A DNA stretch of 64,000 bases from an uncultured Pelagibacteraceae bacterium. GTDB lineage: Bacteria; Pseudomonadota; Alphaproteobacteria; Pelagibacterales; AG-422-B15. Under the pieces are notes generated by a model. The model was given only the letters and a program-made list of their open reading frames with translations, was not told the DNA's origin and made no database searches. The position numbers were made by a program, and so were the translations under genes. Shown here one piece after another: positions 1 through 64,000 of the stretch (position 1 is the first letter of the stretch; each line of letters starts with the position of its first letter). Location: positions 62,001 through 126,000 of the forward strand of contig CACMWW010000003.1 in the NCBI GenBank assembly GCA_902617525.1, written 5' to 3'.

Positions 1-1
1 G

Positions 2-3000
2 AATGAAGATGCAACAATTAATCGAAGCACTTCGGACTCTCAAGAGTTAGATCATGACGACACCGACCCTGATGCCGATGATGCGTCTGGTAGCTTTACA
101 ATCACTGCAATTAGAACAGGAAGAGAATCTGCAACCAGTGGAACAACTGCAGGCACAATCGGACAGGCTCTAAATGGTACTTACGGTGTATTAACTGTAG
201 CTGCAGATGGTAGCTATAGCTATGCCGCAACCAGAAGCGGAGCAGATGCGTTAGCGGCAGGAGTATCAGCAATTGATTATTTTACCTATACAGTAAGAGA
301 TCATGCAAGCAGTCCAAATGATACAGATACTGCTGAGCTTGCAATAACAGTAACAGGAGTAGGTCCAAGTGCGAGCAATGATACTGGCAGTGTAAATGAA
401 AATGCAACTCTAACAGCAAATGCTGGTGCAGGTGTAATTGCAAATGACACAGGTGGCGACACAGAAAGTCTCGCAGTTACTAACATCAGTTCAAATGCTA
501 CTGGAAACAGTGGTAACGCTGCTCAAGGTGTTCTTGGAACATATGGTACGCTCACAGTAGCTGCTGATGGCAGTTATACTTATGTTGCTAACACAGCAGC
601 AGCAGAAGCACTCGATGCAGGTGACGAAGTCACAGATATTTTTACTTATACAGTCAAAGATGATGATGATGTTAATTCAGATACAGCAACTCTAACGATT
701 ACAGTTACAGGTGTAGACGATGACCCAGTTGGTAACAATGATGCAGGCGCAATCAATGAGGATAAAACCCTTACTGTTAGCGCGGGAAGCGGAGTATTAT
801 CAAATGATACTGATGCAGATGCTAGTTCAAGTCTATCAGTTTCTGCAATTTCGGGCGGTACAGTTGGTGCATCATTAAATGGAACCTATGGTGTTCTGAC
901 TTTGAGTTCAGATGGTAGTTATACTTATGTTGCAAATGGTAGAAGTGAGGATGGTCTCGCTGCTGACGCCACGGCAACCGATACATTCACGTATACCGTA
1001 AGTGATGGAGCAGGAACAACCGATACAGCAGATTTAGTCATCACAGTAACCGGAGTTGGTCCGCAAGCCGTTAATGATACCGGTGCAGTCAATGAAGATG
1101 CCACTTTAACAGTAAATGAAGCATCTGGTGTAATCAGTAATGATGATGACAATGCAAGTTACGACGTAGAGAGTTTAGCCATAACTGGCATTTCTCACGG
1201 CGTTACTGGAAATAGTGGTAATGCTGCACAAGCTGTTACTGGAACATACGGTGTTTTAACTATGGCGGCTGATGGTAGCTATACATATGTTGCTAACCAA
1301 GCAGCGGCTGATGAACTTGATCCGAGTGAGACGGCAACAGATGTGTTTACATACACCGTTAAAGACGATGCTGATAAAAATGCCAGTACTGCAACATTAA
1401 CCATAACCGTAACGGGGTTAGCTGATGCAATCACTGCTGTTGATGATACAGATGCAGTAAATGCTGGTAGCACAATTTCGAGAAGCACGAGCGATACACA
1501 AGAACTTGATCACGATGACACCGATGATGATGGTGATGATGTTCCAGGTAGCTTAACCATTACAGCAATACGAACTGGTCAAAAATCAGGCAGTGGTGAC
1601 GCTAAAACACTTGGGCAATCGTTTACTACAACTTATGGAACAGTAACAATCAATGCTGACGGTTCATATTCTTACGCTGCCAATCGAAGTGGCGCAATGA
1701 GCTTATCTGATGGTGCGACTGCAGTTGATTACTTCACATATACTGTAAGAGACCAATCTGGCAATACCTCTAATGGACAACTTGCAATTACTGTGACTGG
1801 AATTGACTCAGGATCAAATAACGCTCCTGTTGCCAATAACGATACTGGAGCTGTTGATGAAGATGCAACACTTACAGTAAATGCAGCCAGTGGGGCTGAA
1901 TCAAATGATAGTGATCCAGATGGAGATGATATTTCTGTTGTGGCTATATCTGGAGGATCTGTTGGCTCAGCTGTAACAGGTACTTATGGACAATTAACAA
2001 TAGCTGCTGATGGAAGTTACACGTACGTAGCAAACCAAGCAGCAGCTGATGCGCTTGATGCTGGGGATCAAGTAACAGATGTGTTCACATATACTCTTCA
2101 AGATGATGGCACTCCAAACTTGCAGGACACAGCGACAATTACTATAACAGTGACAGGTGTAGACGATGATCCTGTAGGTGTTAATGATGCAGGCGCTGTC
2201 AATGAAGATGCTACACTATCAGTAAATGCTGGAAGCGGTGTTTTGTCTAATGATACTGATGCAGATGCAAGCTCAAGTTTATCTGTTTCAGGTATCAACG
2301 GGGGTACAGTCGGCCAAGCATTAACAGGAACATACGGTACCCTCACACTCAATTCTGATGGCAGCTATTCATATGCTGCAAATACCACTGGTGCTGATGG
2401 GTTAGCACATGGCGCAACTGCAACCGATACATTTACTTATACTGTAAGTGATGGAGCGGGAACAACCGATACAGCAAATTTAGTCATCACAGTTACAGGT
2501 GTAGGTCCAGTCGGTTCAGCGGATACGGCTACTGCAACTGAGAACCAAACATTATCAGTTAATGCGGCAAGTGGAGTATTAACAAACGATACTGGCGGAG
2601 ATACGGAGAGCCTTGCTGTTACTAATGTGTCGTCAAACGGTACAGGTGCTAGCGGCGGTGCAGGAGCTGGAGTTTTAGGTACTTATGGAACATTAACAGT
2701 AGCGGCTGATGGAAGTTATACATACATAGCGAATACGGCTGCAGCAGAAGCCTTGGATGCAGGCGATAGTGTCACCGAAGTATTTACATACACTGTAAAG
2801 GATGATGACGATAAGAACTCATCGACTGCAACTCTTACAATAACTATAAATGGAGCTAACGATGCAATTGTTGCTGTTGATGATACGGATAGTGTCAATG
2901 AGGATGCAACTATTAGTCGAACCGTAAGTGACCCAGAGGAACTAGATCATGACGATACAGATGTTGATGGTGATGATACCAGTGGAAGTTTTACAATAAC

Positions 3001-3985
3001 CGATATCAGAACAGGTCCAAAAGATGGAACAGGAACTGATGGTACGGTTGGAGTTGCACTAACTGGTGAGTTTGGAACACTGACAGTGAATGCGGATGGA
3101 TCATATACTTATGTTGCAGATCAAGACAAATCAGATCAATTGGCTACTGGCGCAACAGGAACAGATACATTTACTTATACAGTTAGTGATGGTACAGAAA
3201 CGTCAACTGCTCAATTGACTTTTACAGTTACTGGTATCAATGACAACGATCCTGTTGCAGTTGATGATACAGATACTGTTAAACGTGATGCTTCTATAAC
3301 GCGTGATGCTGGTTCAGCGTTTGATGTTGACTCAGATGATACAGATGCGGATAGTGACTCTCTTACAATTTCAGAAGTACGTACTGGCCAAGTTGAAGGC
3401 GGGGGTAGAGGAGGCAGCAGTTCTGTTGGAACTACGCTTGTAGGAACTTATGGTACCTTGACATTAAATGCTGACGGTAGCTATACCTATGCGGCAGATC
3501 AGGATGCAGCAAATAGTTTGAAAAGGGGCGATAGTGCCATTGATTATTTTAACTATACCGTCACAGATGGAAGCAGAACAGATACCGGAGTAATTGCCAT
3601 AACAGTTAGTGGTATCAGTGATCCACCGGTTCCAAGGGATGATACATTGGCAGTTGATGCAGGCGCTACAGCTACAAAAAATGCAGCAAAAGGTGTGCTT
3701 AAAAATGATACAGACCCGGATGGAGATACTTTAACGGTCGATAGTATAAGAACTGGTAGAGAAAATAAAACTGGCACATCTGGCACAGTTGGCACAGCAC
3801 TAACTGGAACTTACGGTGATCTTACGATTAATTCTGATGGTAGTTATGAGTATAAAGCAAACAATGCTGGACGGCTTAATCCAGGTGAAACAGCCACAGA
3901 ATATTTTACTTATACAGCAACAGATACCGATACATCGGTAGCAGCTCAAATCGCAATTACAGTTACCGGTATAAATGATCCACCT
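2..3985 (+). repeat. Tandem VCBS-type coding repeats (~11 units of ~350-390 bp)
   Basis: ADGSY(T/S)Y core recurs near nt 205, 565, 910, 1270, 1660, 2010, 2355, 2710, 3095, 3470 and 3835. Confidence 0.9.
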
Positions 3986-5359
3986 GAACTATTATATCCT
4001 GTTCGAGATCCAAATATAGTTGTTGGCGAGCCAATCATTATTAGACACAAGCAAATTTTTGATGACCCAGACACAGGTATTTATGACATCGCAGAATACA
4101 AGATTATTGATCCTGAAACAGAATCAGAAACCAGTCTGCCAGATGGACTGAGATTAAAACAAAATAAGCTCCATGGAACCATCAACACACCTGGGACCTA
4201 TACAATTACGATTAGAGCAATCGATGGTGAAGGACTTTATGCTGATCATACGTTTACAATTACAGTAAATCCTAAACCAGTAGAAATGGTTGAAAAAGAG
4301 ACACCTGATGAAGAACCTACACCTCCATCTAAACCAATTGTTATTAAACCAAAAAAAGATTTTTTAGCAGCTATTCAAGAGACCATTACTGAGGCGCCAG
4401 CAATCAGCGATGATGGGTTCACACTTGATACAGTTTCAATTGCTGATACCGCTTCTCTCTCAAAACCATTGAAGTTTAACGGTGGATTGAGATTGATGGA
4501 TGCTGTTGCAAACGAAGTTTCAGGCGATACAGAATCTGATCTAAAAGTTGGAGTTAAACTAAATGATGATAATCAGAAAAATGTTGAATTGTACTCAGGT
4601 CAGCTTTCTAACGGTGAAGCTTTACCTGAATGGATTAAGGTCAATCCTGAAACTGGAGAAACAACAGCTGATATGCCAGAAGGTGTTGAAGCGGTCGAGG
4701 TTCAGTTGGTAGCCCTTGATAAAGACGGAAACACAAGAGATATTAATATTGTTTTAGATAAAGCTAAAATTAAAGGCGACCAAGATTTCACAAGGGGAGC
4801 TGTTGATCAGGCAAGGGTCGTTGTTGATAATGATTCAAATGTAAACTTGATTAGAGAGAACAATAATGCATCAAGTAATGCGGCAAATAATAATTTGAAC
4901 GCTGAAACAGATTTTGAAGGTACAATGAAGCTAAGCAGTCTTCAAATGAATGCGGGCCAATTCACAGTTGATGTAATTGATGACAATCAGTCAAATGTGA
5001 AAATGTACAAAGCAGAGCTCAAAGGTGGTGGCGCATTGCCTGATTGGATTACAATTGATCCTGAAACTGGAAAAATTGCAGCTGACCCGTCAAAGGGAAG
5101 AACAGGCTCAGCAGCCCCAGCATTCTTAACTGAAAGCCTTCAAGTTCTTGAACTGAAAATTATTGCTGAAGACGAAGATGGAAAAGAAAGAATTATTGAA
5201 GTTGAGATTGATCTTAATGAAATAACTGAAAACGAGTCAGATGGCGAAAATTCTGCAACAAACGATGAAATCTCTTTCATTCCACTTGATGAACAATTAA
5301 AGCTACATGCTAAAGCAGCAGATAGCTATGGCGAAAAGATTGTATCTCTAGTAAGTTAA
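2..5359 (+). CDS. Giant VCBS/cadherin-like repeat surface or secreted protein, 5' truncated by window edge
   Basis: The ORF track starts at 902, but frame 2 is open from the window edge (NEDATINRSTSDSQELDHDDTD...). About 11 copies of a ~115-130 aa module with GTYGxLTxxADGSYTYxAN and FTYTVxDG motifs, then a CADG-like domain and two related C-terminal LP(E/D)WIxxxPETG modules. Confidence 0.9.
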   Translation, partial: NEDATINRSTSDSQELDHDDTDPDADDASGSFTITAIRTGRESATSGTTAGTIGQALNGTYGVLTVAADGSYSYAATRSGADALAAGVSAIDYFTYTVRDHASSPNDTDTAELAITVTGVGPSASNDTGSVNENATLTANAGAGVIANDTGGDTESLAVTNISSNATGNSGNAAQGVLGTYGTLTVAADGSYTYVANTAAAEALDAGDEVTDIFTYTVKDDDDVNSDTATLTITVTGVDDDPVGNNDAGAINEDKTLTVSAGSGVLSNDTDADASSSLSVSAISGGTVGASLNGTYGVLTLSSDGSYTYVANGRSEDGLAADATATDTFTYTVSDGAGTTDTADLVITVTGVGPQAVNDTGAVNEDATLTVNEASGVISNDDDNASYDVESLAITGISHGVTGNSGNAAQAVTGTYGVLTMAADGSYTYVANQAAADELDPSETATDVFTYTVKDDADKNASTATLTITVTGLADAITAVDDTDAVNAGSTISRSTSDTQELDHDDTDDDGDDVPGSLTITAIRTGQKSGSGDAKTLGQSFTTTYGTVTINADGSYSYAANRSGAMSLSDGATAVDYFTYTVRDQSGNTSNGQLAITVTGIDSGSNNAPVANNDTGAVDEDATLTVNAASGAESNDSDPDGDDISVVAISGGSVGSAVTGTYGQLTIAADGSYTYVANQAAADALDAGDQVTDVFTYTLQDDGTPNLQDTATITITVTGVDDDPVGVNDAGAVNEDATLSVNAGSGVLSNDTDADASSSLSVSGINGGTVGQALTGTYGTLTLNSDGSYSYAANTTGADGLAHGATATDTFTYTVSDGAGTTDTANLVITVTGVGPVGSADTATATENQTLSVNAASGVLTNDTGGDTESLAVTNVSSNGTGASGGAGAGVLGTYGTLTVAADGSYTYIANTAAAEALDAGDSVTEVFTYTVKDDDDKNSSTATLTITINGANDAIVAVDDTDSVNEDATISRTVSDPEELDHDDTDVDGDDTSGSFTITDIRTGPKDGTGTDGTVGVALTGEFGTLTVNADGSYTYVADQDKSDQLATGATGTDTFTYTVSDGTETSTAQLTFTVTGINDNDPVAVDDTDTVKRDASITRDAGSAFDVDSDDTDADSDSLTISEVRTGQVEGGGRGGSSSVGTTLVGTYGTLTLNADGSYTYAADQDAANSLKRGDSAIDYFNYTVTDGSRTDTGVIAITVSGISDPPVPRDDTLAVDAGATATKNAAKGVLKNDTDPDGDTLTVDSIRTGRENKTGTSGTVGTALTGTYGDLTINSDGSYEYKANNAGRLNPGETATEYFTYTATDTDTSVAAQIAITVTGINDPPELLYPVRDPNIVVGEPIIIRHKQIFDDPDTGIYDIAEYKIIDPETESETSLPDGLRLKQNKLHGTINTPGTYTITIRAIDGEGLYADHTFTITVNPKPVEMVEKETPDEEPTPPSKPIVIKPKKDFLAAIQETITEAPAISDDGFTLDTVSIADTASLSKPLKFNGGLRLMDAVANEVSGDTESDLKVGVKLNDDNQKNVELYSGQLSNGEALPEWIKVNPETGETTADMPEGVEAVEVQLVALDKDGNTRDINIVLDKAKIKGDQDFTRGAVDQARVVVDNDSNVNLIRENNNASSNAANNNLNAETDFEGTMKLSSLQMNAGQFTVDVIDDNQSNVKMYKAELKGGGALPDWITIDPETGKIAADPSKGRTGSAAPAFLTESLQVLELKIIAEDEDGKERIIEVEIDLNEITENESDGENSATNDEISFIPLDEQLKLHAKAADSYGEKIVSLVS

Positions 5360-5370
5360 TAAATACCTTT

Positions 5371-6090
5371 ATGAACAAAATTGTAACATTTGCGGTAACA
5401 GCGTGCTGCATATTATTGCCTTATAATTTGTCAGCAGAAGAATATTCCACACGTGTTTTAGTAACTGCAACCGAAGAGGCAACACTCTCAAGTGAACTTG
5501 CTGCAAAAGTTGAGTCAATCCCAATTGATGAAGGATCTAAATTTAAAGAGTCTGATATTTTAATTAAATTTGATTGCTCATTTTTTGAAGAACAAAGAAA
5601 AGTTGTTGAAGCGCAATTAGAGAGTGCAAGAGTAACTCTAAAGAGCAATCAAGACCTTGCGTTGATGAGATCCATAGGAGAATATGAGGTTCAGTTATCA
5701 GAAATCGATGTAAAGCGTGCAGAAGCTGAATTACAGATTGCTAAACTCAATACAGATCGATGTATAATTAAAGCCCCATATGATGGTAAAGTTTCTAAAG
5801 TTTTTGTAAACGAGTTTGAAAGCATTGAAAGGCAACAGCCATTGGTTGAAATCATAGGCTCTGGAATTCTTGAGGCCAAATTGATTGTTTCAAGCAAATG
5901 GTTGGCTTGGATCGATGAGGGTTATCCAATGAAAATCAGCATTGATGAAAATGGGCAAACATATAGTGCCAAAATTCACACTATCGGCGTTGATATTGAT
6001 CCCGTCAGCCAAACCATCGACATTACTGCAAAATTTGATGAAAATTATGATACATTACTGCCAGGCATGAGTGGGACAGCAACGTTTTGA
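5371..6090 (+). CDS. HlyD/RND-type periplasmic adaptor protein
   Basis: N-terminal signal peptide; split lipoyl halves around a coiled-coil region (SSELAAKVESIPIDEGSKFKESDILIKFD ... CIIKAPYDGKVSKVFVNEFESI). Confidence 0.8.
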   Translation: MNKIVTFAVTACCILLPYNLSAEEYSTRVLVTATEEATLSSELAAKVESIPIDEGSKFKESDILIKFDCSFFEEQRKVVEAQLESARVTLKSNQDLALMRSIGEYEVQLSEIDVKRAEAELQIAKLNTDRCIIKAPYDGKVSKVFVNEFESIERQQPLVEIIGSGILEAKLIVSSKWLAWIDEGYPMKISIDENGQTYSAKIHTIGVDIDPVSQTIDITAKFDENYDTLLPGMSGTATF

Positions 6091-7424
6091 ATGATAATAC
6101 TTCAATAAAAATAGCAAGACTAATTACTCTTGAGAAAAAATTTCGGACAGCAGAAAACTTATCCGAACTCGGATTTGTTTGTGCAAATGAGTTAAGAAGT
6201 GTTGTTGATTATAATTTTTTATTTTTTCTCACAAAGTCTGCTACAGGTCGACAGAAAGTCCAAACGATCTCTGATATTTCAGTCGTTGATAGAACAGCGC
6301 CGACAGTTACGTTTGTTGAAAGATTAATAAATAAAAAGAAAGTTGAACCTGGAGTTTTTTCAGAAGTTTCAATTAGTGATTTAAGAGAAGATGGTACAAA
6401 TTTAGATTTACCTGTAAATTTTCCAAACGAGTTAATGGTTGTTCCATTAATTTCAAGAATAAAGGGCGATTTAGGTTCTCTAGTTATTGTACGATCTAAT
6501 AAAGTTTCAAATACAGAAAAAGAACTGCTCCAACATATTGCTGAAACATTCAGTCATGCATTGGACTCATTTTTATCAAGAGGATCGATCATATCATTCA
6601 TTGGTAGAATTTTTTCAGGTTGGTTAAAGTGGTTAATATTATCAGCGATTGCACTTGCAATGTTAATGCCAATTAATATATCCGCAGTAGCTCCAGTTGA
6701 GGTTATTGCTAAAAATCCGTCAGTTGTTACATCGCCAGTGAATGGTGTAGTTAAAAAAGTATTAGTTAACACAAATGATGCTGTTGATATTGGCATGGAG
6801 CTTGTAAAACTAGATGATCTTAATTTTAAATCTCAATACGAAATAAACTTACAAGAATTAGAAGTTGCTGAAGCAGAATTACTAAGGGCTAAACAATCCT
6901 CATTTACAAATGATGAGGCAAAAGCAAAACTCGTTGAACTATCAACTGAAGTTGCGTTGAAAAAAAAGCAAGTCGCTTATGCTGAGGAACAATTAAAATA
7001 TTCTGTTATCAAAGCGGAGGTTTCGGGCGTTGCTGTTGTTGAAGACTTTATTGATTGGCAAGGTCGTCCTGTAAATATAGGTGAAAAGATACTAACTATT
7101 GCAAATTCAGACGATATTGAGTTCTTAATTTACCTGCCGACAAAAGACTCACTTTTTATTGAAAAATCCGCAAGAGTTAAGGTTTTTTTAGACAGTAGCC
7201 CACTTAGCTCAATTGAAGGAAAAATATTAAGAACTTCTTACAAACCTGAATTAACAGCCGAGAATATTTTAGCTTATAAAATACACGCTAGCCTTGAGGA
7301 TAATATTGAGCCGCCGCGTATTGGATTACGAGGATCAGCAAAAATTTACGGAGATCGGACATCTCTTTTTTATTATATCTTTAGAGTTCCAATCAATATC
7401 AGCAGACAGTTTTTAGGAATATAA
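6087..7424 (+). CDS. GAF-like domain + TM + HlyD-type adaptor hybrid
   Basis: N-terminal GAF-like region, one TM (WLKWLILSAIALAMLMPI), then lipoyl/HlyD (VTSPVNGVVKKVLVNTNDAVDIGMELVKLDD). TTG start overlaps the upstream stop. Confidence 0.7.
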   Translation: MNDNTSIKIARLITLEKKFRTAENLSELGFVCANELRSVVDYNFLFFLTKSATGRQKVQTISDISVVDRTAPTVTFVERLINKKKVEPGVFSEVSISDLREDGTNLDLPVNFPNELMVVPLISRIKGDLGSLVIVRSNKVSNTEKELLQHIAETFSHALDSFLSRGSIISFIGRIFSGWLKWLILSAIALAMLMPINISAVAPVEVIAKNPSVVTSPVNGVVKKVLVNTNDAVDIGMELVKLDDLNFKSQYEINLQELEVAEAELLRAKQSSFTNDEAKAKLVELSTEVALKKKQVAYAEEQLKYSVIKAEVSGVAVVEDFIDWQGRPVNIGEKILTIANSDDIEFLIYLPTKDSLFIEKSARVKVFLDSSPLSSIEGKILRTSYKPELTAENILAYKIHASLEDNIEPPRIGLRGSAKIYGDRTSLFYYIFRVPINISRQFLGI

Positions 7425-9533
7425 ATGATTGTACCGTCTATCCGACAAGATTTGAAACTTAGTGAGGGACCAAAGAAAGAGGACGGCTCAGCATCATGGC
7501 TTCTTTATGACTCATTAAGAAATAAATACTTTTCAATAAACAAAAAAGCATTTGATCTTCTTAAAAATTGGTCAAGTGGAATTGAGACAACAGAATTTAT
7601 TGAAAAAATTAAAAAAAGTAATTTGTCTATTACACAAGAAGAAATTGAAGAATTTATCAGTTTTCTAAATCTTAATAATTTAACTATTAAAAAAACAAGT
7701 GATGAAGTTAAATCTTTGGTTGTTCAAAAAGAGAAACTAAACAAGCACTGGCTGTTAAAAATTATTCATAATTATTTGTTCTTTAAAATCCCATTATTCA
7801 AACCAGGAAATGGTCTTGAAAACAGTTTACCTTTTGCATTGTTTCTTGGATCGCAAACCAGCAGACTTATAATTTATATTCTGGGGATTATTGGTATCTT
7901 TTTAACAATCCAAAACTATGAAACATTTTTAACAACATTTTCTTATTTCTTTAATGTTAATGGATTGATTTTGTTTGGTATAACGATTGTTTTTGTAAAA
8001 GCCTTGCACGAACTTGGGCACGCATATGTTGCCACTTATTATAAATGTAAAGTTTCTTCAATTGGTCTTGCAATGCTGGTTTTTTTTCCCTTCTTGTACA
8101 CAGATACAACTGATGCATATAAATTAACTGATCATAGAAAACGCTTACTGATTAATTTTGCTGGCATGCTGACTGAATTGCATCTTGCCCTTCTTGCAAC
8201 ATTTGTTTGGGCTGTAAGCCCTGAAGGCGTTATCAAAAGTGCTTCATTTTTTATTGCGACCTCAAGCTGGATATCATCACTTCTTATTAATATCAGTCCG
8301 TTTATGAGATTTGACGGTTACTATGTGCTCTCAGATTTTCTTAAAGCGGAAAATCTTCAACCACGCTCTTTTGCTTTAGGTCGATGGCAGATTAGAGAAT
8401 GGATCTTTGGATTTAAATTCCAACCACCGGAACAACTCATGAGTCAAAGACGGTGGACTTTCATCATTTACGCTTGGATGACATGGATATATCGCTTCTT
8501 CATATTTATTGGAATTGCTTTATTGGTTTATTATTTAACATTCAAAATTCTTGGCATAATTCTGTTCATTATTGAGATTGTTTGGTTCATTTTACTACCA
8601 ATTTGGAGAGAAATTAAACAGTGGTGGGGACTTAGAAGGTACATGCGTTTTAATTGGACTTCATTGAGATCAATTTTTATTTTCTCAGTATTTTTGGCAG
8701 CAATGTTAGTGCCATGGCGAAGTTCACTCAGTCTTCCTGCGGTGATTGATCGAGGTGAAGTTGTCGATATCTATCCAACAGAAGCCTCTGAGATAAAAGA
8801 GATTTTTGTTATCTCAGATCAACAAGTCGAAAAGGGTGATTTATTAATTACAATGATGAGTCCGTCTTTATCAAATAAAGTTGATAAAGCCATTGAGCGC
8901 GTAAAGATGATACAGCAAAAACTGGATCGTCGAATTGGATCAGAGGCTGATATGAGCAACCTCATGGTATTAGAAAACCAATTGAAAGTAGAGTTTGAAA
9001 TTCTTAAAAGTCTTAGAGAGGAAAATGAAAATCTCTCAATTTATGCACCAATGAGTGGGGTAATAAAAGATCTAAAGTATTTAAATAATGGACAGTGGGT
9101 AAATTTAAAAGAAAAATTATTTTCTATTGTTCAATTCAATGACACTAAAGTTGTTGCATTTATAAGTGAGAATGATTTGGATAAACTTGAAAGCAATACA
9201 AGTGGTTATTTCGTTCCAAAAAATAATGAATTTGATGAAACAGAAGTTATATTGGTTTCACAAAATAATACATCGACAGAAGAACTTCCTTACTTATCAT
9301 TAGTATCTACTTTTGGTGGATCAATTGCTTCACGTGAAGTTAAGGGAGATGGAAAAGTTATTTATCGACCAGAAGAAGCCTTATACCAGCTGAATTTTTC
9401 TACAATTACAGAAGTTGAGACTGTTCAGTGGCAAACTGCGGGTAATGTAAAAATTCAAAGTGGAAACTATAATATTTTTCAAAACTTATTTAACTTGGTT
9501 TCATCAACATTAATCAGAGAAAGTGGATTTTAG
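7425..9533 (+). CDS. PqqD-like N-terminus + M50/site-2-protease-like membrane core + C-terminal lipoyl/HlyD domain
   Basis: HELGH motif (about nt 8007-8021) within a TM helix, second motif FMRFDGYYVLSD, C-terminal lipoyl-like ISDQQVEKGDLLITM / IYAPMSGVIKDL; N-terminus resembles the PqqD fold (LLYDSLRNKYFSINKKAFDLLKNW). Confidence 0.75.
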   Translation: MIVPSIRQDLKLSEGPKKEDGSASWLLYDSLRNKYFSINKKAFDLLKNWSSGIETTEFIEKIKKSNLSITQEEIEEFISFLNLNNLTIKKTSDEVKSLVVQKEKLNKHWLLKIIHNYLFFKIPLFKPGNGLENSLPFALFLGSQTSRLIIYILGIIGIFLTIQNYETFLTTFSYFFNVNGLILFGITIVFVKALHELGHAYVATYYKCKVSSIGLAMLVFFPFLYTDTTDAYKLTDHRKRLLINFAGMLTELHLALLATFVWAVSPEGVIKSASFFIATSSWISSLLINISPFMRFDGYYVLSDFLKAENLQPRSFALGRWQIREWIFGFKFQPPEQLMSQRRWTFIIYAWMTWIYRFFIFIGIALLVYYLTFKILGIILFIIEIVWFILLPIWREIKQWWGLRRYMRFNWTSLRSIFIFSVFLAAMLVPWRSSLSLPAVIDRGEVVDIYPTEASEIKEIFVISDQQVEKGDLLITMMSPSLSNKVDKAIERVKMIQQKLDRRIGSEADMSNLMVLENQLKVEFEILKSLREENENLSIYAPMSGVIKDLKYLNNGQWVNLKEKLFSIVQFNDTKVVAFISENDLDKLESNTSGYFVPKNNEFDETEVILVSQNNTSTEELPYLSLVSTFGGSIASREVKGDGKVIYRPEEALYQLNFSTITEVETVQWQTAGNVKIQSGNYNIFQNLFNLVSSTLIRESGF

Positions 9534-9607
9534 TGGTGCCCCTAGCTGGTTACGCTCCAGCGGCTGATCATTACCAATGACCTGCTTTACTATTAAGCGA
9601 TAGGGGC
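9534..9607 (-). tRNA. Divergent tRNA-Thr(GGT)-like cloverleaf with noncanonical D- and T-loops
   Basis: Minus strand: GCCCCTA TC GCTT AATAGTA AAGC A GGTCA TTGGTAA TGATC AGCC GCTGG AGCGTAA CCAGC TAGGGGC ACCA. Stems are 7/7, 4/4, 5/5 (one G-U) and 5/5; U33 and anticodon GGU present; CCA encoded. No GG in D-loop, no TTC in T-loop. Confidence 0.7.
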
Positions 9608-9617
9608 TCAATAGAAA

Positions 9618-10379
9618 CTATTCTTTTGTGCCATAACCTTTTGTAATAGCAATTGCCACGCCAGCAATACAAATGCTCAAGAAAGCAACTAAAGAAATAA
9701 CACTGACCCAAATATTAATATCAGATGCCCCGTAAAAGGACCATCTCATACCATTCACAAGATATAAAACAGGGTTAAAATATGTTACGTTTTGCCAAAA
9801 TTCTGGAAGCATTTCTACAGTATAGAGACTACCTCCTAAAAAAACTAAAGGGGTCACGATGATAAGTGGCACAACTTGTAATTGTTCAAAGTTTTCACTA
9901 AGTAGTCCTATTAGAAATCCAAAAAGACTAAATGTAAGACATGTTAATACCAAAAGAAAAAACATTAATAAGGGGTATTGAATTTGGAGTTCAACGAAAA
10001 AAGTTGCAGTAATGAGTATAATGACGCCAACAATAAGTGATTTAGTTGCACTGGCGCCAACAAATCCTATGATAATTTCTAAAGAGGAAATAGGCGCCGC
10101 AAGGACTTCATAAATCGATCCAGTAAATTTTGGAAAAAATATTCCAAACGAAGAGTTTGATATACTTTGAGTTAATAAAGTCAGCATTAATAAACCAGGT
10201 ACGATGAATGATCCATAACTAACACCTTCAATTTGCGGAATCATGCCCCCAATAACTGAACCAAATACAATGAAATATAGAGAAGTCGAGAGCACAGGTG
10301 AAAGTACGCTTTGAAAGAGAGTTCTTCTCATTCGATCCATTTCATGAAAATAAATTGCTCTGATTGCGTAAAAATTCAT
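9618..10379 (-). CDS. ABC-2 type transporter permease
   Basis: Six-TM ABC-2 membrane protein; 1-nt overlap with the upstream ATPase gene. Confidence 0.85.
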   Translation of the reverse strand: MNFYAIRAIYFHEMDRMRRTLFQSVLSPVLSTSLYFIVFGSVIGGMIPQIEGVSYGSFIVPGLLMLTLLTQSISNSSFGIFFPKFTGSIYEVLAAPISSLEIIIGFVGASATKSLIVGVIILITATFFVELQIQYPLLMFFLLVLTCLTFSLFGFLIGLLSENFEQLQVVPLIIVTPLVFLGGSLYTVEMLPEFWQNVTYFNPVLYLVNGMRWSFYGASDINIWVSVISLVAFLSICIAGVAIAITKGYGTKE

Positions 10380-11302
10380 TATTTTTCCTTTACCAATTCT
10401 ACAAAGATCTTTTCAAGTGAACTTTGCTCTGTATTTAAATCTTTAAGTTTTAAGCCGGCCTCTTTCATATCTTGCAAGAGAGAAGTTATTCCAGTTTGTT
10501 TACTTTGTGTATCGTATTGGTAATCAATTGATAAACCTTCATTAACTATCGTAAGTTTATAATTATTTAAAGACTCAGGTAATGTCTTAACTGTTTCATG
10601 TAAATCAATTGTTAGTGTTTTCTGACCCAAACTTTTTATCAAATTTGAAGTTTCATCAACTACTATCATCTCACCTTTATTAATAACTGCTACCCGGTCA
10701 GCAATTGCCTCTGCTTCTTCTATATAATGAGTTGTTAAAATTATTGTAACACCTTTATTTCTTAAATTCTTAATGACTTCCCACATATCTTTTCTTAATT
10801 CGACATCAACACCGGCCGTTGGCTCATCAAGAAATAAGACTGAAGGTTCATGAGAAAGAGCTTTAGCAATCAAGACTCGCCTTTTCATTCCACCAGACAG
10901 CTCATTAATTTTGGAGTCTTTTTTATCCCACAAACTTAAATCTTTTAGTATTTTTTTTATATGCTGAGGATTAGGAGGCTTACCGTACAAGCCTCTCGTA
11001 TAGGATACATTGTTATAAACAATTTCAAATTGCTCCAGGGTTAGCTCCTGAGGTACAAGTCCAATTTGTGACCTAGTTTCTCTATAATCTTTAATAATAT
11101 CGTAATTACCAACCTCAACTGTCCCAATACTTGGTGTTACTATTCCGCAAATAATACTAATCAAAGTTGTTTTACCTGCACCATTAGGTCCAAGAAGTGC
11201 AAATATTTCATTCCGTTTGATATCTAAATTAATATTATTGAGTGCCTGAAATTGATTACTGTAAGTTTTAGATAAATTCTTTACTGAGACGACATTTTGC
11301 AT
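10379..11302 (-). CDS. ABC transporter ATP-binding protein (ABC-2/drug-export type)
   Basis: Walker A GPNGAGKTT, signature LSGGMKRRV, Walker B VLFLDEPTAG. Confidence 0.92.
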   Translation of the reverse strand: MQNVVSVKNLSKTYSNQFQALNNINLDIKRNEIFALLGPNGAGKTTLISIICGIVTPSIGTVEVGNYDIIKDYRETRSQIGLVPQELTLEQFEIVYNNVSYTRGLYGKPPNPQHIKKILKDLSLWDKKDSKINELSGGMKRRVLIAKALSHEPSVLFLDEPTAGVDVELRKDMWEVIKNLRNKGVTIILTTHYIEEAEAIADRVAVINKGEMIVVDETSNLIKSLGQKTLTIDLHETVKTLPESLNNYKLTIVNEGLSIDYQYDTQSKQTGITSLLQDMKEAGLKLKDLNTEQSSLEKIFVELVKEK

Positions 11303-11407
11303 CGGTCTCTTATATCAGCAAATTTTTGAAAATAAACACTTCTATCTTGTTTTGAACATATTTTTATCAAAATTAAGCCTTGCTTTTTAGGTACATATTT
11401 ATCAAAC

Positions 11408-11587
11408 ATGAAAAAGTCGAAGATGAAACCTCAGTACATAAGAAGACAATCCTTTAAAGGTGAATCGACTCTCGTGATTATACCTTCAACCACAAAGCTT
11501 AAACTTTCTAGAACCCCTAAACTTTTATCAAGCTTTGTGATCGCGACAGGTTTTCTTGGCTTGATGTTTTTCTCCATTAGTGGCTAA
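11408..11587 (+). CDS. Small putative single-TM protein (59 aa)
   Basis: Unlisted short ORF: MKKSKMKPQYIRRQSFKGESTLVIIPSTTKLKLSRTPKLLSSFVIATGFLGLMFFSISG; basic N-terminus, hydrophobic C-terminus; followed by a hairpin. Confidence 0.4.
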   Translation: MKKSKMKPQYIRRQSFKGESTLVIIPSTTKLKLSRTPKLLSSFVIATGFLGLMFFSISG

Positions 11588-11625
11588 AATCCTTTCGGTA
11601 CGGTTGTACTGGTGCCGAAAAGATT
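11588..11625 (+). terminator. Strong hairpin, possible terminator or RNA element
   Basis: AATCCTTTCGGTAC - loop - GTGCCGAAAAGATT, 14-position stem with one mismatch and one G-T; followed by AT-rich AAAAATTTTC. Confidence 0.45.
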
Positions 11626-11710
11626 AAAAATTTTCTTCAGATCAATAATATTAGTTGTCTCGTATTCATCTTTTATCTAGAATTTTAATGAATAAATGGG
11701 GGAAAAATTA

Positions 11711-13216
11711 ATGTCAGTTTTAGATCGTTTCAGTGAAATCAGTTCCAAAATTTATATGGATGGTAAATTTTATAAAAGTCAATCAACGGAATCTATTGAT
11801 GTAATCGACCCAGCAACTGAAAACAAAATTGGAGAAATTCCTGAGACTTCACAATCTGAAATTGATGAAGTTGTATCTATTGCAAACAAAGCTCAAAAGG
11901 CCTGGAATCAAAAATCACCACTTGATCGAAGTCATGTTTTGCATGAGGTTGCAAACAAGATGGGTGAAATGGCTCCACTATTCGCTGAAGCTCTAACAAG
12001 AGAAATGGGAAAACCCTATAAGGAGTCAATGGATGAAGTTCATTGGAGCATTCATAATATTCGTTTTTATGCAGAGATGGGCAGAGGTGAAACAGGAAAA
12101 GTTATAGGCTCTGCTGTAGAAGGACAGTTTCATTACACACTCAAACAACCTTTGGGTACATGCGTCTTAATCTTACCATTTAATTATCCAATGGTATTAC
12201 TTGCATGGGAAGCAAGCGCTGCTTTGGCTGCGGGGAATGCTGTCATTATCAAGCCTTCACAATACACATCTCTAACTACACTATTATTCGCTGAAGCTTT
12301 CAAGGCTTTACCAGATGGATTGTTTCAAGTTGTAACAGGGGAGGCGGCTGCTGGAAAATCATTAGTTGAGCACAAGGATACGCATATGGTTGCATTTACA
12401 GGAAGCGTTCCAGTCGGGGTAAGTATTGCTTCTAAATGCGGTGAACTTATGAAAAGATCATTAATTGAAAATTCAGGAAATGATCCTTTTATTGTTATGC
12501 CTTCGGCTCCGATGGATATCACCGCACGAGCAGCAGCGTTTTCAGCTTATATGAATTGTGGCCAAATTTGTGTTTCAGCGGAACGTTTTTTCGTTCATGA
12601 AAAAATTCATGATGAGTTTGTTGAAAAATTAATTGAAGAAACAAAAAAAATTAGAGTTGGTAATGGTCTTGATAAAGTTGATATGGGACCTATTGTTTCA
12701 TCAAAAGAGAGAGACCGATATGAGAACATTTTACACAAAGCTTTAGATGAAGGCGCAAAAGCTGTTGAGGGTGGTGGGCGACTAAGTCAGTTTAATAAAG
12801 GCTGGTTTGTTGCACCAACTGTGCTCGTTGATTGCAACGATGAAATGAGCATATTTAACAATGAAAGTTTTGGTCCGGTTGCGCCAATTTGTAAAGTATC
12901 AAGTTTTGAAGAGGCTATGGAGAAAGCAAATAACTCTAGATATGGACTTGGCGCTAATATTTATACAAAAGATTTATCAGAGGGAATTCGTGCCTCAGAA
13001 CAATTTCAGGCAGGAATGGTTTGGGTAAATGCACCGTTGCTTGATAATGATGCTGGCCCATTTGGTGGAACGAAACTTTCTGGTATGGGTCGACAATTAG
13101 GTGCGGAGGGATTGGAGACATTCAGAGATACTAAAACGGTGATGATTGATCCTGATTGTCAGCCACAAGATTTCTGGTGGTTTCCGTATTCTGACGAGGA
13201 AATGTATAAGAAATAA
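11711..13216 (+). CDS. NAD(P)-dependent aldehyde dehydrogenase family protein
   Basis: FNYPMVLLAWEASAALAAGNAVIIKPS, FTGSVPVG, NCGQICVSAERFFV. Start chosen at the internal ATG (MSVLDRF); the ORF track begins at 11696. Confidence 0.9.
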   Translation: MSVLDRFSEISSKIYMDGKFYKSQSTESIDVIDPATENKIGEIPETSQSEIDEVVSIANKAQKAWNQKSPLDRSHVLHEVANKMGEMAPLFAEALTREMGKPYKESMDEVHWSIHNIRFYAEMGRGETGKVIGSAVEGQFHYTLKQPLGTCVLILPFNYPMVLLAWEASAALAAGNAVIIKPSQYTSLTTLLFAEAFKALPDGLFQVVTGEAAAGKSLVEHKDTHMVAFTGSVPVGVSIASKCGELMKRSLIENSGNDPFIVMPSAPMDITARAAAFSAYMNCGQICVSAERFFVHEKIHDEFVEKLIEETKKIRVGNGLDKVDMGPIVSSKERDRYENILHKALDEGAKAVEGGGRLSQFNKGWFVAPTVLVDCNDEMSIFNNESFGPVAPICKVSSFEEAMEKANNSRYGLGANIYTKDLSEGIRASEQFQAGMVWVNAPLLDNDAGPFGGTKLSGMGRQLGAEGLETFRDTKTVMIDPDCQPQDFWWFPYSDEEMYKK

Positions 13217-13260
13217 ATTGAAAATTTAAAAAGAATTTTTATTTTACTTAATACATTTTT

Positions 13261-13701
13261 ATGAGAACAGTTGTACTAATTATAGTTGCATTAATCATTG
13301 CTTTTTTTCTATATCAGGCCTTTAGCAATCAAACGATAGAAGAAGAAGTTGCTCAAGCTCAAAAGCCAATTCATCCTGAAACTATAGCCGCTTATCAAAA
13401 TAATTGTGCTTCTTGTCACGGGGTTAATTTACAAGGTCAAGAAGGTTGGCAAAACACTCTTGATGATGATGGACATCGGCTAGCACCACCATTAAATGGT
13501 ACTGGTCACACATGGCACCATTCACCAGAATATTTATTTCAAGTTATTAAATATGGCTTTCCAAGTTTCGATCCAAATTATGAGGGAAAGATGCTTGGCA
13601 ATGACAGCTTAAGTGAAGATGAGGTTTGGCAGCTGATCACTTACATCAGACAAGAATGGCCAGTACAAATACAAGATGTCTATAACAGTAGATATGAGTA
13701 A
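13261..13701 (+). CDS. Membrane-anchored c-type cytochrome
   Basis: N-terminal TM, CASCH heme motif, distal Met region (GKMLGNDSLS). Confidence 0.85.
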   Translation: MRTVVLIIVALIIAFFLYQAFSNQTIEEEVAQAQKPIHPETIAAYQNNCASCHGVNLQGQEGWQNTLDDDGHRLAPPLNGTGHTWHHSPEYLFQVIKYGFPSFDPNYEGKMLGNDSLSEDEVWQLITYIRQEWPVQIQDVYNSRYE

Positions 13702-13707
13702 ACGCTG

Positions 13708-14169
13708 TTACCAGTCAAAAAACCCATGAACACCAGTTTCTCCACGGTAATATTCAATATTACTTGCAGCCATCTCATAGCCGACAACCGCAAGGTCTTC
13801 GATATTTTGGGTTTCTATTTTCATTTTTCCAGTAACATAAACAGGTTCCCACCACGCTAAACCTTCCCATGGGTTTTCTGCTTCAACATAAACCAGTTGA
13901 TTAGGTGCTGGAGGTGGAACATGAATGCATGCTCCAATATATGGAACCAACAGAAAGCTATTCACGCCTCGTCCAAATGTATCTAAAGGAAGAACATATC
14001 CTGGTATTTTAACTTCTTTATCAACCAAACTTTTGTTGAATTTTACTTCTCCGGGACTAAAGACTGAAGTCCATGGAATCAAATCATCCCAGTCTATTTC
14101 TTTGGGAACAGCATATGCGGCGGTTGTGATAAATAATAAAAGTAATATTAAATATTTTAATTTATTCAT
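13708..14169 (-). CDS. DUF3299 periplasmic protein (ZrgD-like)
   Basis: Signal peptide; DWDDLIPW ... GYVLPLD ... FLLVPYIGACIHVPPPAPNQLVYV. Confidence 0.75.
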   Translation of the reverse strand: MNKLKYLILLLLFITTAAYAVPKEIDWDDLIPWTSVFSPGEVKFNKSLVDKEVKIPGYVLPLDTFGRGVNSFLLVPYIGACIHVPPPAPNQLVYVEAENPWEGLAWWEPVYVTGKMKIETQNIEDLAVVGYEMAASNIEYYRGETGVHGFFDW

Positions 14170-15419
14170 CAGATTTTGATTGTCATCCCATCATTGATTG
14201 AAAACCAGTACGCCCTAATTGCAGGCAATAAGCTGACTAGTATAGATGCGAATATAAATGTCATAAAAACATACATATCTCGTAAAGATAACATTTCAAC
14301 ATTCACCAAGATACCATAATTATAATCGATCCAAGGTTGTAAGATAGATAATGAGAAGAATAATAAAATAACACTTAACAATATACTAAGCACTGATATA
14401 AAAATTGCTTCAAGCATCAACAGCCCAACAACTGTTCTAGGTGATGCACCCATTGCTCTCCAAATTGCCATTTCTCGTCTTCTTTCACTTAAACTTGAAA
14501 ACATGATAGCTGTCATGCCAATCAGTGTTGTAAATATGACAACAATTGATATGCCCAATAATAAATTTTCAACTACACCAACAACTCGCCAGAGTTCCTG
14601 CAGCGCTGCACCAGGAAGAATCGCCGTCATTGCTTCCTCAGGATACTCATTAATCCATCGTTGAAGATTAAAGATTGTTAATTTTGATTTCACTCCAATG
14701 AGAGCGGCGGTAATATTTTTAGGAGTAAGATCCATTTTTCGGATTTCTTCAATGGGCGTTTCTTGCCCAGGAATTTTTGCTCCAGTCGACCAATCAACAT
14801 GTATTGCTTCAATTGCGGCCAAACTCACAATCACAGTATTGTCTACTGGCGTTCCCGTTTTTTCTAATATTCCAGATACTCTGAATGGTTGATCGTCATG
14901 CTCTGAAAATGATTGAAGGCCATGCGCTACGATTAGCGGCGTGTCTATGTCATATCCTAGTTTTTCAGCAACTCCAGCACCCAACACTACGTCATAAAGA
15001 TCTTCAAATAAGTATCCTTTATCAATATTAATTGATTGACCACCTCTATACTTATAACGAGTAAAGAAGTCTTTATTTGTTCCCATAACCCGAAAACCTT
15101 TATGGCTGTCACCAAGTGAGATTGGTACTGCCCAATCAACTTCTTCTTTATTCACAACATCCAAGTAGCTTTCCCAGGTGATGTTATTGGTAGCATTGCC
15201 AATCCTAAATACAGAGTAGAGCATCAATTGAACTGAGCTTGCTCTTGCACCAATAATTAAGTCTGTTTGAGAAATTGTATCTGTAAAACTTGTGTAAGCA
15301 GATGTTCTTAATTTTTCTACACTCATGTAAAGCATTAGAGAAAAAGAAATAGCAATAACGGTCATGCCTACAGTTACTAATCTTGCGTAGAGAGAGCTCA
15401 ATGAAAGTTTTAACAACAT
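14169..15419 (-). CDS. FtsX/MacB/LolC-type ABC permease
   Basis: N-terminal TM, large periplasmic domain, C-terminal FtsX region (SSLSERRREMAIWRAMGASPRTV). Confidence 0.88.
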   Translation of the reverse strand: MLLKLSLSSLYARLVTVGMTVIAISFSLMLYMSVEKLRTSAYTSFTDTISQTDLIIGARASSVQLMLYSVFRIGNATNNITWESYLDVVNKEEVDWAVPISLGDSHKGFRVMGTNKDFFTRYKYRGGQSINIDKGYLFEDLYDVVLGAGVAEKLGYDIDTPLIVAHGLQSFSEHDDQPFRVSGILEKTGTPVDNTVIVSLAAIEAIHVDWSTGAKIPGQETPIEEIRKMDLTPKNITAALIGVKSKLTIFNLQRWINEYPEEAMTAILPGAALQELWRVVGVVENLLLGISIVVIFTTLIGMTAIMFSSLSERRREMAIWRAMGASPRTVVGLLMLEAIFISVLSILLSVILLFFSLSILQPWIDYNYGILVNVEMLSLRDMYVFMTFIFASILVSLLPAIRAYWFSINDGMTIKI

Positions 15420-15421
15420 AT

Positions 15422-16108
15422 CTAATCTTCTCGGGTTAACACTTCATTGATATCTATTAATCGATCAAATCGTTCAGCAAGCGATCTATCATGAGATACC
15501 ATAAGTAAAGTTGATTTGTTATTCGAAATCTGTTCAAACATTAGGTCTAAAAAAATTTGTTGTGCATCTGTATCTAGCGAAGATGTGGGTTCATCTGCAA
15601 TAACTAAGGAGGGATTGCCTATCAATGCTCTTGCCACGGCTACTCTTTGTTGCTGCCCAACACTAAGACTACTTGCTTTATATTGATCAATATCATCAGG
15701 TAATCTCAATTGTTTGCAAAGATTTAAGGCCGACTCTCTTTGATTAGTTACATTAGCAGATCTAACTTTAGAGAAATAAAGAGGCAGAACAATGTTATCT
15801 ATAACATTTGCATATGGGAGCAGATTAAATTGCTGAAAAATAATACCTATATTATCTACTCGATGTTCATCTTTAGTTTTAGAAGAAAGCTTATTTATCG
15901 TACTTCCATTAATTGATATGCTCCCACTTAAAGGATTTAAAAATCCACAAATTAATGAAAGAAGAGTTGTCTTGCCTGAGCCACTCTCTCCCAACAAAAG
16001 AACCTTTTCACCTTTATTGATCTCGAAATTGGGGACAAATATTTTAAAGCTACTTTTTTTTGACCAATGAAATCTTACAGAATCAATTTTAATAATATTT
16101 TCATCCAA
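15422..16108 (-). CDS. LolD/MacB-like ABC ATPase
   Basis: GESGSGKTTLL, LSVGQQQRVAVARAL, ADEPTSSLD. Confidence 0.92.
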   Translation of the reverse strand: MDENIIKIDSVRFHWSKKSSFKIFVPNFEINKGEKVLLLGESGSGKTTLLSLICGFLNPLSGSISINGSTINKLSSKTKDEHRVDNIGIIFQQFNLLPYANVIDNIVLPLYFSKVRSANVTNQRESALNLCKQLRLPDDIDQYKASSLSVGQQQRVAVARALIGNPSLVIADEPTSSLDTDAQQIFLDLMFEQISNNKSTLLMVSHDRSLAERFDRLIDINEVLTRED

Positions 16109-16702
16109 TTAGATTTTTCCTTTTAAGTCTATGAAAGGCTTATCTCCTTCCACTTCAAAACTCGTGGATCCAACTTCAGATACAAATTGTATTTCAAGCT
16201 CTCCAGAGTTAGGAAAAGTAGTAAAATATGGAAAGTCTATTCTGTCAATTTCTTTTACGTTACCGCAAGTAAATGAATAGTGAGCAACAAACTCATTGTG
16301 AGCTTCTTCTTCATGTTCATCATGATCGTGCTCATCCTCGTGATCGTGCTCATCTTCATGATCATGCTCATCTTCATGATCATCTCCCTGGTTTATTTCA
16401 ACTTCAGCATCGACCAAATTACAATTGCCACTGCTAGATAAAGTAAAGATGTTTTCCAAATCTTGAAACTTAGAAAGAGCCGTATTTACCAATGCTATAT
16501 CACTATCACTTTTTGCTTCATATTCGAACCCAACAATATCTGCGCCAGGTATCATAAACTCTAGATTTATGGCACTGCCTTCTACAGCAATATTTAACTC
16601 ACCGACCCCATGTTCATGCTTGTCAACTTGCCTTGTTTCTTCTGCGGCTGCAACTGACATCATCGCAGACATTAATAGTGAATAATAAATACTTTTTTTC
16701 AT
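16109..16702 (-). CDS. DUF2796 (ZrgA-like) zinc-binding periplasmic protein
   Basis: Signal peptide; KHEHGVGELNIAVEG...MIPGADIVGFE motif typical of DUF2796; His/Asp/Glu tract DHEDEHDHEDEHDHEDEHDHDEHEEEAH. Confidence 0.85.
   Translation of the reverse strand: MKKSIYYSLLMSAMMSVAAAEETRQVDKHEHGVGELNIAVEGSAINLEFMIPGADIVGFEYEAKSDSDIALVNTALSKFQDLENIFTLSSSGNCNLVDAEVEINQGDDHEDEHDHEDEHDHEDEHDHDEHEEEAHNEFVAHYSFTCGNVKEIDRIDFPYFTTFPNSGELEIQFVSEVGSTSFEVEGDKPFIDLKGKI
16300..16386 (-). repeat. His/Asp/Glu-encoding short tandem repeat in the DUF2796 gene
   Basis: Repeated catgatcatgctcatcttcatgat units on the + strand. Confidence 0.85.
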
Positions 16703-16759
16703 TTTATCTCCTGAGAATTTTTTAAAAATCTTATTGAAAAAATATTTAGGTGTCTAGAA

Positions 16760-16780
16760 AAATGTTATTTTATAACATTT
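16760..16780. promoter_or_regulatory. Zur-box-like palindrome upstream of the DUF2796 operon
   Basis: AAATGTTAT-TTT-ATAACATTT, perfect 9-nt inverted arms, between the zur stop and the DUF2796 start. Confidence 0.75.
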
Positions 16781-16785
16781 ATATT

Positions 16786-17208
16786 TTAATGCTTCGTATT
16801 TTCAATTTGTTTATTTTTACAAGATTTACAAGTTCCAAAAAACTCTAAATTATATCCATCAAATACTGTTCCATCTTTATCTCTAAAATCTTTTAAATTT
16901 TTAAATAGTTTTGGATCATTGATTTCAGAGACAATTTCACAAGAATTACAAATAGAAAAAACAGTTTTATGGGGTGTGTCACAGTTTGAAATTTTACAAG
17001 CAACAAATGAATTTTGACTCTCAACTCGATGAATTTTTCCAATTTCAATTAATTTGTCTAATGCTCTGTAAACTTGGGGAGGTGCATTAATTCCTTTTTT
17101 TTGAACATTAGATAAGATTGAATATGCTTTAACAGGCTTTTTATTCTTCTGAATGAAGTCCAAAACAATTTTTTGATTTTTTGATAATGATTTACTCTTC
17201 TTATCCAT
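16786..17208 (-). CDS. zur: Fur-family zinc uptake regulator Zur
   Basis: Fur fold with YRALDKLIEIGKIHRV, CNSC and CKSC metal motifs; overlaps znuB. Confidence 0.85.
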   Translation of the reverse strand: MDKKSKSLSKNQKIVLDFIQKNKKPVKAYSILSNVQKKGINAPPQVYRALDKLIEIGKIHRVESQNSFVACKISNCDTPHKTVFSICNSCEIVSEINDPKLFKNLKDFRDKDGTVFDGYNLEFFGTCKSCKNKQIENTKH

Positions 17209-17998
17209 AGTTTCTTTTTTTGATTCCTATTAATGATAAGATAAATAAAATTAGCGCAACTACAACTATTGTTGGTCCCGAAGACGTGTTAATTTCAAAT
17301 GAAGTATATAATCCAATAAACACTGATAAAAGACCGCCAATAATTGATAAAATAACCATCTGTTTTGGATTATTAGATAAATTACGAGCCATTGTTGTAG
17401 GGATAATCAGCATTCCAGTAATTAGTAATAATCCAACCATTTTTATTGAAATCGCAATAAGTGCGGCTAGCAAAATCGTGAAAATTGCATTTACTCTCTC
17501 CGGATTCATGCCCTCGGCTTCAGCGAGCTCATAATTTACTGTTGAGGCAAACAACGGTTTCCAAATAAACCATAAAACTAAAAGAATAATGGCTCCACCA
17601 ATCCAAATAGCAAGCAAGTCATTTACATTTACTGAGAGTATATCTCCAAATAGAACTCCCATAATATCGAATCGAATAAAAGATAAAAATCCCAGTATTA
17701 CCATTCCCACTGCTAATGAGGAATGAGATAACAAACCTAACAGAGCATCGCTTGGTAAGTTAGTCGTTTTCTGTAATCTTAATAACAGAAGAGCAATTAG
17801 AGATGATACAGTAAAAATTGTAAGTGATATGTTTAGATCAAATGCAACAGACAACAAAACTCCCAACAAAGCTGAATGAGCTAACGTGTCACCAAAAAAA
17901 GATAAACGTCGCCACACAACAAAGCATCCTAGTGGACCAGTAACAAGAGCAATTCCAATTCCTGCTATTAAAGCTCTGAATAAGAAATCATCAAACAT
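17201..17998 (-). CDS. znuB: Zinc ABC transporter permease
   Basis: ABC-3 family: GPLGCFVVWRRLSFFGDTLAHSALLGV. Confidence 0.93.
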   Translation of the reverse strand: MFDDFLFRALIAGIGIALVTGPLGCFVVWRRLSFFGDTLAHSALLGVLLSVAFDLNISLTIFTVSSLIALLLLRLQKTTNLPSDALLGLLSHSSLAVGMVILGFLSFIRFDIMGVLFGDILSVNVNDLLAIWIGGAIILLVLWFIWKPLFASTVNYELAEAEGMNPERVNAIFTILLAALIAISIKMVGLLLITGMLIIPTTMARNLSNNPKQMVILSIIGGLLSVFIGLYTSFEINTSSGPTIVVVALILFILSLIGIKKRNYG

Positions 17999-18743
17999 TT
18001 TCTTTTACTATGTCTCCATCAGCAGTGTGTACATGGTCGTGGTCATGTTCGTATATTGATAATAATTGTGATGATTTTTCACCAAATAATTCTTTGTAGT
18101 GTTTATCACGTGCCACATCTACAGGTGTGCCCGAACAGCAAACATGACCATTTAGGCAAACAACATAATCAGTAGCCGACATAACTACATGTAAATCATG
18201 AGAAATCAGAAGAATACCACAATTTAATTTTTCAGATATCTTCTTAATGAGTCCATACAAAGCTACTTCACCAGCAAAATCAACTCCCTGTACCGGTTCA
18301 TCTAAAACTAAAAGTTCAGGCTTTTTTGCAATAGCTCTAGCAAGTAGTACCCTTTGGAATTCACCGCCAGATAAGTCTCTGAGATTTCTCGATATTAAAT
18401 GATCAACACCAGTTAAATTCAAAGCATCATTTATCTCTTGAGGTTTTAAATCTTCTGTTAAAACCATAAAATCCAAAACCCTAATGGGTAAAGTCCAATC
18501 AATTGATACTTTCTGGGGGACATATGAGATCTTTTTAGTGAACGTCTGAACATTTCCCTCAATTTTTTTATGAAGACCAAGGACAATTTTTGCTGTTGTT
18601 GATTTTCCTGAGCCGTTGGGACCAATAATTGTAACTATTTTACCCCTATGAATTTCTAAATTAACATCCTTTACAAGCCATTTGCCGCTCTTCTGAATCC
18701 CTGCGTTAGAGATTTTTACAAGGACGTTTGGATTATTGGTCAT
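17991..18743 (-). CDS. znuC: Zinc ABC transporter ATPase
   Basis: GPNGSGKSTTAK, LSGGEFQRVLLARAI, LDEPVQGVD; His-rich C-terminus (YEHDHDHVHTADGD). Confidence 0.93.
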   Translation of the reverse strand: MTNNPNVLVKISNAGIQKSGKWLVKDVNLEIHRGKIVTIIGPNGSGKSTTAKIVLGLHKKIEGNVQTFTKKISYVPQKVSIDWTLPIRVLDFMVLTEDLKPQEINDALNLTGVDHLISRNLRDLSGGEFQRVLLARAIAKKPELLVLDEPVQGVDFAGEVALYGLIKKISEKLNCGILLISHDLHVVMSATDYVVCLNGHVCCSGTPVDVARDKHYKELFGEKSSQLLSIYEHDHDHVHTADGDIVKENV

Positions 18744-18765
18744 TAAAAACTTGCTATTAAAAATT

Positions 18766-18780
18766 TGTTATATTATAACA
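18766..18780. promoter_or_regulatory. Zur-box-like palindrome in the znuC/znuA divergent promoter
   Basis: TGTTATA-T-TATAACA, perfect inverted repeat with 1-nt centre. Confidence 0.8.
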
Positions 18781-18813
18781 CTATACTCAATTATTAATGA
18801 AAGCAATTATACT

Positions 18814-19914
18814 ATGAAATTACAACATAAATTTGGCCTATTACTATCATCTCTATCTTTATTCTCCTTTATTTCTTCTGCTGAGGCTGAACCAAAAGTT
18901 GTAACATCAATAAAACCAATACATTCACTTGTAAGTTATGTTATGGATGGTGTTGGACGTCCTGATCTGCTTGTTGTCGGAAGCTCTTCTCCTCACACAT
19001 TCCAATTGAAACCCTCACACGCTACAATGCTACAAGAAGCAGATATCGTTTTTTGGATCGGAGAAGACTTAGAGTCGTTCTTGGAAACACCTCTTGACTC
19101 AATTGCTGCCAGTGCAAAAAGAGTAACACTCATGGATTCTGATCAGATTGAGCTTCTAAAATTTAGAGAAAAAAATGTATTTGATGATCATCACGATGAT
19201 CACGATGACCATGATGAACACGAAGATCATGCTGATGGACACGATGATCATGACGAACACGACGAACACGATGAACATGACGAACATGACGAACACGACG
19301 AACATGATGAACACGATGAACACGAAGGTCACGACGATCATGAAGAACACGCTGACGGACATGACGATCATGATGAACACGAAGGACATGATGATCACGG
19401 TCACCATCACGGTGAGCACGATATACATTTTTGGCTAGATCCAGAAATCGCAAAAACAATTGTAAGTATTGCTTCAGAAGAATTATCTGAAATTGATCCT
19501 GCCAATAAATCAATTTATTCATCCAATGCTGCGAATGCTATTAATGACCTTGACCAGTTAATAGACAATACAAGATCAAAAATAAATAGTGATGCAACAT
19601 ACATTGTGTTTCATGATGCCTTTCAATATTTTGAGCAGAGATTTGGTATTGAAGTAATTGGTGCTCTTACTGTAAATCCTGAGGTGTTGCCTGGTGCGAA
19701 GCAACTTGCAGAAATAAGAGAAGTTATTGAGCATGAGAGTGTTAATTGTTTATTTTCAGAGCCTCAATTTAACCCAAGTATTGCAGAAACAATTGCAAGT
19801 GATACTGGTATAAAGTCTGCCGTTTTAGATCCATTAGGAGCTGAATTGGAGCCAGGAAAAGATCTTTATTTTGATCTAATAGGTGACATGGCATCTTCAT
19901 TTGAAAATTGCTAA
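18814..19914 (+). CDS. znuA: Zinc ABC transporter substrate-binding protein
   Basis: Start reassigned to MKLQHKFG (signal peptide); KVVTSIKPIHSLV, GEHDIHFWLDP; very long His-rich loop. Confidence 0.93.
   Translation: MKLQHKFGLLLSSLSLFSFISSAEAEPKVVTSIKPIHSLVSYVMDGVGRPDLLVVGSSSPHTFQLKPSHATMLQEADIVFWIGEDLESFLETPLDSIAASAKRVTLMDSDQIELLKFREKNVFDDHHDDHDDHDEHEDHADGHDDHDEHDEHDEHDEHDEHDEHDEHDEHEGHDDHEEHADGHDDHDEHEGHDDHGHHHGEHDIHFWLDPEIAKTIVSIASEELSEIDPANKSIYSSNAANAINDLDQLIDNTRSKINSDATYIVFHDAFQYFEQRFGIEVIGALTVNPEVLPGAKQLAEIREVIEHESVNCLFSEPQFNPSIAETIASDTGIKSAVLDPLGAELEPGKDLYFDLIGDMASSFENC
19183..19427 (+). repeat. 9-bp minisatellite encoding the (DEH)n His-rich loop of ZnuA
   Basis: Repeated gacgaacac / gatgaacac units encoding DEHDEHDEHDEHDEHDEHDEH. 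Confidence 0.92.
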
Positions 19915-19932
19915 TTCTACAAAATATTTTTC

Positions 19933-20580
19933 ATGAGCTTATTTAAAGCTGACAATCTAGAATCTTTAAAAGAATTCAAGGATACTGACTATAAATTAGG
20001 TATATTGGAGCGTGAACAACCTGAGGGTGCAGGTTCTTTCTTTCAAAAATTAATGAAAAATGACTTTGGAATTGAGGGCACTCTTAGTTCAATTAATTTG
20101 AAAGAAGATTTAAAAAATTTGGTCCAGGAAATAATTCCTAACCAGTTAAGTTCAACTGAGTTTTATAATTATTGGCTTGCAGATATGGAAACCGTTTGCA
20201 GAATATTCTTACAGATTGAAAAAACTGATACACTTTGCTTTTGGCTTGGGACAAAACGAGAGTGTAGACGTTATCATGTTGATAACGTACCAAGACGTCT
20301 TTTGGTCACTTATGCTGGACAAGGTACAGAATGGATACAAAATCAGGATGCTGACCGTCTAGCCTATGAGGCAGGTGAACCAAATGAAAAGATCGTTAGA
20401 GATAAAAGTAAATTACATTTCATTGATAAATGGAACATTGCAATATTTACCGGTGGTAGCAATGGTATACTTCATCGCACACCTGATTCTGCTCTAAATG
20501 GTCCTTCAATATTAATGAAACTTGATCATCCGGAGTATTTAAATTCTGTATATTCTTCAGAAGTTCTTAAATTAAATTAG
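19933..20580 (+). CDS. DUF1826 family protein
   Basis: KRECRRYHVDNVPRRLLVTYAGQGTEWI, typical of DUF1826. Confidence 0.75.
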   Translation: MSLFKADNLESLKEFKDTDYKLGILEREQPEGAGSFFQKLMKNDFGIEGTLSSINLKEDLKNLVQEIIPNQLSSTEFYNYWLADMETVCRIFLQIEKTDTLCFWLGTKRECRRYHVDNVPRRLLVTYAGQGTEWIQNQDADRLAYEAGEPNEKIVRDKSKLHFIDKWNIAIFTGGSNGILHRTPDSALNGPSILMKLDHPEYLNSVYSSEVLKLN

Positions 20581-20581
20581 A

Positions 20582-21205
20582 TTAAATTAAATCAAACTTT
20601 TTTTTCTCAAAATCATACGTCTCTATAGATCCAGATCCAATATCATTCCAAACCCCATAAAGCATAATTTCACCTGACTTTACTTCAGTATTTATAAAGG
20701 GATATTTACTTAAGTTCTCTAATGATACGATAATGCTTTCTTTCTCCATGTACTTAACTTTCTCATCGTTTCCTTCGCCTGAAATGTTATCGTATACTGG
20801 TTTTAGTAACTTAAGCCAATTAGAAATTGATGAGTTATCATCAAAATTATTTTCATGACACATATGATACCCATTCTTTATACCTCCACATCCTGAGTGC
20901 CCAATTATAATAATATTTTTAATATTTAATGCCGTTACACCAAATTCGATAGCTGCAATTGTTCCGCTATGTTCCGTTAATTGACTATAGGGTGGCACTA
21001 TATTAGCAATATTTCTATGAACTAGCATTTCACCAGCTTTTGATTTGAATATAGCATTCGGATCAACCCTTGAGTCTACGCACGATATGATCATGTATTT
21101 AGGTGACTGACCTTCTTTTGCAAGTCTTTCAAAGTGATCTTTTTCTTGCGCGAAAGAGCTTTCTTTCCAGTCTCTGTATTTATTGATGAGATCTTTTGGT
21201 AACAT
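20582..21205 (-). CDS. Beta-class carbonic anhydrase
   Basis: SCVDSRVDPN and HSGCGGIK zinc-ligand motifs. Confidence 0.93.
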   Translation of the reverse strand: MLPKDLINKYRDWKESSFAQEKDHFERLAKEGQSPKYMIISCVDSRVDPNAIFKSKAGEMLVHRNIANIVPPYSQLTEHSGTIAAIEFGVTALNIKNIIIIGHSGCGGIKNGYHMCHENNFDDNSSISNWLKLLKPVYDNISGEGNDEKVKYMEKESIIVSLENLSKYPFINTEVKSGEIMLYGVWNDIGSGSIETYDFEKKKFDLI

Positions 21206-21209
21206 TCAC

Positions 21210-23138
21210 TTATTTATTTTTTATCCAAATAGGTGAAGACCATGCCATCTCACGCGTAATTTTTGGATAATTTTTAGCAGGTTTTTCATCAATTCTAATA
21301 CTATCATAAGTTGACCAACGACATGTAGGATTTTCGATAGCTCTTGCATAATAAAATGTATTTTGATCAGGTGTATACTCAGTATCAGTCCAAATTACTT
21401 CTAATCGATCAGATCCATAGTTTTCATCGAAAGAACAATTTTCAAAATTTACACTTGCTTTAGTTTCCTTACATTTGTTGTTTCTATTATTTATATCTCT
21501 ATCATCACTACAAATCACGTCGTAAACAACTTCATTTATTTTTCCATTCTCAGACCACCCTTTGATAATTTGAATTTTGTCTAAAGGTGCACTCAACGTG
21601 TCTCTCTCAGCAGTGATATAAAATTTAGGTTGCTGCATCGAACCATTCATTACTGTACTTCCCATTGGATGACCATTTTTATAAGACTCAGCTATTGGGT
21701 CTAATGAGTTTAGTAATTCTTCGGTACCATTGAAATTTAGAAAAAATCTTAATTTAATTCTCGTACCACTGGTCGCATATACTTCTTTTTTTTGCATTGC
21801 CTCAAACAATGTATCTCTATTATTTTCCTCAGCCCAAATTGCGGCTAGTCCGCCCGGATTATTTACTAGTTGAGTTAAAAGTAAACCATCCTTCACTCTC
21901 ACTTTAGATGGTCCAACAAAACTAGTGCGACCTCTGTAATCCCATTCCTCAGTATCCCCAGGATTTGAATTATGTGAGTCAGAACTACCAATCATACCAA
22001 AATCAAGTGGATTAAAGCCTATTTTATCTTCGAGGGTCAGTCCAATTTTTAGACCATCGCGCGCCATAGAAGTTTCCTGAATACAAAGAGTATCATTTTC
22101 TTTTTTACACTTTGGATAAAACTGCTCAATATCGCATTCTTCATCTGTGCTTCCAAAAAATGTACTGCACTCAGAACTTCCTTTATCTTGAAAAATTTCA
22201 ACTAACGGTTCGTTATCATTTCTAAGTTTCCAATCATCAATTGTATATTTATCATTGTCTATGGTGTGATTTGCAAACGCATATCCCCATGATCTATTAC
22301 CGTTGTGCGGTATTGTCATAAATTCACATGGATGATTGCAGTTTTCTATCAATTTTTTCCACAAATCAATGGCAGTATGTGCATCAAACAGCGAATAAGC
22401 TTTTTCTGGAACTGTATTATTTTTAAATATGACGTTCCTGTGATTATATCCACCATCAGGTAATGTAGGTGAATATTCGTATGCAACGAAAGTTGTAAAT
22501 TTTCCAGGCTCATAATGAAGATCTGCAGCTTTTATAATTTTATCCCATGTTGATCTTACAAAACGCTTTTCTTTTTCCTTATCTCCTATTGCTTCGGACA
22601 TGATACTGACCGGTGGTCGCGCAACAGAAGTATCACGCAGACCAATAAAAAAACGATAGCTAGGAGACTCGAGTCTTTCACATGTAAGTCGTGACTCATC
22701 AGTAATTTCTGGGTCAGCACAACTTTCTTGAAGGCCAAATGTTTCGGCGTGATCAGTAACAGCTGCAAAGTCAAGTGGTCTTGAAATTTGCATTGTTTCG
22801 CCAAACATATTCTGCATTGGTTCACCTTTTGCAAAATTATAAGTCTCTTCTAGGCCGTAACGATTTCCAAAAATATATGAGTCGAATGATAAACTGGAGT
22901 GAACATGAAGATCACCAAAGTATACATTTTTATTTTTACTTGGCTTTTTAAACTCAAATGGTTCAAAAACGGTTTGCTTAGTAATATTCTCTCTTTGCTC
23001 TTTTGCCTCTTCGGATAGTTTTTGAATATCTTCCTTTGATAAGACAGGTACATTGTATAAGTTGTATAAATAAAGAGAACCAATTAAAATCAAAAAACCT
23101 AATGTACTGAGTAGAATAATCCAATGAATTTTTCTCAT
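21210..23138 (-). CDS. DUF3604 domain protein
   Basis: N-terminal TM; YFGDLHVHSSLSFDSY, AVTDHAETFG, FGMIGSSDSHNSNPGDTEE. Confidence 0.8.
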   Translation of the reverse strand: MRKIHWIILLSTLGFLILIGSLYLYNLYNVPVLSKEDIQKLSEEAKEQRENITKQTVFEPFEFKKPSKNKNVYFGDLHVHSSLSFDSYIFGNRYGLEETYNFAKGEPMQNMFGETMQISRPLDFAAVTDHAETFGLQESCADPEITDESRLTCERLESPSYRFFIGLRDTSVARPPVSIMSEAIGDKEKEKRFVRSTWDKIIKAADLHYEPGKFTTFVAYEYSPTLPDGGYNHRNVIFKNNTVPEKAYSLFDAHTAIDLWKKLIENCNHPCEFMTIPHNGNRSWGYAFANHTIDNDKYTIDDWKLRNDNEPLVEIFQDKGSSECSTFFGSTDEECDIEQFYPKCKKENDTLCIQETSMARDGLKIGLTLEDKIGFNPLDFGMIGSSDSHNSNPGDTEEWDYRGRTSFVGPSKVRVKDGLLLTQLVNNPGGLAAIWAEENNRDTLFEAMQKKEVYATSGTRIKLRFFLNFNGTEELLNSLDPIAESYKNGHPMGSTVMNGSMQQPKFYITAERDTLSAPLDKIQIIKGWSENGKINEVVYDVICSDDRDINNRNNKCKETKASVNFENCSFDENYGSDRLEVIWTDTEYTPDQNTFYYARAIENPTCRWSTYDSIRIDEKPAKNYPKITREMAWSSPIWIKNK

Positions 23139-23183
23139 AATATCTAGTCATAGACAATATAAGGGTATAAAATTTTTACAAGC

Positions 23184-24326
23184 ATGTCAGAAGGATATAT
23201 TTTAAAAAAAACTGAAAAATCTCTACCTTTAAATTGGTATTTCAATCAAAAGCAATTTGATAGAGAGATTTCAAAAGTTTTGTCTAAAGAGTGGTTATAT
23301 GTTTGCCACGTGGATACTATTTCAAAACCTTTATCTTTTCACACAGTTGAAATTAGCAAATTTAATATACTTATTGTTCGTGATAAAGAAGGAGAAATAA
23401 ATGCTTTTTATAATTCATGTAGTCATCGAGGTTCAATTTTAAAAAAAGAAAAAAGTGGCAAACTAAAATCAAATTTATTGATTTGCCCATATCATCAATG
23501 GTCATATAACGCCAGTAATGGAAATTTATTACGAACTACATCTATTATTGATCCTAAAAATTTTAGAAAAGATGAAAATTGTCTAACAAAAGTAAAAATT
23601 AAAGTTTGGAATGGGTTAGTTTTTATTAACATGAATAAAAACGCTAAATGGAATGCAAAAAAAGTATTTCCAGATTACAGTGATGCTTTTTCTCAATTGA
23701 ATGTCAGTGACTACCAAATTGGCCATACCTGGAAGAAAAAAATAAAGTGTAATTGGAAAATATTTTGGGAAAATTATAGTGAATGCTTACATTGTCCCAA
23801 CCTTCATCCTGAACTATCTGACCTAGTCCCTATTTATGGAAGAAGGTTAGTAGATATTAAAGATGATCCAAACTGGAAACGTTTTACTCATCATGATGAT
23901 CCAAAGTACAAAGGTGGAATGAAAAAAGGTACTGAAACTTGGTCAATGAATGGAAGCGCACAAGGTCATCGAGTAGAGTACTTGGAAAATCAAACCGATT
24001 TTCCTGGTTACATTTACATGACTACTTGGCCTTCTATGTTTTTAGCAATATTTACTGACCATATAAGAATGGTTCGTATTCTTCCTTTATCAGAGGAACT
24101 TACAGAAGTTACGGCAGAGTGGGTATTTAGAAAAGAAACTCTTAAAGATAAAAAATATTCAATGAAAAATGTTGTTGATTTTGCTGTATTAGTCATGAAA
24201 CAAGATGCAGAAGCTTGCGAACTGAATCAAAAAGGCATACATAATCCAACAAGAAAAAATGGAACATTAATGCCTGAAGAGTATGAAATTAAAAGGTTTC
24301 ACAGCTGGCTTAGAAAAAAACTATAA
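23184..24326 (+). CDS. Rieske non-heme iron oxygenase alpha subunit
   Basis: CSHRGSIL...CPYHQWSY Rieske motif; NWKIFWENYSECLHCPNLHPEL mononuclear iron region. Confidence 0.9.
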   Translation: MSEGYILKKTEKSLPLNWYFNQKQFDREISKVLSKEWLYVCHVDTISKPLSFHTVEISKFNILIVRDKEGEINAFYNSCSHRGSILKKEKSGKLKSNLLICPYHQWSYNASNGNLLRTTSIIDPKNFRKDENCLTKVKIKVWNGLVFINMNKNAKWNAKKVFPDYSDAFSQLNVSDYQIGHTWKKKIKCNWKIFWENYSECLHCPNLHPELSDLVPIYGRRLVDIKDDPNWKRFTHHDDPKYKGGMKKGTETWSMNGSAQGHRVEYLENQTDFPGYIYMTTWPSMFLAIFTDHIRMVRILPLSEELTEVTAEWVFRKETLKDKKYSMKNVVDFAVLVMKQDAEACELNQKGIHNPTRKNGTLMPEEYEIKRFHSWLRKKL

Positions 24327-24336
24327 ATTATTCCAA

Positions 24337-25500
24337 ATGAATTCAGTTACACAAAATTATGAGAAGGAAATGCTTGAGTGGCGTCATGATTTTCATGCGC
24401 ATCCTGAGCTAAATTTTGACTTAGATATAACCTCATCAAAAGTTGCAGATATTTTAAAGAGTTTTGGACTGGAAGTACATGAAGGCATAGGTAAGACCGG
24501 AATTGTTGCTGTTCTCAAAAATGGAAACAGTAATAAAAGTATTGGTATTCGTGCAGATATGGATGCATTACCGGTAACAGAGGAAAATGACTGCACGTAT
24601 AAGTCCAATCACGAAGGTAAAATGCATGCGTGTGGTCACGATGGTCATACAGCAATGGCTCTAGGTGCAGCTAAATATCTAAGTAATACAAAAAATTTTA
24701 ACGGAACTGTTTATTTTATTTTTCAACCTGATGAAGAAAAAACTCAGGGAGCTCAAGCAATGATAGATGATGGGCTGTTTGAAACGTTCCCAATGGATGA
24801 GGTATATGCTTTTCATAATTTGCCCGGTATGGAACTTGGAACCTTTGCAACAAGAGCAGGAACTATCACTGCAAGCGAAAGTTTATTTAAAATTGAATTA
24901 AGAGGTCAGGGAGGTCATTCAGCCTTGCCACACATGGGCGTTGATACTATTACAGTAGGTACTCAAATAATAACAGCTCTTCAATCAATTGTTTCGAGAA
25001 AAATTAATCCAGCTATGAATGGTGTTGTTTCAGTCACAAAATTTGAGTCTGATGGCAATGAAAATATACTGCCCGGTCATTCTATCATTTCAGGTGATGC
25101 ACGTGCGTTGTCACCAGAAGCCAATCAAATTATTGAACGCAGCATGAAAGATATTGTAGATGGAACGGCGAAAGCACATGGTGTCGATTATGATTTTAAT
25201 TACCTCACAAGAACAAACATGACAATTAATTCTAGAGATCAAGCAGCTTTTGCAAGTAAGGTTGCAGCTGACCTATTTGGAGAGGATAAAGTAGATGGAA
25301 ATTGTGATCCAAAATTATTTTCTGAGGATTTTGCCCAGATGCTAATGGTTAAGCCTGGATGCTATATTTTAATTGGAAATGGAACAGAAGGAACTCATGG
25401 ACAATCTTTACATTCTTCAAATTATGATTTTAACGACAAGCTTCTTGTCATTGGTTCATCATTTTGGTCTAAACTTGTTGAAGAAAGACTTAATGATTAA
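24337..25500 (+). CDS. M20 family amidohydrolase / N-acyl-amino acid deacylase
   Basis: HACGHDGHTAMALGAAKYL, GQGGHSALPHMGVD. Start moved to MNSVTQNYEKEM. Confidence 0.88.
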   Translation: MNSVTQNYEKEMLEWRHDFHAHPELNFDLDITSSKVADILKSFGLEVHEGIGKTGIVAVLKNGNSNKSIGIRADMDALPVTEENDCTYKSNHEGKMHACGHDGHTAMALGAAKYLSNTKNFNGTVYFIFQPDEEKTQGAQAMIDDGLFETFPMDEVYAFHNLPGMELGTFATRAGTITASESLFKIELRGQGGHSALPHMGVDTITVGTQIITALQSIVSRKINPAMNGVVSVTKFESDGNENILPGHSIISGDARALSPEANQIIERSMKDIVDGTAKAHGVDYDFNYLTRTNMTINSRDQAAFASKVAADLFGEDKVDGNCDPKLFSEDFAQMLMVKPGCYILIGNGTEGTHGQSLHSSNYDFNDKLLVIGSSFWSKLVEERLND

Positions 25501-26669
25501 TGATATTTTCTAAAAGTGAGTATATTGAAAGACTAAATAAAGTAAAAAAATCAATGCAAGAAAAGGGTATTGATTTATTAGTCTCTCAAGATACAGCAAA
25601 CATAAATTACCTTACCGGTTATGATGCATGGTCTTTTTATTATGCTCAATGTGTAATTATACATATAGACTTAGAAGAACCTTTACTTTTCGTACGTGAT
25701 CAAGATGCTGGAGGGGCATTCCTTCAAAACTGCTGGTCACAAGAAAATATAATTGTTTACGCTGAAAAATATATACATACATGGCCAAATCATCCTTATG
25801 ATTATTTGATTGAAATAATTAAAAATAAAAATTGGGACAAACTTTCAATTGGACTTGAAATGGACAGTCATTATTTCACGGCATTTTGTTATAAAAAATT
25901 ATTAGACGGGCTTCCTGATGCCACGCTGAAAGATTGTGAGCGCCTTGTGAATTGGGTACGATTTGTGAAATCAGATGCAGAAATTGATCTAATGAAAAAC
26001 GCCGCTTTAATTACTGATAAATCAATGCAAACTGCAATTGATGTTATCAATCCAGGTGTTAGACAATGCGATGCAGTTGGAGAGATACAAAAAGCAATGT
26101 TTTATGGAACTCCAGAGTATGGAGGAGAATATTCAAGTATAGCAACTTTACTTCCAACTGGAGCTGGGACTTCTGCCTCACATCTAACGGCTACGCAGGA
26201 AAGATTTGTTAAAGGCGAAGCAACAATAATTGAAATTGCCGGTGTTTATAAAAGGTATCATGCACCACTTGCAAGAACAGTTCTGCTTGGAAAAGCAGAA
26301 CAAAAAAAAATTGACGCCATAAATGCAACTAACGAGGCGCTAAATGAGGGTATATCAGCCATAAAGCCAGGCAATACAGCAGATGACGTTGCACAAAAAT
26401 TTTGGGCAGTATTAGATAAATACGATATCAAAAAGGAATCTCGGACTGGATACTCCATTGGAATTGGTTATCCACCTGATTGGGGTGAGCACACGATAAA
26501 CATATCAAAAGGTGATCCAACTATCTTACAACCAAATGTTACATTTCATATGATTGCTGTTATGCAATTTGGCGATTGGGGAGTAGAGGCAAGTCACTCA
26601 TTACGTGTTACAGAAAGTGGCTCAGAAAAGTTTTCAGATTTCTCAAGCGATTTATTCATAAAAGAGTAG
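25500..26669 (+). CDS. M24 family peptidase-like hydrolase, ectoine hydrolase (DoeA/EutD)-like
   Basis: LTGYDAWSFYYAQCVI, YGGEYSSIATLLPTGAGTSASHLT, EIAGVYKRYHAPLARTVLLG resemble DoeA from memory. Confidence 0.6.
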   Translation: MIFSKSEYIERLNKVKKSMQEKGIDLLVSQDTANINYLTGYDAWSFYYAQCVIIHIDLEEPLLFVRDQDAGGAFLQNCWSQENIIVYAEKYIHTWPNHPYDYLIEIIKNKNWDKLSIGLEMDSHYFTAFCYKKLLDGLPDATLKDCERLVNWVRFVKSDAEIDLMKNAALITDKSMQTAIDVINPGVRQCDAVGEIQKAMFYGTPEYGGEYSSIATLLPTGAGTSASHLTATQERFVKGEATIIEIAGVYKRYHAPLARTVLLGKAEQKKIDAINATNEALNEGISAIKPGNTADDVAQKFWAVLDKYDIKKESRTGYSIGIGYPPDWGEHTINISKGDPTILQPNVTFHMIAVMQFGDWGVEASHSLRVTESGSEKFSDFSSDLFIKE

Positions 26670-26754
26670 CAGATAACTGGGAATGAGCGTCCCTTGTTTT
26701 TACTAGAGAATCCATTAAATATTGTATAAAGTAGCGCAATTCATGGAGTTAATT

Positions 26755-26943
26755 ATGGGTATTCATCACGATTATAAATCAAAACGTGGGGAGAGAGCGA
26801 TGGCCAAGCAGCAGAAACGTGAGGCTAAGTTTTCTGATAACACGGATAAAAAAGAAGAAGAAAAGCTCATCAAAGAATTAAAAAAAGCAGGGTTAAATAA
26901 AGATGAAATCAAACAATTCCTCGAAGGAAGAGCAAAAGGATAA
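26755..26943 (+). CDS. Small conserved-type hypothetical protein
   Basis: MGIHHDYKSKRGERAMAKQQKREAKFSDN..., ATG preceded by a GGAG-like site. Confidence 0.5.
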   Translation: MGIHHDYKSKRGERAMAKQQKREAKFSDNTDKKEEEKLIKELKKAGLNKDEIKQFLEGRAKG

Positions 26944-27037
26944 AAAGCTCGACAGCACAGAAAGGCTTGCTGAGGCACTAAGGCAAAATTTAAGAAAAAG
27001 AAAAGAGTTTCAAAGAAGGCAAAAGAAAGAAGATTAA
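26903..27037 (+). CDS. Small basic protein (44 aa) overlapping the preceding ORF
   Basis: Unlisted short [47 protein letters not shown], just before dcd. Confidence 0.45.
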
Positions 27038-27038
27038 T

Positions 27039-27593
27039 ATGACAATCATGTCGGATAACTGGATAAAGAAAAAAGCCTTGGAAGAAGGAATGATTGAACC
27101 GTTCGTTGATGGACAAAAAAAAGAAGGTACAATTTCTTTTGGCCTTTCATCATATGGTTACGATGCAAGGGTTTCAGAAGAATTTAAGATTTTCACCAAT
27201 GTAGACTCTGCTTTAGTTGATCCAAAAAACTTTGATGATAAAGGGTTTGTAGATCGGCCTGGTAAAGAATGCATAATTCCACCTAACTCATTTGCATTAG
27301 CAAGAACCGTTGAGTATTTTAGAATTCCTCGCGATGTTCTTGTAATTTGTTTGGGAAAATCAACTTATGCGAGATGTGGTATTATCGTAAATGTTACTCC
27401 ACTCGAGCCAGAGTGGGAGGGTCACGTAACTTTAGAATTTTCTAACACAACTCCATTACCTGCAAAAATTTATGCTAATGAGGGAGCGTGCCAGTTTTTA
27501 TTCTATAAGGGAGAAGCGCCACCAGAAGTTTCATATAAAGATCGTAAAGGTAAATATATGATGCAAAAAGGGGTTACTTTACCTAAGCTTTAA
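27039..27593 (+). CDS. dcd: dCTP deaminase
   Basis: [48 protein letters not shown]. Confidence 0.95.
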
Positions 27594-27600
27594 ATCGTTC

Positions 27601-28863
27601 ATGCAAAAAATATTGATAAATGGAGGAAACCTTCTCCAAGGTTCTGTTCCTGTTAGTGGATCAAAAAATGCATCTCTTCCAATAATGGCCGCAAGTATTC
27701 TTACTGATGAAAATTTAGAACTCGAAAACGTACCAGATTTAGTTGATGTAAATACAATGTCATTAGTTTTATCATCGCTTGGTGTCAATGTTACAAAAAA
27801 AGATGCTAAAACAAATCGTCTTACACTTTGTTATTCAGACTCTGAAAGTGCAATAGCGGAGTACGATTTAGTTAGAAAGATGAGGGCTAGTATATTAGTT
27901 CTTGGACCATTACTTGCACGCAAAAGGCACGCAAGTGTATCTCTTCCAGGGGGGTGCTCAATAGGTGCTCGACCAGTAGATCTGCACATAGATGCATTGA
28001 CGAAACTTGGCGCAACATTTGAATTAGATGGAGGATATATAAAATGCAGCGCCCCTGATGGCTTAAAAGGAAATAAAATTAATTTTTCAAAAGTATCAGT
28101 AGGAGCTACTGAAAACATAATTATGGCTGCATCGCTTGCTCGAGGAGAAAGTGAAATTAGAAATATCGCAGTTGAGCCTGAGGTTATGGATCTTATTGAC
28201 TGTCTTAATAAGATGGGCGCTAAAATCGAATTAGGAGAAAACAGAAATGTTCACATTCAAGGCGTTGACCAACTCCAAGGTGCTGTCCACTCAATTATCC
28301 CTGATCGCATAGAAGCAATCACATATATAATTGGGGGAACTATAATTGGTAACGATCTCAAGATTACAAATCTGAACCTTGAGCATATCAGCAATGTATT
28401 GGAATTATTGAATGAGCTATCTATTAATTACTCAATGGGTGAGAATAGCATTATTGTTAATCAATCCGAGATCTCTGATGGTATTGATATTAATACAATG
28501 GAATACCCAGGGTTCCCAACTGATGTACAAGCACAAATGATGGTTTTATTATCTCTTGGAAAATCTAAATCACAAATAACTGAAAACATTTTTGAAAACA
28601 GATTCATGCATGTTCCAGAACTAAACCGTATGGGCGCTAATATTGAAACCAAAGGGAAAACAGCAGTTATTAATCCATGCAAAGGGTTTAACTCAGCTCA
28701 AGTCATGGCAACTGATTTACGGGCCTCGGTAAGTTTAATTTTAGCTGGATTAGTTGCTAAAGGGGAAACAACATTGAACCGAATTTATCATCTTGATCGA
28801 GGTTATGAGAAAATAGAGAAAAAATTGCAAGCTTGTGGTGCAGATATTCGGAGAATAAATTAG
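27601..28863 (+). CDS. murA: UDP-N-acetylglucosamine 1-carboxyvinyltransferase
   Basis: SGSKNASLPIMAASIL, SLPGGCSIGARPVDLHI, TDLRASVSLILAGLVAKG. Confidence 0.95.
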   Translation: MQKILINGGNLLQGSVPVSGSKNASLPIMAASILTDENLELENVPDLVDVNTMSLVLSSLGVNVTKKDAKTNRLTLCYSDSESAIAEYDLVRKMRASILVLGPLLARKRHASVSLPGGCSIGARPVDLHIDALTKLGATFELDGGYIKCSAPDGLKGNKINFSKVSVGATENIIMAASLARGESEIRNIAVEPEVMDLIDCLNKMGAKIELGENRNVHIQGVDQLQGAVHSIIPDRIEAITYIIGGTIIGNDLKITNLNLEHISNVLELLNELSINYSMGENSIIVNQSEISDGIDINTMEYPGFPTDVQAQMMVLLSLGKSKSQITENIFENRFMHVPELNRMGANIETKGKTAVINPCKGFNSAQVMATDLRASVSLILAGLVAKGETTLNRIYHLDRGYEKIEKKLQACGADIRRIN

Positions 28864-28868
28864 GATAA

Positions 28869-29291
28869 ATGAATCTTAATGCAATTGATACTGACGAGCT
28901 AAAAATTATCTCAACCATACTTCAAGACGGACTTATTGAAGTAAACGATATCAAATATTTGCCATCAATTAGGTCATTTTTTCTTATGATTACTAGATTT
29001 ATGTGGGAGGAAAAAATAGTAAATAAAGTAGATCAAAGAATAAAAGCAGTACTAAGCTTTGAAGATGTTTTATCGGTTTACTCAAAAAATATAGATCAAT
29101 TGAACAAAAATAAGACACTAGAACTCGTAACTTTTAATTATTATCCTAACAATTCTAAAAATATAGAAATTGAATTGCTTTTCAAAAATGATGCAATTAT
29201 AAAGCTCGAAACTGAAATAATAAGATGCAAGTTAGAAGATCAGGGTGAACCCTGGAATATTGAAAAAATAGAGAATGACAAAAATAATTAA
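28869..29291 (+). CDS. DUF2948 family protein
   Basis: Position between murA and hisD; LNAIDTDELKIISTILQDGLIEVNDI. Confidence 0.7.
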   Translation: MNLNAIDTDELKIISTILQDGLIEVNDIKYLPSIRSFFLMITRFMWEEKIVNKVDQRIKAVLSFEDVLSVYSKNIDQLNKNKTLELVTFNYYPNNSKNIEIELLFKNDAIIKLETEIIRCKLEDQGEPWNIEKIENDKNN

Positions 29292-30570
29292 TTCTGTAGA
29301 TCAAAATTTTGAGAATGATTTTAATAATCTTCTCACAATGAACAGATCAAGTGACTCGGACGTTACTCAGACTGTGGCAGCGATCATTGACGATATTAGA
29401 AAAAACGGAGATGAAGCACTTTTGAAATATACTCATCAATTTGATAAAAATAGCCTTGATATTAACAACTTACTGCTTGAAGAAGATGAAATTGAAAGGC
29501 AATCACGTGACGTGCCGAGTGATCTTTGTGATGCGCTTAAAGTATCAATGGATCGTGTTCGCACTTATCATGAAAAGCAATTACCAAATGATTTAGTTTA
29601 TGAAGACAATCTTAACTCAAAGTTAGGGTATATTTGGCGTCCAGTTGAGTCAGTGGGTATTTATGTCCCAGGTGGTACTGCAAGTTATCCAAGTACAGTA
29701 ATTATGAACACAATACCAGCGGTTGTAGCCGGTGTTGAAGATATCACCATGGTTACACCAATGACTAATACCGCTATAAGTTCTTCAGTATTATATGCCG
29801 CAAAAATTTGTGGAATAAAAAAAATATACTGTATAGGAGGTGCCCAGGCTGTTGCTGCTCTGGCATATGGAACCAAGACCATAAAATCTGTTAATAAAAT
29901 TGTTGGACCAGGCAATATTTATGTTGCTGAAGCAAAAAGACAAGTTTCAGGTTTCATAGGCATCGATATGTTTGCCGGCCCATCAGAGGTAGTCATTATT
30001 GCCGATGAAAAAAATGATCCAAAAATTGTTGCAGCCGACCTCATTGCTCAAGCTGAACATGACCAAAGCGCACAAAGTATACTTTTAACAACCGATCAGA
30101 AACTAGGAGATGCTGTAAATAAAGAAGTAGAGAACCAGATAGATTCCCTTCCTCGAAAGGATATAGCGGCTTCAAGCTGGGAAAATAATGGAAAGATAAT
30201 TATCACTCAAAATCTTGAAGAAGCTGTTTTATTATCTAATAAATTAGCACCAGAACACTTGGAATTATTAGTTGATAACCCGGAAGATATTCTTAAAAGA
30301 ATAAAAAATGCTGGAGCAGTTTTTATGGGCCGTAACACACCTGAGGCACTTGGAGACTATTTAGCAGGTCCAAGCCATGTACTTCCCACTTCTAGAAGTG
30401 CTAAATTTTCTTCTGGACTATCTGTTTTTGATTTTCTCAAAAAAATATCACTTGTTGAATTTTCAAAAGAAGGTATTGAACAAGTTGGAGATAGTGCTAT
30501 TAAAATCGCAGATAATGAAGGTCTTGACGGGCATTCAAGATCAATAGAATATAGGCTTACAAAAAAATAA
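29275..30570 (+). CDS. hisD: Histidinol dehydrogenase
   Basis: GIYVPGGTASYPSTVIMNTIPA, GPGNIYVAEAKRQV, LAPEHLEL. Confidence 0.96.
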   Translation: MTKIINSVDQNFENDFNNLLTMNRSSDSDVTQTVAAIIDDIRKNGDEALLKYTHQFDKNSLDINNLLLEEDEIERQSRDVPSDLCDALKVSMDRVRTYHEKQLPNDLVYEDNLNSKLGYIWRPVESVGIYVPGGTASYPSTVIMNTIPAVVAGVEDITMVTPMTNTAISSSVLYAAKICGIKKIYCIGGAQAVAALAYGTKTIKSVNKIVGPGNIYVAEAKRQVSGFIGIDMFAGPSEVVIIADEKNDPKIVAADLIAQAEHDQSAQSILLTTDQKLGDAVNKEVENQIDSLPRKDIAASSWENNGKIIITQNLEEAVLLSNKLAPEHLELLVDNPEDILKRIKNAGAVFMGRNTPEALGDYLAGPSHVLPTSRSAKFSSGLSVFDFLKKISLVEFSKEGIEQVGDSAIKIADNEGLDGHSRSIEYRLTKK

Positions 30571-30573
30571 TTT

Positions 30574-30792
30574 ATGTCAAAAGAAGAAATACTAGAGTTC
30601 AAGGGTAAGGTTACAGATTTACTTCCCAATGCAATGTTCAAAGTAGAGTTAGAAAATGGCCATGAAGTATTAGCACATACAGCAGGAAGAATGAGAAAAA
30701 ATAGAATCAGAGTACTTGCCGGGGATGAGGTTCTTGTTCAGGTTACACCTTACGATCTAACCAAAGGCAGAATAATATTTCGATATAAGTAG
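30574..30792 (+). CDS. infA: Translation initiation factor IF-1
   Basis: [45 protein letters not shown]. Confidence 0.97.
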
Positions 30793-30804
30793 TTTGAGAT
30801 TATT

Positions 30805-31371
30805 TTGAAGCTAATTCTAGGCAGCGCATCTCCACGTAGACTTGAGTTATTGGCAAAACTTAATATTAATCCAAGTGAGATAGTTTCCCCAAATATAGAT
30901 GAGTCCATTAAAAGTAATGAGCTACCTCTTCAATATTGTAAACGTATAGCACATGAAAAACTAAAACATTTTCAAAATAAGTATAAAGACTCAGTAATTT
31001 TAACTGCTGATACGATTGCCTATACTGGTAGAAAACTCATAGACAAAACAGATGACGAAAATATTGCTTATAAAAACTTACTTCGACTATCGGGAAAAAG
31101 ACATAGAGTCAGCACTTCCATTTGTATAAGAAATCTAGAAAATAGAATATTTAAAAAAACTGTTACGACAGTTGTTAGTTTTAAAGTATTAAGCGGTCAA
31201 GATATAGAAGATTATATGAAAACTAATGACTGGCAAGGTGTTGCAGGGTCATATAAAATTCAAGGGATGGCAGAGTCTTTTATCAAATCCCTAAATGGAT
31301 CTTACTCAAATGTAGTCGGTTTACCCTTATTTGAAGTCAAAAATCTCCTTATTTCAGCTGGATATAAATGA
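30805..31371 (+). CDS. maf: Maf family nucleotide pyrophosphatase
   Basis: LILGSASPRRLELLAKL, LTADTIAY, YKIQGMAESFIKSLNGSYSNVVGLPLFEV. Confidence 0.9.
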   Translation: MKLILGSASPRRLELLAKLNINPSEIVSPNIDESIKSNELPLQYCKRIAHEKLKHFQNKYKDSVILTADTIAYTGRKLIDKTDDENIAYKNLLRLSGKRHRVSTSICIRNLENRIFKKTVTTVVSFKVLSGQDIEDYMKTNDWQGVAGSYKIQGMAESFIKSLNGSYSNVVGLPLFEVKNLLISAGYK

Positions 31372-31724
31372 TTGAATTAATTTTTATTTATAATGCAAAA
31401 AGTGGTATCGGAAATGCCTTTATAGATTGGGCGCATAAAATAATATCGCCAAAAACTTATGACTGCAACTTATGCTCAATTACATACAATAATTTAGGTA
31501 AAGAAATAAAGTGGAAAGAATTTCTTAATAATATAAATGCACATAGCCGATTTTACTATATTGATCATCTAAAAGAACTTGATTTCTTTGATGAGAAAAC
31601 AGAGCTACCATGTGTTTTTATTAATGAGAAGGATGAATTTAAATTAATAATTAATTCCCATGAGATGAATTCATTTGATAATGTTGACCAATTAATCAGT
31701 AGATTAAAGGTTTTTCTGGATTAA
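31368..31724 (+). CDS. Hypothetical protein
   Basis: Coupled ORF overlapping the maf stop; no confident family. Confidence 0.5.
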   Translation: MIELIFIYNAKSGIGNAFIDWAHKIISPKTYDCNLCSITYNNLGKEIKWKEFLNNINAHSRFYYIDHLKELDFFDEKTELPCVFINEKDEFKLIINSHEMNSFDNVDQLISRLKVFLD

Positions 31725-31793
31725 CTGTATTCAGAATATTTTCTTTGCACGAATTAATGTTATAGAATAAAAGACTAGGATCACTAATTAAAT

Positions 31794-31869
31794 GGCTCGA
31801 TAGCTCAGTTGGTAGAGCAAAGGACTGAAAATCCTTGTGTCGGTGGTTCAATTCCACCTCGAGCCACCA
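31794..31869 (+). tRNA. tRNA-Phe (GAA)
   Basis: GGCTCGATAGCTCAGTTGGTAGAGCAAAGGACTGAAAATCCTTGTGTCGGTGGTTCAATTCCACCTCGAGCCACCA; canonical cloverleaf. Confidence 0.97.
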
Positions 31870-31874
31870 CTTAT

Positions 31875-31951
31875 GCAGCTGTAGCTCAGTTGGTTAGAGC
31901 GCCTGGTTGTGGTTCAGGAGGTCGGTAGTTCGAATCTACCCAGCTGTACCA
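31875..31951 (+). tRNA. tRNA-His (GTG), no encoded G-1, G1-U72, A73
   Basis: GCAGCTGTAGCTCAGTTGGTTAGAGCGCCTGGTTGTGGTTCAGGAGGTCGGTAGTTCGAATCTACCCAGCTGTACCA; the base before G1 is T. Confidence 0.95.
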
Positions 31952-33126
31952 GTAATTACTTTTTTTACAGGTAGAGTTAATACAATCAGAAACATAATTA
32001 TCATCACAAACCCAAAAGCTAAGTAGAGTACACCAAATTCACCCGTTAAATCATAGCTTCTCGAAATCATGATCAGTGCAATAGGACCAACTGTAAATGA
32101 TACAATAAATTTAATGCCGTAGACTAGGCTTTGATATTTTTCAGGTGAAAATTTTGCAAGTAATAAATTTTCTGCAGGCAGTATACTTGAATTAAAAGCA
32201 ACGATTGCAAGACTTATTGCAATTAACCAGTAATTTGAAAGACTAACAATTAAGAGCAAGAGGAGTCCTTGGCCAACTATTCCAATTGAATAAATCAGCT
32301 TTTCAGAATATTTATCTGTTAAAATACCTCCAACATAATTCATTAAACCACTTACAATATATATCGCGGCAACTATGTAGCCGATATCTGAAGTAGATAA
32401 ATCAAGACTATCAGTAAGTCTGATATCAATTGCCTTTGGAAGACTTGTCTGAAGAATTTGATAAACAAAGCTCAAACATGTAATACTTAACAGCATAATA
32501 ATTGCAATTTTTAGCATCTGATTTTTTTCAGGATTATCTTTAAACTGCTCTGAAGATATATTCTTTAATGATATTTTTCCTGATTTAAGATGATAGGTTA
32601 GACTTAGTCCAACTACTAATGAGATCAATCCGGGTAGCATAAAGGCAGCTTGCCAATTAAATTGTTCAATTAATACACCCGCAAAAAAGGCACCTAATCC
32701 AATACCTACTCCCCCAAAAATATTATTAAAGCCAAGCGCTTTACCAGTTTCCTTTGAAGTGTTAACAACCCATGAAATTCCAGCGGGGTGATAGATAGCG
32801 CAAAACAATCCAAGCAATGATAAACTGATAAATAAAGAAACTTTATTTCCGCTCAAGCCACATAATAATGAACTAATTCCCAAGCCAACGAACATAATTG
32901 CAATCATTCCAGAACGACTCCATCTGTCACTGATCCATCCAGCAGGAAGGGCTCCCAAACCCACAAGTAAAGATCCTAAAAACCAAAGATTTAGTAATTC
33001 ATCGTAGCTAAGCTTCCAGTCGTCTTCAATTGCTAGAACTATAACAAAATAGAATGCAGCAAACATATGCATTAGTAAGTGACCTAAGGCGGCATACGCG
33101 ACTGTTAATTTGCTATCATTTTCCAT
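31936..33126 (-). CDS. MFS transporter
   Basis: 12-TM pattern; GALPAGWISDRWSRSG between TM2 and TM3; 3' end overlaps tRNA-His on the opposite strand. Confidence 0.88.
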   Translation of the reverse strand: MENDSKLTVAYAALGHLLMHMFAAFYFVIVLAIEDDWKLSYDELLNLWFLGSLLVGLGALPAGWISDRWSRSGMIAIMFVGLGISSLLCGLSGNKVSLFISLSLLGLFCAIYHPAGISWVVNTSKETGKALGFNNIFGGVGIGLGAFFAGVLIEQFNWQAAFMLPGLISLVVGLSLTYHLKSGKISLKNISSEQFKDNPEKNQMLKIAIIMLLSITCLSFVYQILQTSLPKAIDIRLTDSLDLSTSDIGYIVAAIYIVSGLMNYVGGILTDKYSEKLIYSIGIVGQGLLLLLIVSLSNYWLIAISLAIVAFNSSILPAENLLLAKFSPEKYQSLVYGIKFIVSFTVGPIALIMISRSYDLTGEFGVLYLAFGFVMIIMFLIVLTLPVKKVITGTAG

Positions 33127-33220
33127 AACTACTTTCGATAAAAATAGTGCAATTATTATAAACTTTAAGAAAAATTTAAAATTATTTGACTTTTATTAAT
33201 AAATAAGGCATTTCAGCTAC

Positions 33221-33238
33221 ATGTTTAAATTTAAACAT
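33221..33238. promoter_or_regulatory. 18-bp perfect palindrome in the MFS/hisS divergent intergenic region
   Basis: ATGTTTAAATTTAAACAT. Confidence 0.5.
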
Positions 33239-33259
33239 CATTACTATCATATCTAAGTT

Positions 33260-33297
33260 CGCTGAAAAAAACAATCAGCGGGCAATAACCCCTTTTT
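33260..33297 (+). promoter_or_regulatory. Candidate RNA leader structure upstream of hisS
   Basis: CGCTGA-AAAAAACAA-TCAGCG hairpin immediately followed by GGG-CAATAA-CCC then CTTTTTAT. Confidence 0.35.
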
Positions 33298-33345
33298 ATA
33301 TTAAATAAACACACTTTGTAGTATCTTACTTACGGTGGGAGTAAA

Positions 33346-34734
33346 ATGAGTAAAATTAAAAATAATCCAAAGGCAATTTTGCCGAAGGGTTTTAAAGACA
33401 GTGACATTGAAATTTTAAATCTTAGAAAAAAAGTTTCTAAGATAATAGAGAAGGAATGTCTAAAGTATGGATTTATTGAATTAGATACATCCACAATTGA
33501 ATATACTGAGAGCATTGGCAAGTTTCTTCCTGATGTAGACAGGCCTAGTGGAGGTGTATTTTCATTTCAAGACGATGATGAGAAATGGCTATCACTGAGA
33601 TATGACTTAACGGCCCCCTTAGCAAGATACGTAGCTCAAAATTATCAAGACCTCGTTAAGCCATTTAAACGTTATCAATCAGGACTAGTTTGGAGAAATG
33701 AAAAACCAGGACCAGGTAGATACAGAGAATTTTTTCAGTTTGATGCTGACGTGGTGGGAGTTGATTCAACACTAATTGATGCAGAGCTGTGTGTAATGGT
33801 ATGTGATATTTTAATTAACCTTGGCCTAAATACTTCACAATTTGAAATAAAGTTTTCAAATAGGGAAATTTGGACAGAACTTTTTTCGAACTTAGATGTT
33901 AAAGAGGACGATTTGCCAAAAATTCTTAGAGCAGTAGATAAAAAAGATCGATTAGGTATAGAGGGCGTTAGTGAGTTGCTTCAAAAAGGAAGAAAAGATG
34001 TATCTGGTGACTTTATGGAGGGCGTGGGCTTAAGCGAGACAGATGCTGATAAAATTATTTCTTTTATAACCAATTCAAACCAATCAAACGCCCAGATGGA
34101 AGAATTCAACTCCTATATAAAAAATTTCCCAGATTATCCAATTCGTTTTGACTCATCAGTTGTTCGAGGTCTCGACTATTACACTGGAATGATTTTTGAA
34201 GCAGAGCTTCTTGTTGATATTAAAAATGAGAAAGGTGAAAAAATTGTATTTGGATCAGTTGCTGGCGGTGGAAGATATGACAGACTTATTTCAAGATTTG
34301 GGAAAGAGGATGTTCCAGCTACTGGTATATCTATAGGTGTTGATAGATTAATTGTGGCGTTAAATCAATTAGACCTTTTAGATAATAAGAAAAATCCATT
34401 AGTGGTAATTGCAAATTTAGATAATCAAAATATGCCGGATTATATTTCAATGGCCAAAGAAATAAGAAATGAAGGTATTGCATGTGAAATATCATTTGGA
34501 TCTAAAAACCTTGGAAAGCAATTAAAGTATTGCGATCGCAAAGGTGCAGATATTGTGATCATTGCTGGTGATGAAGAATTAAAAAAGGGTGAAATATCAA
34601 TTAAGGATTTAAATAAAGGTAAAGAGGTTTCAAAAGATATTGTCGATAGAGACAAATGGAAAGAGGCAAAAGCTGGACAACAAACAATTAATCGCTCTGA
34701 CCTGATGACAGCATTAAATGAAATTTTGAATTAA
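33346..34734 (+). CDS. hisS: Histidyl-tRNA synthetase
   Basis: RPSGGVFSFQDDD, RYDLTAPLARYVA, SVVRGLDYYTGMIFEAEL, anticodon-binding C-terminal domain. Confidence 0.93.
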   Translation: MSKIKNNPKAILPKGFKDSDIEILNLRKKVSKIIEKECLKYGFIELDTSTIEYTESIGKFLPDVDRPSGGVFSFQDDDEKWLSLRYDLTAPLARYVAQNYQDLVKPFKRYQSGLVWRNEKPGPGRYREFFQFDADVVGVDSTLIDAELCVMVCDILINLGLNTSQFEIKFSNREIWTELFSNLDVKEDDLPKILRAVDKKDRLGIEGVSELLQKGRKDVSGDFMEGVGLSETDADKIISFITNSNQSNAQMEEFNSYIKNFPDYPIRFDSSVVRGLDYYTGMIFEAELLVDIKNEKGEKIVFGSVAGGGRYDRLISRFGKEDVPATGISIGVDRLIVALNQLDLLDNKKNPLVVIANLDNQNMPDYISMAKEIRNEGIACEISFGSKNLGKQLKYCDRKGADIVIIAGDEELKKGEISIKDLNKGKEVSKDIVDRDKWKEAKAGQQTINRSDLMTALNEILN

Positions 34735-34740
34735 AATAAA

Positions 34741-35868
34741 ATGTCACTTCAAGAATTAAATATCAATCTAAAGAATTATTTTATTAATTCTGGTTTTAAT
34801 TATATTGAACTTCCATTGCTGTTTGATGCGGATATATTTTTTGAAACTTCAGGTGAAGAAATTAGAAGAAAGATGTATTCGTTTACTGATACTTCAGGAA
34901 AAGAAAAATGTTTGAGACCAGACATGACTGTACCAACATGTCAAAATTTTATTGCAAGTAATAGTAAATCCAGTGAGTCAAAGTTATGTTACAGCGGTCC
35001 TGTATTCAGATCATCCAATGAGTTATCAAATAATTCCATTGAATTAAATCAGTCAGGTATTGAGATCATTTTTTCTGAAAAAAATTTAAATAATATACAT
35101 GAAATGGATGCGTACATTTTAAAGACAGCTGAAGATACAATGTGTCAATTAAATATTGATAACTATAAAATTAAAATTGGTAGCATTAAATTATTTAATC
35201 AGTTTATCAACAAATTAGAGCTGCCAATTAGATGGAAACAGAGATTAGTAAGACATTTTTTTAGAAGAAAATATTTCGGGAGTTTACTTGATAGATTAGG
35301 TGAAGGTGTAGGGTATGATAATGAAAAAAAGCATAGCATGCTTCAAGAGAAATTTAATATATATGACGTATCTGACAAAGGCTTGACAGATTTAATTAAT
35401 GAACAAAATGTTCGAGGTTTAGGTGCTCGAACTGTTGAGGAAATTGTTGATCGATTTCAATTAAAAAGCCTAAATGTAATAAGTCAGAAAGATGGAAAAA
35501 AAATTGTTGATTTAATTAATAATTTTTTAAAATTAAGTTGTAACCTTTCGGAATTTCCATCACTACTTCGCGAATTTACTAAATCAAATAATGTTTCTTC
35601 ATTTGAGAGTGAAGTAGAGGAAATGGAGAATTTTGTGAATGCTGTATCAGAAAAAAGTAATATAGAAAAATATTATTTTGATAATGACTTTGGTCATTCA
35701 ATTGAATTCTATGACGGCATGATGTTTGAAATTTATAACCCTGATAATCAAAGTGAATTAATTAGTGGAGGGCGGTATGATAAATTGCTTATAGATTTAG
35801 GCTCTAAATCGAACTTATCAGCAGTAGGATTTGCAACTAATAATAACAATATAATTAAGCTGATTTAG
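34741..35868 (+). CDS. hisZ: ATP phosphoribosyltransferase regulatory subunit
   Basis: HisRS-like core without the anticodon-binding domain; LRPDMTVPTCQNFIAS, SGGRYDKLLIDLG; followed by hisG. Confidence 0.9.
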   Translation: MSLQELNINLKNYFINSGFNYIELPLLFDADIFFETSGEEIRRKMYSFTDTSGKEKCLRPDMTVPTCQNFIASNSKSSESKLCYSGPVFRSSNELSNNSIELNQSGIEIIFSEKNLNNIHEMDAYILKTAEDTMCQLNIDNYKIKIGSIKLFNQFINKLELPIRWKQRLVRHFFRRKYFGSLLDRLGEGVGYDNEKKHSMLQEKFNIYDVSDKGLTDLINEQNVRGLGARTVEEIVDRFQLKSLNVISQKDGKKIVDLINNFLKLSCNLSEFPSLLREFTKSNNVSSFESEVEEMENFVNAVSEKSNIEKYYFDNDFGHSIEFYDGMMFEIYNPDNQSELISGGRYDKLLIDLGSKSNLSAVGFATNNNNIIKLI

Positions 35869-35870
35869 GA

Positions 35871-36572
35871 ATGAATATACAAAATAAACTTCGGATTGCA
35901 TTGCCAAGTAAAGGTAGATTGAGAACAGACATGGAGTCTTTGTTTGAAGAAAAAAAAATAATTTTTAGTAATCTTGAAAATGATAGAGAGTATATTGCAG
36001 CAATAGAGGGTCTTGATAATGCAATTGTTTATTTCTTAAGTGCTAAAGAAATTACAAATCGACTTGATGAAGGATCCATTCATGTTGGTTTAACTGGTGA
36101 CGATTTAGTACAAGAAAAAATAACTAATTATAACCAGAAGGTTTCAAAAAAACTTAAGTTAAATTTTGGTAAAGCAAATTTAGTTGTTGCTATACCAGAA
36201 ATATGGATTGACGTAATGACAATGGCCGACTTAGAAGAAATCTGCCATTTGCACAGAACCAAATTCTCTAAAAGACTAAGAGTTGCAACAAAGTATAAGA
36301 ATTTAACAAATGAATATTTTTCAAATTGTGGGGTTGTAGATTATAGGACTGTAGAAAGTGATGGATCAACCGAGAGCGCTCCATTCAATGGCTTTGCAGA
36401 AATAATTACTGACATCACATCATCAGGAGAAACATTAAGAGCTAATAATCTAAGAGTACTTGATGATGGACTTATACTAGAGTCGTCTGCAAACATTTTT
36501 ACTTCAAATGTAGCTGAGTGGAATAAAAATTTAGAAAATACACTCAATTATTTAATAGATAGGATTTCATAA
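35871..36572 (+). CDS. hisG: ATP phosphoribosyltransferase, short form
   Basis: RIALPSKGRL, GLTGDDLV, RVATKYKNLTNEYF, GFAEIITDITSSGETLRAN; 233 aa short form. Confidence 0.95.
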   Translation: MNIQNKLRIALPSKGRLRTDMESLFEEKKIIFSNLENDREYIAAIEGLDNAIVYFLSAKEITNRLDEGSIHVGLTGDDLVQEKITNYNQKVSKKLKLNFGKANLVVAIPEIWIDVMTMADLEEICHLHRTKFSKRLRVATKYKNLTNEYFSNCGVVDYRTVESDGSTESAPFNGFAEIITDITSSGETLRANNLRVLDDGLILESSANIFTSNVAEWNKNLENTLNYLIDRIS

Positions 36573-36599
36573 AAAAACCCGGCTAGGCCGGGTTTTTTT
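36571..36599. terminator. Bidirectional intrinsic terminator between hisG and groEL
   Basis: AAAAAAA-CCCGGC-TAG-GCCGGG-TTTTTTT. Confidence 0.93.
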
Positions 36600-36622
36600 A
36601 GATTAGCTTTAATGAGCTCAAC

Positions 36623-38287
<1,665 letters not shown>

Positions 38288-38294
38288 TTAATAT

Positions 38295-38609
38295 TTATTT
38301 TTTCTTTTTTGATTTAGATTTTGTATCTATAACACCCATGATGTCTGACTCTTTCATAATACAGAGTTCTTCACCATCAACCTTTACTTCTGTTCCAGAC
38401 CACTTACCAAAAAGAACGATATCGCCAACCTTTAGATCAAGCGGTGTTACTTTACCATCTTCACTTTTAGTTCCATTTCCGACGGCTACAATTTGGCCTT
38501 CTTGAGGTTTTTCCTGAGCAGTATCTGGTATGATAATACCGCCTGCTGTTTTCTCTTCAGTATCCAGTCTTCTAACAAGTACACGATCGTGTAAAGGTCT
38601 AAAATTCAT
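38295..38609 (-). CDS. groS: Co-chaperonin GroES
   Basis: [36 protein letters not shown]. Confidence 0.98.
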
Positions 38610-38654
38610 GTCTTAATCTCCTAAATATGTTTGCACAAAGCTTAATTACCTAGG

Positions 38655-38683
38655 CATATAGTGATCTAGGGCAAGTGTGTCAA
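38655..38683 (-). promoter_or_regulatory. Candidate groESL promoter
   Basis: Minus strand TTGACA - 17 nt - TATATG. Confidence 0.65.
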
Positions 38684-38745
38684 GGGGTGGAAAATATTTC
38701 GATTTTATTGGAATTGGCTAAAAAACAGGTATTTTCAGTAATTTG

Positions 38746-39513
38746 CTATTGTTCTGATTCACCACCATCAATTACGATGTTTTGACCAGTCATAAAAGAT
38801 CCAGCTTCAGAAGCCAAATATACTGCAGCGCCTGCAATTTCGTCAGGCATTCCTATCCTTTTTAAGGCTGCTTTGGCAGTCATAGATTTTAAAATACTCT
38901 CATTCTCCCATAAAGCTCTGGCAAAATCAGTTTTTATTAAACCAGGTGAGATACAATTTGCACGAATATTATCTCTTCCATATTCCACTGATATATTTCT
39001 TGCCAACTGGGAGTCCGCAGCTTTTGATATAGCATAAGCACCCAACATGCTGTTGCCGCGTAAACCTGCGATCGAGGAAATAATTATAATTGAACCATTT
39101 TTCATTTTGATCATATCTGGGAGCACCTCATTACAGAGCCAAAAATTACTTTGCACGTTTGACTTCATTATTTTTTCAAACGCCTCGTCAGGTATATTAT
39201 TTGATGGTCCAAAATATGGGTTGATTGCAGCATTACATACAAGAGTGGAAATATTGCCACAGAAGTCTAACGATTTTTTGTAAAGATTTTTTAATTGCTC
39301 TTTGTCTGAAATATTACATGAAATTGCCGTTGCATGTCCCTCTCCAAATGTATCATTTATCTCTTTAGCGACTGCTTCACATGCATCAAGCTTTCGACTT
39401 GTGATAATGACTTTTGCACCATGCTCTGCCATTCTGTAGGCTATAGCTTTGCCTATTCCTCTCGAAGATCCTGTGATTATAGCATTTTTATCTTTTAAGT
39501 TAAAAAGTGTCAT
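38746..39513 (-). CDS. SDR family oxidoreductase
   Basis: TGSSRGIGKAIA, NAAINPY, YAISKAA, SFMTGQNIVIDGG. Confidence 0.92.
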   Translation of the reverse strand: MTLFNLKDKNAIITGSSRGIGKAIAYRMAEHGAKVIITSRKLDACEAVAKEINDTFGEGHATAISCNISDKEQLKNLYKKSLDFCGNISTLVCNAAINPYFGPSNNIPDEAFEKIMKSNVQSNFWLCNEVLPDMIKMKNGSIIIISSIAGLRGNSMLGAYAISKAADSQLARNISVEYGRDNIRANCISPGLIKTDFARALWENESILKSMTAKAALKRIGMPDEIAGAAVYLASEAGSFMTGQNIVIDGGESEQ

Positions 39514-39577
39514 TTAATTAAATATCATAATAATTTATAAGAAGATTATAAATTTATAGGATAATTTCAATATAATT

Positions 39578-40432
39578 ATGGAAATTAAAAAAATCGTAAG
39601 CGCTACTGAATTTTCACTTTCTTATAGAGTCATACTTTGTGATCTTTGGGGCGTTATTCATAATGGTGTTGAAGTATTCTCTGATGCAAAATCCTATCTT
39701 GAGGTAATGAAAGAAAATAATATTGATGTTTATTTGATTTCTAATGCTCCGAGACCAGAGGCAGTAGTAAGAAATGGATTAATAAATAAACTTAATCTAA
39801 ATCCTGAATTATTTAAAAAAATTTATACTTCAGGCGATACAGGTACACAGTACATAAATTCTAAAGTTCATGGCCAATCATATTACCATTTGGGACCAGA
39901 AAAAGATTATGACTTGTTAGAAAATATTAATATTCAAAAAACTAATGACATAGAGTCCTCAGAATTTGTTGTCTGCACAGGCTTATATAATGACAACGAT
40001 GAACGCCCAGAGGACTATAAAAATATTTTTGAGGATTTTCTTAAACAAAATTTAGAAATAGTATGTGTTAATCCAGATGAAATAGTCTACCGAGGTCAGG
40101 CACGCATATATTGTGCAGGTGCTCTTGGAAAATATTACGAAAAACTAGGAGGTAAAGTAACTTACTACGGAAAACCTTATCCAGAAATATATGATTTTGT
40201 AATGAATGATTTATTGTCCAAAGATACAACAATTAAAAAAGAAATATTAGCTATAGGCGATAGCCTTAAAACAGATTGCTTAGGGGCACACAAATCGGAT
40301 TTAGATTTTTTATTTATAAAAAATGGTATTCATAAAACTGAAATTGTAAATGATGACGATTTAGTGAGAATATCAAAAGCTAATTTACCTGAAACTTGCG
40401 AAACTTTAATATATACTGAATTTTTAAATTAA
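39578..40432 (+). CDS. HAD-family hydrolase (TIGR01459-like)
   Basis: LCDLWGVIHNGVEVF, LISNAPRP, YYGKPYPEIYDF, AIGDSLKTDCLGA. Confidence 0.85.
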   Translation: MEIKKIVSATEFSLSYRVILCDLWGVIHNGVEVFSDAKSYLEVMKENNIDVYLISNAPRPEAVVRNGLINKLNLNPELFKKIYTSGDTGTQYINSKVHGQSYYHLGPEKDYDLLENINIQKTNDIESSEFVVCTGLYNDNDERPEDYKNIFEDFLKQNLEIVCVNPDEIVYRGQARIYCAGALGKYYEKLGGKVTYYGKPYPEIYDFVMNDLLSKDTTIKKEILAIGDSLKTDCLGAHKSDLDFLFIKNGIHKTEIVNDDDLVRISKANLPETCETLIYTEFLN

Positions 40433-40439
40433 TTAAAAA

Positions 40440-41399
40440 ATGAAAGTTTTTAAAAGTTTAAATAGAATAACATTAAATTATACAAAGAATTCTGTATTAA
40501 TTATTGGAAATCTTGATGGAGTTCATAAAGGGCACCAATCAATAATTAATTCGGCAAAAAAAATTGCAAATAAACAAAAAACAAAAATAGGTGTGTTACT
40601 TTTTGATCCGCATCCACGGAAATTTTTTAACAAAAATATTAAAAGTTTCTTATTAACAGAGTTAAACGAACGTCTCGAAATCTTAAAATCTTACGGTATC
40701 GATTATGCAATAATAATAAAATTTAATAAAAGAATATCCTCTATGACACCTAATGACTTTTGTAAAAAAATATTACTTAGAGGAATATCAATGAAATATA
40801 TTTTAGTAGGTAAAAATTTTAAATTTGGCAATAAACGATCAGGCGACTATAAGTTTCTTCTGAATTTTGGAAAAGAAAATCAATTTTACGTAAACCCAGT
40901 GAAATTATTAAAAACACCAAATCATCTTTTTAATAAAACAAAGATGAAAATATATTCGTCTACAAATATTAGGAAACTTATTTCAAGTGGCAATGTAAAA
41001 TTGGCAAAAAATTTTTTGGGAAATAATTTTAGTATAACGTCAAAAGTTATAAAAGGAGATCAACGAGGCCGAAAAATTGGCGTTCCAACTGCTAATCTAA
41101 ATATAAGTGAATACGTGGCACCAAAATATGGAGTATATGCTATTGAAGCTTCATTCCTTAAAAATTCAAAGAAAAGAACTCTTAAAGGAATTGCGAATTT
41201 TGGTATCAGACCAACATTTCATAAGAATTCTGAAATTTTGGAAGTTCATCTATTTAGATTTAAATTGAATATTTATAATTCTTTGCTAAAAGTCGACTTT
41301 GTTGAATTTATAAGGCATGAAAAGAAATTTTCAGGAGTAGAGGCCTTAAAAAAACAACTAAAATCAGATATATCTAAAGCACAAAAAATTCTAAATTAA
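40440..41399 (+). CDS. ribF: Bifunctional riboflavin kinase/FAD synthetase
   Basis: IGNLDGVHKGHQSII, FGNKRSGDYKFL, GVPTANLNISE. Confidence 0.93.
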   Translation: MKVFKSLNRITLNYTKNSVLIIGNLDGVHKGHQSIINSAKKIANKQKTKIGVLLFDPHPRKFFNKNIKSFLLTELNERLEILKSYGIDYAIIIKFNKRISSMTPNDFCKKILLRGISMKYILVGKNFKFGNKRSGDYKFLLNFGKENQFYVNPVKLLKTPNHLFNKTKMKIYSSTNIRKLISSGNVKLAKNFLGNNFSITSKVIKGDQRGRKIGVPTANLNISEYVAPKYGVYAIEASFLKNSKKRTLKGIANFGIRPTFHKNSEILEVHLFRFKLNIYNSLLKVDFVEFIRHEKKFSGVEALKKQLKSDISKAQKILN

Positions 41400-41404
41400 G
41401 CAAA

Positions 41405-44218
41405 ATGAACACTAAAAATGATAGAATAGATTTTAGTGAAACTCTATTTTTACCAAAGACATCCTTTGCGATGCGTGCTGGCCTACCCGAGCAAGAGCCA
41501 AAAATTCTAGATGGCTGGTCAAAGGATAATATTTATGAAAAATTAAGGGAAAAATCAAAAAGTAGAAAAAAATTCGTATTACATGACGGCCCCCCTTACG
41601 CCAATGGTCATTTACACATGGGGCACGCCCTGAATAAAATACTAAAAGACTTTGTTGTAAGATCACAGCAAATGCTTGGAAATGATAGTTCTTACATTCC
41701 TGGCTGGGATTGTCATGGCTTGCCAATTGAGTGGAAAATAGAAGAGCAATATAGAGAACAGGGAAAGAATAAAGATGATGTCGATATTATAAAGTTTAGA
41801 AAAGAATGCAGAGAATTTGCAGAAAAATGGATTGATATACAAAGAGAAGAATTTATTCGCTTAGGAATAAATGGAGATTGGTATTCTCCCTATACTACAA
41901 TGTCATATGAGGCAGAGTCCATAATTGTAAGAGAATTTTTTAAGTTTCTTGAGAACGAAAGTTTATATCGTGGGTCAAAGCCTGTTATGTGGTCAACTGT
42001 TGAAAAGACTGCATTAGCTGAAGCTGAGATTGAATATAAAGAACATAAATCAACAACTATTTGCGTAAAGTTCCCAGTAAAAGAGAGTTCAGATACAAAT
42101 TGTCAAGATGCATCCGTAATTATATGGACTACAACTCCATGGACAATTCCAGGAAACAGAGCAATTGCTTACGGTAAATCAATAACGTATTCAGTTTTTG
42201 AAGTAGTAAGTTTAGAAGAACACAGTACTTTACAAGTTGGAGACAAAATTATAATTGCAGATGAACTTTTAGATAATGTAAAAGTTCAATGCAAAATTAG
42301 AGAATTAAAAAAAATATCAGAAGTAAAAAACTTAGACAAAATTATTTGTAATCATCCTTTTAAAAAATCTGGTTATGATTTTGAGGTAAGAATTTTCGAT
42401 GCTGATTTTGTTACTTTGGAGCAAGGCACGGGTTTTGTTCACATAGCACCTGGCCATGGAGCTGATGACTATAATTTGGGTATTACAAAGGGTATCGAAG
42501 TTCCTGATACGGTAGATGAAAATGGTGAATACTTTCCCCACGTACCATTATTTAATGGTAAAAAGATTTTTAATGAAGATGGATCAGATGCTGATGCAAA
42601 CGTAGCAGTTATCATTGAACTAAAAAAGCATGAAAATTTAGCAGGCAAGGGTTCCTTGCGTCATAGCTACCCTCATTCATGGAGATCAAAAGCTCCTGTC
42701 ATCTTTAGAAATACTCCACAATGGTTCATCAGTATGGAAAAAAATCAATTGAGAGAAAAAGCGTTGAACGAAATTGAAAAGGTTAAATGGTATCCAAAAC
42801 AGGGAAAAAATAGAATTTATTCAATGATTGAAGAAAGACCTGATTGGGTAGTGTCAAGACAACGGGCATGGGGCGTACCTTTATCTATCTTTTACAATAT
42901 TAAAACAGGAAAGCCCCTGGTTGATAAAGAAATAAATAAAAAAATTATTAAACTTTATGAAAAAGAAGGGTCAGATGCGTGGTTTAAATATTCAAAAGAA
43001 GAATTATTAGGTTCAAATTATAATCCAGAAGAATATAAAAAAGTTAATGATATTTTAGATGTATGGTTTGACTCAGGCTGTACACATGCATTTGTTTTAG
43101 ATGGAAAAAATGATCAAATCTGGCCAGCATCTATTTATCTTGAAGGAACAGATCAACACAGAGGTTGGTTTCATTCATCACTTTTAGAATCTTGTGGTAC
43201 AAGAGGAGTTGCGCCTTATGAGTCCGTTTTAACTCATGGATTTATACTTCATGAAGATGGCCTAAAGATGAGTAAATCATCATCCAATACTGTCTCGCCA
43301 GCAGAGGTCATTGAAAAATCAGGCGCTGACATACTAAGGCTCTGGGTAGCAAGCAGTGATTACTCTGAGGATTTAAAGATCGGGCCTGAAATCATAAAAA
43401 GCAACATTGATAGCTATAGAAGACTTCGCAATACACTTCGTTTTATTTTAGGTAATTTATCAGATTTTGATCAAGACGAGAAAGTATCTGTGGATGAACT
43501 TGATGAATTAGATTTATATATTTTATCAGAATTAGAGAGTTTAAAAAAAGAAGTTATCTCAAACTATAAAATATTTGAGTATCAAAAAGTTTTTTCTGCG
43601 ATATTTAATTTTTGTACGAACGACTTATCATCTTTCTATTTTGATGTAAGAAAAGATACTCTTTATTGTGACTCAAAAAATAACAAAGTAAGAAAATCTA
43701 CTCGCACTGTTCTAGATATTTTATTTCACGATTTATTAAGTTTGCTTGCACCAATACTCTGTTTTACCACTGAAGAAGCCTGGCAAAGTCGATTTGGATT
43801 TGAAAACAGTATACATGAAAAAGATTTTCCAAAATTAAATGATACTTTAATAAATAAAAATTTATCAACTAAATGGGCAGTGTATAAAAAATTAAGAAAG
43901 GTCATTAACGGAGCAATCGAAGTGAAGAGAAAAGAAAAAGTTCTTGGATCCAGCCTTGAAGCCTCTGTTAAACTTTACATATCTAAAGATGAAATCGAAA
44001 AGATTGACAAAAAAGTATTAGAAAATATTTCAATTATTAGTGAATTAAAAATTGTAAATGAAAAGCCCTCAAGTGACAGCTTTATATCTGAACTAGATAA
44101 AAACATCGGAGTGCATGTAAGTAAAACCGATGGTGAAAAATGTGAGCGCTGTTGGAAATATTTTTCTAATTTAAAAGGTAACGTTTGCGATAGATGTCAA
44201 GAAGTGCTTAGTAAATGA
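41405..44218 (+). CDS. ileS: Isoleucyl-tRNA synthetase
   Basis: HDGPPYANGHLHMGHALNKILKD, GLKMSKSSSNTVSP, C-terminal zinc finger CERCWKYF...CDRCQ. Confidence 0.97.
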   Translation: MNTKNDRIDFSETLFLPKTSFAMRAGLPEQEPKILDGWSKDNIYEKLREKSKSRKKFVLHDGPPYANGHLHMGHALNKILKDFVVRSQQMLGNDSSYIPGWDCHGLPIEWKIEEQYREQGKNKDDVDIIKFRKECREFAEKWIDIQREEFIRLGINGDWYSPYTTMSYEAESIIVREFFKFLENESLYRGSKPVMWSTVEKTALAEAEIEYKEHKSTTICVKFPVKESSDTNCQDASVIIWTTTPWTIPGNRAIAYGKSITYSVFEVVSLEEHSTLQVGDKIIIADELLDNVKVQCKIRELKKISEVKNLDKIICNHPFKKSGYDFEVRIFDADFVTLEQGTGFVHIAPGHGADDYNLGITKGIEVPDTVDENGEYFPHVPLFNGKKIFNEDGSDADANVAVIIELKKHENLAGKGSLRHSYPHSWRSKAPVIFRNTPQWFISMEKNQLREKALNEIEKVKWYPKQGKNRIYSMIEERPDWVVSRQRAWGVPLSIFYNIKTGKPLVDKEINKKIIKLYEKEGSDAWFKYSKEELLGSNYNPEEYKKVNDILDVWFDSGCTHAFVLDGKNDQIWPASIYLEGTDQHRGWFHSSLLESCGTRGVAPYESVLTHGFILHEDGLKMSKSSSNTVSPAEVIEKSGADILRLWVASSDYSEDLKIGPEIIKSNIDSYRRLRNTLRFILGNLSDFDQDEKVSVDELDELDLYILSELESLKKEVISNYKIFEYQKVFSAIFNFCTNDLSSFYFDVRKDTLYCDSKNNKVRKSTRTVLDILFHDLLSLLAPILCFTTEEAWQSRFGFENSIHEKDFPKLNDTLINKNLSTKWAVYKKLRKVINGAIEVKRKEKVLGSSLEASVKLYISKDEIEKIDKKVLENISIISELKIVNEKPSSDSFISELDKNIGVHVSKTDGEKCERCWKYFSNLKGNVCDRCQEVLSK

Positions 44219-44730
44219 TACAAACCATTGGAAGATTTATATTTTTAATACTAGTTATTTTTGCAGCTGATCAACTATCAAAGTTTTATATAATCAATGT
44301 TTATAACATTGATGTATCAAATCTCAGTTCACAATATTTAACATCAATAAATAAATATCTTAATTTTCACTTGATATGGAATAAGGGCTTTGCATTTGGA
44401 ATATTTCAAAATGAAATTTCGATGGTTAATTATATTTATATGTTTGTTATGGCGATAATTGCTTTAGCAGTATTTTTTTATGCAATAAGTATTAATAAAA
44501 AAATTTATTATTATGGATTTAGTTTAATTATAGGAGGAGCGTTGGGTAACTTGCTCGACAGATATCAATATTCTGCCGTATTAGACTTTATAGATTTACA
44601 TTATAACAATTATCATTGGTATGTATTCAATATAGCTGATATAAGTATCACGCTTGGCTGTATTTTGATTATTTTACTTGAGTTGTTCTCAAAAAAAGAA
44701 AATGATAAAACCGTTAAAAATGATACGTAA
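44215..44730 (+). CDS. lspA: Lipoprotein signal peptidase
   Basis: ADQLSKFYI, WNKGFAFGIF, GGALGNLLDRYQYSAVLDFIDLHY, NIADISITLG. Confidence 0.94.
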   Translation: MIQTIGRFIFLILVIFAADQLSKFYIINVYNIDVSNLSSQYLTSINKYLNFHLIWNKGFAFGIFQNEISMVNYIYMFVMAIIALAVFFYAISINKKIYYYGFSLIIGGALGNLLDRYQYSAVLDFIDLHYNNYHWYVFNIADISITLGCILIILLELFSKKENDKTVKNDT

Positions 44731-45334
44731 CTATTTAATTATATTTTTTTTATTAATTTTTGCTGCTTGTACTAATAATACAGTCAGAGATTACACATCA
44801 TTAAAGCAAAAAGCACTAGAGATACCTCCTGATTTTGAACTAACCCCACCAGTTGTTGGTGAAGAGGAAGTAGAGGAGGCCGCGCCTACAGGCGAGTCAG
44901 CCGAAGATATTCAAGATATCATTACACAAGACTCATCCACCAGCGTGCCTAGTAATGCTGATACATCATCCTTAGACGAATTTATTGATAATAATTTTGG
45001 AAACGAGGATCAAAATATAAATAATTCAACTTTACCTGAGGATCCTATTAATGAGGTAATTGAAGATTCAGTTGTTGAAGGTAATGAATTAGACGTTGTA
45101 ACAAATGACGATAGCATTTTAGATACAACTGATAATATTGGTTTAAGCGAGGAAGAGTTTTTGGAAGGAATATCAAACACAGATGAAATTACAACACTTC
45201 CTGAAGAAGATCAGCTTAAACCAGAAATAATTGATGAAACAATGTATGATGATGCTCCTAGTTTTGATGAAAACGAAGATTTGAATGATCTTCTTAACAG
45301 GGTGGATGACTTACTTAACTCATATTCAAATTAA
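44702..45334 (+). CDS. Acidic lipoprotein, DUF3035-like
   Basis: Lipobox IFAAC; RDYTSLKQKALEIPPDFELTPP. Start moved downstream of the ORF track start (44678). Confidence 0.7.
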   Translation: MIKPLKMIRNYLIIFFLLIFAACTNNTVRDYTSLKQKALEIPPDFELTPPVVGEEEVEEAAPTGESAEDIQDIITQDSSTSVPSNADTSSLDEFIDNNFGNEDQNINNSTLPEDPINEVIEDSVVEGNELDVVTNDDSILDTTDNIGLSEEEFLEGISNTDEITTLPEEDQLKPEIIDETMYDDAPSFDENEDLNDLLNRVDDLLNSYSN

Positions 45335-45345
45335 TTATTCTATAA

Positions 45346-46344
45346 ATGTTTAAGTTTTTTAGAGATCCAAAATGGTTTTTATGGGCATACATCGGTTCAG
45401 CTATTATCTTATCATCTCTGTGGATTCAGGTTCAAATTGATGTAAAAATTAATGAATGGTTTGGTGAGTTTTACGATATGATACAGGAAGCATTGTCTGC
45501 TCCTAACGCCATTACAATTGAAGAATATTGGGCAAGTTTATTATCCTTTATAACACTAGCGGGAATGTATGTAGCTGTTGCAGTCCTTGTAAGTTATTTT
45601 ACTAATCACTTTTTATTTAGATGGAGAACTGCCATGGTTGAGTGGTATCACTCTGTCTATGATAAGGCGCGTAAGATTGAGGGCGCGTCACAAAGAGTTC
45701 AAGAGGATACCATAAAGTTTTCAAGAATTATGGAGTCTCTTGGTACAAGTTTGATTGAAGCTTTAATGATCCTGGTAGAATTTATGCCAATACTGTTTGG
45801 CTTGAGTATTGGAATTCCAATATTTTTCTTTGGTGAATGGGAGTATGGTCTAGTCGTTGGTGCATTATTATGGTCTATAGGAGGAACATTATTTTTAATT
45901 GGACTTGGTTTAATTTTAAGGCTTGTTGGTATTGAATACGATTTACAAAAACAAGAAGCGGCATACAGAAAAATGTTAGTAATTGCTGAAGATGATGAAA
46001 CAGTAAGACCAAAAACCCTTGAGGAATTATTTGATGATGTAAGGCAAATTCATTTTTTAAGTTATATAAGATATCTATATTTCGATATTGGTCGTATTGC
46101 ATTTTTACAGGCAAATGTTTTATCAGCTTATGTATTTTTAGCCCCTGCAATTGTTGCCGGGGTAGTTACTCTTGGTGTAATGCAGCAAATAATCAGGGCA
46201 TTTGGTAGAGTTGAGGGGTCAATGCAATATCTTCTTAAAGCCTGGCCAACAATTATTGAACTCGCAAGTGTTTATAAAAGATTGAGAGAGTTTGAAAGGC
46301 AAATAGATCAAGCAACCGTAACAGCAGGTCAGGAAGTGCAATGA
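45346..46344 (+). CDS. SbmA/BacA-like transporter
   Basis: FFRDPKWFLWAYIGSAIILSSLWIQVQIDVKINEWFGEFYD, QRVQEDTIKF. Confidence 0.85.
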   Translation: MFKFFRDPKWFLWAYIGSAIILSSLWIQVQIDVKINEWFGEFYDMIQEALSAPNAITIEEYWASLLSFITLAGMYVAVAVLVSYFTNHFLFRWRTAMVEWYHSVYDKARKIEGASQRVQEDTIKFSRIMESLGTSLIEALMILVEFMPILFGLSIGIPIFFFGEWEYGLVVGALLWSIGGTLFLIGLGLILRLVGIEYDLQKQEAAYRKMLVIAEDDETVRPKTLEELFDDVRQIHFLSYIRYLYFDIGRIAFLQANVLSAYVFLAPAIVAGVVTLGVMQQIIRAFGRVEGSMQYLLKAWPTIIELASVYKRLREFERQIDQATVTAGQEVQ

Positions 46345-47366
46345 TGAATTATCCATTTCTTGATTTTGATAAGCTTGAAAACTCATATTCCGAATCGTTA
46401 GGGATACTGGATCAAAGCTTTAATAAAATTTTAGTAGTCGGTATAGGTGGCTCTTCTCAGGGATCAAAAGCAATTAATCATTTTTTAAATGAAAAACGTG
46501 TTCAATATGTTGATCATTTAAATACTGTTAAGATTAATGAATTGTTAGACAATACTCAACTAGATGAGACTGGTTTCATTTTCGTATCAAAATCAGGACA
46601 AACATCTGAAACGTTAACCATATTTGAATACATGATCAAAAAACTAGATGGGAATATTGATTTTTCAAAAAATTTCTATTCGTTTACAGAAAATGTGTCT
46701 TCTCCACTAAGAGACTTGTCTATACAAAAATCAATAAAAACTATTGAACTAAGCAACGAAATTGGAGGCAGATTTTCAATTTTTAGTAATAATAGCCTTA
46801 TCCCCAGTTTTTACTTTAATAATGATCTGTTCACTGAGTTTTTAAATGGAGGAAGAAAAGCATTAGAAGATAAAGACCAAATAAAGAATATAGCTGAGGA
46901 AGATTTTAAAAGAATAAAAAATGGAAAGAATATATTTGCTTATTTGATTTATGGTGATGAGCTTATTGAAATTGGTAATTGGCGAAAACAATTATATGCG
47001 GAGTCATTGGGTAAAAAGGCCAAAGGTGTTTTACCTGTAGTATCTGAAATGCCAAAAGACCAGCACAGTCTTTTACAATTATATCTAGATGGACCCAAAA
47101 ATATTTTTTTTGAAATTATGGGTATGGAATACTCAAAAATGAATATGATTAATATCACACTTTCAAATCATCTTGATGCCATGAGTAAATCGTTATCAAA
47201 GATAAATGAGAATACTAATAAACATATTTTTAAAGATAAAGATATGAGTAAGATTGGCCATTTCTTTGGAACAGAAATGTTAAGGGTTATCTATCTTGCT
47301 GAATTATTAGAAGTTGACCCCTTTACTCAAGATGCAGTTGATATTCAAAAGGGTTATTTAAATTAA
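46341..47366 (+). CDS. pgi: Glucose-6-phosphate isomerase, compact form
   Basis: VGIGGSSQGSKAI, SKSGQTSETL, IGGRFSIFS; 341 aa. Confidence 0.8.
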   Translation: MMNYPFLDFDKLENSYSESLGILDQSFNKILVVGIGGSSQGSKAINHFLNEKRVQYVDHLNTVKINELLDNTQLDETGFIFVSKSGQTSETLTIFEYMIKKLDGNIDFSKNFYSFTENVSSPLRDLSIQKSIKTIELSNEIGGRFSIFSNNSLIPSFYFNNDLFTEFLNGGRKALEDKDQIKNIAEEDFKRIKNGKNIFAYLIYGDELIEIGNWRKQLYAESLGKKAKGVLPVVSEMPKDQHSLLQLYLDGPKNIFFEIMGMEYSKMNMINITLSNHLDAMSKSLSKINENTNKHIFKDKDMSKIGHFFGTEMLRVIYLAELLEVDPFTQDAVDIQKGYLN

Positions 47367-47927
47367 TTTAAAAAAACTAAATTTAGAAATACCTAATTCT
47401 TTTTCACGTAAAAGTATTATTTCTGAGAGTTCGATGTGTTTAGATTTTTTTTCTTCTTCTAAGATGATTATACTGTCTTTTTCTAATAAGTTTTTTTTAA
47501 TAATATTTTTAATTGCTCTGAGTCCAAGATTTTTCCCATACGGTGGATCTATATAAGCAAGATTGAACTTTGTAGCTTCAGAATACTCTTCAAATGAACA
47601 AGCATTTTCAGATATAACAGCTATCTTTTCTAAATACCCCAGCTTGTTTGCGCTTTTATAAATTATATCTACCATTTGTTGATTGTTCTCTACCATGGTT
47701 GCGTGTTTAGCACCGCGTGACAAAGCTTCAAAGCTAAATGAACCAGTGCCTGCGAAAAGATCAATTACTTTTGCTTCTTCAAGACTAAAGTTAATTTTTA
47801 CCAATTCTTTTCCATGCGTTAAAAGATTAAAAATGGTTTCCCTATTTTTGTCTGAAAGTGGTCTTACATCTTTACTTTTAAAGCTAAATAATGAATGACC
47901 TTTTCTTTCTCCGCTAATAATTCTCAT
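47358..47927 (-). CDS. rsmD: 16S rRNA (guanine(966)-N2)-methyltransferase
   Basis: MRIISGERKGHSL, RPLSDKNRETIFNLL, DLFAGTGSFSFEALSRGA, AYIDPPYGKNL. Confidence 0.93.
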   Translation of the reverse strand: MRIISGERKGHSLFSFKSKDVRPLSDKNRETIFNLLTHGKELVKINFSLEEAKVIDLFAGTGSFSFEALSRGAKHATMVENNQQMVDIIYKSANKLGYLEKIAVISENACSFEEYSEATKFNLAYIDPPYGKNLGLRAIKNIIKKNLLEKDSIIILEEEKKSKHIELSEIILLREKELGISKFSFFKLI

Positions 47928-47928
47928 T

Positions 47929-48639
47929 TTAAGTAACTTTTTTTATTTCCCCTTTTTTCAAACTTCCAAGTTTAAATTCCCCATAAGTTATTCTAATTAA
48001 TCTTGTGACTGTAATATTCAAAGAATCAAAAATATTTCTAATTTCTTTATTTTTACCTTCAGTAAGTGTCATTTTTATCCATGAGTAAGTATTTGTTTTA
48101 CTAATGAATGATGCTTTTATAGGTTTATATTTAACTTTTTTATACGTATAACCCCTTAATAAGGTATTAATAAATTTATTATCAATAAAGCCTTGTATTT
48201 TTACCTTATAAACCCTTTCAAAATTATTTTTGGGTAATTCCATCTTTCTTTTGAAGCTACCGCTGTTAGTCAATAGTAATAGCCCCTCTGAATTGTAATC
48301 AAGTCGTCCAATTGATATTAAATTATGATTTTGTTTAGGTATATATTCATAAATAGTTTTGCGATTTTTTGGATCTGATTTTGTTACCAAGCATCCTCTT
48401 GGTTTGTTGAAAATATATATATCATTTAATTGCTGTTCAGATTTTAGGTTAATAGGTTTATTGTCTATTTTTACAATACTGTTGATACTTATTTGAACTC
48501 CTTGTTTTGTCACCAATTCGTTATTAACAACAACTCTTTGCTCATCGATGAGTTTATCTATTTCTCTTCTCGAAAAGTTAGTTGACTGTGCTAATAATTT
48601 ATTAATTCTTACTAATTTTTGTTGTCTCAAAGTAGGCAT
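47929..48639 (-). CDS. RluB/RsuA-family pseudouridine synthase
   Basis: S4-domain N-terminus; FNKPRGCLVTKSDP, IGRLDYNSEGLLLLTNSG, EGKNKEIRNIFDSL. Confidence 0.9.
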   Translation of the reverse strand: MPTLRQQKLVRINKLLAQSTNFSRREIDKLIDEQRVVVNNELVTKQGVQISINSIVKIDNKPINLKSEQQLNDIYIFNKPRGCLVTKSDPKNRKTIYEYIPKQNHNLISIGRLDYNSEGLLLLTNSGSFKRKMELPKNNFERVYKVKIQGFIDNKFINTLLRGYTYKKVKYKPIKASFISKTNTYSWIKMTLTEGKNKEIRNIFDSLNITVTRLIRITYGEFKLGSLKKGEIKKVT

Positions 48640-48671
48640 GAATTAGAATTGCTTATATTAATTAAATATTT

Positions 48672-49121
48672 ATGACACAAAATAAATTCATGGCAATGGC
48701 AATTGAGGAGGCAAAAAAAGGCTTAAAAATTGGAGAAATACCAATTGGATGCGTTATCATTAACAAGGAAGATAAAGTTTTAGCCCGGTCCCATAATTCA
48801 GTGGTTAGCAGAAAAGACCCGGTAGGTCATGCTGAACTAAACGCTATAAAAGAGGCGTGTGAAATGATTAACTCTGATAGATTGGTCGATTGTAATATTT
48901 ACGTGACTTTAGAGCCATGTATTATGTGTGCTAGCGCTATATCAAAAGCTAAGCTTAAGAGGTTGTATTATGGTGCAGATGATTTAAAATATGGTTCGAT
49001 AAATGGTAACTTAAATTTTTTTATATCAAAAAATTGCAATCATTTGCCAGAAATTTATGATAATATTTCAAAAACTGACTGTGAAAACTTAATAAATAAT
49101 TTTTTTAAAGGTAAAAGATAA
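48672..49121 (+). CDS. tadA: tRNA adenosine deaminase
   Basis: [24 protein letters not shown]. Confidence 0.93.
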
Positions 49122-50326
49122 TGAACATATCGCCAAAAGCAAAAGAAACTACGGATAGATTGAATAATTTTATGGATAAGCACGTTTATCCAAACAACGA
49201 AACATATCATAGTCAGATTGAAAATTTTGGAGCTGACAGATGGCAGGTGGTGCCGGTGATTGAAGATCTTAAAAAGGAAGCAAAAAAAGAAGACCTTTGG
49301 AATTTATTTTTACCTGAAAGTGACTATGGGCATGGCCTTACAAACGCAGAGTATGCGCCAATGTGTGAAATCATGGGGAGAGCAATGTGGTCTGCAGAAG
49401 TTTTCAATTGTTCTGCTCCTGATACCGGTAATATGGAAGTTTTAGTTCGATATGGAACAGATGAACAAAAAGAAAAGTACTTAAAGCCATTATTAGAAGG
49501 TGAGATACGCTCTGCTTTTGCCATGACAGAGCCTGCAGTGGCTTCATCAGACGCAACAAATATTGAAAGTGAAATAAAAAAAGAAGGAAATCAATATGTC
49601 CTTAATGGAACAAAATGGTGGACTTCTGGTGCAATGGATCCAAGGTGCCAATTTTTTATCTTCATGGGAAAAACAGACCCAGATAATCCTGACAGACATA
49701 AGCAACAATCCATGATACTGGTTGATAAGGACACACCGGGTATCAAAATAAAGAGACATTTGCCTGTTTTTGGTTTTGACGACGCCCCTCATGGACATGC
49801 TGAGGTTGAATTTAAAGACGTCAAAGTTCCTCCAGAAAATATGCTTTTAGGCGAAGGCAGAGGATTTGAAATTGCACAGGGTAGGTTGGGACCTGGACGA
49901 ATTCACCATTGTATGAGAACTATTGGCCTTGCTGAAGTTGCACTTGAAGCAATGTGTAAAAGACTAATGAGCAGAAAGGCTTTTGGCAAAGAAGTGGTAA
50001 GGCACTCTGTTTGGCAAGAGAGAATTGCTGATGCTAGAATTAATATTGAGATGACTAGACTACTAACATTAAAGGCTGCAACTATGATGGATGAAGTAGG
50101 AAACAAAGTTGCAAAAAATGAAATAGCCATGATTAAAGTAGCTGCACCAAATATGGCATTAAAAATTATTGATGACGCAATTCAAGCGTTTGGAGGAGCT
50201 GGAGTAACAACAGACCCACACCTAGCACAAGCTTACGCAGGAATGAGAACTCTGCGATTAGCGGATGGGCCAGACGAAGTGCATAGACTTTCTATTGCAA
50301 GAAATGAATTAAAAAAATACTTATAA
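49121..50326 (+). CDS. Acyl-CoA dehydrogenase (ACAD10/11-like)
   Basis: [52 protein letters not shown]. Confidence 0.9.
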
Positions 50327-50328
50327 TT

Positions 50329-50496
50329 TTGATAAAAAAGAAGAAAACCTACCAGAAAGATAATTACGGAAGATACGTTAAGTCACACGAATTTGATCGC
50401 TATTGGGATGAGTACCACAATCTGGAAGATATTTCGATGAAAGAGTCAATAAGACAGAGGAAAGAGAGAGAAAAAAATATAAAAAATTCTAAATAG
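50329..50496 (+). CDS. Small basic putative protein, possible TTG start
   Basis: Unlisted ORF: (M/L)IKKKKTYQKDNYGRYVKSHEFDRYWDEYHNLEDISMKESIRQRKEREKNIKNSK. Confidence 0.35.
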   Translation: MIKKKKTYQKDNYGRYVKSHEFDRYWDEYHNLEDISMKESIRQRKEREKNIKNSK

Positions 50497-51727
50497 TTTT
50501 ATCCAAAAACCCTATTAATTTTCTTACCTCTTCTATGCTATTGTAATGAACCATAGAGACTCTAACCACCCCATCATTTGGCTCAATGCCCAAACCCTGC
50601 AAACATCTCCAGGCATAAAATTCACCGTTTCTAATGCCAATATTATTTCTTCCAGCCTCCTGGGCTACAAACAATGAGCTTTTATCTTTAACAGTGAATG
50701 ATACAGTTGGCATACGATCACATCTAGCATGTGTTTGTTTGCCAATCATCTTTATATTTTTTTTTGTTTTGAGGAATTCAATCAGTTCTTTCATTAATAC
50801 CTCTTCATGTTTGGATACCAATTCAAAAACTTTTTTACCTTTGCGATGAAGATCTAAATTATTTTCGCCAAAATGATGATCATATAAAGTTTCGTAGTAG
50901 TCAGTTATACCTGATAAACATCCAAGTTCCTCATGATTAGGACCACCTGGATTAAGTGTATATGGAACGCTTCCTTCCAAGAATTCATGATTAAGATTTT
51001 TTGTTTCAAGTAATAAATCTCTCTTACCATATAATAGTGCTAAATGTGGTCCATAAGTTTTGTATAGGCTAAAACCATAGAAATCTATATCGAGATCTTT
51101 TAAATCGGCAATATCATGTGCCATGTAAGCTACACCGTCTCCAACAACTTTGATATTATTCTGATGCGCCAATGTAATGATATCTTTTAGATTATTAATT
51201 GAAGCAACAACATTAGATGTATGACAGACACAGATAAATTTTGTTTTTTCTGTTATGAGATTTTTTAATTCATCCAATTCTAGTTCAGCAGAGTCAGGGT
51301 TAAACTTCCATTCATTTATTTTGATACCGTGTTCTGATAATTTTCTCCATGCACCAATATTTGCTTCATGATCTTGATTTGTGACTATGATTTCATCCCC
51401 ATCGTTAAGCCACGATCTCACAGCATTAGATAGTAAAAACATATTCATAGTTGTAGATGGTCCAATCATAAATTCATCATTATTGATATTTAGAAGTTCA
51501 GCAATTTTGCTTATACTATTATCCATTTCGTTACCTGCTTCAATCGATGGACCGAAGTCGCCATAAGGCTGTACTTTTTTAGTCGTCATAAAATCATTTA
51601 ACTTTTCGATAACCTGTTTTGGCACATATGTACCACCAGCGTTCTCAAAAAATGCAAAGTTTGAAGTTTTAGGGTTTTGAAAAACAGGGAATTGTTCTCT
51701 TACAAAATTTATATCCAGCTCTGTCAT
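50489..51727 (-). CDS. Class V aminotransferase / cysteine desulfurase-like protein
   Basis: FENAGGTYVPKQVI, TNQDHEANIGAWRKL, DFYGFSLYKTYGPHLALLYG. Confidence 0.88.
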   Translation of the reverse strand: MTELDINFVREQFPVFQNPKTSNFAFFENAGGTYVPKQVIEKLNDFMTTKKVQPYGDFGPSIEAGNEMDNSISKIAELLNINNDEFMIGPSTTMNMFLLSNAVRSWLNDGDEIIVTNQDHEANIGAWRKLSEHGIKINEWKFNPDSAELELDELKNLITEKTKFICVCHTSNVVASINNLKDIITLAHQNNIKVVGDGVAYMAHDIADLKDLDIDFYGFSLYKTYGPHLALLYGKRDLLLETKNLNHEFLEGSVPYTLNPGGPNHEELGCLSGITDYYETLYDHHFGENNLDLHRKGKKVFELVSKHEEVLMKELIEFLKTKKNIKMIGKQTHARCDRMPTVSFTVKDKSSLFVAQEAGRNNIGIRNGEFYAWRCLQGLGIEPNDGVVRVSMVHYNSIEEVRKLIGFLDKTI

Positions 51728-51732
51728 ATTAA

Positions 51733-52800
51733 TTATTTTGCTGCCTCTTCCACAATATTCCAGCCTAATTTTCCTAATATTGGAACAAAGCTCTCATAGT
51801 TTTTAGCCTCCGAACTTGAGGCTGTCCCATCTCTAACTCTACCAACAATTCCTTGCGCAATTCCAGCCAGGCGGAAAATGTTATATGCCATATAAAAATC
51901 CCAGTTTTCAATTTTACTTCTGCCTGTTTTTTTGTAATACATTTCAGCGTACTCATGTTCAGAGGGAATATTAAGCTCTTCTAAGTTTGATCCCATCATT
52001 CCAAGACCCTTCGCTGCAGCAGGCAGTCGCCATGACATCATGTGATAAGTAAAATCTGCTATAGGATTGCCGAGTGTAGATAGCTCCCAATCCAGTATAG
52101 CTATAACTTTATTATTTTGTTTATCAAATATCATATTATCAAGACGAAAGTCTCCATGTACAATTGTAGTTTCATTATCTTCAGGAATATTTATTGGCAA
52201 CCATTCTATTAAATTATCTATTTCATTGATTTTTTGTGTTTCAGAATCTTTATACTGCTTGGTCCAACGATGAATTTGTCTTGCCATGTAATTTTCGTGT
52301 TTTCCATAATCACTTAGCCCAATTTTTTGAAAATCAACGTTATGAAGTTTTGCAATCGTATCATTCATGGATAGGTAAATTTCACGGCGTTGGTCATTAT
52401 CTGATTCTGGCAATAAAAGTTCCCAATATATGTTTCCATCAACATGATCCATTAAAAAAAATTGTGTTCCAATGACGTTTTCATCTTCACAAAAACAATA
52501 AGTTTCAGGAACCGGTACATCAGTCTTGCCAAGTGCAGTAATGACTTTATATTCTCTGTCCACCGCATGTGCAGATTTTAGTAATTTACCAGGAGGTTTA
52601 CGCCTTAACACATAGTTTTTTGTTTTATCCTCAATCAAATAAGTAGGATTGGATTGCCCTCCTTTAAATTGCTTTATACTTACAATATCAAACTCACTTC
52701 CAATTATTTTTTTTAAGTAATCATTGAGATTGTCACTATTAAAAACTAACTTTTCATCAACCTCCTTAGTGCCAGAAAATATTTTGTCACGAGTAGTCAT
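51733..52800 (-). CDS. APH-family phosphotransferase (ACAD10/11 kinase-like)
   Basis: FKGGQSNPTYLI, VLRRKPPGKLLKSAHAVDREY, IVHGDFRLDNMIFD, AILDWELSTLGNPIADF. Confidence 0.9.
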   Translation of the reverse strand: MTTRDKIFSGTKEVDEKLVFNSDNLNDYLKKIIGSEFDIVSIKQFKGGQSNPTYLIEDKTKNYVLRRKPPGKLLKSAHAVDREYKVITALGKTDVPVPETYCFCEDENVIGTQFFLMDHVDGNIYWELLLPESDNDQRREIYLSMNDTIAKLHNVDFQKIGLSDYGKHENYMARQIHRWTKQYKDSETQKINEIDNLIEWLPINIPEDNETTIVHGDFRLDNMIFDKQNNKVIAILDWELSTLGNPIADFTYHMMSWRLPAAAKGLGMMGSNLEELNIPSEHEYAEMYYKKTGRSKIENWDFYMAYNIFRLAGIAQGIVGRVRDGTASSSEAKNYESFVPILGKLGWNIVEEAAK

Positions 52801-54059
52801 TTAATTGCCTTTTTTCCTATATCTCTTCTGTAATAACCATCCGGCCAATCCAGCTGACCGATGTAGGCATAAATCATATTAAGAGCATCTCTTAGATTTT
52901 TATTTTTTGCTGTTACGGAAAGAACTCTACCTCCGTTAGCTAGAAGGTTATTTCCATCATGTTTTGTTCCTGCGTGGAATACTTGAAATAGATCATTACT
53001 CTCAAAATTTTCATAGCCAATAATTTTTGTATTTTTTTTATAGTCGCCTGGATAACCTTTTGCCGCCACAACCACTGTAGCACTATTATCATCTTCCCAT
53101 TCCAATTTAGTATTACTTAGACTGCCTTCCAAGCAATTAAGAACTAATTTAATTAAATCATTTTTCATTCTAAGCATTAATACCTGACACTCTGGATCGC
53201 CAAATCTAATATTATATTCAACCAATCGGGCATAACCATCTTTAATCATTAATCCAGCATAGAGAATACCTTTATAAGGATGTCCATTTTTTTTTAGGGC
53301 ATTTAGAGTGGGTGTAATAATTTCCCTGTCTACTTGTTCTTTTATTTTAGGTGTAAAAATAGGCGCAGGTGAATATGCCCCCATTCCTCCAGTATTAGGC
53401 CCTGTGTCATTTTCACCTATTCTTTTATGATCTTGGGCACTTTCTAATGAAACAAAATCTTCACCATCACAACAAACAAAATAACTCGCTTCTTCACCAT
53501 CCATAAATTCTTCAATAACTACATCCATATTTGCCCCAAACTTCTCATCAAAAATGTCATTTATTGCTTGTTCTGCCATTTTCTTTGTGTCAGCAACAGT
53601 AACGCCTTTCCCAGCTGCAAGACCATCAGCTTTAATTACAATAGGTAAAGGCTGAGCATTTAAATAGTTTATAGCTTCTTCTTTATTATTAAATCGAGCA
53701 TAATCAGCTGTTGGTATTCCATTTTGTTTACAAAGATCTTTCATAAAGCCTTTAGACCCTTCTAACTGCGATGCATACTTATCAGGTCCAAAAATTTTTA
53801 TTTCTGTCTCTTTAAAAAAATCAACAATCCCTGCAACCAATGGCACTTCAGGGCCGACAATGACTAATTCTATCATTTTACTTTTACAGAAGTTGTATAT
53901 TTTCTCAAAATCTGTTTGATCAATTTGTTCGCATTCAGCAAGTTGACTTATTCCGTAGTTTCCAGGTATTGCATAAATAGATGAAACCAGAGAGCTCTTA
54001 GATATTAAATAACATAACGCATGCTCACGAGCCCCACTGCCAATCACTAAAATTTTCAT
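52797..54059 (-). CDS. purD: Phosphoribosylamine-glycine ligase
   Basis: MKILVIGSGAREHALCY, KADGLAAGKGV, GGMGAYSPAPIFT, RFGDPECQVLM. Confidence 0.96.
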   Translation of the reverse strand: MKILVIGSGAREHALCYLISKSSLVSSIYAIPGNYGISQLAECEQIDQTDFEKIYNFCKSKMIELVIVGPEVPLVAGIVDFFKETEIKIFGPDKYASQLEGSKGFMKDLCKQNGIPTADYARFNNKEEAINYLNAQPLPIVIKADGLAAGKGVTVADTKKMAEQAINDIFDEKFGANMDVVIEEFMDGEEASYFVCCDGEDFVSLESAQDHKRIGENDTGPNTGGMGAYSPAPIFTPKIKEQVDREIITPTLNALKKNGHPYKGILYAGLMIKDGYARLVEYNIRFGDPECQVLMLRMKNDLIKLVLNCLEGSLSNTKLEWEDDNSATVVVAAKGYPGDYKKNTKIIGYENFESNDLFQVFHAGTKHDGNNLLANGGRVLSVTAKNKNLRDALNMIYAYIGQLDWPDGYYRRDIGKKAIK

Positions 54060-54111
54060 AAAGTATATTTTTGATTTTCTTGTTATATTAGCACATTAAT
54101 ATTTAAATTAA

Positions 54112-55416
54112 ATGGTAAGAGACAACATCAAAGAATATACAGTTACTGAAATTTCAGCCTCAATTAAAGAGACCCTTGAGGACAACTTTGGCTATGTGAA
54201 AGTTCGTGGAGAAGTATCTGGTTTAAGCAAGCCAGCATCTGGCCATGTATATCTTAACCTTAAAGATGAAAATGCAATTATAAAAGCGATTGTATGGAGA
54301 AGCACTGTTGCAAAACTAAGCTTTATGCCAGATGAAGGCCTTGAAGTAATTTGCTCTGGGAGACTTACAACTGGTTATTCTGATAGATACCCTGGACGAT
54401 CGGACTATTCTATTATTATAGATTCAATTGTACCAGCGGGAGAGGGTGCACTAATGGCATTGCTTGAACAAAGAAAGAAAAAATTAATGTCAGAAGGTAT
54501 TTTTGATCAAGACCACAAAAAGCCTCTTCCATTATATCCCGAAACAATTGGTATTGTTACTTCACCCACAGGAGCAGTTATAAAAGATATTATTCATAGA
54601 CTTGAAGATAGGTTTCCGTGCGATGTTATTCTTTGGCCAGTTCCTGTACAAGGTGATGATGCAGCACATTTAATAGCAGATGCTTTAAATGGATTTAACA
54701 ATTCTCTTGAAGATAGCGAATTAAAAGTTCCAGACTTAATTATTGTTGCCCGAGGTGGGGGGAGCATAGAAGATCTCTGGGCATTTAATGAGGAAATTGT
54801 TGTAAGAGCAGTATTCGCCAGTGAAATACCTGTTTTATCAGCTGTTGGACATGAAACAGATACAACACTTATTGATTTTGTATCTGATCTCAGAGCGCCA
54901 ACTCCAACCGCAGCAGCAGAGTTGTGCACACCTAATAAAGATGAGCTTTTAATCAATTTAAAAGACTTTCAAAAAGACCTTCGTGACTCAATTAATAGTA
55001 ATTTAGAAAATAAATTAAGTTCATTTAAAAATATAAGTGATAAGTTGCCAGTCTCTTTAAAATTATTTATAAAAAGCCTGTTATCAGAATTTAAAGAAAT
55101 TACTCAGTCGCTAAACTATCGTATTTTAGAGGAACAAGTAAATAATTTTCAACAAAAACTGATTTCAAAATTTGATAAATTAAATAGCTCTACAAACTTA
55201 TTTTTAGAAAATATGCGCAATCAAATTAATTATAATGAAAAGTTATTAGAAAGTATGAGCTATAAGTCAGTCTTAAATCGAGGTTATTCTGTTACAAAAA
55301 ACTTAAAAAATAAAGTTATAAAGTCAAAAAAAGATATGGAATACGATACAGATATAATTATTGAAACAAGCTTTGCAAAAATTTCTGCTGAAGTGAAGGA
55401 AATTAAAGATGAATAA
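54112..55416 (+). CDS. xseA: Exodeoxyribonuclease VII large subunit
   Basis: GEVSGLSKPASGHVYLNLKDENA, GIVTSPTGAVIKDI, VARGGGSIEDLWAFNEE, SAVGHETDTTLIDFVSDLRAPTPTAAAEL. Confidence 0.96.
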   Translation: MVRDNIKEYTVTEISASIKETLEDNFGYVKVRGEVSGLSKPASGHVYLNLKDENAIIKAIVWRSTVAKLSFMPDEGLEVICSGRLTTGYSDRYPGRSDYSIIIDSIVPAGEGALMALLEQRKKKLMSEGIFDQDHKKPLPLYPETIGIVTSPTGAVIKDIIHRLEDRFPCDVILWPVPVQGDDAAHLIADALNGFNNSLEDSELKVPDLIIVARGGGSIEDLWAFNEEIVVRAVFASEIPVLSAVGHETDTTLIDFVSDLRAPTPTAAAELCTPNKDELLINLKDFQKDLRDSINSNLENKLSSFKNISDKLPVSLKLFIKSLLSEFKEITQSLNYRILEEQVNNFQQKLISKFDKLNSSTNLFLENMRNQINYNEKLLESMSYKSVLNRGYSVTKNLKNKVIKSKKDMEYDTDIIIETSFAKISAEVKEIKDE

Positions 55417-55618
55417 TGTTGGTACAAAAGCTGAAATTGTTCTTAATCATGGTCATTTCCAAGTTAAGACACCTGGTGATTTTGTGGAATGTTCAATAAC
55501 TGGAGAAAAGATCACACTTGAAAATCTTAAATATTGGAACGTAGAGCTTCAAGAAGTCTATGCATCACCTGAAGTGGCATTAAACAGATATAAAGAACTT
55601 AATGATCTTAATAAATAG
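55409..55618 (+). CDS. DUF2093 family protein
   Basis: GTKAEIVLNHGHFQVKTPGDFVECSITGEKITLENLKYWNVELQEVYASPE. Confidence 0.8.
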   Translation: MNNVGTKAEIVLNHGHFQVKTPGDFVECSITGEKITLENLKYWNVELQEVYASPEVALNRYKELNDLNK

Positions 55619-56405
55619 AGTTTTTCTTCTCTTATTTTATTTCAACGTATGTGCGTTTTCATCTGAACTTTCTAAAAGTTTTCCACAAGGAAGTCTTGTT
55701 ATAGGTCAAAACAATGAAGCAAATGAAATCTTTGTTGATGGAGAGCCGATTAAAATCAGTCATGATGGATACTATGTTTTCCCAATATCTCGAGAGCAGA
55801 TAGAGCCAATAAATGTTACGTACAGCAACAATGATGGAATCTTCTTAATCCACCAAATATCTATCGAAAAAAAAGATTATGATATTCAAAGAATTGATGG
55901 TCTACCTGAACAGATGGTTACACCTCTTGATGATGATATCATAAAGCGAATTATTTCTGAAAATGAAGTAATAAAAGAAGCGAAGAAATTAGACATGGAT
56001 TTGACATATTTTAAGGAAGAATTTATTCAACCTACTAATGGAATTATCAGTGGAGTTTTTGGCAGCCAGAGAATTCTTAATGGTAAAGCAAAAAGCCCAC
56101 ATAAGGGTATTGATATTGCTGCTGATGAAGGAACACCAGTAATGTCTTGTAATGAAGGAATAGTCATTCATGCTGAGAGCGATTTATATTATACCGGAGG
56201 CACAATAATCATTGATCATGGTCATGGAGTAAAATCTATTTATGCCCATTTGTCTTCCGTAAATGTTGCAGTGAGCCAAAAAGTTAGCAAAAAAGATATA
56301 ATAGGCAAAGTAGGATCAACAGGCAGGTCAACCGGACCACATCTACATTGGGGTGTGATGGTTTTTAATACTTACGTTGATCCTCAATTATTATTAGAAA
56401 ATTAA
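55602..56405 (+). CDS. M23-family metallopeptidase
   Basis: SGVFGSQRILNGKAKSPHKGIDIAADEGTPV, HGHGVKSIYAHLS, STGRSTGPHLHWGV. Confidence 0.93.
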   Translation: MILINRVFLLLFYFNVCAFSSELSKSFPQGSLVIGQNNEANEIFVDGEPIKISHDGYYVFPISREQIEPINVTYSNNDGIFLIHQISIEKKDYDIQRIDGLPEQMVTPLDDDIIKRIISENEVIKEAKKLDMDLTYFKEEFIQPTNGIISGVFGSQRILNGKAKSPHKGIDIAADEGTPVMSCNEGIVIHAESDLYYTGGTIIIDHGHGVKSIYAHLSSVNVAVSQKVSKKDIIGKVGSTGRSTGPHLHWGVMVFNTYVDPQLLLEN

Positions 56406-56412
56406 ACAAAAA

Positions 56413-57300
56413 TCAGTCCAATTTCCACCTATTATGGAACCAGAAATATTGTTCTGGGTATTTCTTAATCATACTTTCATAATAAGCAATAATTATCTCT
56501 GATATTTTCTCAACGTTATCTGAAGTATCTTCATAATCACTGGCATGTATTGATTGGTGAATTTCAAATTCATATTTTCCATCACTCTTTCTTATTGGCC
56601 ATCCTAAAAATATTTTACACCTAGATTTTAGGGCCAGTTGAGCGGGTAGAGAAGAAAACTTCATCTTCTTTCCAAAGAAATTAAGATTAATACCTGACGA
56701 TAATTGAAGGTCAGCTAAGAGAGCAATTGACTCACCATTTTTAAAATTATTAAGTAATTGTTTTGTGCCTATTCTATCTTTACTCAAACATCTAAGGCTA
56801 TATTTATCTCTAAGATTCTTTAAAACATAATTTATTAAAGGATTGTTAGGTTCTCTAACAATCGCAGATGTTTGAAGCATTGTCTTTCTTATCGACATTC
56901 CTGGTATTTCCCAATTTGAATTATGAGCTGATATGATGATTGATCTCTCGCTACCTGAGAAGGCTTCTCTATAATGATCATTTTCAATTACATTAATTTT
57001 ATCTTTTAATATTTTTTTGAGATGTGAATATTCAGCAACCGTATACCCCAAATTTTCCCATACTTTTTCTGCGGTTGATTTAATCCATTTTTCATCTTGA
57101 TCCTTAAAAGCAATTCTTAAATTTTTTTTAACTAATTTGTTGATAGAAAATAGGGGGCCTAAGCTTGTTGTTATGCTTACACCTAGTTTTCTTGCTACAG
57201 AAAGAGGTAGTAATTTGAATATAAAATAGAATATAGCAAATAGAATAAATTCAGATGGATATCTAATATACTTTTTTATAAAAATCTTCATATGTATCAA
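56413..57300 (-). CDS. LpxL/HtrB-family lipid A acyltransferase
   Basis: HNSNWEIPG, ALLADLQLSSGINLNFFGK, QYFWFHNRWK. Confidence 0.87.
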   Translation of the reverse strand: MIHMKIFIKKYIRYPSEFILFAIFYFIFKLLPLSVARKLGVSITTSLGPLFSINKLVKKNLRIAFKDQDEKWIKSTAEKVWENLGYTVAEYSHLKKILKDKINVIENDHYREAFSGSERSIIISAHNSNWEIPGMSIRKTMLQTSAIVREPNNPLINYVLKNLRDKYSLRCLSKDRIGTKQLLNNFKNGESIALLADLQLSSGINLNFFGKKMKFSSLPAQLALKSRCKIFLGWPIRKSDGKYEFEIHQSIHASDYEDTSDNVEKISEIIIAYYESMIKKYPEQYFWFHNRWKLD

Positions 57301-58274
57301 TTAACCAGTTTGCGCATGAATTCGTCCATGTTGGATAATTTTATCTTCACTTTGAAACATTCAATTCCTTTTCTTTTTTCTTCAGGAATTCTTACAAAAT
57401 CTTTTTCAGTAGTAATGAGGTAAAGGTTATTATCTGAAGCCATTTTTTTTAGATGGTTTAGTTCAACTTCTGTAAAAAAATGATGATCAGGAAATTCAAC
57501 TGTTTTAGGTACAGTACAGTTATTATTGATGAGGGTATCAAAGAAGCTTTGATTGTTACCAATACCACTAAAAGCCAAATATTTTTTATTTTTGTCGATA
57601 TATAATGGTTCAATAGAAGCGGTGAGAGTATCAATTTTTATATCATTATACATACTTTTTATTTTTGTTTTATCATCACCAACAATGATTAAAAATTGAG
57701 CTCTTTTCAATGCGGGCTTGATCAATTCTCTTAATGGTCCGGCCGGTAAACATAGCCTATTTCCAAAACCACGCTCCCCATTAACCATCAAAATATTTTT
57801 ATCTTTAAAAAGAGACTTATCTTGGAAACCGTCATCAAGTAAAATAAAATCAGGGCTGATATCATTTAAAATTTTATGTACAGCTAACATTCGATTTGTT
57901 GAAATATAAGTGGGCACATGATTTGAAAAAAGCATTGCCTCGTCGCCCACCAAAGTTGCAGAGTCATTTGGTGATACTTTTTTAAATGTATAATTTTTAC
58001 CACCATATCCTTTTAATAATACACAAATATTTTTTTCTTTATTTTTGAGATACTTAATAATCTCTAAAAGAGTTGAGGTCTTTCCAGTGCCACCTACGTT
58101 TATATTACCAACACATAAAATTGGAATATCAATTTTGAGCTCAGTTTTAAATATTCTGAATAAATAAAAAATTAAAATGTATAATAAAGATATTGGAAAA
58201 AGTATGTACGAGACCAACCTATAAAAAATCTTGTTGGAATACCATATATTCAATATTATTTTTTCCATGTTCAA
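57297..58274 (-). CDS. lpxK: Tetraacyldisaccharide 4'-kinase
   Basis: VGNINVGGTGKTSTLLEI, LLDDGFQDKSL, LITTEKDFVRIP. Confidence 0.93.
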   Translation of the reverse strand: MNMEKIILNIWYSNKIFYRLVSYILFPISLLYILIFYLFRIFKTELKIDIPILCVGNINVGGTGKTSTLLEIIKYLKNKEKNICVLLKGYGGKNYTFKKVSPNDSATLVGDEAMLFSNHVPTYISTNRMLAVHKILNDISPDFILLDDGFQDKSLFKDKNILMVNGERGFGNRLCLPAGPLRELIKPALKRAQFLIIVGDDKTKIKSMYNDIKIDTLTASIEPLYIDKNKKYLAFSGIGNNQSFFDTLINNNCTVPKTVEFPDHHFFTEVELNHLKKMASDNNLYLITTEKDFVRIPEEKRKGIECFKVKIKLSNMDEFMRKLVN

Positions 58275-59522
58275 TTATAAATATTGGTAAATAACTTTCA
58301 GTACTTTACTTACTGTATCATCACCCTCTTTTTTTAGTCTATTTATATTAATGTCCTTATTTATAGATTTTGGTTCAGCTAATGCCTCTTTAACGTAATG
58401 TTCTAGCTGGCGTTCATTTTCTACCTGTTGAGTAAATTTTAATTGATTAAGAACGTCGTAAACATCTATGAAATTATCAATATTTTTGCCATGGTATATT
58501 TTTTTACCTAAATAAGCAGCTTCTATGGGATTTTGTCCTCCATGTGGCACTAAACTACCGCCAATAAAAACGATGTTTGCTAAACTGTAAAATATGTTTA
58601 ATTCTCCAATAGTATCAGCAAGATATAAATACGTTCGATCATTGATTTTTTGATTCTTTGATCTGATTGATAAGCCAAGTCCTTTAGATGAAGAAAAAAA
58701 CGATCTTCTAGTTACGTGTCTTGGCACAATAATTGTCAGAAGACCTTTAACCGTTTTTTTTAAATTAAGTGTAATATTTTTAATTATTTCTTCCTCTCCA
58801 GGATGTGTACTAGCCGCAAGAAATATTTTACGTTTTTTTGTGAGGGATCTTAGTTTTTTTAATTCATCCGATATTATCTCATCAGGTTTATAAGCAAATT
58901 TAAGATTTCCTGTATTGATGGTATTTTTAATGCCTAATTTTTCATAAAAAAAAGCACTATCACTATTTTGTGTACAGCATGCAGAAAAATTAGAAAAAAG
59001 TCTTTTTGACAGTCCACTTAGCATTGACCATCTCTTAAAACTTTTAATAGTCATTCTTCCGTTAACAATTAAAGAATTAATATTTCTTTTTTTTAACTCA
59101 GTTAAAAAGTTAGGCCATATCTCTGACTCGACAAATACAGCTAGAGATGGGTTCCAGTGATTAAGAAATTTATTTACATAAGATGGAATATCAAATGGAA
59201 TATATTGATGAATAATTTTTTTCGATAATTTACTTTTGAGAATATTTGCTGAAGTAAGAGTGCCTGTCGTAAGAATTATTTGATCAATTGATTTATCAGA
59301 GTTTAATTTACTTAATAATGGTAATATTGATAAGCTCTCACCAATACTAGCAGCATGGAACCATATAACTTTACCTTTTTTTCTCTCAACATCACTTGTT
59401 CCATATCTTTCTGCTATTCGTGATCTGTCCTCTTTGCCTTTTGAAATTCTAATAAGAATATAAAAAGCTATAAGTGGTCTTATGAATTTGGTAATTAACT
59501 TATAAATGTAATAAGGTAGCAT
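58275..59522 (-). CDS. waaA: 3-deoxy-D-manno-octulosonic acid transferase
   Basis: VIWFHAASIGESLSILPLL, VFVESEIWPNFL, VFIGGSLVPHGGQNPIEAAYLGK. Confidence 0.93.
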   Translation of the reverse strand: MLPYYIYKLITKFIRPLIAFYILIRISKGKEDRSRIAERYGTSDVERKKGKVIWFHAASIGESLSILPLLSKLNSDKSIDQIILTTGTLTSANILKSKLSKKIIHQYIPFDIPSYVNKFLNHWNPSLAVFVESEIWPNFLTELKKRNINSLIVNGRMTIKSFKRWSMLSGLSKRLFSNFSACCTQNSDSAFFYEKLGIKNTINTGNLKFAYKPDEIISDELKKLRSLTKKRKIFLAASTHPGEEEIIKNITLNLKKTVKGLLTIIVPRHVTRRSFFSSSKGLGLSIRSKNQKINDRTYLYLADTIGELNIFYSLANIVFIGGSLVPHGGQNPIEAAYLGKKIYHGKNIDNFIDVYDVLNQLKFTQQVENERQLEHYVKEALAEPKSINKDININRLKKEGDDTVSKVLKVIYQYL

Positions 59523-60202
59523 TATTTATTATTTCTATTCGCTCTTTTTGTTAAATTATACATTGTACTCTCTAATTTACTCTTAATCTGATTAATACTT
59601 TTTTCATTTTTTAAAGCTGGAAGTGGTTCGCCCCAAATAATTGTTATTTGGTTAAATGGCTTTGGTATAATAAATTTATCCCAAGTATTTAGTACCCATT
59701 TTTTTTTAAAACCTATTCCTACAGGAAGAATTGACGCATTGCTTAGTCGAGAGATACTCAAGATGCCGTCACTAACCTTGTGACGTGGTCCTTTTGGCCC
59801 GTCAGGTGAAATACCAATTGAGATGCCTTTTTTTAATGATTTTATCATTTGGCGTGCAGATAAAAGCCCTCCTTTATTCTTAGTTTTTCCAACTTTATGA
59901 GTTGAACCTCTAATAGCTTTAAATCCAAGGTTTGATATGAGTTTAGCAATTATATCGCCGTCTCTATGTTTAGAGATTAATACTTTTATTTCAAATTCAC
60001 TTTGCCACGTAAGAGGGCACATTAAAAGCTGATCATGCCAAAATGCATAAATAAATGACTCATTTTTTTTAAATAATGACTCAATATTTTTTCGATTCTT
60101 TAAATCTATTGTGGATGTTTTATATACAAATAATACATACATTGATCCAAGTAGGGATATTAGTTTTTGAGTCAGTTTAAATCCAGCAATGTATTTAATC
60201 AT
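59522..60202 (-). CDS. DUF374 lysophospholipid acyltransferase-like protein
   Basis: YAFWHDQLLMCPL, ISKHRDGDIIAKLISNLGFKAIRGST, GISPDGPKGPRH. Confidence 0.88.
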   Translation of the reverse strand: MIKYIAGFKLTQKLISLLGSMYVLFVYKTSTIDLKNRKNIESLFKKNESFIYAFWHDQLLMCPLTWQSEFEIKVLISKHRDGDIIAKLISNLGFKAIRGSTHKVGKTKNKGGLLSARQMIKSLKKGISIGISPDGPKGPRHKVSDGILSISRLSNASILPVGIGFKKKWVLNTWDKFIIPKPFNQITIIWGEPLPALKNEKSINQIKSKLESTMYNLTKRANRNNK

Positions 60203-60207
60203 TAGTT

Positions 60208-61938
60208 TTAAAATTCACGTTCATAGAGTTTTTTATAAACTCCATTCTTTTTTAATAATTCTTCATGGGTGCCTATTTCTGCAACACTACCTGAGTCCAA
60301 AACAATAATTTGATCTGAATTTATAATGGTGCTGAGTCTATGGGCGATTACAAGAGTTGTTCTATCTTTCATTAGAACACTTATAGCATTTTGAACAAGA
60401 TGTTCAGACTCTGTGTCCAGACTTGATGTTGCTTCATCAAGTAAAAGAATTGGTGCATTTTTAAGAAAGGCTCTGGCAATTGATATTCTTTGTTTTTGAC
60501 CACCCGAGAGACTATAGCCTTTTTCTCCGACTATAGTTTCATATTGCTTTGGAAGTTCTGATATAAATTCATGTGCCGCCGCAGCTTTCGCTGCATCAAT
60601 AACTTCTTCTCTAGAGGCCTCGGGTTTTCCATATAAGATATTGTCATATATTGACATGTCAAAAAGAACTGGCTCCTGGCTTACTAAAGCTAATGAGGAT
60701 CTTACTGATGAGATTGTTAATTCCTTTATATCTTGATTATCTATTTTAACATTACCTTTATCCGGATCATAAAATCTTGGTATCAAGTTTAATATAGAGG
60801 ATTTACCCGAACCGCTTGGACCAACTAAAGCAGTAGTTTTACCATGAGGTATTCGTAGGTTTATGCCCTTCAAGGCTGAATTTATTTGTCCTTCATAAGA
60901 TAATGTAACGTTCTCAAAAGTTATATCTGATTTACCAATTGATAAATTAGGAGCATTTTGTGCTTCATTAATAAGACTTTTCTGATCAAGTAGACCAAAT
61001 ACTCTTATTGCTGCCGCAAAACCCTCTTGTAAGGTTGCATTTATTTGAGCGATACGTCTTAGAGGTTGGAACGCCAGCATCATTGCACCGAGGAAAGACA
61101 CAAATTCATTTAGCGCTAGTTCACCTTGCAGTCCTCTCAAACCAGCATAATATAATGCTCCAGCAATTCCAAAACCTGCCAAAAACTCAGCAAAAGGAGA
61201 AGCTGCACCTCGAGCATTAGCGCCTTTTAATATTTTTGTCATTCTTCTAAATACTGATTTACTGAGCTTTTCAATTTCCTCATCTTCTTGTTGGTAAGCT
61301 TTAACAATTCGAGTGCCATCTAAGTTTTCAGATAATATTGATGCTAATGTGCCAGTCTCTTCTTGACTCTCAGTTGAAGCCTTTTTAATTCTTTTACCCA
61401 AGCGTCTTGTAAGAATGCCAACCAGTGGAAATGCAATAATTGAAATAGTTGCGAGTTGCCAATCTTGATAATACATGACGCCAAGCAAACAAATTAAAGT
61501 TAAAACATCTTTTACGCCATTAGCTAAACTACTGCTTACAGAGTCTTGAAGTAAAGTAACATCATACAAGAAATTAGAAATAATCCTAGCTGAATGAACT
61601 TTGTGCAACCATGCAAGATCAGCATTAATTATTTTTTTAAATAATTTGATTTGCGTATCTGCAATTACATTTTGTGCAACTCCATTTAGCAGAACAATTT
61701 GAATAAATGTGGCAATACTTTTGATTAATAAAGTTAAAATAATTGCAATTGGGATTAACAGCAGCATGGACTCGTCTTTATCTAAAAAGATTTTATCAAT
61801 TGCAGGATCAAGTAACCAAGCTGTCGCACCTGTACAAAGTGCAATGATAACCATAAAAAAAAGCGAACTAAACAACCTTAATGAATACGGTTTGATGCTA
61901 TCCCTAAATAACCTCTTAAGTATTTGCGTTCCAGTCAT
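60208..61938 (-). CDS. MsbA-like lipid ABC exporter (TMD-NBD fusion)
   Basis: GPSGSGKSSILNLIPRF, YSLSGGQKQRISIARAFL, LLLDEATSSLDTESE. Confidence 0.9.
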   Translation of the reverse strand: MTGTQILKRLFRDSIKPYSLRLFSSLFFMVIIALCTGATAWLLDPAIDKIFLDKDESMLLLIPIAIILTLLIKSIATFIQIVLLNGVAQNVIADTQIKLFKKIINADLAWLHKVHSARIISNFLYDVTLLQDSVSSSLANGVKDVLTLICLLGVMYYQDWQLATISIIAFPLVGILTRRLGKRIKKASTESQEETGTLASILSENLDGTRIVKAYQQEDEEIEKLSKSVFRRMTKILKGANARGAASPFAEFLAGFGIAGALYYAGLRGLQGELALNEFVSFLGAMMLAFQPLRRIAQINATLQEGFAAAIRVFGLLDQKSLINEAQNAPNLSIGKSDITFENVTLSYEGQINSALKGINLRIPHGKTTALVGPSGSGKSSILNLIPRFYDPDKGNVKIDNQDIKELTISSVRSSLALVSQEPVLFDMSIYDNILYGKPEASREEVIDAAKAAAAHEFISELPKQYETIVGEKGYSLSGGQKQRISIARAFLKNAPILLLDEATSSLDTESEHLVQNAISVLMKDRTTLVIAHRLSTIINSDQIIVLDSGSVAEIGTHEELLKKNGVYKKLYEREF

Positions 61939-62003
61939 GAAGAGGTATTCATAATACTATTATCAAAAATTTAAATCTAAATATTGATAAATGGCTTAAA
62001 TTC

Positions 62004-63335
62004 TTACTTTCCTGCTAGGGTCATACTCTCAATAAGTACTGTTGGAGCATTGGTACGGTATTTAAACTCTAGATCGTTTGCGGCTGATAAATTCATGAAA
62101 ATTTCTTTTAAATTTGAGGCGATAGTTACTTCACTTACTGCGTGTGTGATCTCACCTTTTTCAATGAGCATCCCACTTGCCCCCATGCTATAATCACCAG
62201 TGACTAAATTTACTCCCATACCGATTAATTCAGTCGCATAAAATCCATAATTAATTGATGACAAAATATCATCATAACTTTTTAAACCATTTGTCATATA
62301 TAAATTAGATGTAGATACACCAGGGGGAGAACCAACTGATCTTGATGCATTTCCAGTAGTCTTAAGCCCTAATTTTTTTGCAGTTGATGTATTTAAAATC
62401 CAGGTATTGAGTTTACCGTTTGAAACTAATTCTCTTTTCTCAACTTTTACACCTTCACCATCAAATGGCTTAGATCCAAGCCCCCTATTAATTGCAGGGT
62501 CATCAATAATTGTTACATCTTTATTAAATATTTGTTTTCCCAAACTATCTTTTAAAAAACTTGTACCTCTAGCAATTGACGTTCCCGATATTGAACTTGC
62601 TAGATAACCAAGTAGATCATTACTAATTCTTTTGTCAAAAACAACAGGCAATTTCGTTGAACTGATTTTTTTTGCATTAAGTCTCTTGAGAGTCTTTTTT
62701 GCAGCCGTTAAACCAATCTCCTTTGCACTTGGTAGATCACTTATATGTCTTTTCACGGCATATTCGTAATCCCTTTCCATGTCTTGGCCCTGCCCTGCAA
62801 GAACTGAACAAGATACAGAACTGCTTGATGATTGATATCCCCCTTGGAAGCCATTACTTGTTGCAAGAAAGAACTCTCCTTTAGAAGAAGAAGCACCAGC
62901 GCCTTCAGAATTTGTAATTCCTTTGACTGACAAAGCAGCATCTTCACACTCTTTAACAGCTTCAATTAATGTTTCGGTATTTACTTCTTCTTTCTCGAAT
63001 AAATCCAGATCTGGTGCATCATGTTCAAACATGGAACTATCTCCAAGTACAGCAGTGTCATCAATTGGTGCTAATTTTGCCATTTCAACACATTTTGTAA
63101 CAAGTTTATCAACATTATCAGTCTCAATGTCCGAAGATGAAACAAAAGCCTGGCGTTGGTCAACTAAAGCTCTAATACCGATTGTTTTTTCGTTAGACTC
63201 ATCTAGATCCTCTATTTTCTGAAATCTACAACTAATTGACTTACCATGAGACTTAGCAAGTACAACGTCACAATCAGATGCTCCTGCTTTGAGAGTTAAA
63301 TCTATTATATTTTGAGCTGTATCTTCAAAATTCAT
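62004..63335 (-). CDS. TldD/PmbA family protein, PmbA-like
   Basis: ALVDQRQAFVSSSD, GEGVKVEKRELVSNGKLNTWILNTSTAKKLGLKTTGNA, GMGVNLVTGDYSMGASG. Confidence 0.9.
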   Translation of the reverse strand: MNFEDTAQNIIDLTLKAGASDCDVVLAKSHGKSISCRFQKIEDLDESNEKTIGIRALVDQRQAFVSSSDIETDNVDKLVTKCVEMAKLAPIDDTAVLGDSSMFEHDAPDLDLFEKEEVNTETLIEAVKECEDAALSVKGITNSEGAGASSSKGEFFLATSNGFQGGYQSSSSSVSCSVLAGQGQDMERDYEYAVKRHISDLPSAKEIGLTAAKKTLKRLNAKKISSTKLPVVFDKRISNDLLGYLASSISGTSIARGTSFLKDSLGKQIFNKDVTIIDDPAINRGLGSKPFDGEGVKVEKRELVSNGKLNTWILNTSTAKKLGLKTTGNASRSVGSPPGVSTSNLYMTNGLKSYDDILSSINYGFYATELIGMGVNLVTGDYSMGASGMLIEKGEITHAVSEVTIASNLKEIFMNLSAANDLEFKYRTNAPTVLIESMTLAGK

Positions 63336-63337
63336 AA

Positions 63338-64000
63338 TTATAAAATACCTATAAATAGAGTTAGAGCAACTATCAATCCTAAGTATTGATTACTTTTAAA
63401 AATTCTTAAACATTCGCTTTTATTATCTACATCTAGTCTTTTTATTTGGTAAAACAAATGAGCAACAACAAAGATCAGTGAAATAAAAAAGTAGATATTC
63501 TGATCATGCAATAGTCCGAATAAAATCAAACACAATGCCATCAAACTATAGAAAATGATAATCCACTGCTTCGTATTATCACCAAACAAAATTGCAGTAG
63601 ATTTTATTCCGATATTTAAGTCATCCTCTCGATCCTGGTGTGCGTATATTGTGTCATAGCCCAAAGTCCAAAAAATACCAGCAAGATACAATAACATAAT
63701 TTGAGTATTTAATTGATTTTCAACAGTGGCATATCCGATCAAACAGCCAATATTGAATGTGATTCCTAAGAAAAGCTGCGGCCAATGTGTTATTCTTTTC
63801 ATTAAAGGATAAAAAATAAACAATACAAAAGAAATTAAACCAATAATAATGGCGAGCAAATTTAGAGATAGCAATATGGTGAGACCAATTAAATTAAGTA
63901 TTGAAAAAATTATGAAAGCTTCAAAAGAAGAAATTGTACCACTAGCGAGTGGTCTTTTAGATGTTCTTGATACATGTTTGTCTAGATCTTTATCAAAATA
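63338..64000 (-). CDS. UbiA-family prenyltransferase, truncated at window edge
   Basis: Open past 63874 to the edge: YFDKDLDKHVSRTSKRPLASGTIS...; YAHQDREDDLNIGIKSTAILFG. Confidence 0.88.
   Translation of the reverse strand, partial: YFDKDLDKHVSRTSKRPLASGTISSFEAFIIFSILNLIGLTILLSLNLLAIIIGLISFVLFIFYPLMKRITHWPQLFLGITFNIGCLIGYATVENQLNTQIMLLYLAGIFWTLGYDTIYAHQDREDDLNIGIKSTAILFGDNTKQWIIIFYSLMALCLILFGLLHDQNIYFFISLIFVVAHLFYQIKRLDVDNKSECLRIFKSNQYLGLIVALTLFIGIL

Follow-up and report, generated by a model that had tools for sequence, protein, structure and literature searches.

A threonine tRNA gene of SAR11 bacteria with an alternative, covarying elbow that recurs in phage tRNA arrays

The 18·55 and 54·58 contacts of the tRNA elbow are regarded as near-universal, and one gene in the window (the whole 64,000-nucleotide stretch of DNA analysed here) carries neither in its usual form. 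This gene (9534..9607, minus strand) reads as a 74-nucleotide tRNA-Thr(GGU) with an encoded CCA and an alternative elbow. The gene is conserved and almost certainly functional. The source genome is SAR11, and its family, AG-422-B15, is probably SAR11 clade II.

Read directly from 9607 down to 9534, the minus strand (GCCCCTATCGCTTAATAGTAAAGCAGGTCATTGGTAATGATCAGCCGCTGGAGCGTAACCAGCTAGGGGCACCA) divides into the segments GCCCCTA, TC, GCTT, AATAGTA, AAGC, A, GGTCA, TTGGTAA, TGATC, AGCC, GCTGG, AGCGTAA, CCAGC, TAGGGGC, A and CCA, and forms a full cloverleaf with 21 of 21 stem pairs, one of them G-U. T8, A14, A21, A26, U33, the GGU anticodon (9573..9575, minus strand), A37, A73 and the CCA end are all in place, in agreement with an earlier, sequence-only reading of this DNA. 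The anticodon, G1-C72 and C2-G71 mark the gene as tRNA-Thr(GGU), the two pairs being identity elements for threonyl-tRNA synthetase (ThrRS). The D-loop AATAGTA (9588..9594, minus strand) assigns as A14 A15 U16 A18 G19 U20 A21, and the T-loop AGCGTAA (9550..9556, minus strand) as A54 G55 C56 G57 U58 A59 A60. The canonical combination of G18 G19 with U54 U55 C56 R57 A58 is thus absent from the window tRNA: the 18·55 contact has changed from G·U to A·G, 54·58 from U-A to A-U, and Y60 to A, and C9 is also unusual. The description in the sequence-only reading, with a D-loop lacking the GG pair and an exchange at 54 and 58, is accurate, with the refinements that only G18 is lost while G19 stays, and that the T-loop keeps C56 and G57. 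A G19-C56 pair consequently remains possible.

The Rfam tRNA model (RF00005) scored the window gene at 50.9 bits (E 5.7e-8 over the window) against a gathering cut-off of 29 bits, so the suggested covariance-model check came out in favour of a tRNA, though with the lowest score among the 29 tRNAs of the genome (an assembly of 1.1 Mb, 86% complete). The minimum free energy z-score was -3.07, and none of the shuffled sequences (0) folded equally well. ARAGORN, run on the window, called no tRNA at 9607..9534 and likewise fails on the same A-U allele in relatives, so that ARAGORN-based annotations of SAR11 genomes would lack the gene.

Comparisons with relatives address whether the gene is decaying. 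The window-type tRNA was found in 33 of 54 family genomes, spread over four genera (one copy, in G003, is cut by a contig end), and 27 of the best 30 family matches are base-identical over the 74 nucleotides. A GTDB scan with the D-loop AATAGTA and the T-arm GAGCGTAAC matched 32 contigs, 31 from SAR11 (labelled Pelagibacteraceae or Pelagibacterales) and one assigned to Verrucomicrobiales, a tRNA array on a 29-kb contig of a metagenome-assembled genome (L074) that is probably phage DNA. Across 11 loci that share their flanks, median identity is 0.936 for the neighbouring ABC gene (0.824 at whichever codon position varies most) and 1.000 for the tRNA; the coding flanks diverge, third codon positions most, while the tRNA stays identical. 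The rare changes are compensatory. In L049 the T-stem has gone from GCTGG/CCAGC to ACCGG/CCGGT, in L050 an A-U pair of the anticodon stem has become G-C, and L051 and L052 carry paired changes in the acceptor and T-stems; the D-, T-, anticodon and variable loops are invariant in all four. The gene thus belongs to the Rfam tRNA family, with four stems that covary among relatives, and the conclusion that it is under selection, as the sequence-only reading had proposed with covariation in relatives as the check, is strongly supported. Separately, G052 holds a half copy of the gene, which we considered as a relic of another allele and rejected as such; it derives from the A-U allele and is a decayed duplicate of it.

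The distribution of threonine isoacceptors bears on what the gene does. Among the genome's 28 further tRNAs there is a Thr(UGU) and no second Thr(GGU), and a canonical Thr(GGU) pattern, applied with and without CCA, gave no true match in the family genomes, which answers in the negative the question raised earlier of a second, canonical tRNA-Thr(GGT). Four apparent matches in the family proved to be variable-arm sequence of tRNA-Leu. In the sister family, the same pattern found a match in about 53 of the 144 genomes. Relatives without the window allele have a different Thr(GGU) (GCCCCCATAGCACAATGGTAGTGCAACGCATTGGTAATGCGTAGATACCTGGTCAGTACAGGTTGGGGGCACCA) at the same syntenic locus, which is also non-canonical, with T-loop GTCAGTA, G54·G58 and G18·U55. 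Among the 54 family genomes, 33 carry the A-U allele, 11 the G·G allele, one a split G·G allele and nine neither; no genome has both (0; p = 9e-7), and the two are thus mutually exclusive. The nine with neither are mostly incomplete, and two of them, G049 and G001, are each at least 90% complete, on which ground a genome with Thr(UGU) may be able to do without Thr(GGU). In the sister family, a GTCAGTA Thr(GGU) is present in eight of 15 genomes that lack the canonical form, and one more of these 15, G071, combines A18·G55 with U54-A58. Four elbow states of Thr(GGU) therefore occur within the SAR11 order, and positions 18 and 55 are matched in all of them.

ACU and ACC make up 398 of the 885 threonine codons in the long open reading frames of the window, and the window tRNA appears, as far as found, to be the only G34 threonine tRNA of its genome. 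The sequence-only reading had raised the possibility of a non-ribosomal or specialised tRNA. In its acceptor stem, anticodon and CCA the gene matches any ordinary tRNA-Thr, and no canonical Thr(GGU) turned up in the family, which leaves that proposal unsupported; for the same reasons the gene looks like a normal, lineage-specific Thr(GGU). A normal tRNA of this kind is the outcome that the sequence-only reading had itself named in advance as refuting its proposal.

An ABC-2 permease gene (9618-10379, minus strand) ends 10 bp before the tRNA on the same strand and is preceded by its partner ATPase gene (10379-11302, minus strand); on the other side, a convergent M50/HlyD gene (7425..9533, plus strand) has its stop codon directly against the 3' A of the tRNA. 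That gene is the last of a set on the plus strand (902-9533) that begins with a repeat-rich, secreted-type protein of 1485 amino acids, followed by two HlyD-type genes, and is probably an adhesin secretion operon. No gene pointing to a tRNA-dependent pathway lies near the tRNA and no integrase in the flanks examined, and the window holds no split tRNA and no tRNA-dependent integration arrangement.

In relatives, mobile DNA inserts at the same gene. In G042, G021 and G038 the ABC genes are followed by nucleotides 1-38 of the tRNA, then by cargo, the full tRNA and the M50 gene; the duplicated stretch corresponds to 9570..9607 (minus strand) in the window, which is the unoccupied form of the locus, with the ABC genes meeting the tRNA directly. 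Copies of nucleotides 1-38 stand beside differing cargo in these three genomes and in G024, where two elements apparently sit in tandem, and one complete tRNA copy is left in every case. A direct repeat of tRNA sequence, variable cargo and an empty site (the window, against G042, G021 and G038) are the marks of a tRNA-targeted island. Some cassettes carry T5orf172 and DUF4116 proteins; in others the cargo pairs a type IIG restriction-methylase with a PLD/SNF2 helicase, likely an anti-phage system. Cassettes at four loci (L053, L055, L056 and L057) have common left and right terminal sequences around their differing cargo. None of the cassettes examined contains a recognised integrase, and each of 17 genomes tested, a set that left out G015, has at most two tyrosine recombinases, XerC/XerD-like, none of them near the tRNA in cassette-bearing genomes. 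Several SAR11 relatives also have a urease operon in the variable region beside the Thr(GGU) gene (L059 2320-7142, L055 150-1444, L537-L541 and L543), in several cases with the Rfam 5' ureB small RNA.

One relative, G015, has a different arrangement, and it alone has the features of tRNA-dependent integration. An element of about 9.1 kb (C1:109135-118296; L539 13735-20000 plus L540 1-3100), encoding mostly unknown proteins, lies inside the anticodon loop of a G·G allele, with core TTGGTAA, and the 5' and 3' halves of that allele remain on either side. Just inside the element is an intact, different Thr(GGU) with T-loop GTCAGTA, next to a gene for a 407-amino-acid protein with Arm-DNA-binding and Phage_integrase domains. 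The surrogate tRNA is thus of the G·G class and not the A-U class. The element is possibly a SAR11 phage satellite that uses tRNA-dependent integration.

The window elbow itself recurs in phages. A strict pattern matched 13 IMG/VR viral contigs, where the elbow sits on differing isotypes within tRNA arrays, and broader patterns, with position 55 free and A or G at 18, recovered at least 219 stem-complete tRNAs. A54-U58 elbows, both the A18·G55 form and a sister form with G18·U55, occur in phage arrays on at least 22 anticodons, and we define the alternative-elbow class by A54-U58 with a matched 18·55, as in the window tRNA. A stem-based scan with the T-loop unconstrained gave 2,816 unique CCA-ending tRNAs from 358 phage loci, of which 2,362 have U-A and 337 A-U at 54·58. 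Other T-loops among the 2,816 (phage loci L095-L511) include A54·A58 (58), G54·G58 (31) and C54·A58 (23). Among the 1,100 phage tRNAs with a 7-nucleotide D-loop, G19 and C56, positions 18/55 are G/U in 949 and A/G in 145, and neither A/U nor G/G occurs (0 each). Over all D-loop lengths, and with no positions assumed in advance, 2,727 of 2,733 tRNAs with U55 have a GG in the D-loop, and 193 of 203 with G55 have none. These phage counts are phylogenetically non-independent and come from loci chosen for holding an A-U tRNA, but both 18/55 states are spread over many anticodons and more than 100 contigs, and the covariation also holds among SAR11 Thr(GGU) genes. In an alignment of 47 SAR11, alternative phage and canonical phage tRNAs, 91.7% of cells were paired, compared with about 31-42% in slid controls, and 54-58 is paired in 47 of 47 rows with changes on both sides. 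Judged from these sequences, the rewired elbow is maintained through covariation. Two things lay beyond the sequence-only reading: tRNAs with the altered elbow form a covarying class that recurs in phages, and mobile elements use the gene as an attachment site.

The A-U tRNA is usually the sole tRNA with its anticodon in its phage array. Isolated phages with the A-U class are Pseudomonas phage 16Q (Ile, Pro), Xanthomonas phage X1 (Ile), Pectobacterium phages CBB and DU_PP_V (Ile) and Stenotrophomonas phage DLP_6 (Phe), and the records of isolated phages label the alternative-elbow genes plainly as tRNAs. Phage tRNAs of the A54-U58 class are markedly enriched for Ile(GAU) and Thr(GGU). In cells, a relaxed pattern that demanded a variable loop of 4 and CCA found, in 349 Pseudomonadota genomes, the window's own gene and none in the 348 others. 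The closest phage tRNA is alike at 55 of 74 positions; BLAST with the window tRNA found no match to the exact allele in the phage collection, and its 5' half found none in viral contigs. Two BLAST matches, Aeromonas phage 44RR2.8t and Campylobacter phage CP21, were set aside, as their matching tRNAs have canonical T-loops. An abiF RNA (Rfam RF03085; L102 11649-11685) was also seen beside one phage tRNA array that holds an alternative-elbow tRNA.

Set beside known systems, the window gene has in common with a canonical bacterial tRNA-Thr(GGU) the cloverleaf, G1-C72, C2-G71, GGU, CCA and G19-C56; the canonical tRNA has G·Psi at 18·55 and U-A at 54·58, where the window has A·G and A-U, plus A60 and C9. 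Phage-array tRNAs with T-loop AGCGTWA or ATCGTWA have the same 54·58 flip, those with AGCGTWA have A18·G55 as well, and their usual 7-nucleotide D-loop and 4-nucleotide variable loop are those of the window tRNA, although they lie in many-tRNA arrays and the window tRNA is a single chromosomal gene. In actinophage tRNA-dependent lysogeny, a phage tRNA replaces the host tRNA destroyed by integration (Guerrero-Bustamante and Hatfull, 2024; PMC10865867). G015 resembles this in its host tRNA split in the anticodon loop, short core, same isotype and tyrosine integrase, and differs in being SAR11, in its element of about 9 kb and in a non-canonical surrogate elbow, while the window is unoccupied; a term search of that text found no mention of the T-loop. 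Tycheposons and other flexible islands of marine bacteria (PMC10872708) likewise hold cargo bounded by a tRNA gene, nitrogen-related (urease) in some, whereas the SAR11 repeat is the 5' 38 nucleotides, with restriction systems among the cargo and no recombinase in the cassettes examined. Eukaryotic tRNA-Ala has an A54·A58 linked to R15·A48, reported as unobserved in bacteria or archaea (Westhof, 2020; PMC7566577). There, as in the window tRNA, selection keeps a non-canonical 54·58 pair, but that pair is purine-purine and the SAR11 and phage pair is A-U or G·G with 18·55 changes. Phage tRNAs that evade host tRNases are also altered relative to host tRNAs, but in the anticodon loop (PMC10264068); in term searches, neither that text nor PMC11555353 mentioned T-loop or elbow, and the open-access literature yielded nothing on point on T-loop or elbow variants of phage tRNAs.

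We therefore read the window gene as a translating tRNA-Thr(GGU) with an alternative elbow, probably left by a mobile element, with a probability of roughly 0.7. The main competitor, which we consider unlikely though worth keeping in view, is ordinary vertical descent within SAR11, in which the elbow would have drifted and been compensated at its own locus, elements merely targeting the gene. The four elbow states inside SAR11, the frequency with which tRNA genes serve as integration targets and the failure to find a donor element for the A-U allele in the phage collection or viral contigs all fit that history; it sits less well with two alleles that differ at 27 of 74 positions in one locus with no intermediates seen, with an elbow that phages often carry and cells almost never do, and with the surrogate-carrying element in G015.

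The remaining alternatives fare worse. That the altered elbow marks a non-ribosomal tRNA, comparable to the tRNA-Gly of staphylococcal cell-wall synthesis, or a decoy against nucleases that cleave tRNA, which phage tRNAs can counter (PMC10264068, PMC11555353), seems very improbable for a gene that behaves as the sole isoacceptor in the genomes searched, with no second Thr(GGU) in the family for ribosomal work and no neighbouring gene that points to a tRNA-dependent pathway. A DNA element kept for attachment or processing would account for the duplication of nucleotides 1-38 at cassette junctions; selection spans all 74 nucleotides, the 3' half among them, the changes within RNA stems are compensatory, and one complete copy survives each insertion, which leaves this idea barely tenable. 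Least credible of all is a decaying pseudogene: the lost GG and TTC elements and the lowest model score in the genome are set against base identity over several genera, compensatory changes and invariant loops, and the half copy in G052 serves as the contrast of true decay. Both the pseudogene and the pure attachment site were rejected on conservation and covariation.

Under the preferred reading of a translating, probably element-derived tRNA, the L-shape would be closed by the A-U at 54·58 and the A·G at 18·55, with G19-C56 retained. The tRNA would be transcribed with or beside the ABC operon, processed and charged by ThrRS, and then used on the ribosome for ACU and ACC codons. The A-U allele may have entered SAR11 as a phage or mobile-element surrogate and then become the resident Thr(GGU). 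Why phages keep such elbows is a matter of conjecture only: they may allow folding without host T54 and Psi55 modification, or escape from host factors that recognise the standard elbow, natural candidates because T54 is impossible in these tRNAs, as is Psi55 in the G55 form. Escape from integrases is unlikely as the reason, because attachment identity lies in nucleotides 1-38 or in the anticodon loop, outside the T-arm. A bolder reading, which we hold as tentative and rather doubtful, is that phages have a second elbow code (A·G for G·Psi at 18·55; A-U or G·G for U-A at 54·58) selected for modification independence or nuclease escape, and that SAR11, whose members rank among the ocean's most abundant bacteria, has repeatedly swapped its Thr(GGU) for such surrogates.

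Psi55 has been called universally conserved in a review (PMC4810234). A tRNA class in which covarying alternatives take the place of both elbow contacts, and which is common in phages and has become fixed in one major lineage of bacteria, would let the purpose of the elbow bases be probed, whether in modification, in contacts with RNase P and the ribosome or in recognition by host tRNases, and the alternative elbow could serve as a sequence marker for phage-derived tRNAs. The class also suggests that tRNA-dependent integration may permanently exchange a tRNA of the host.
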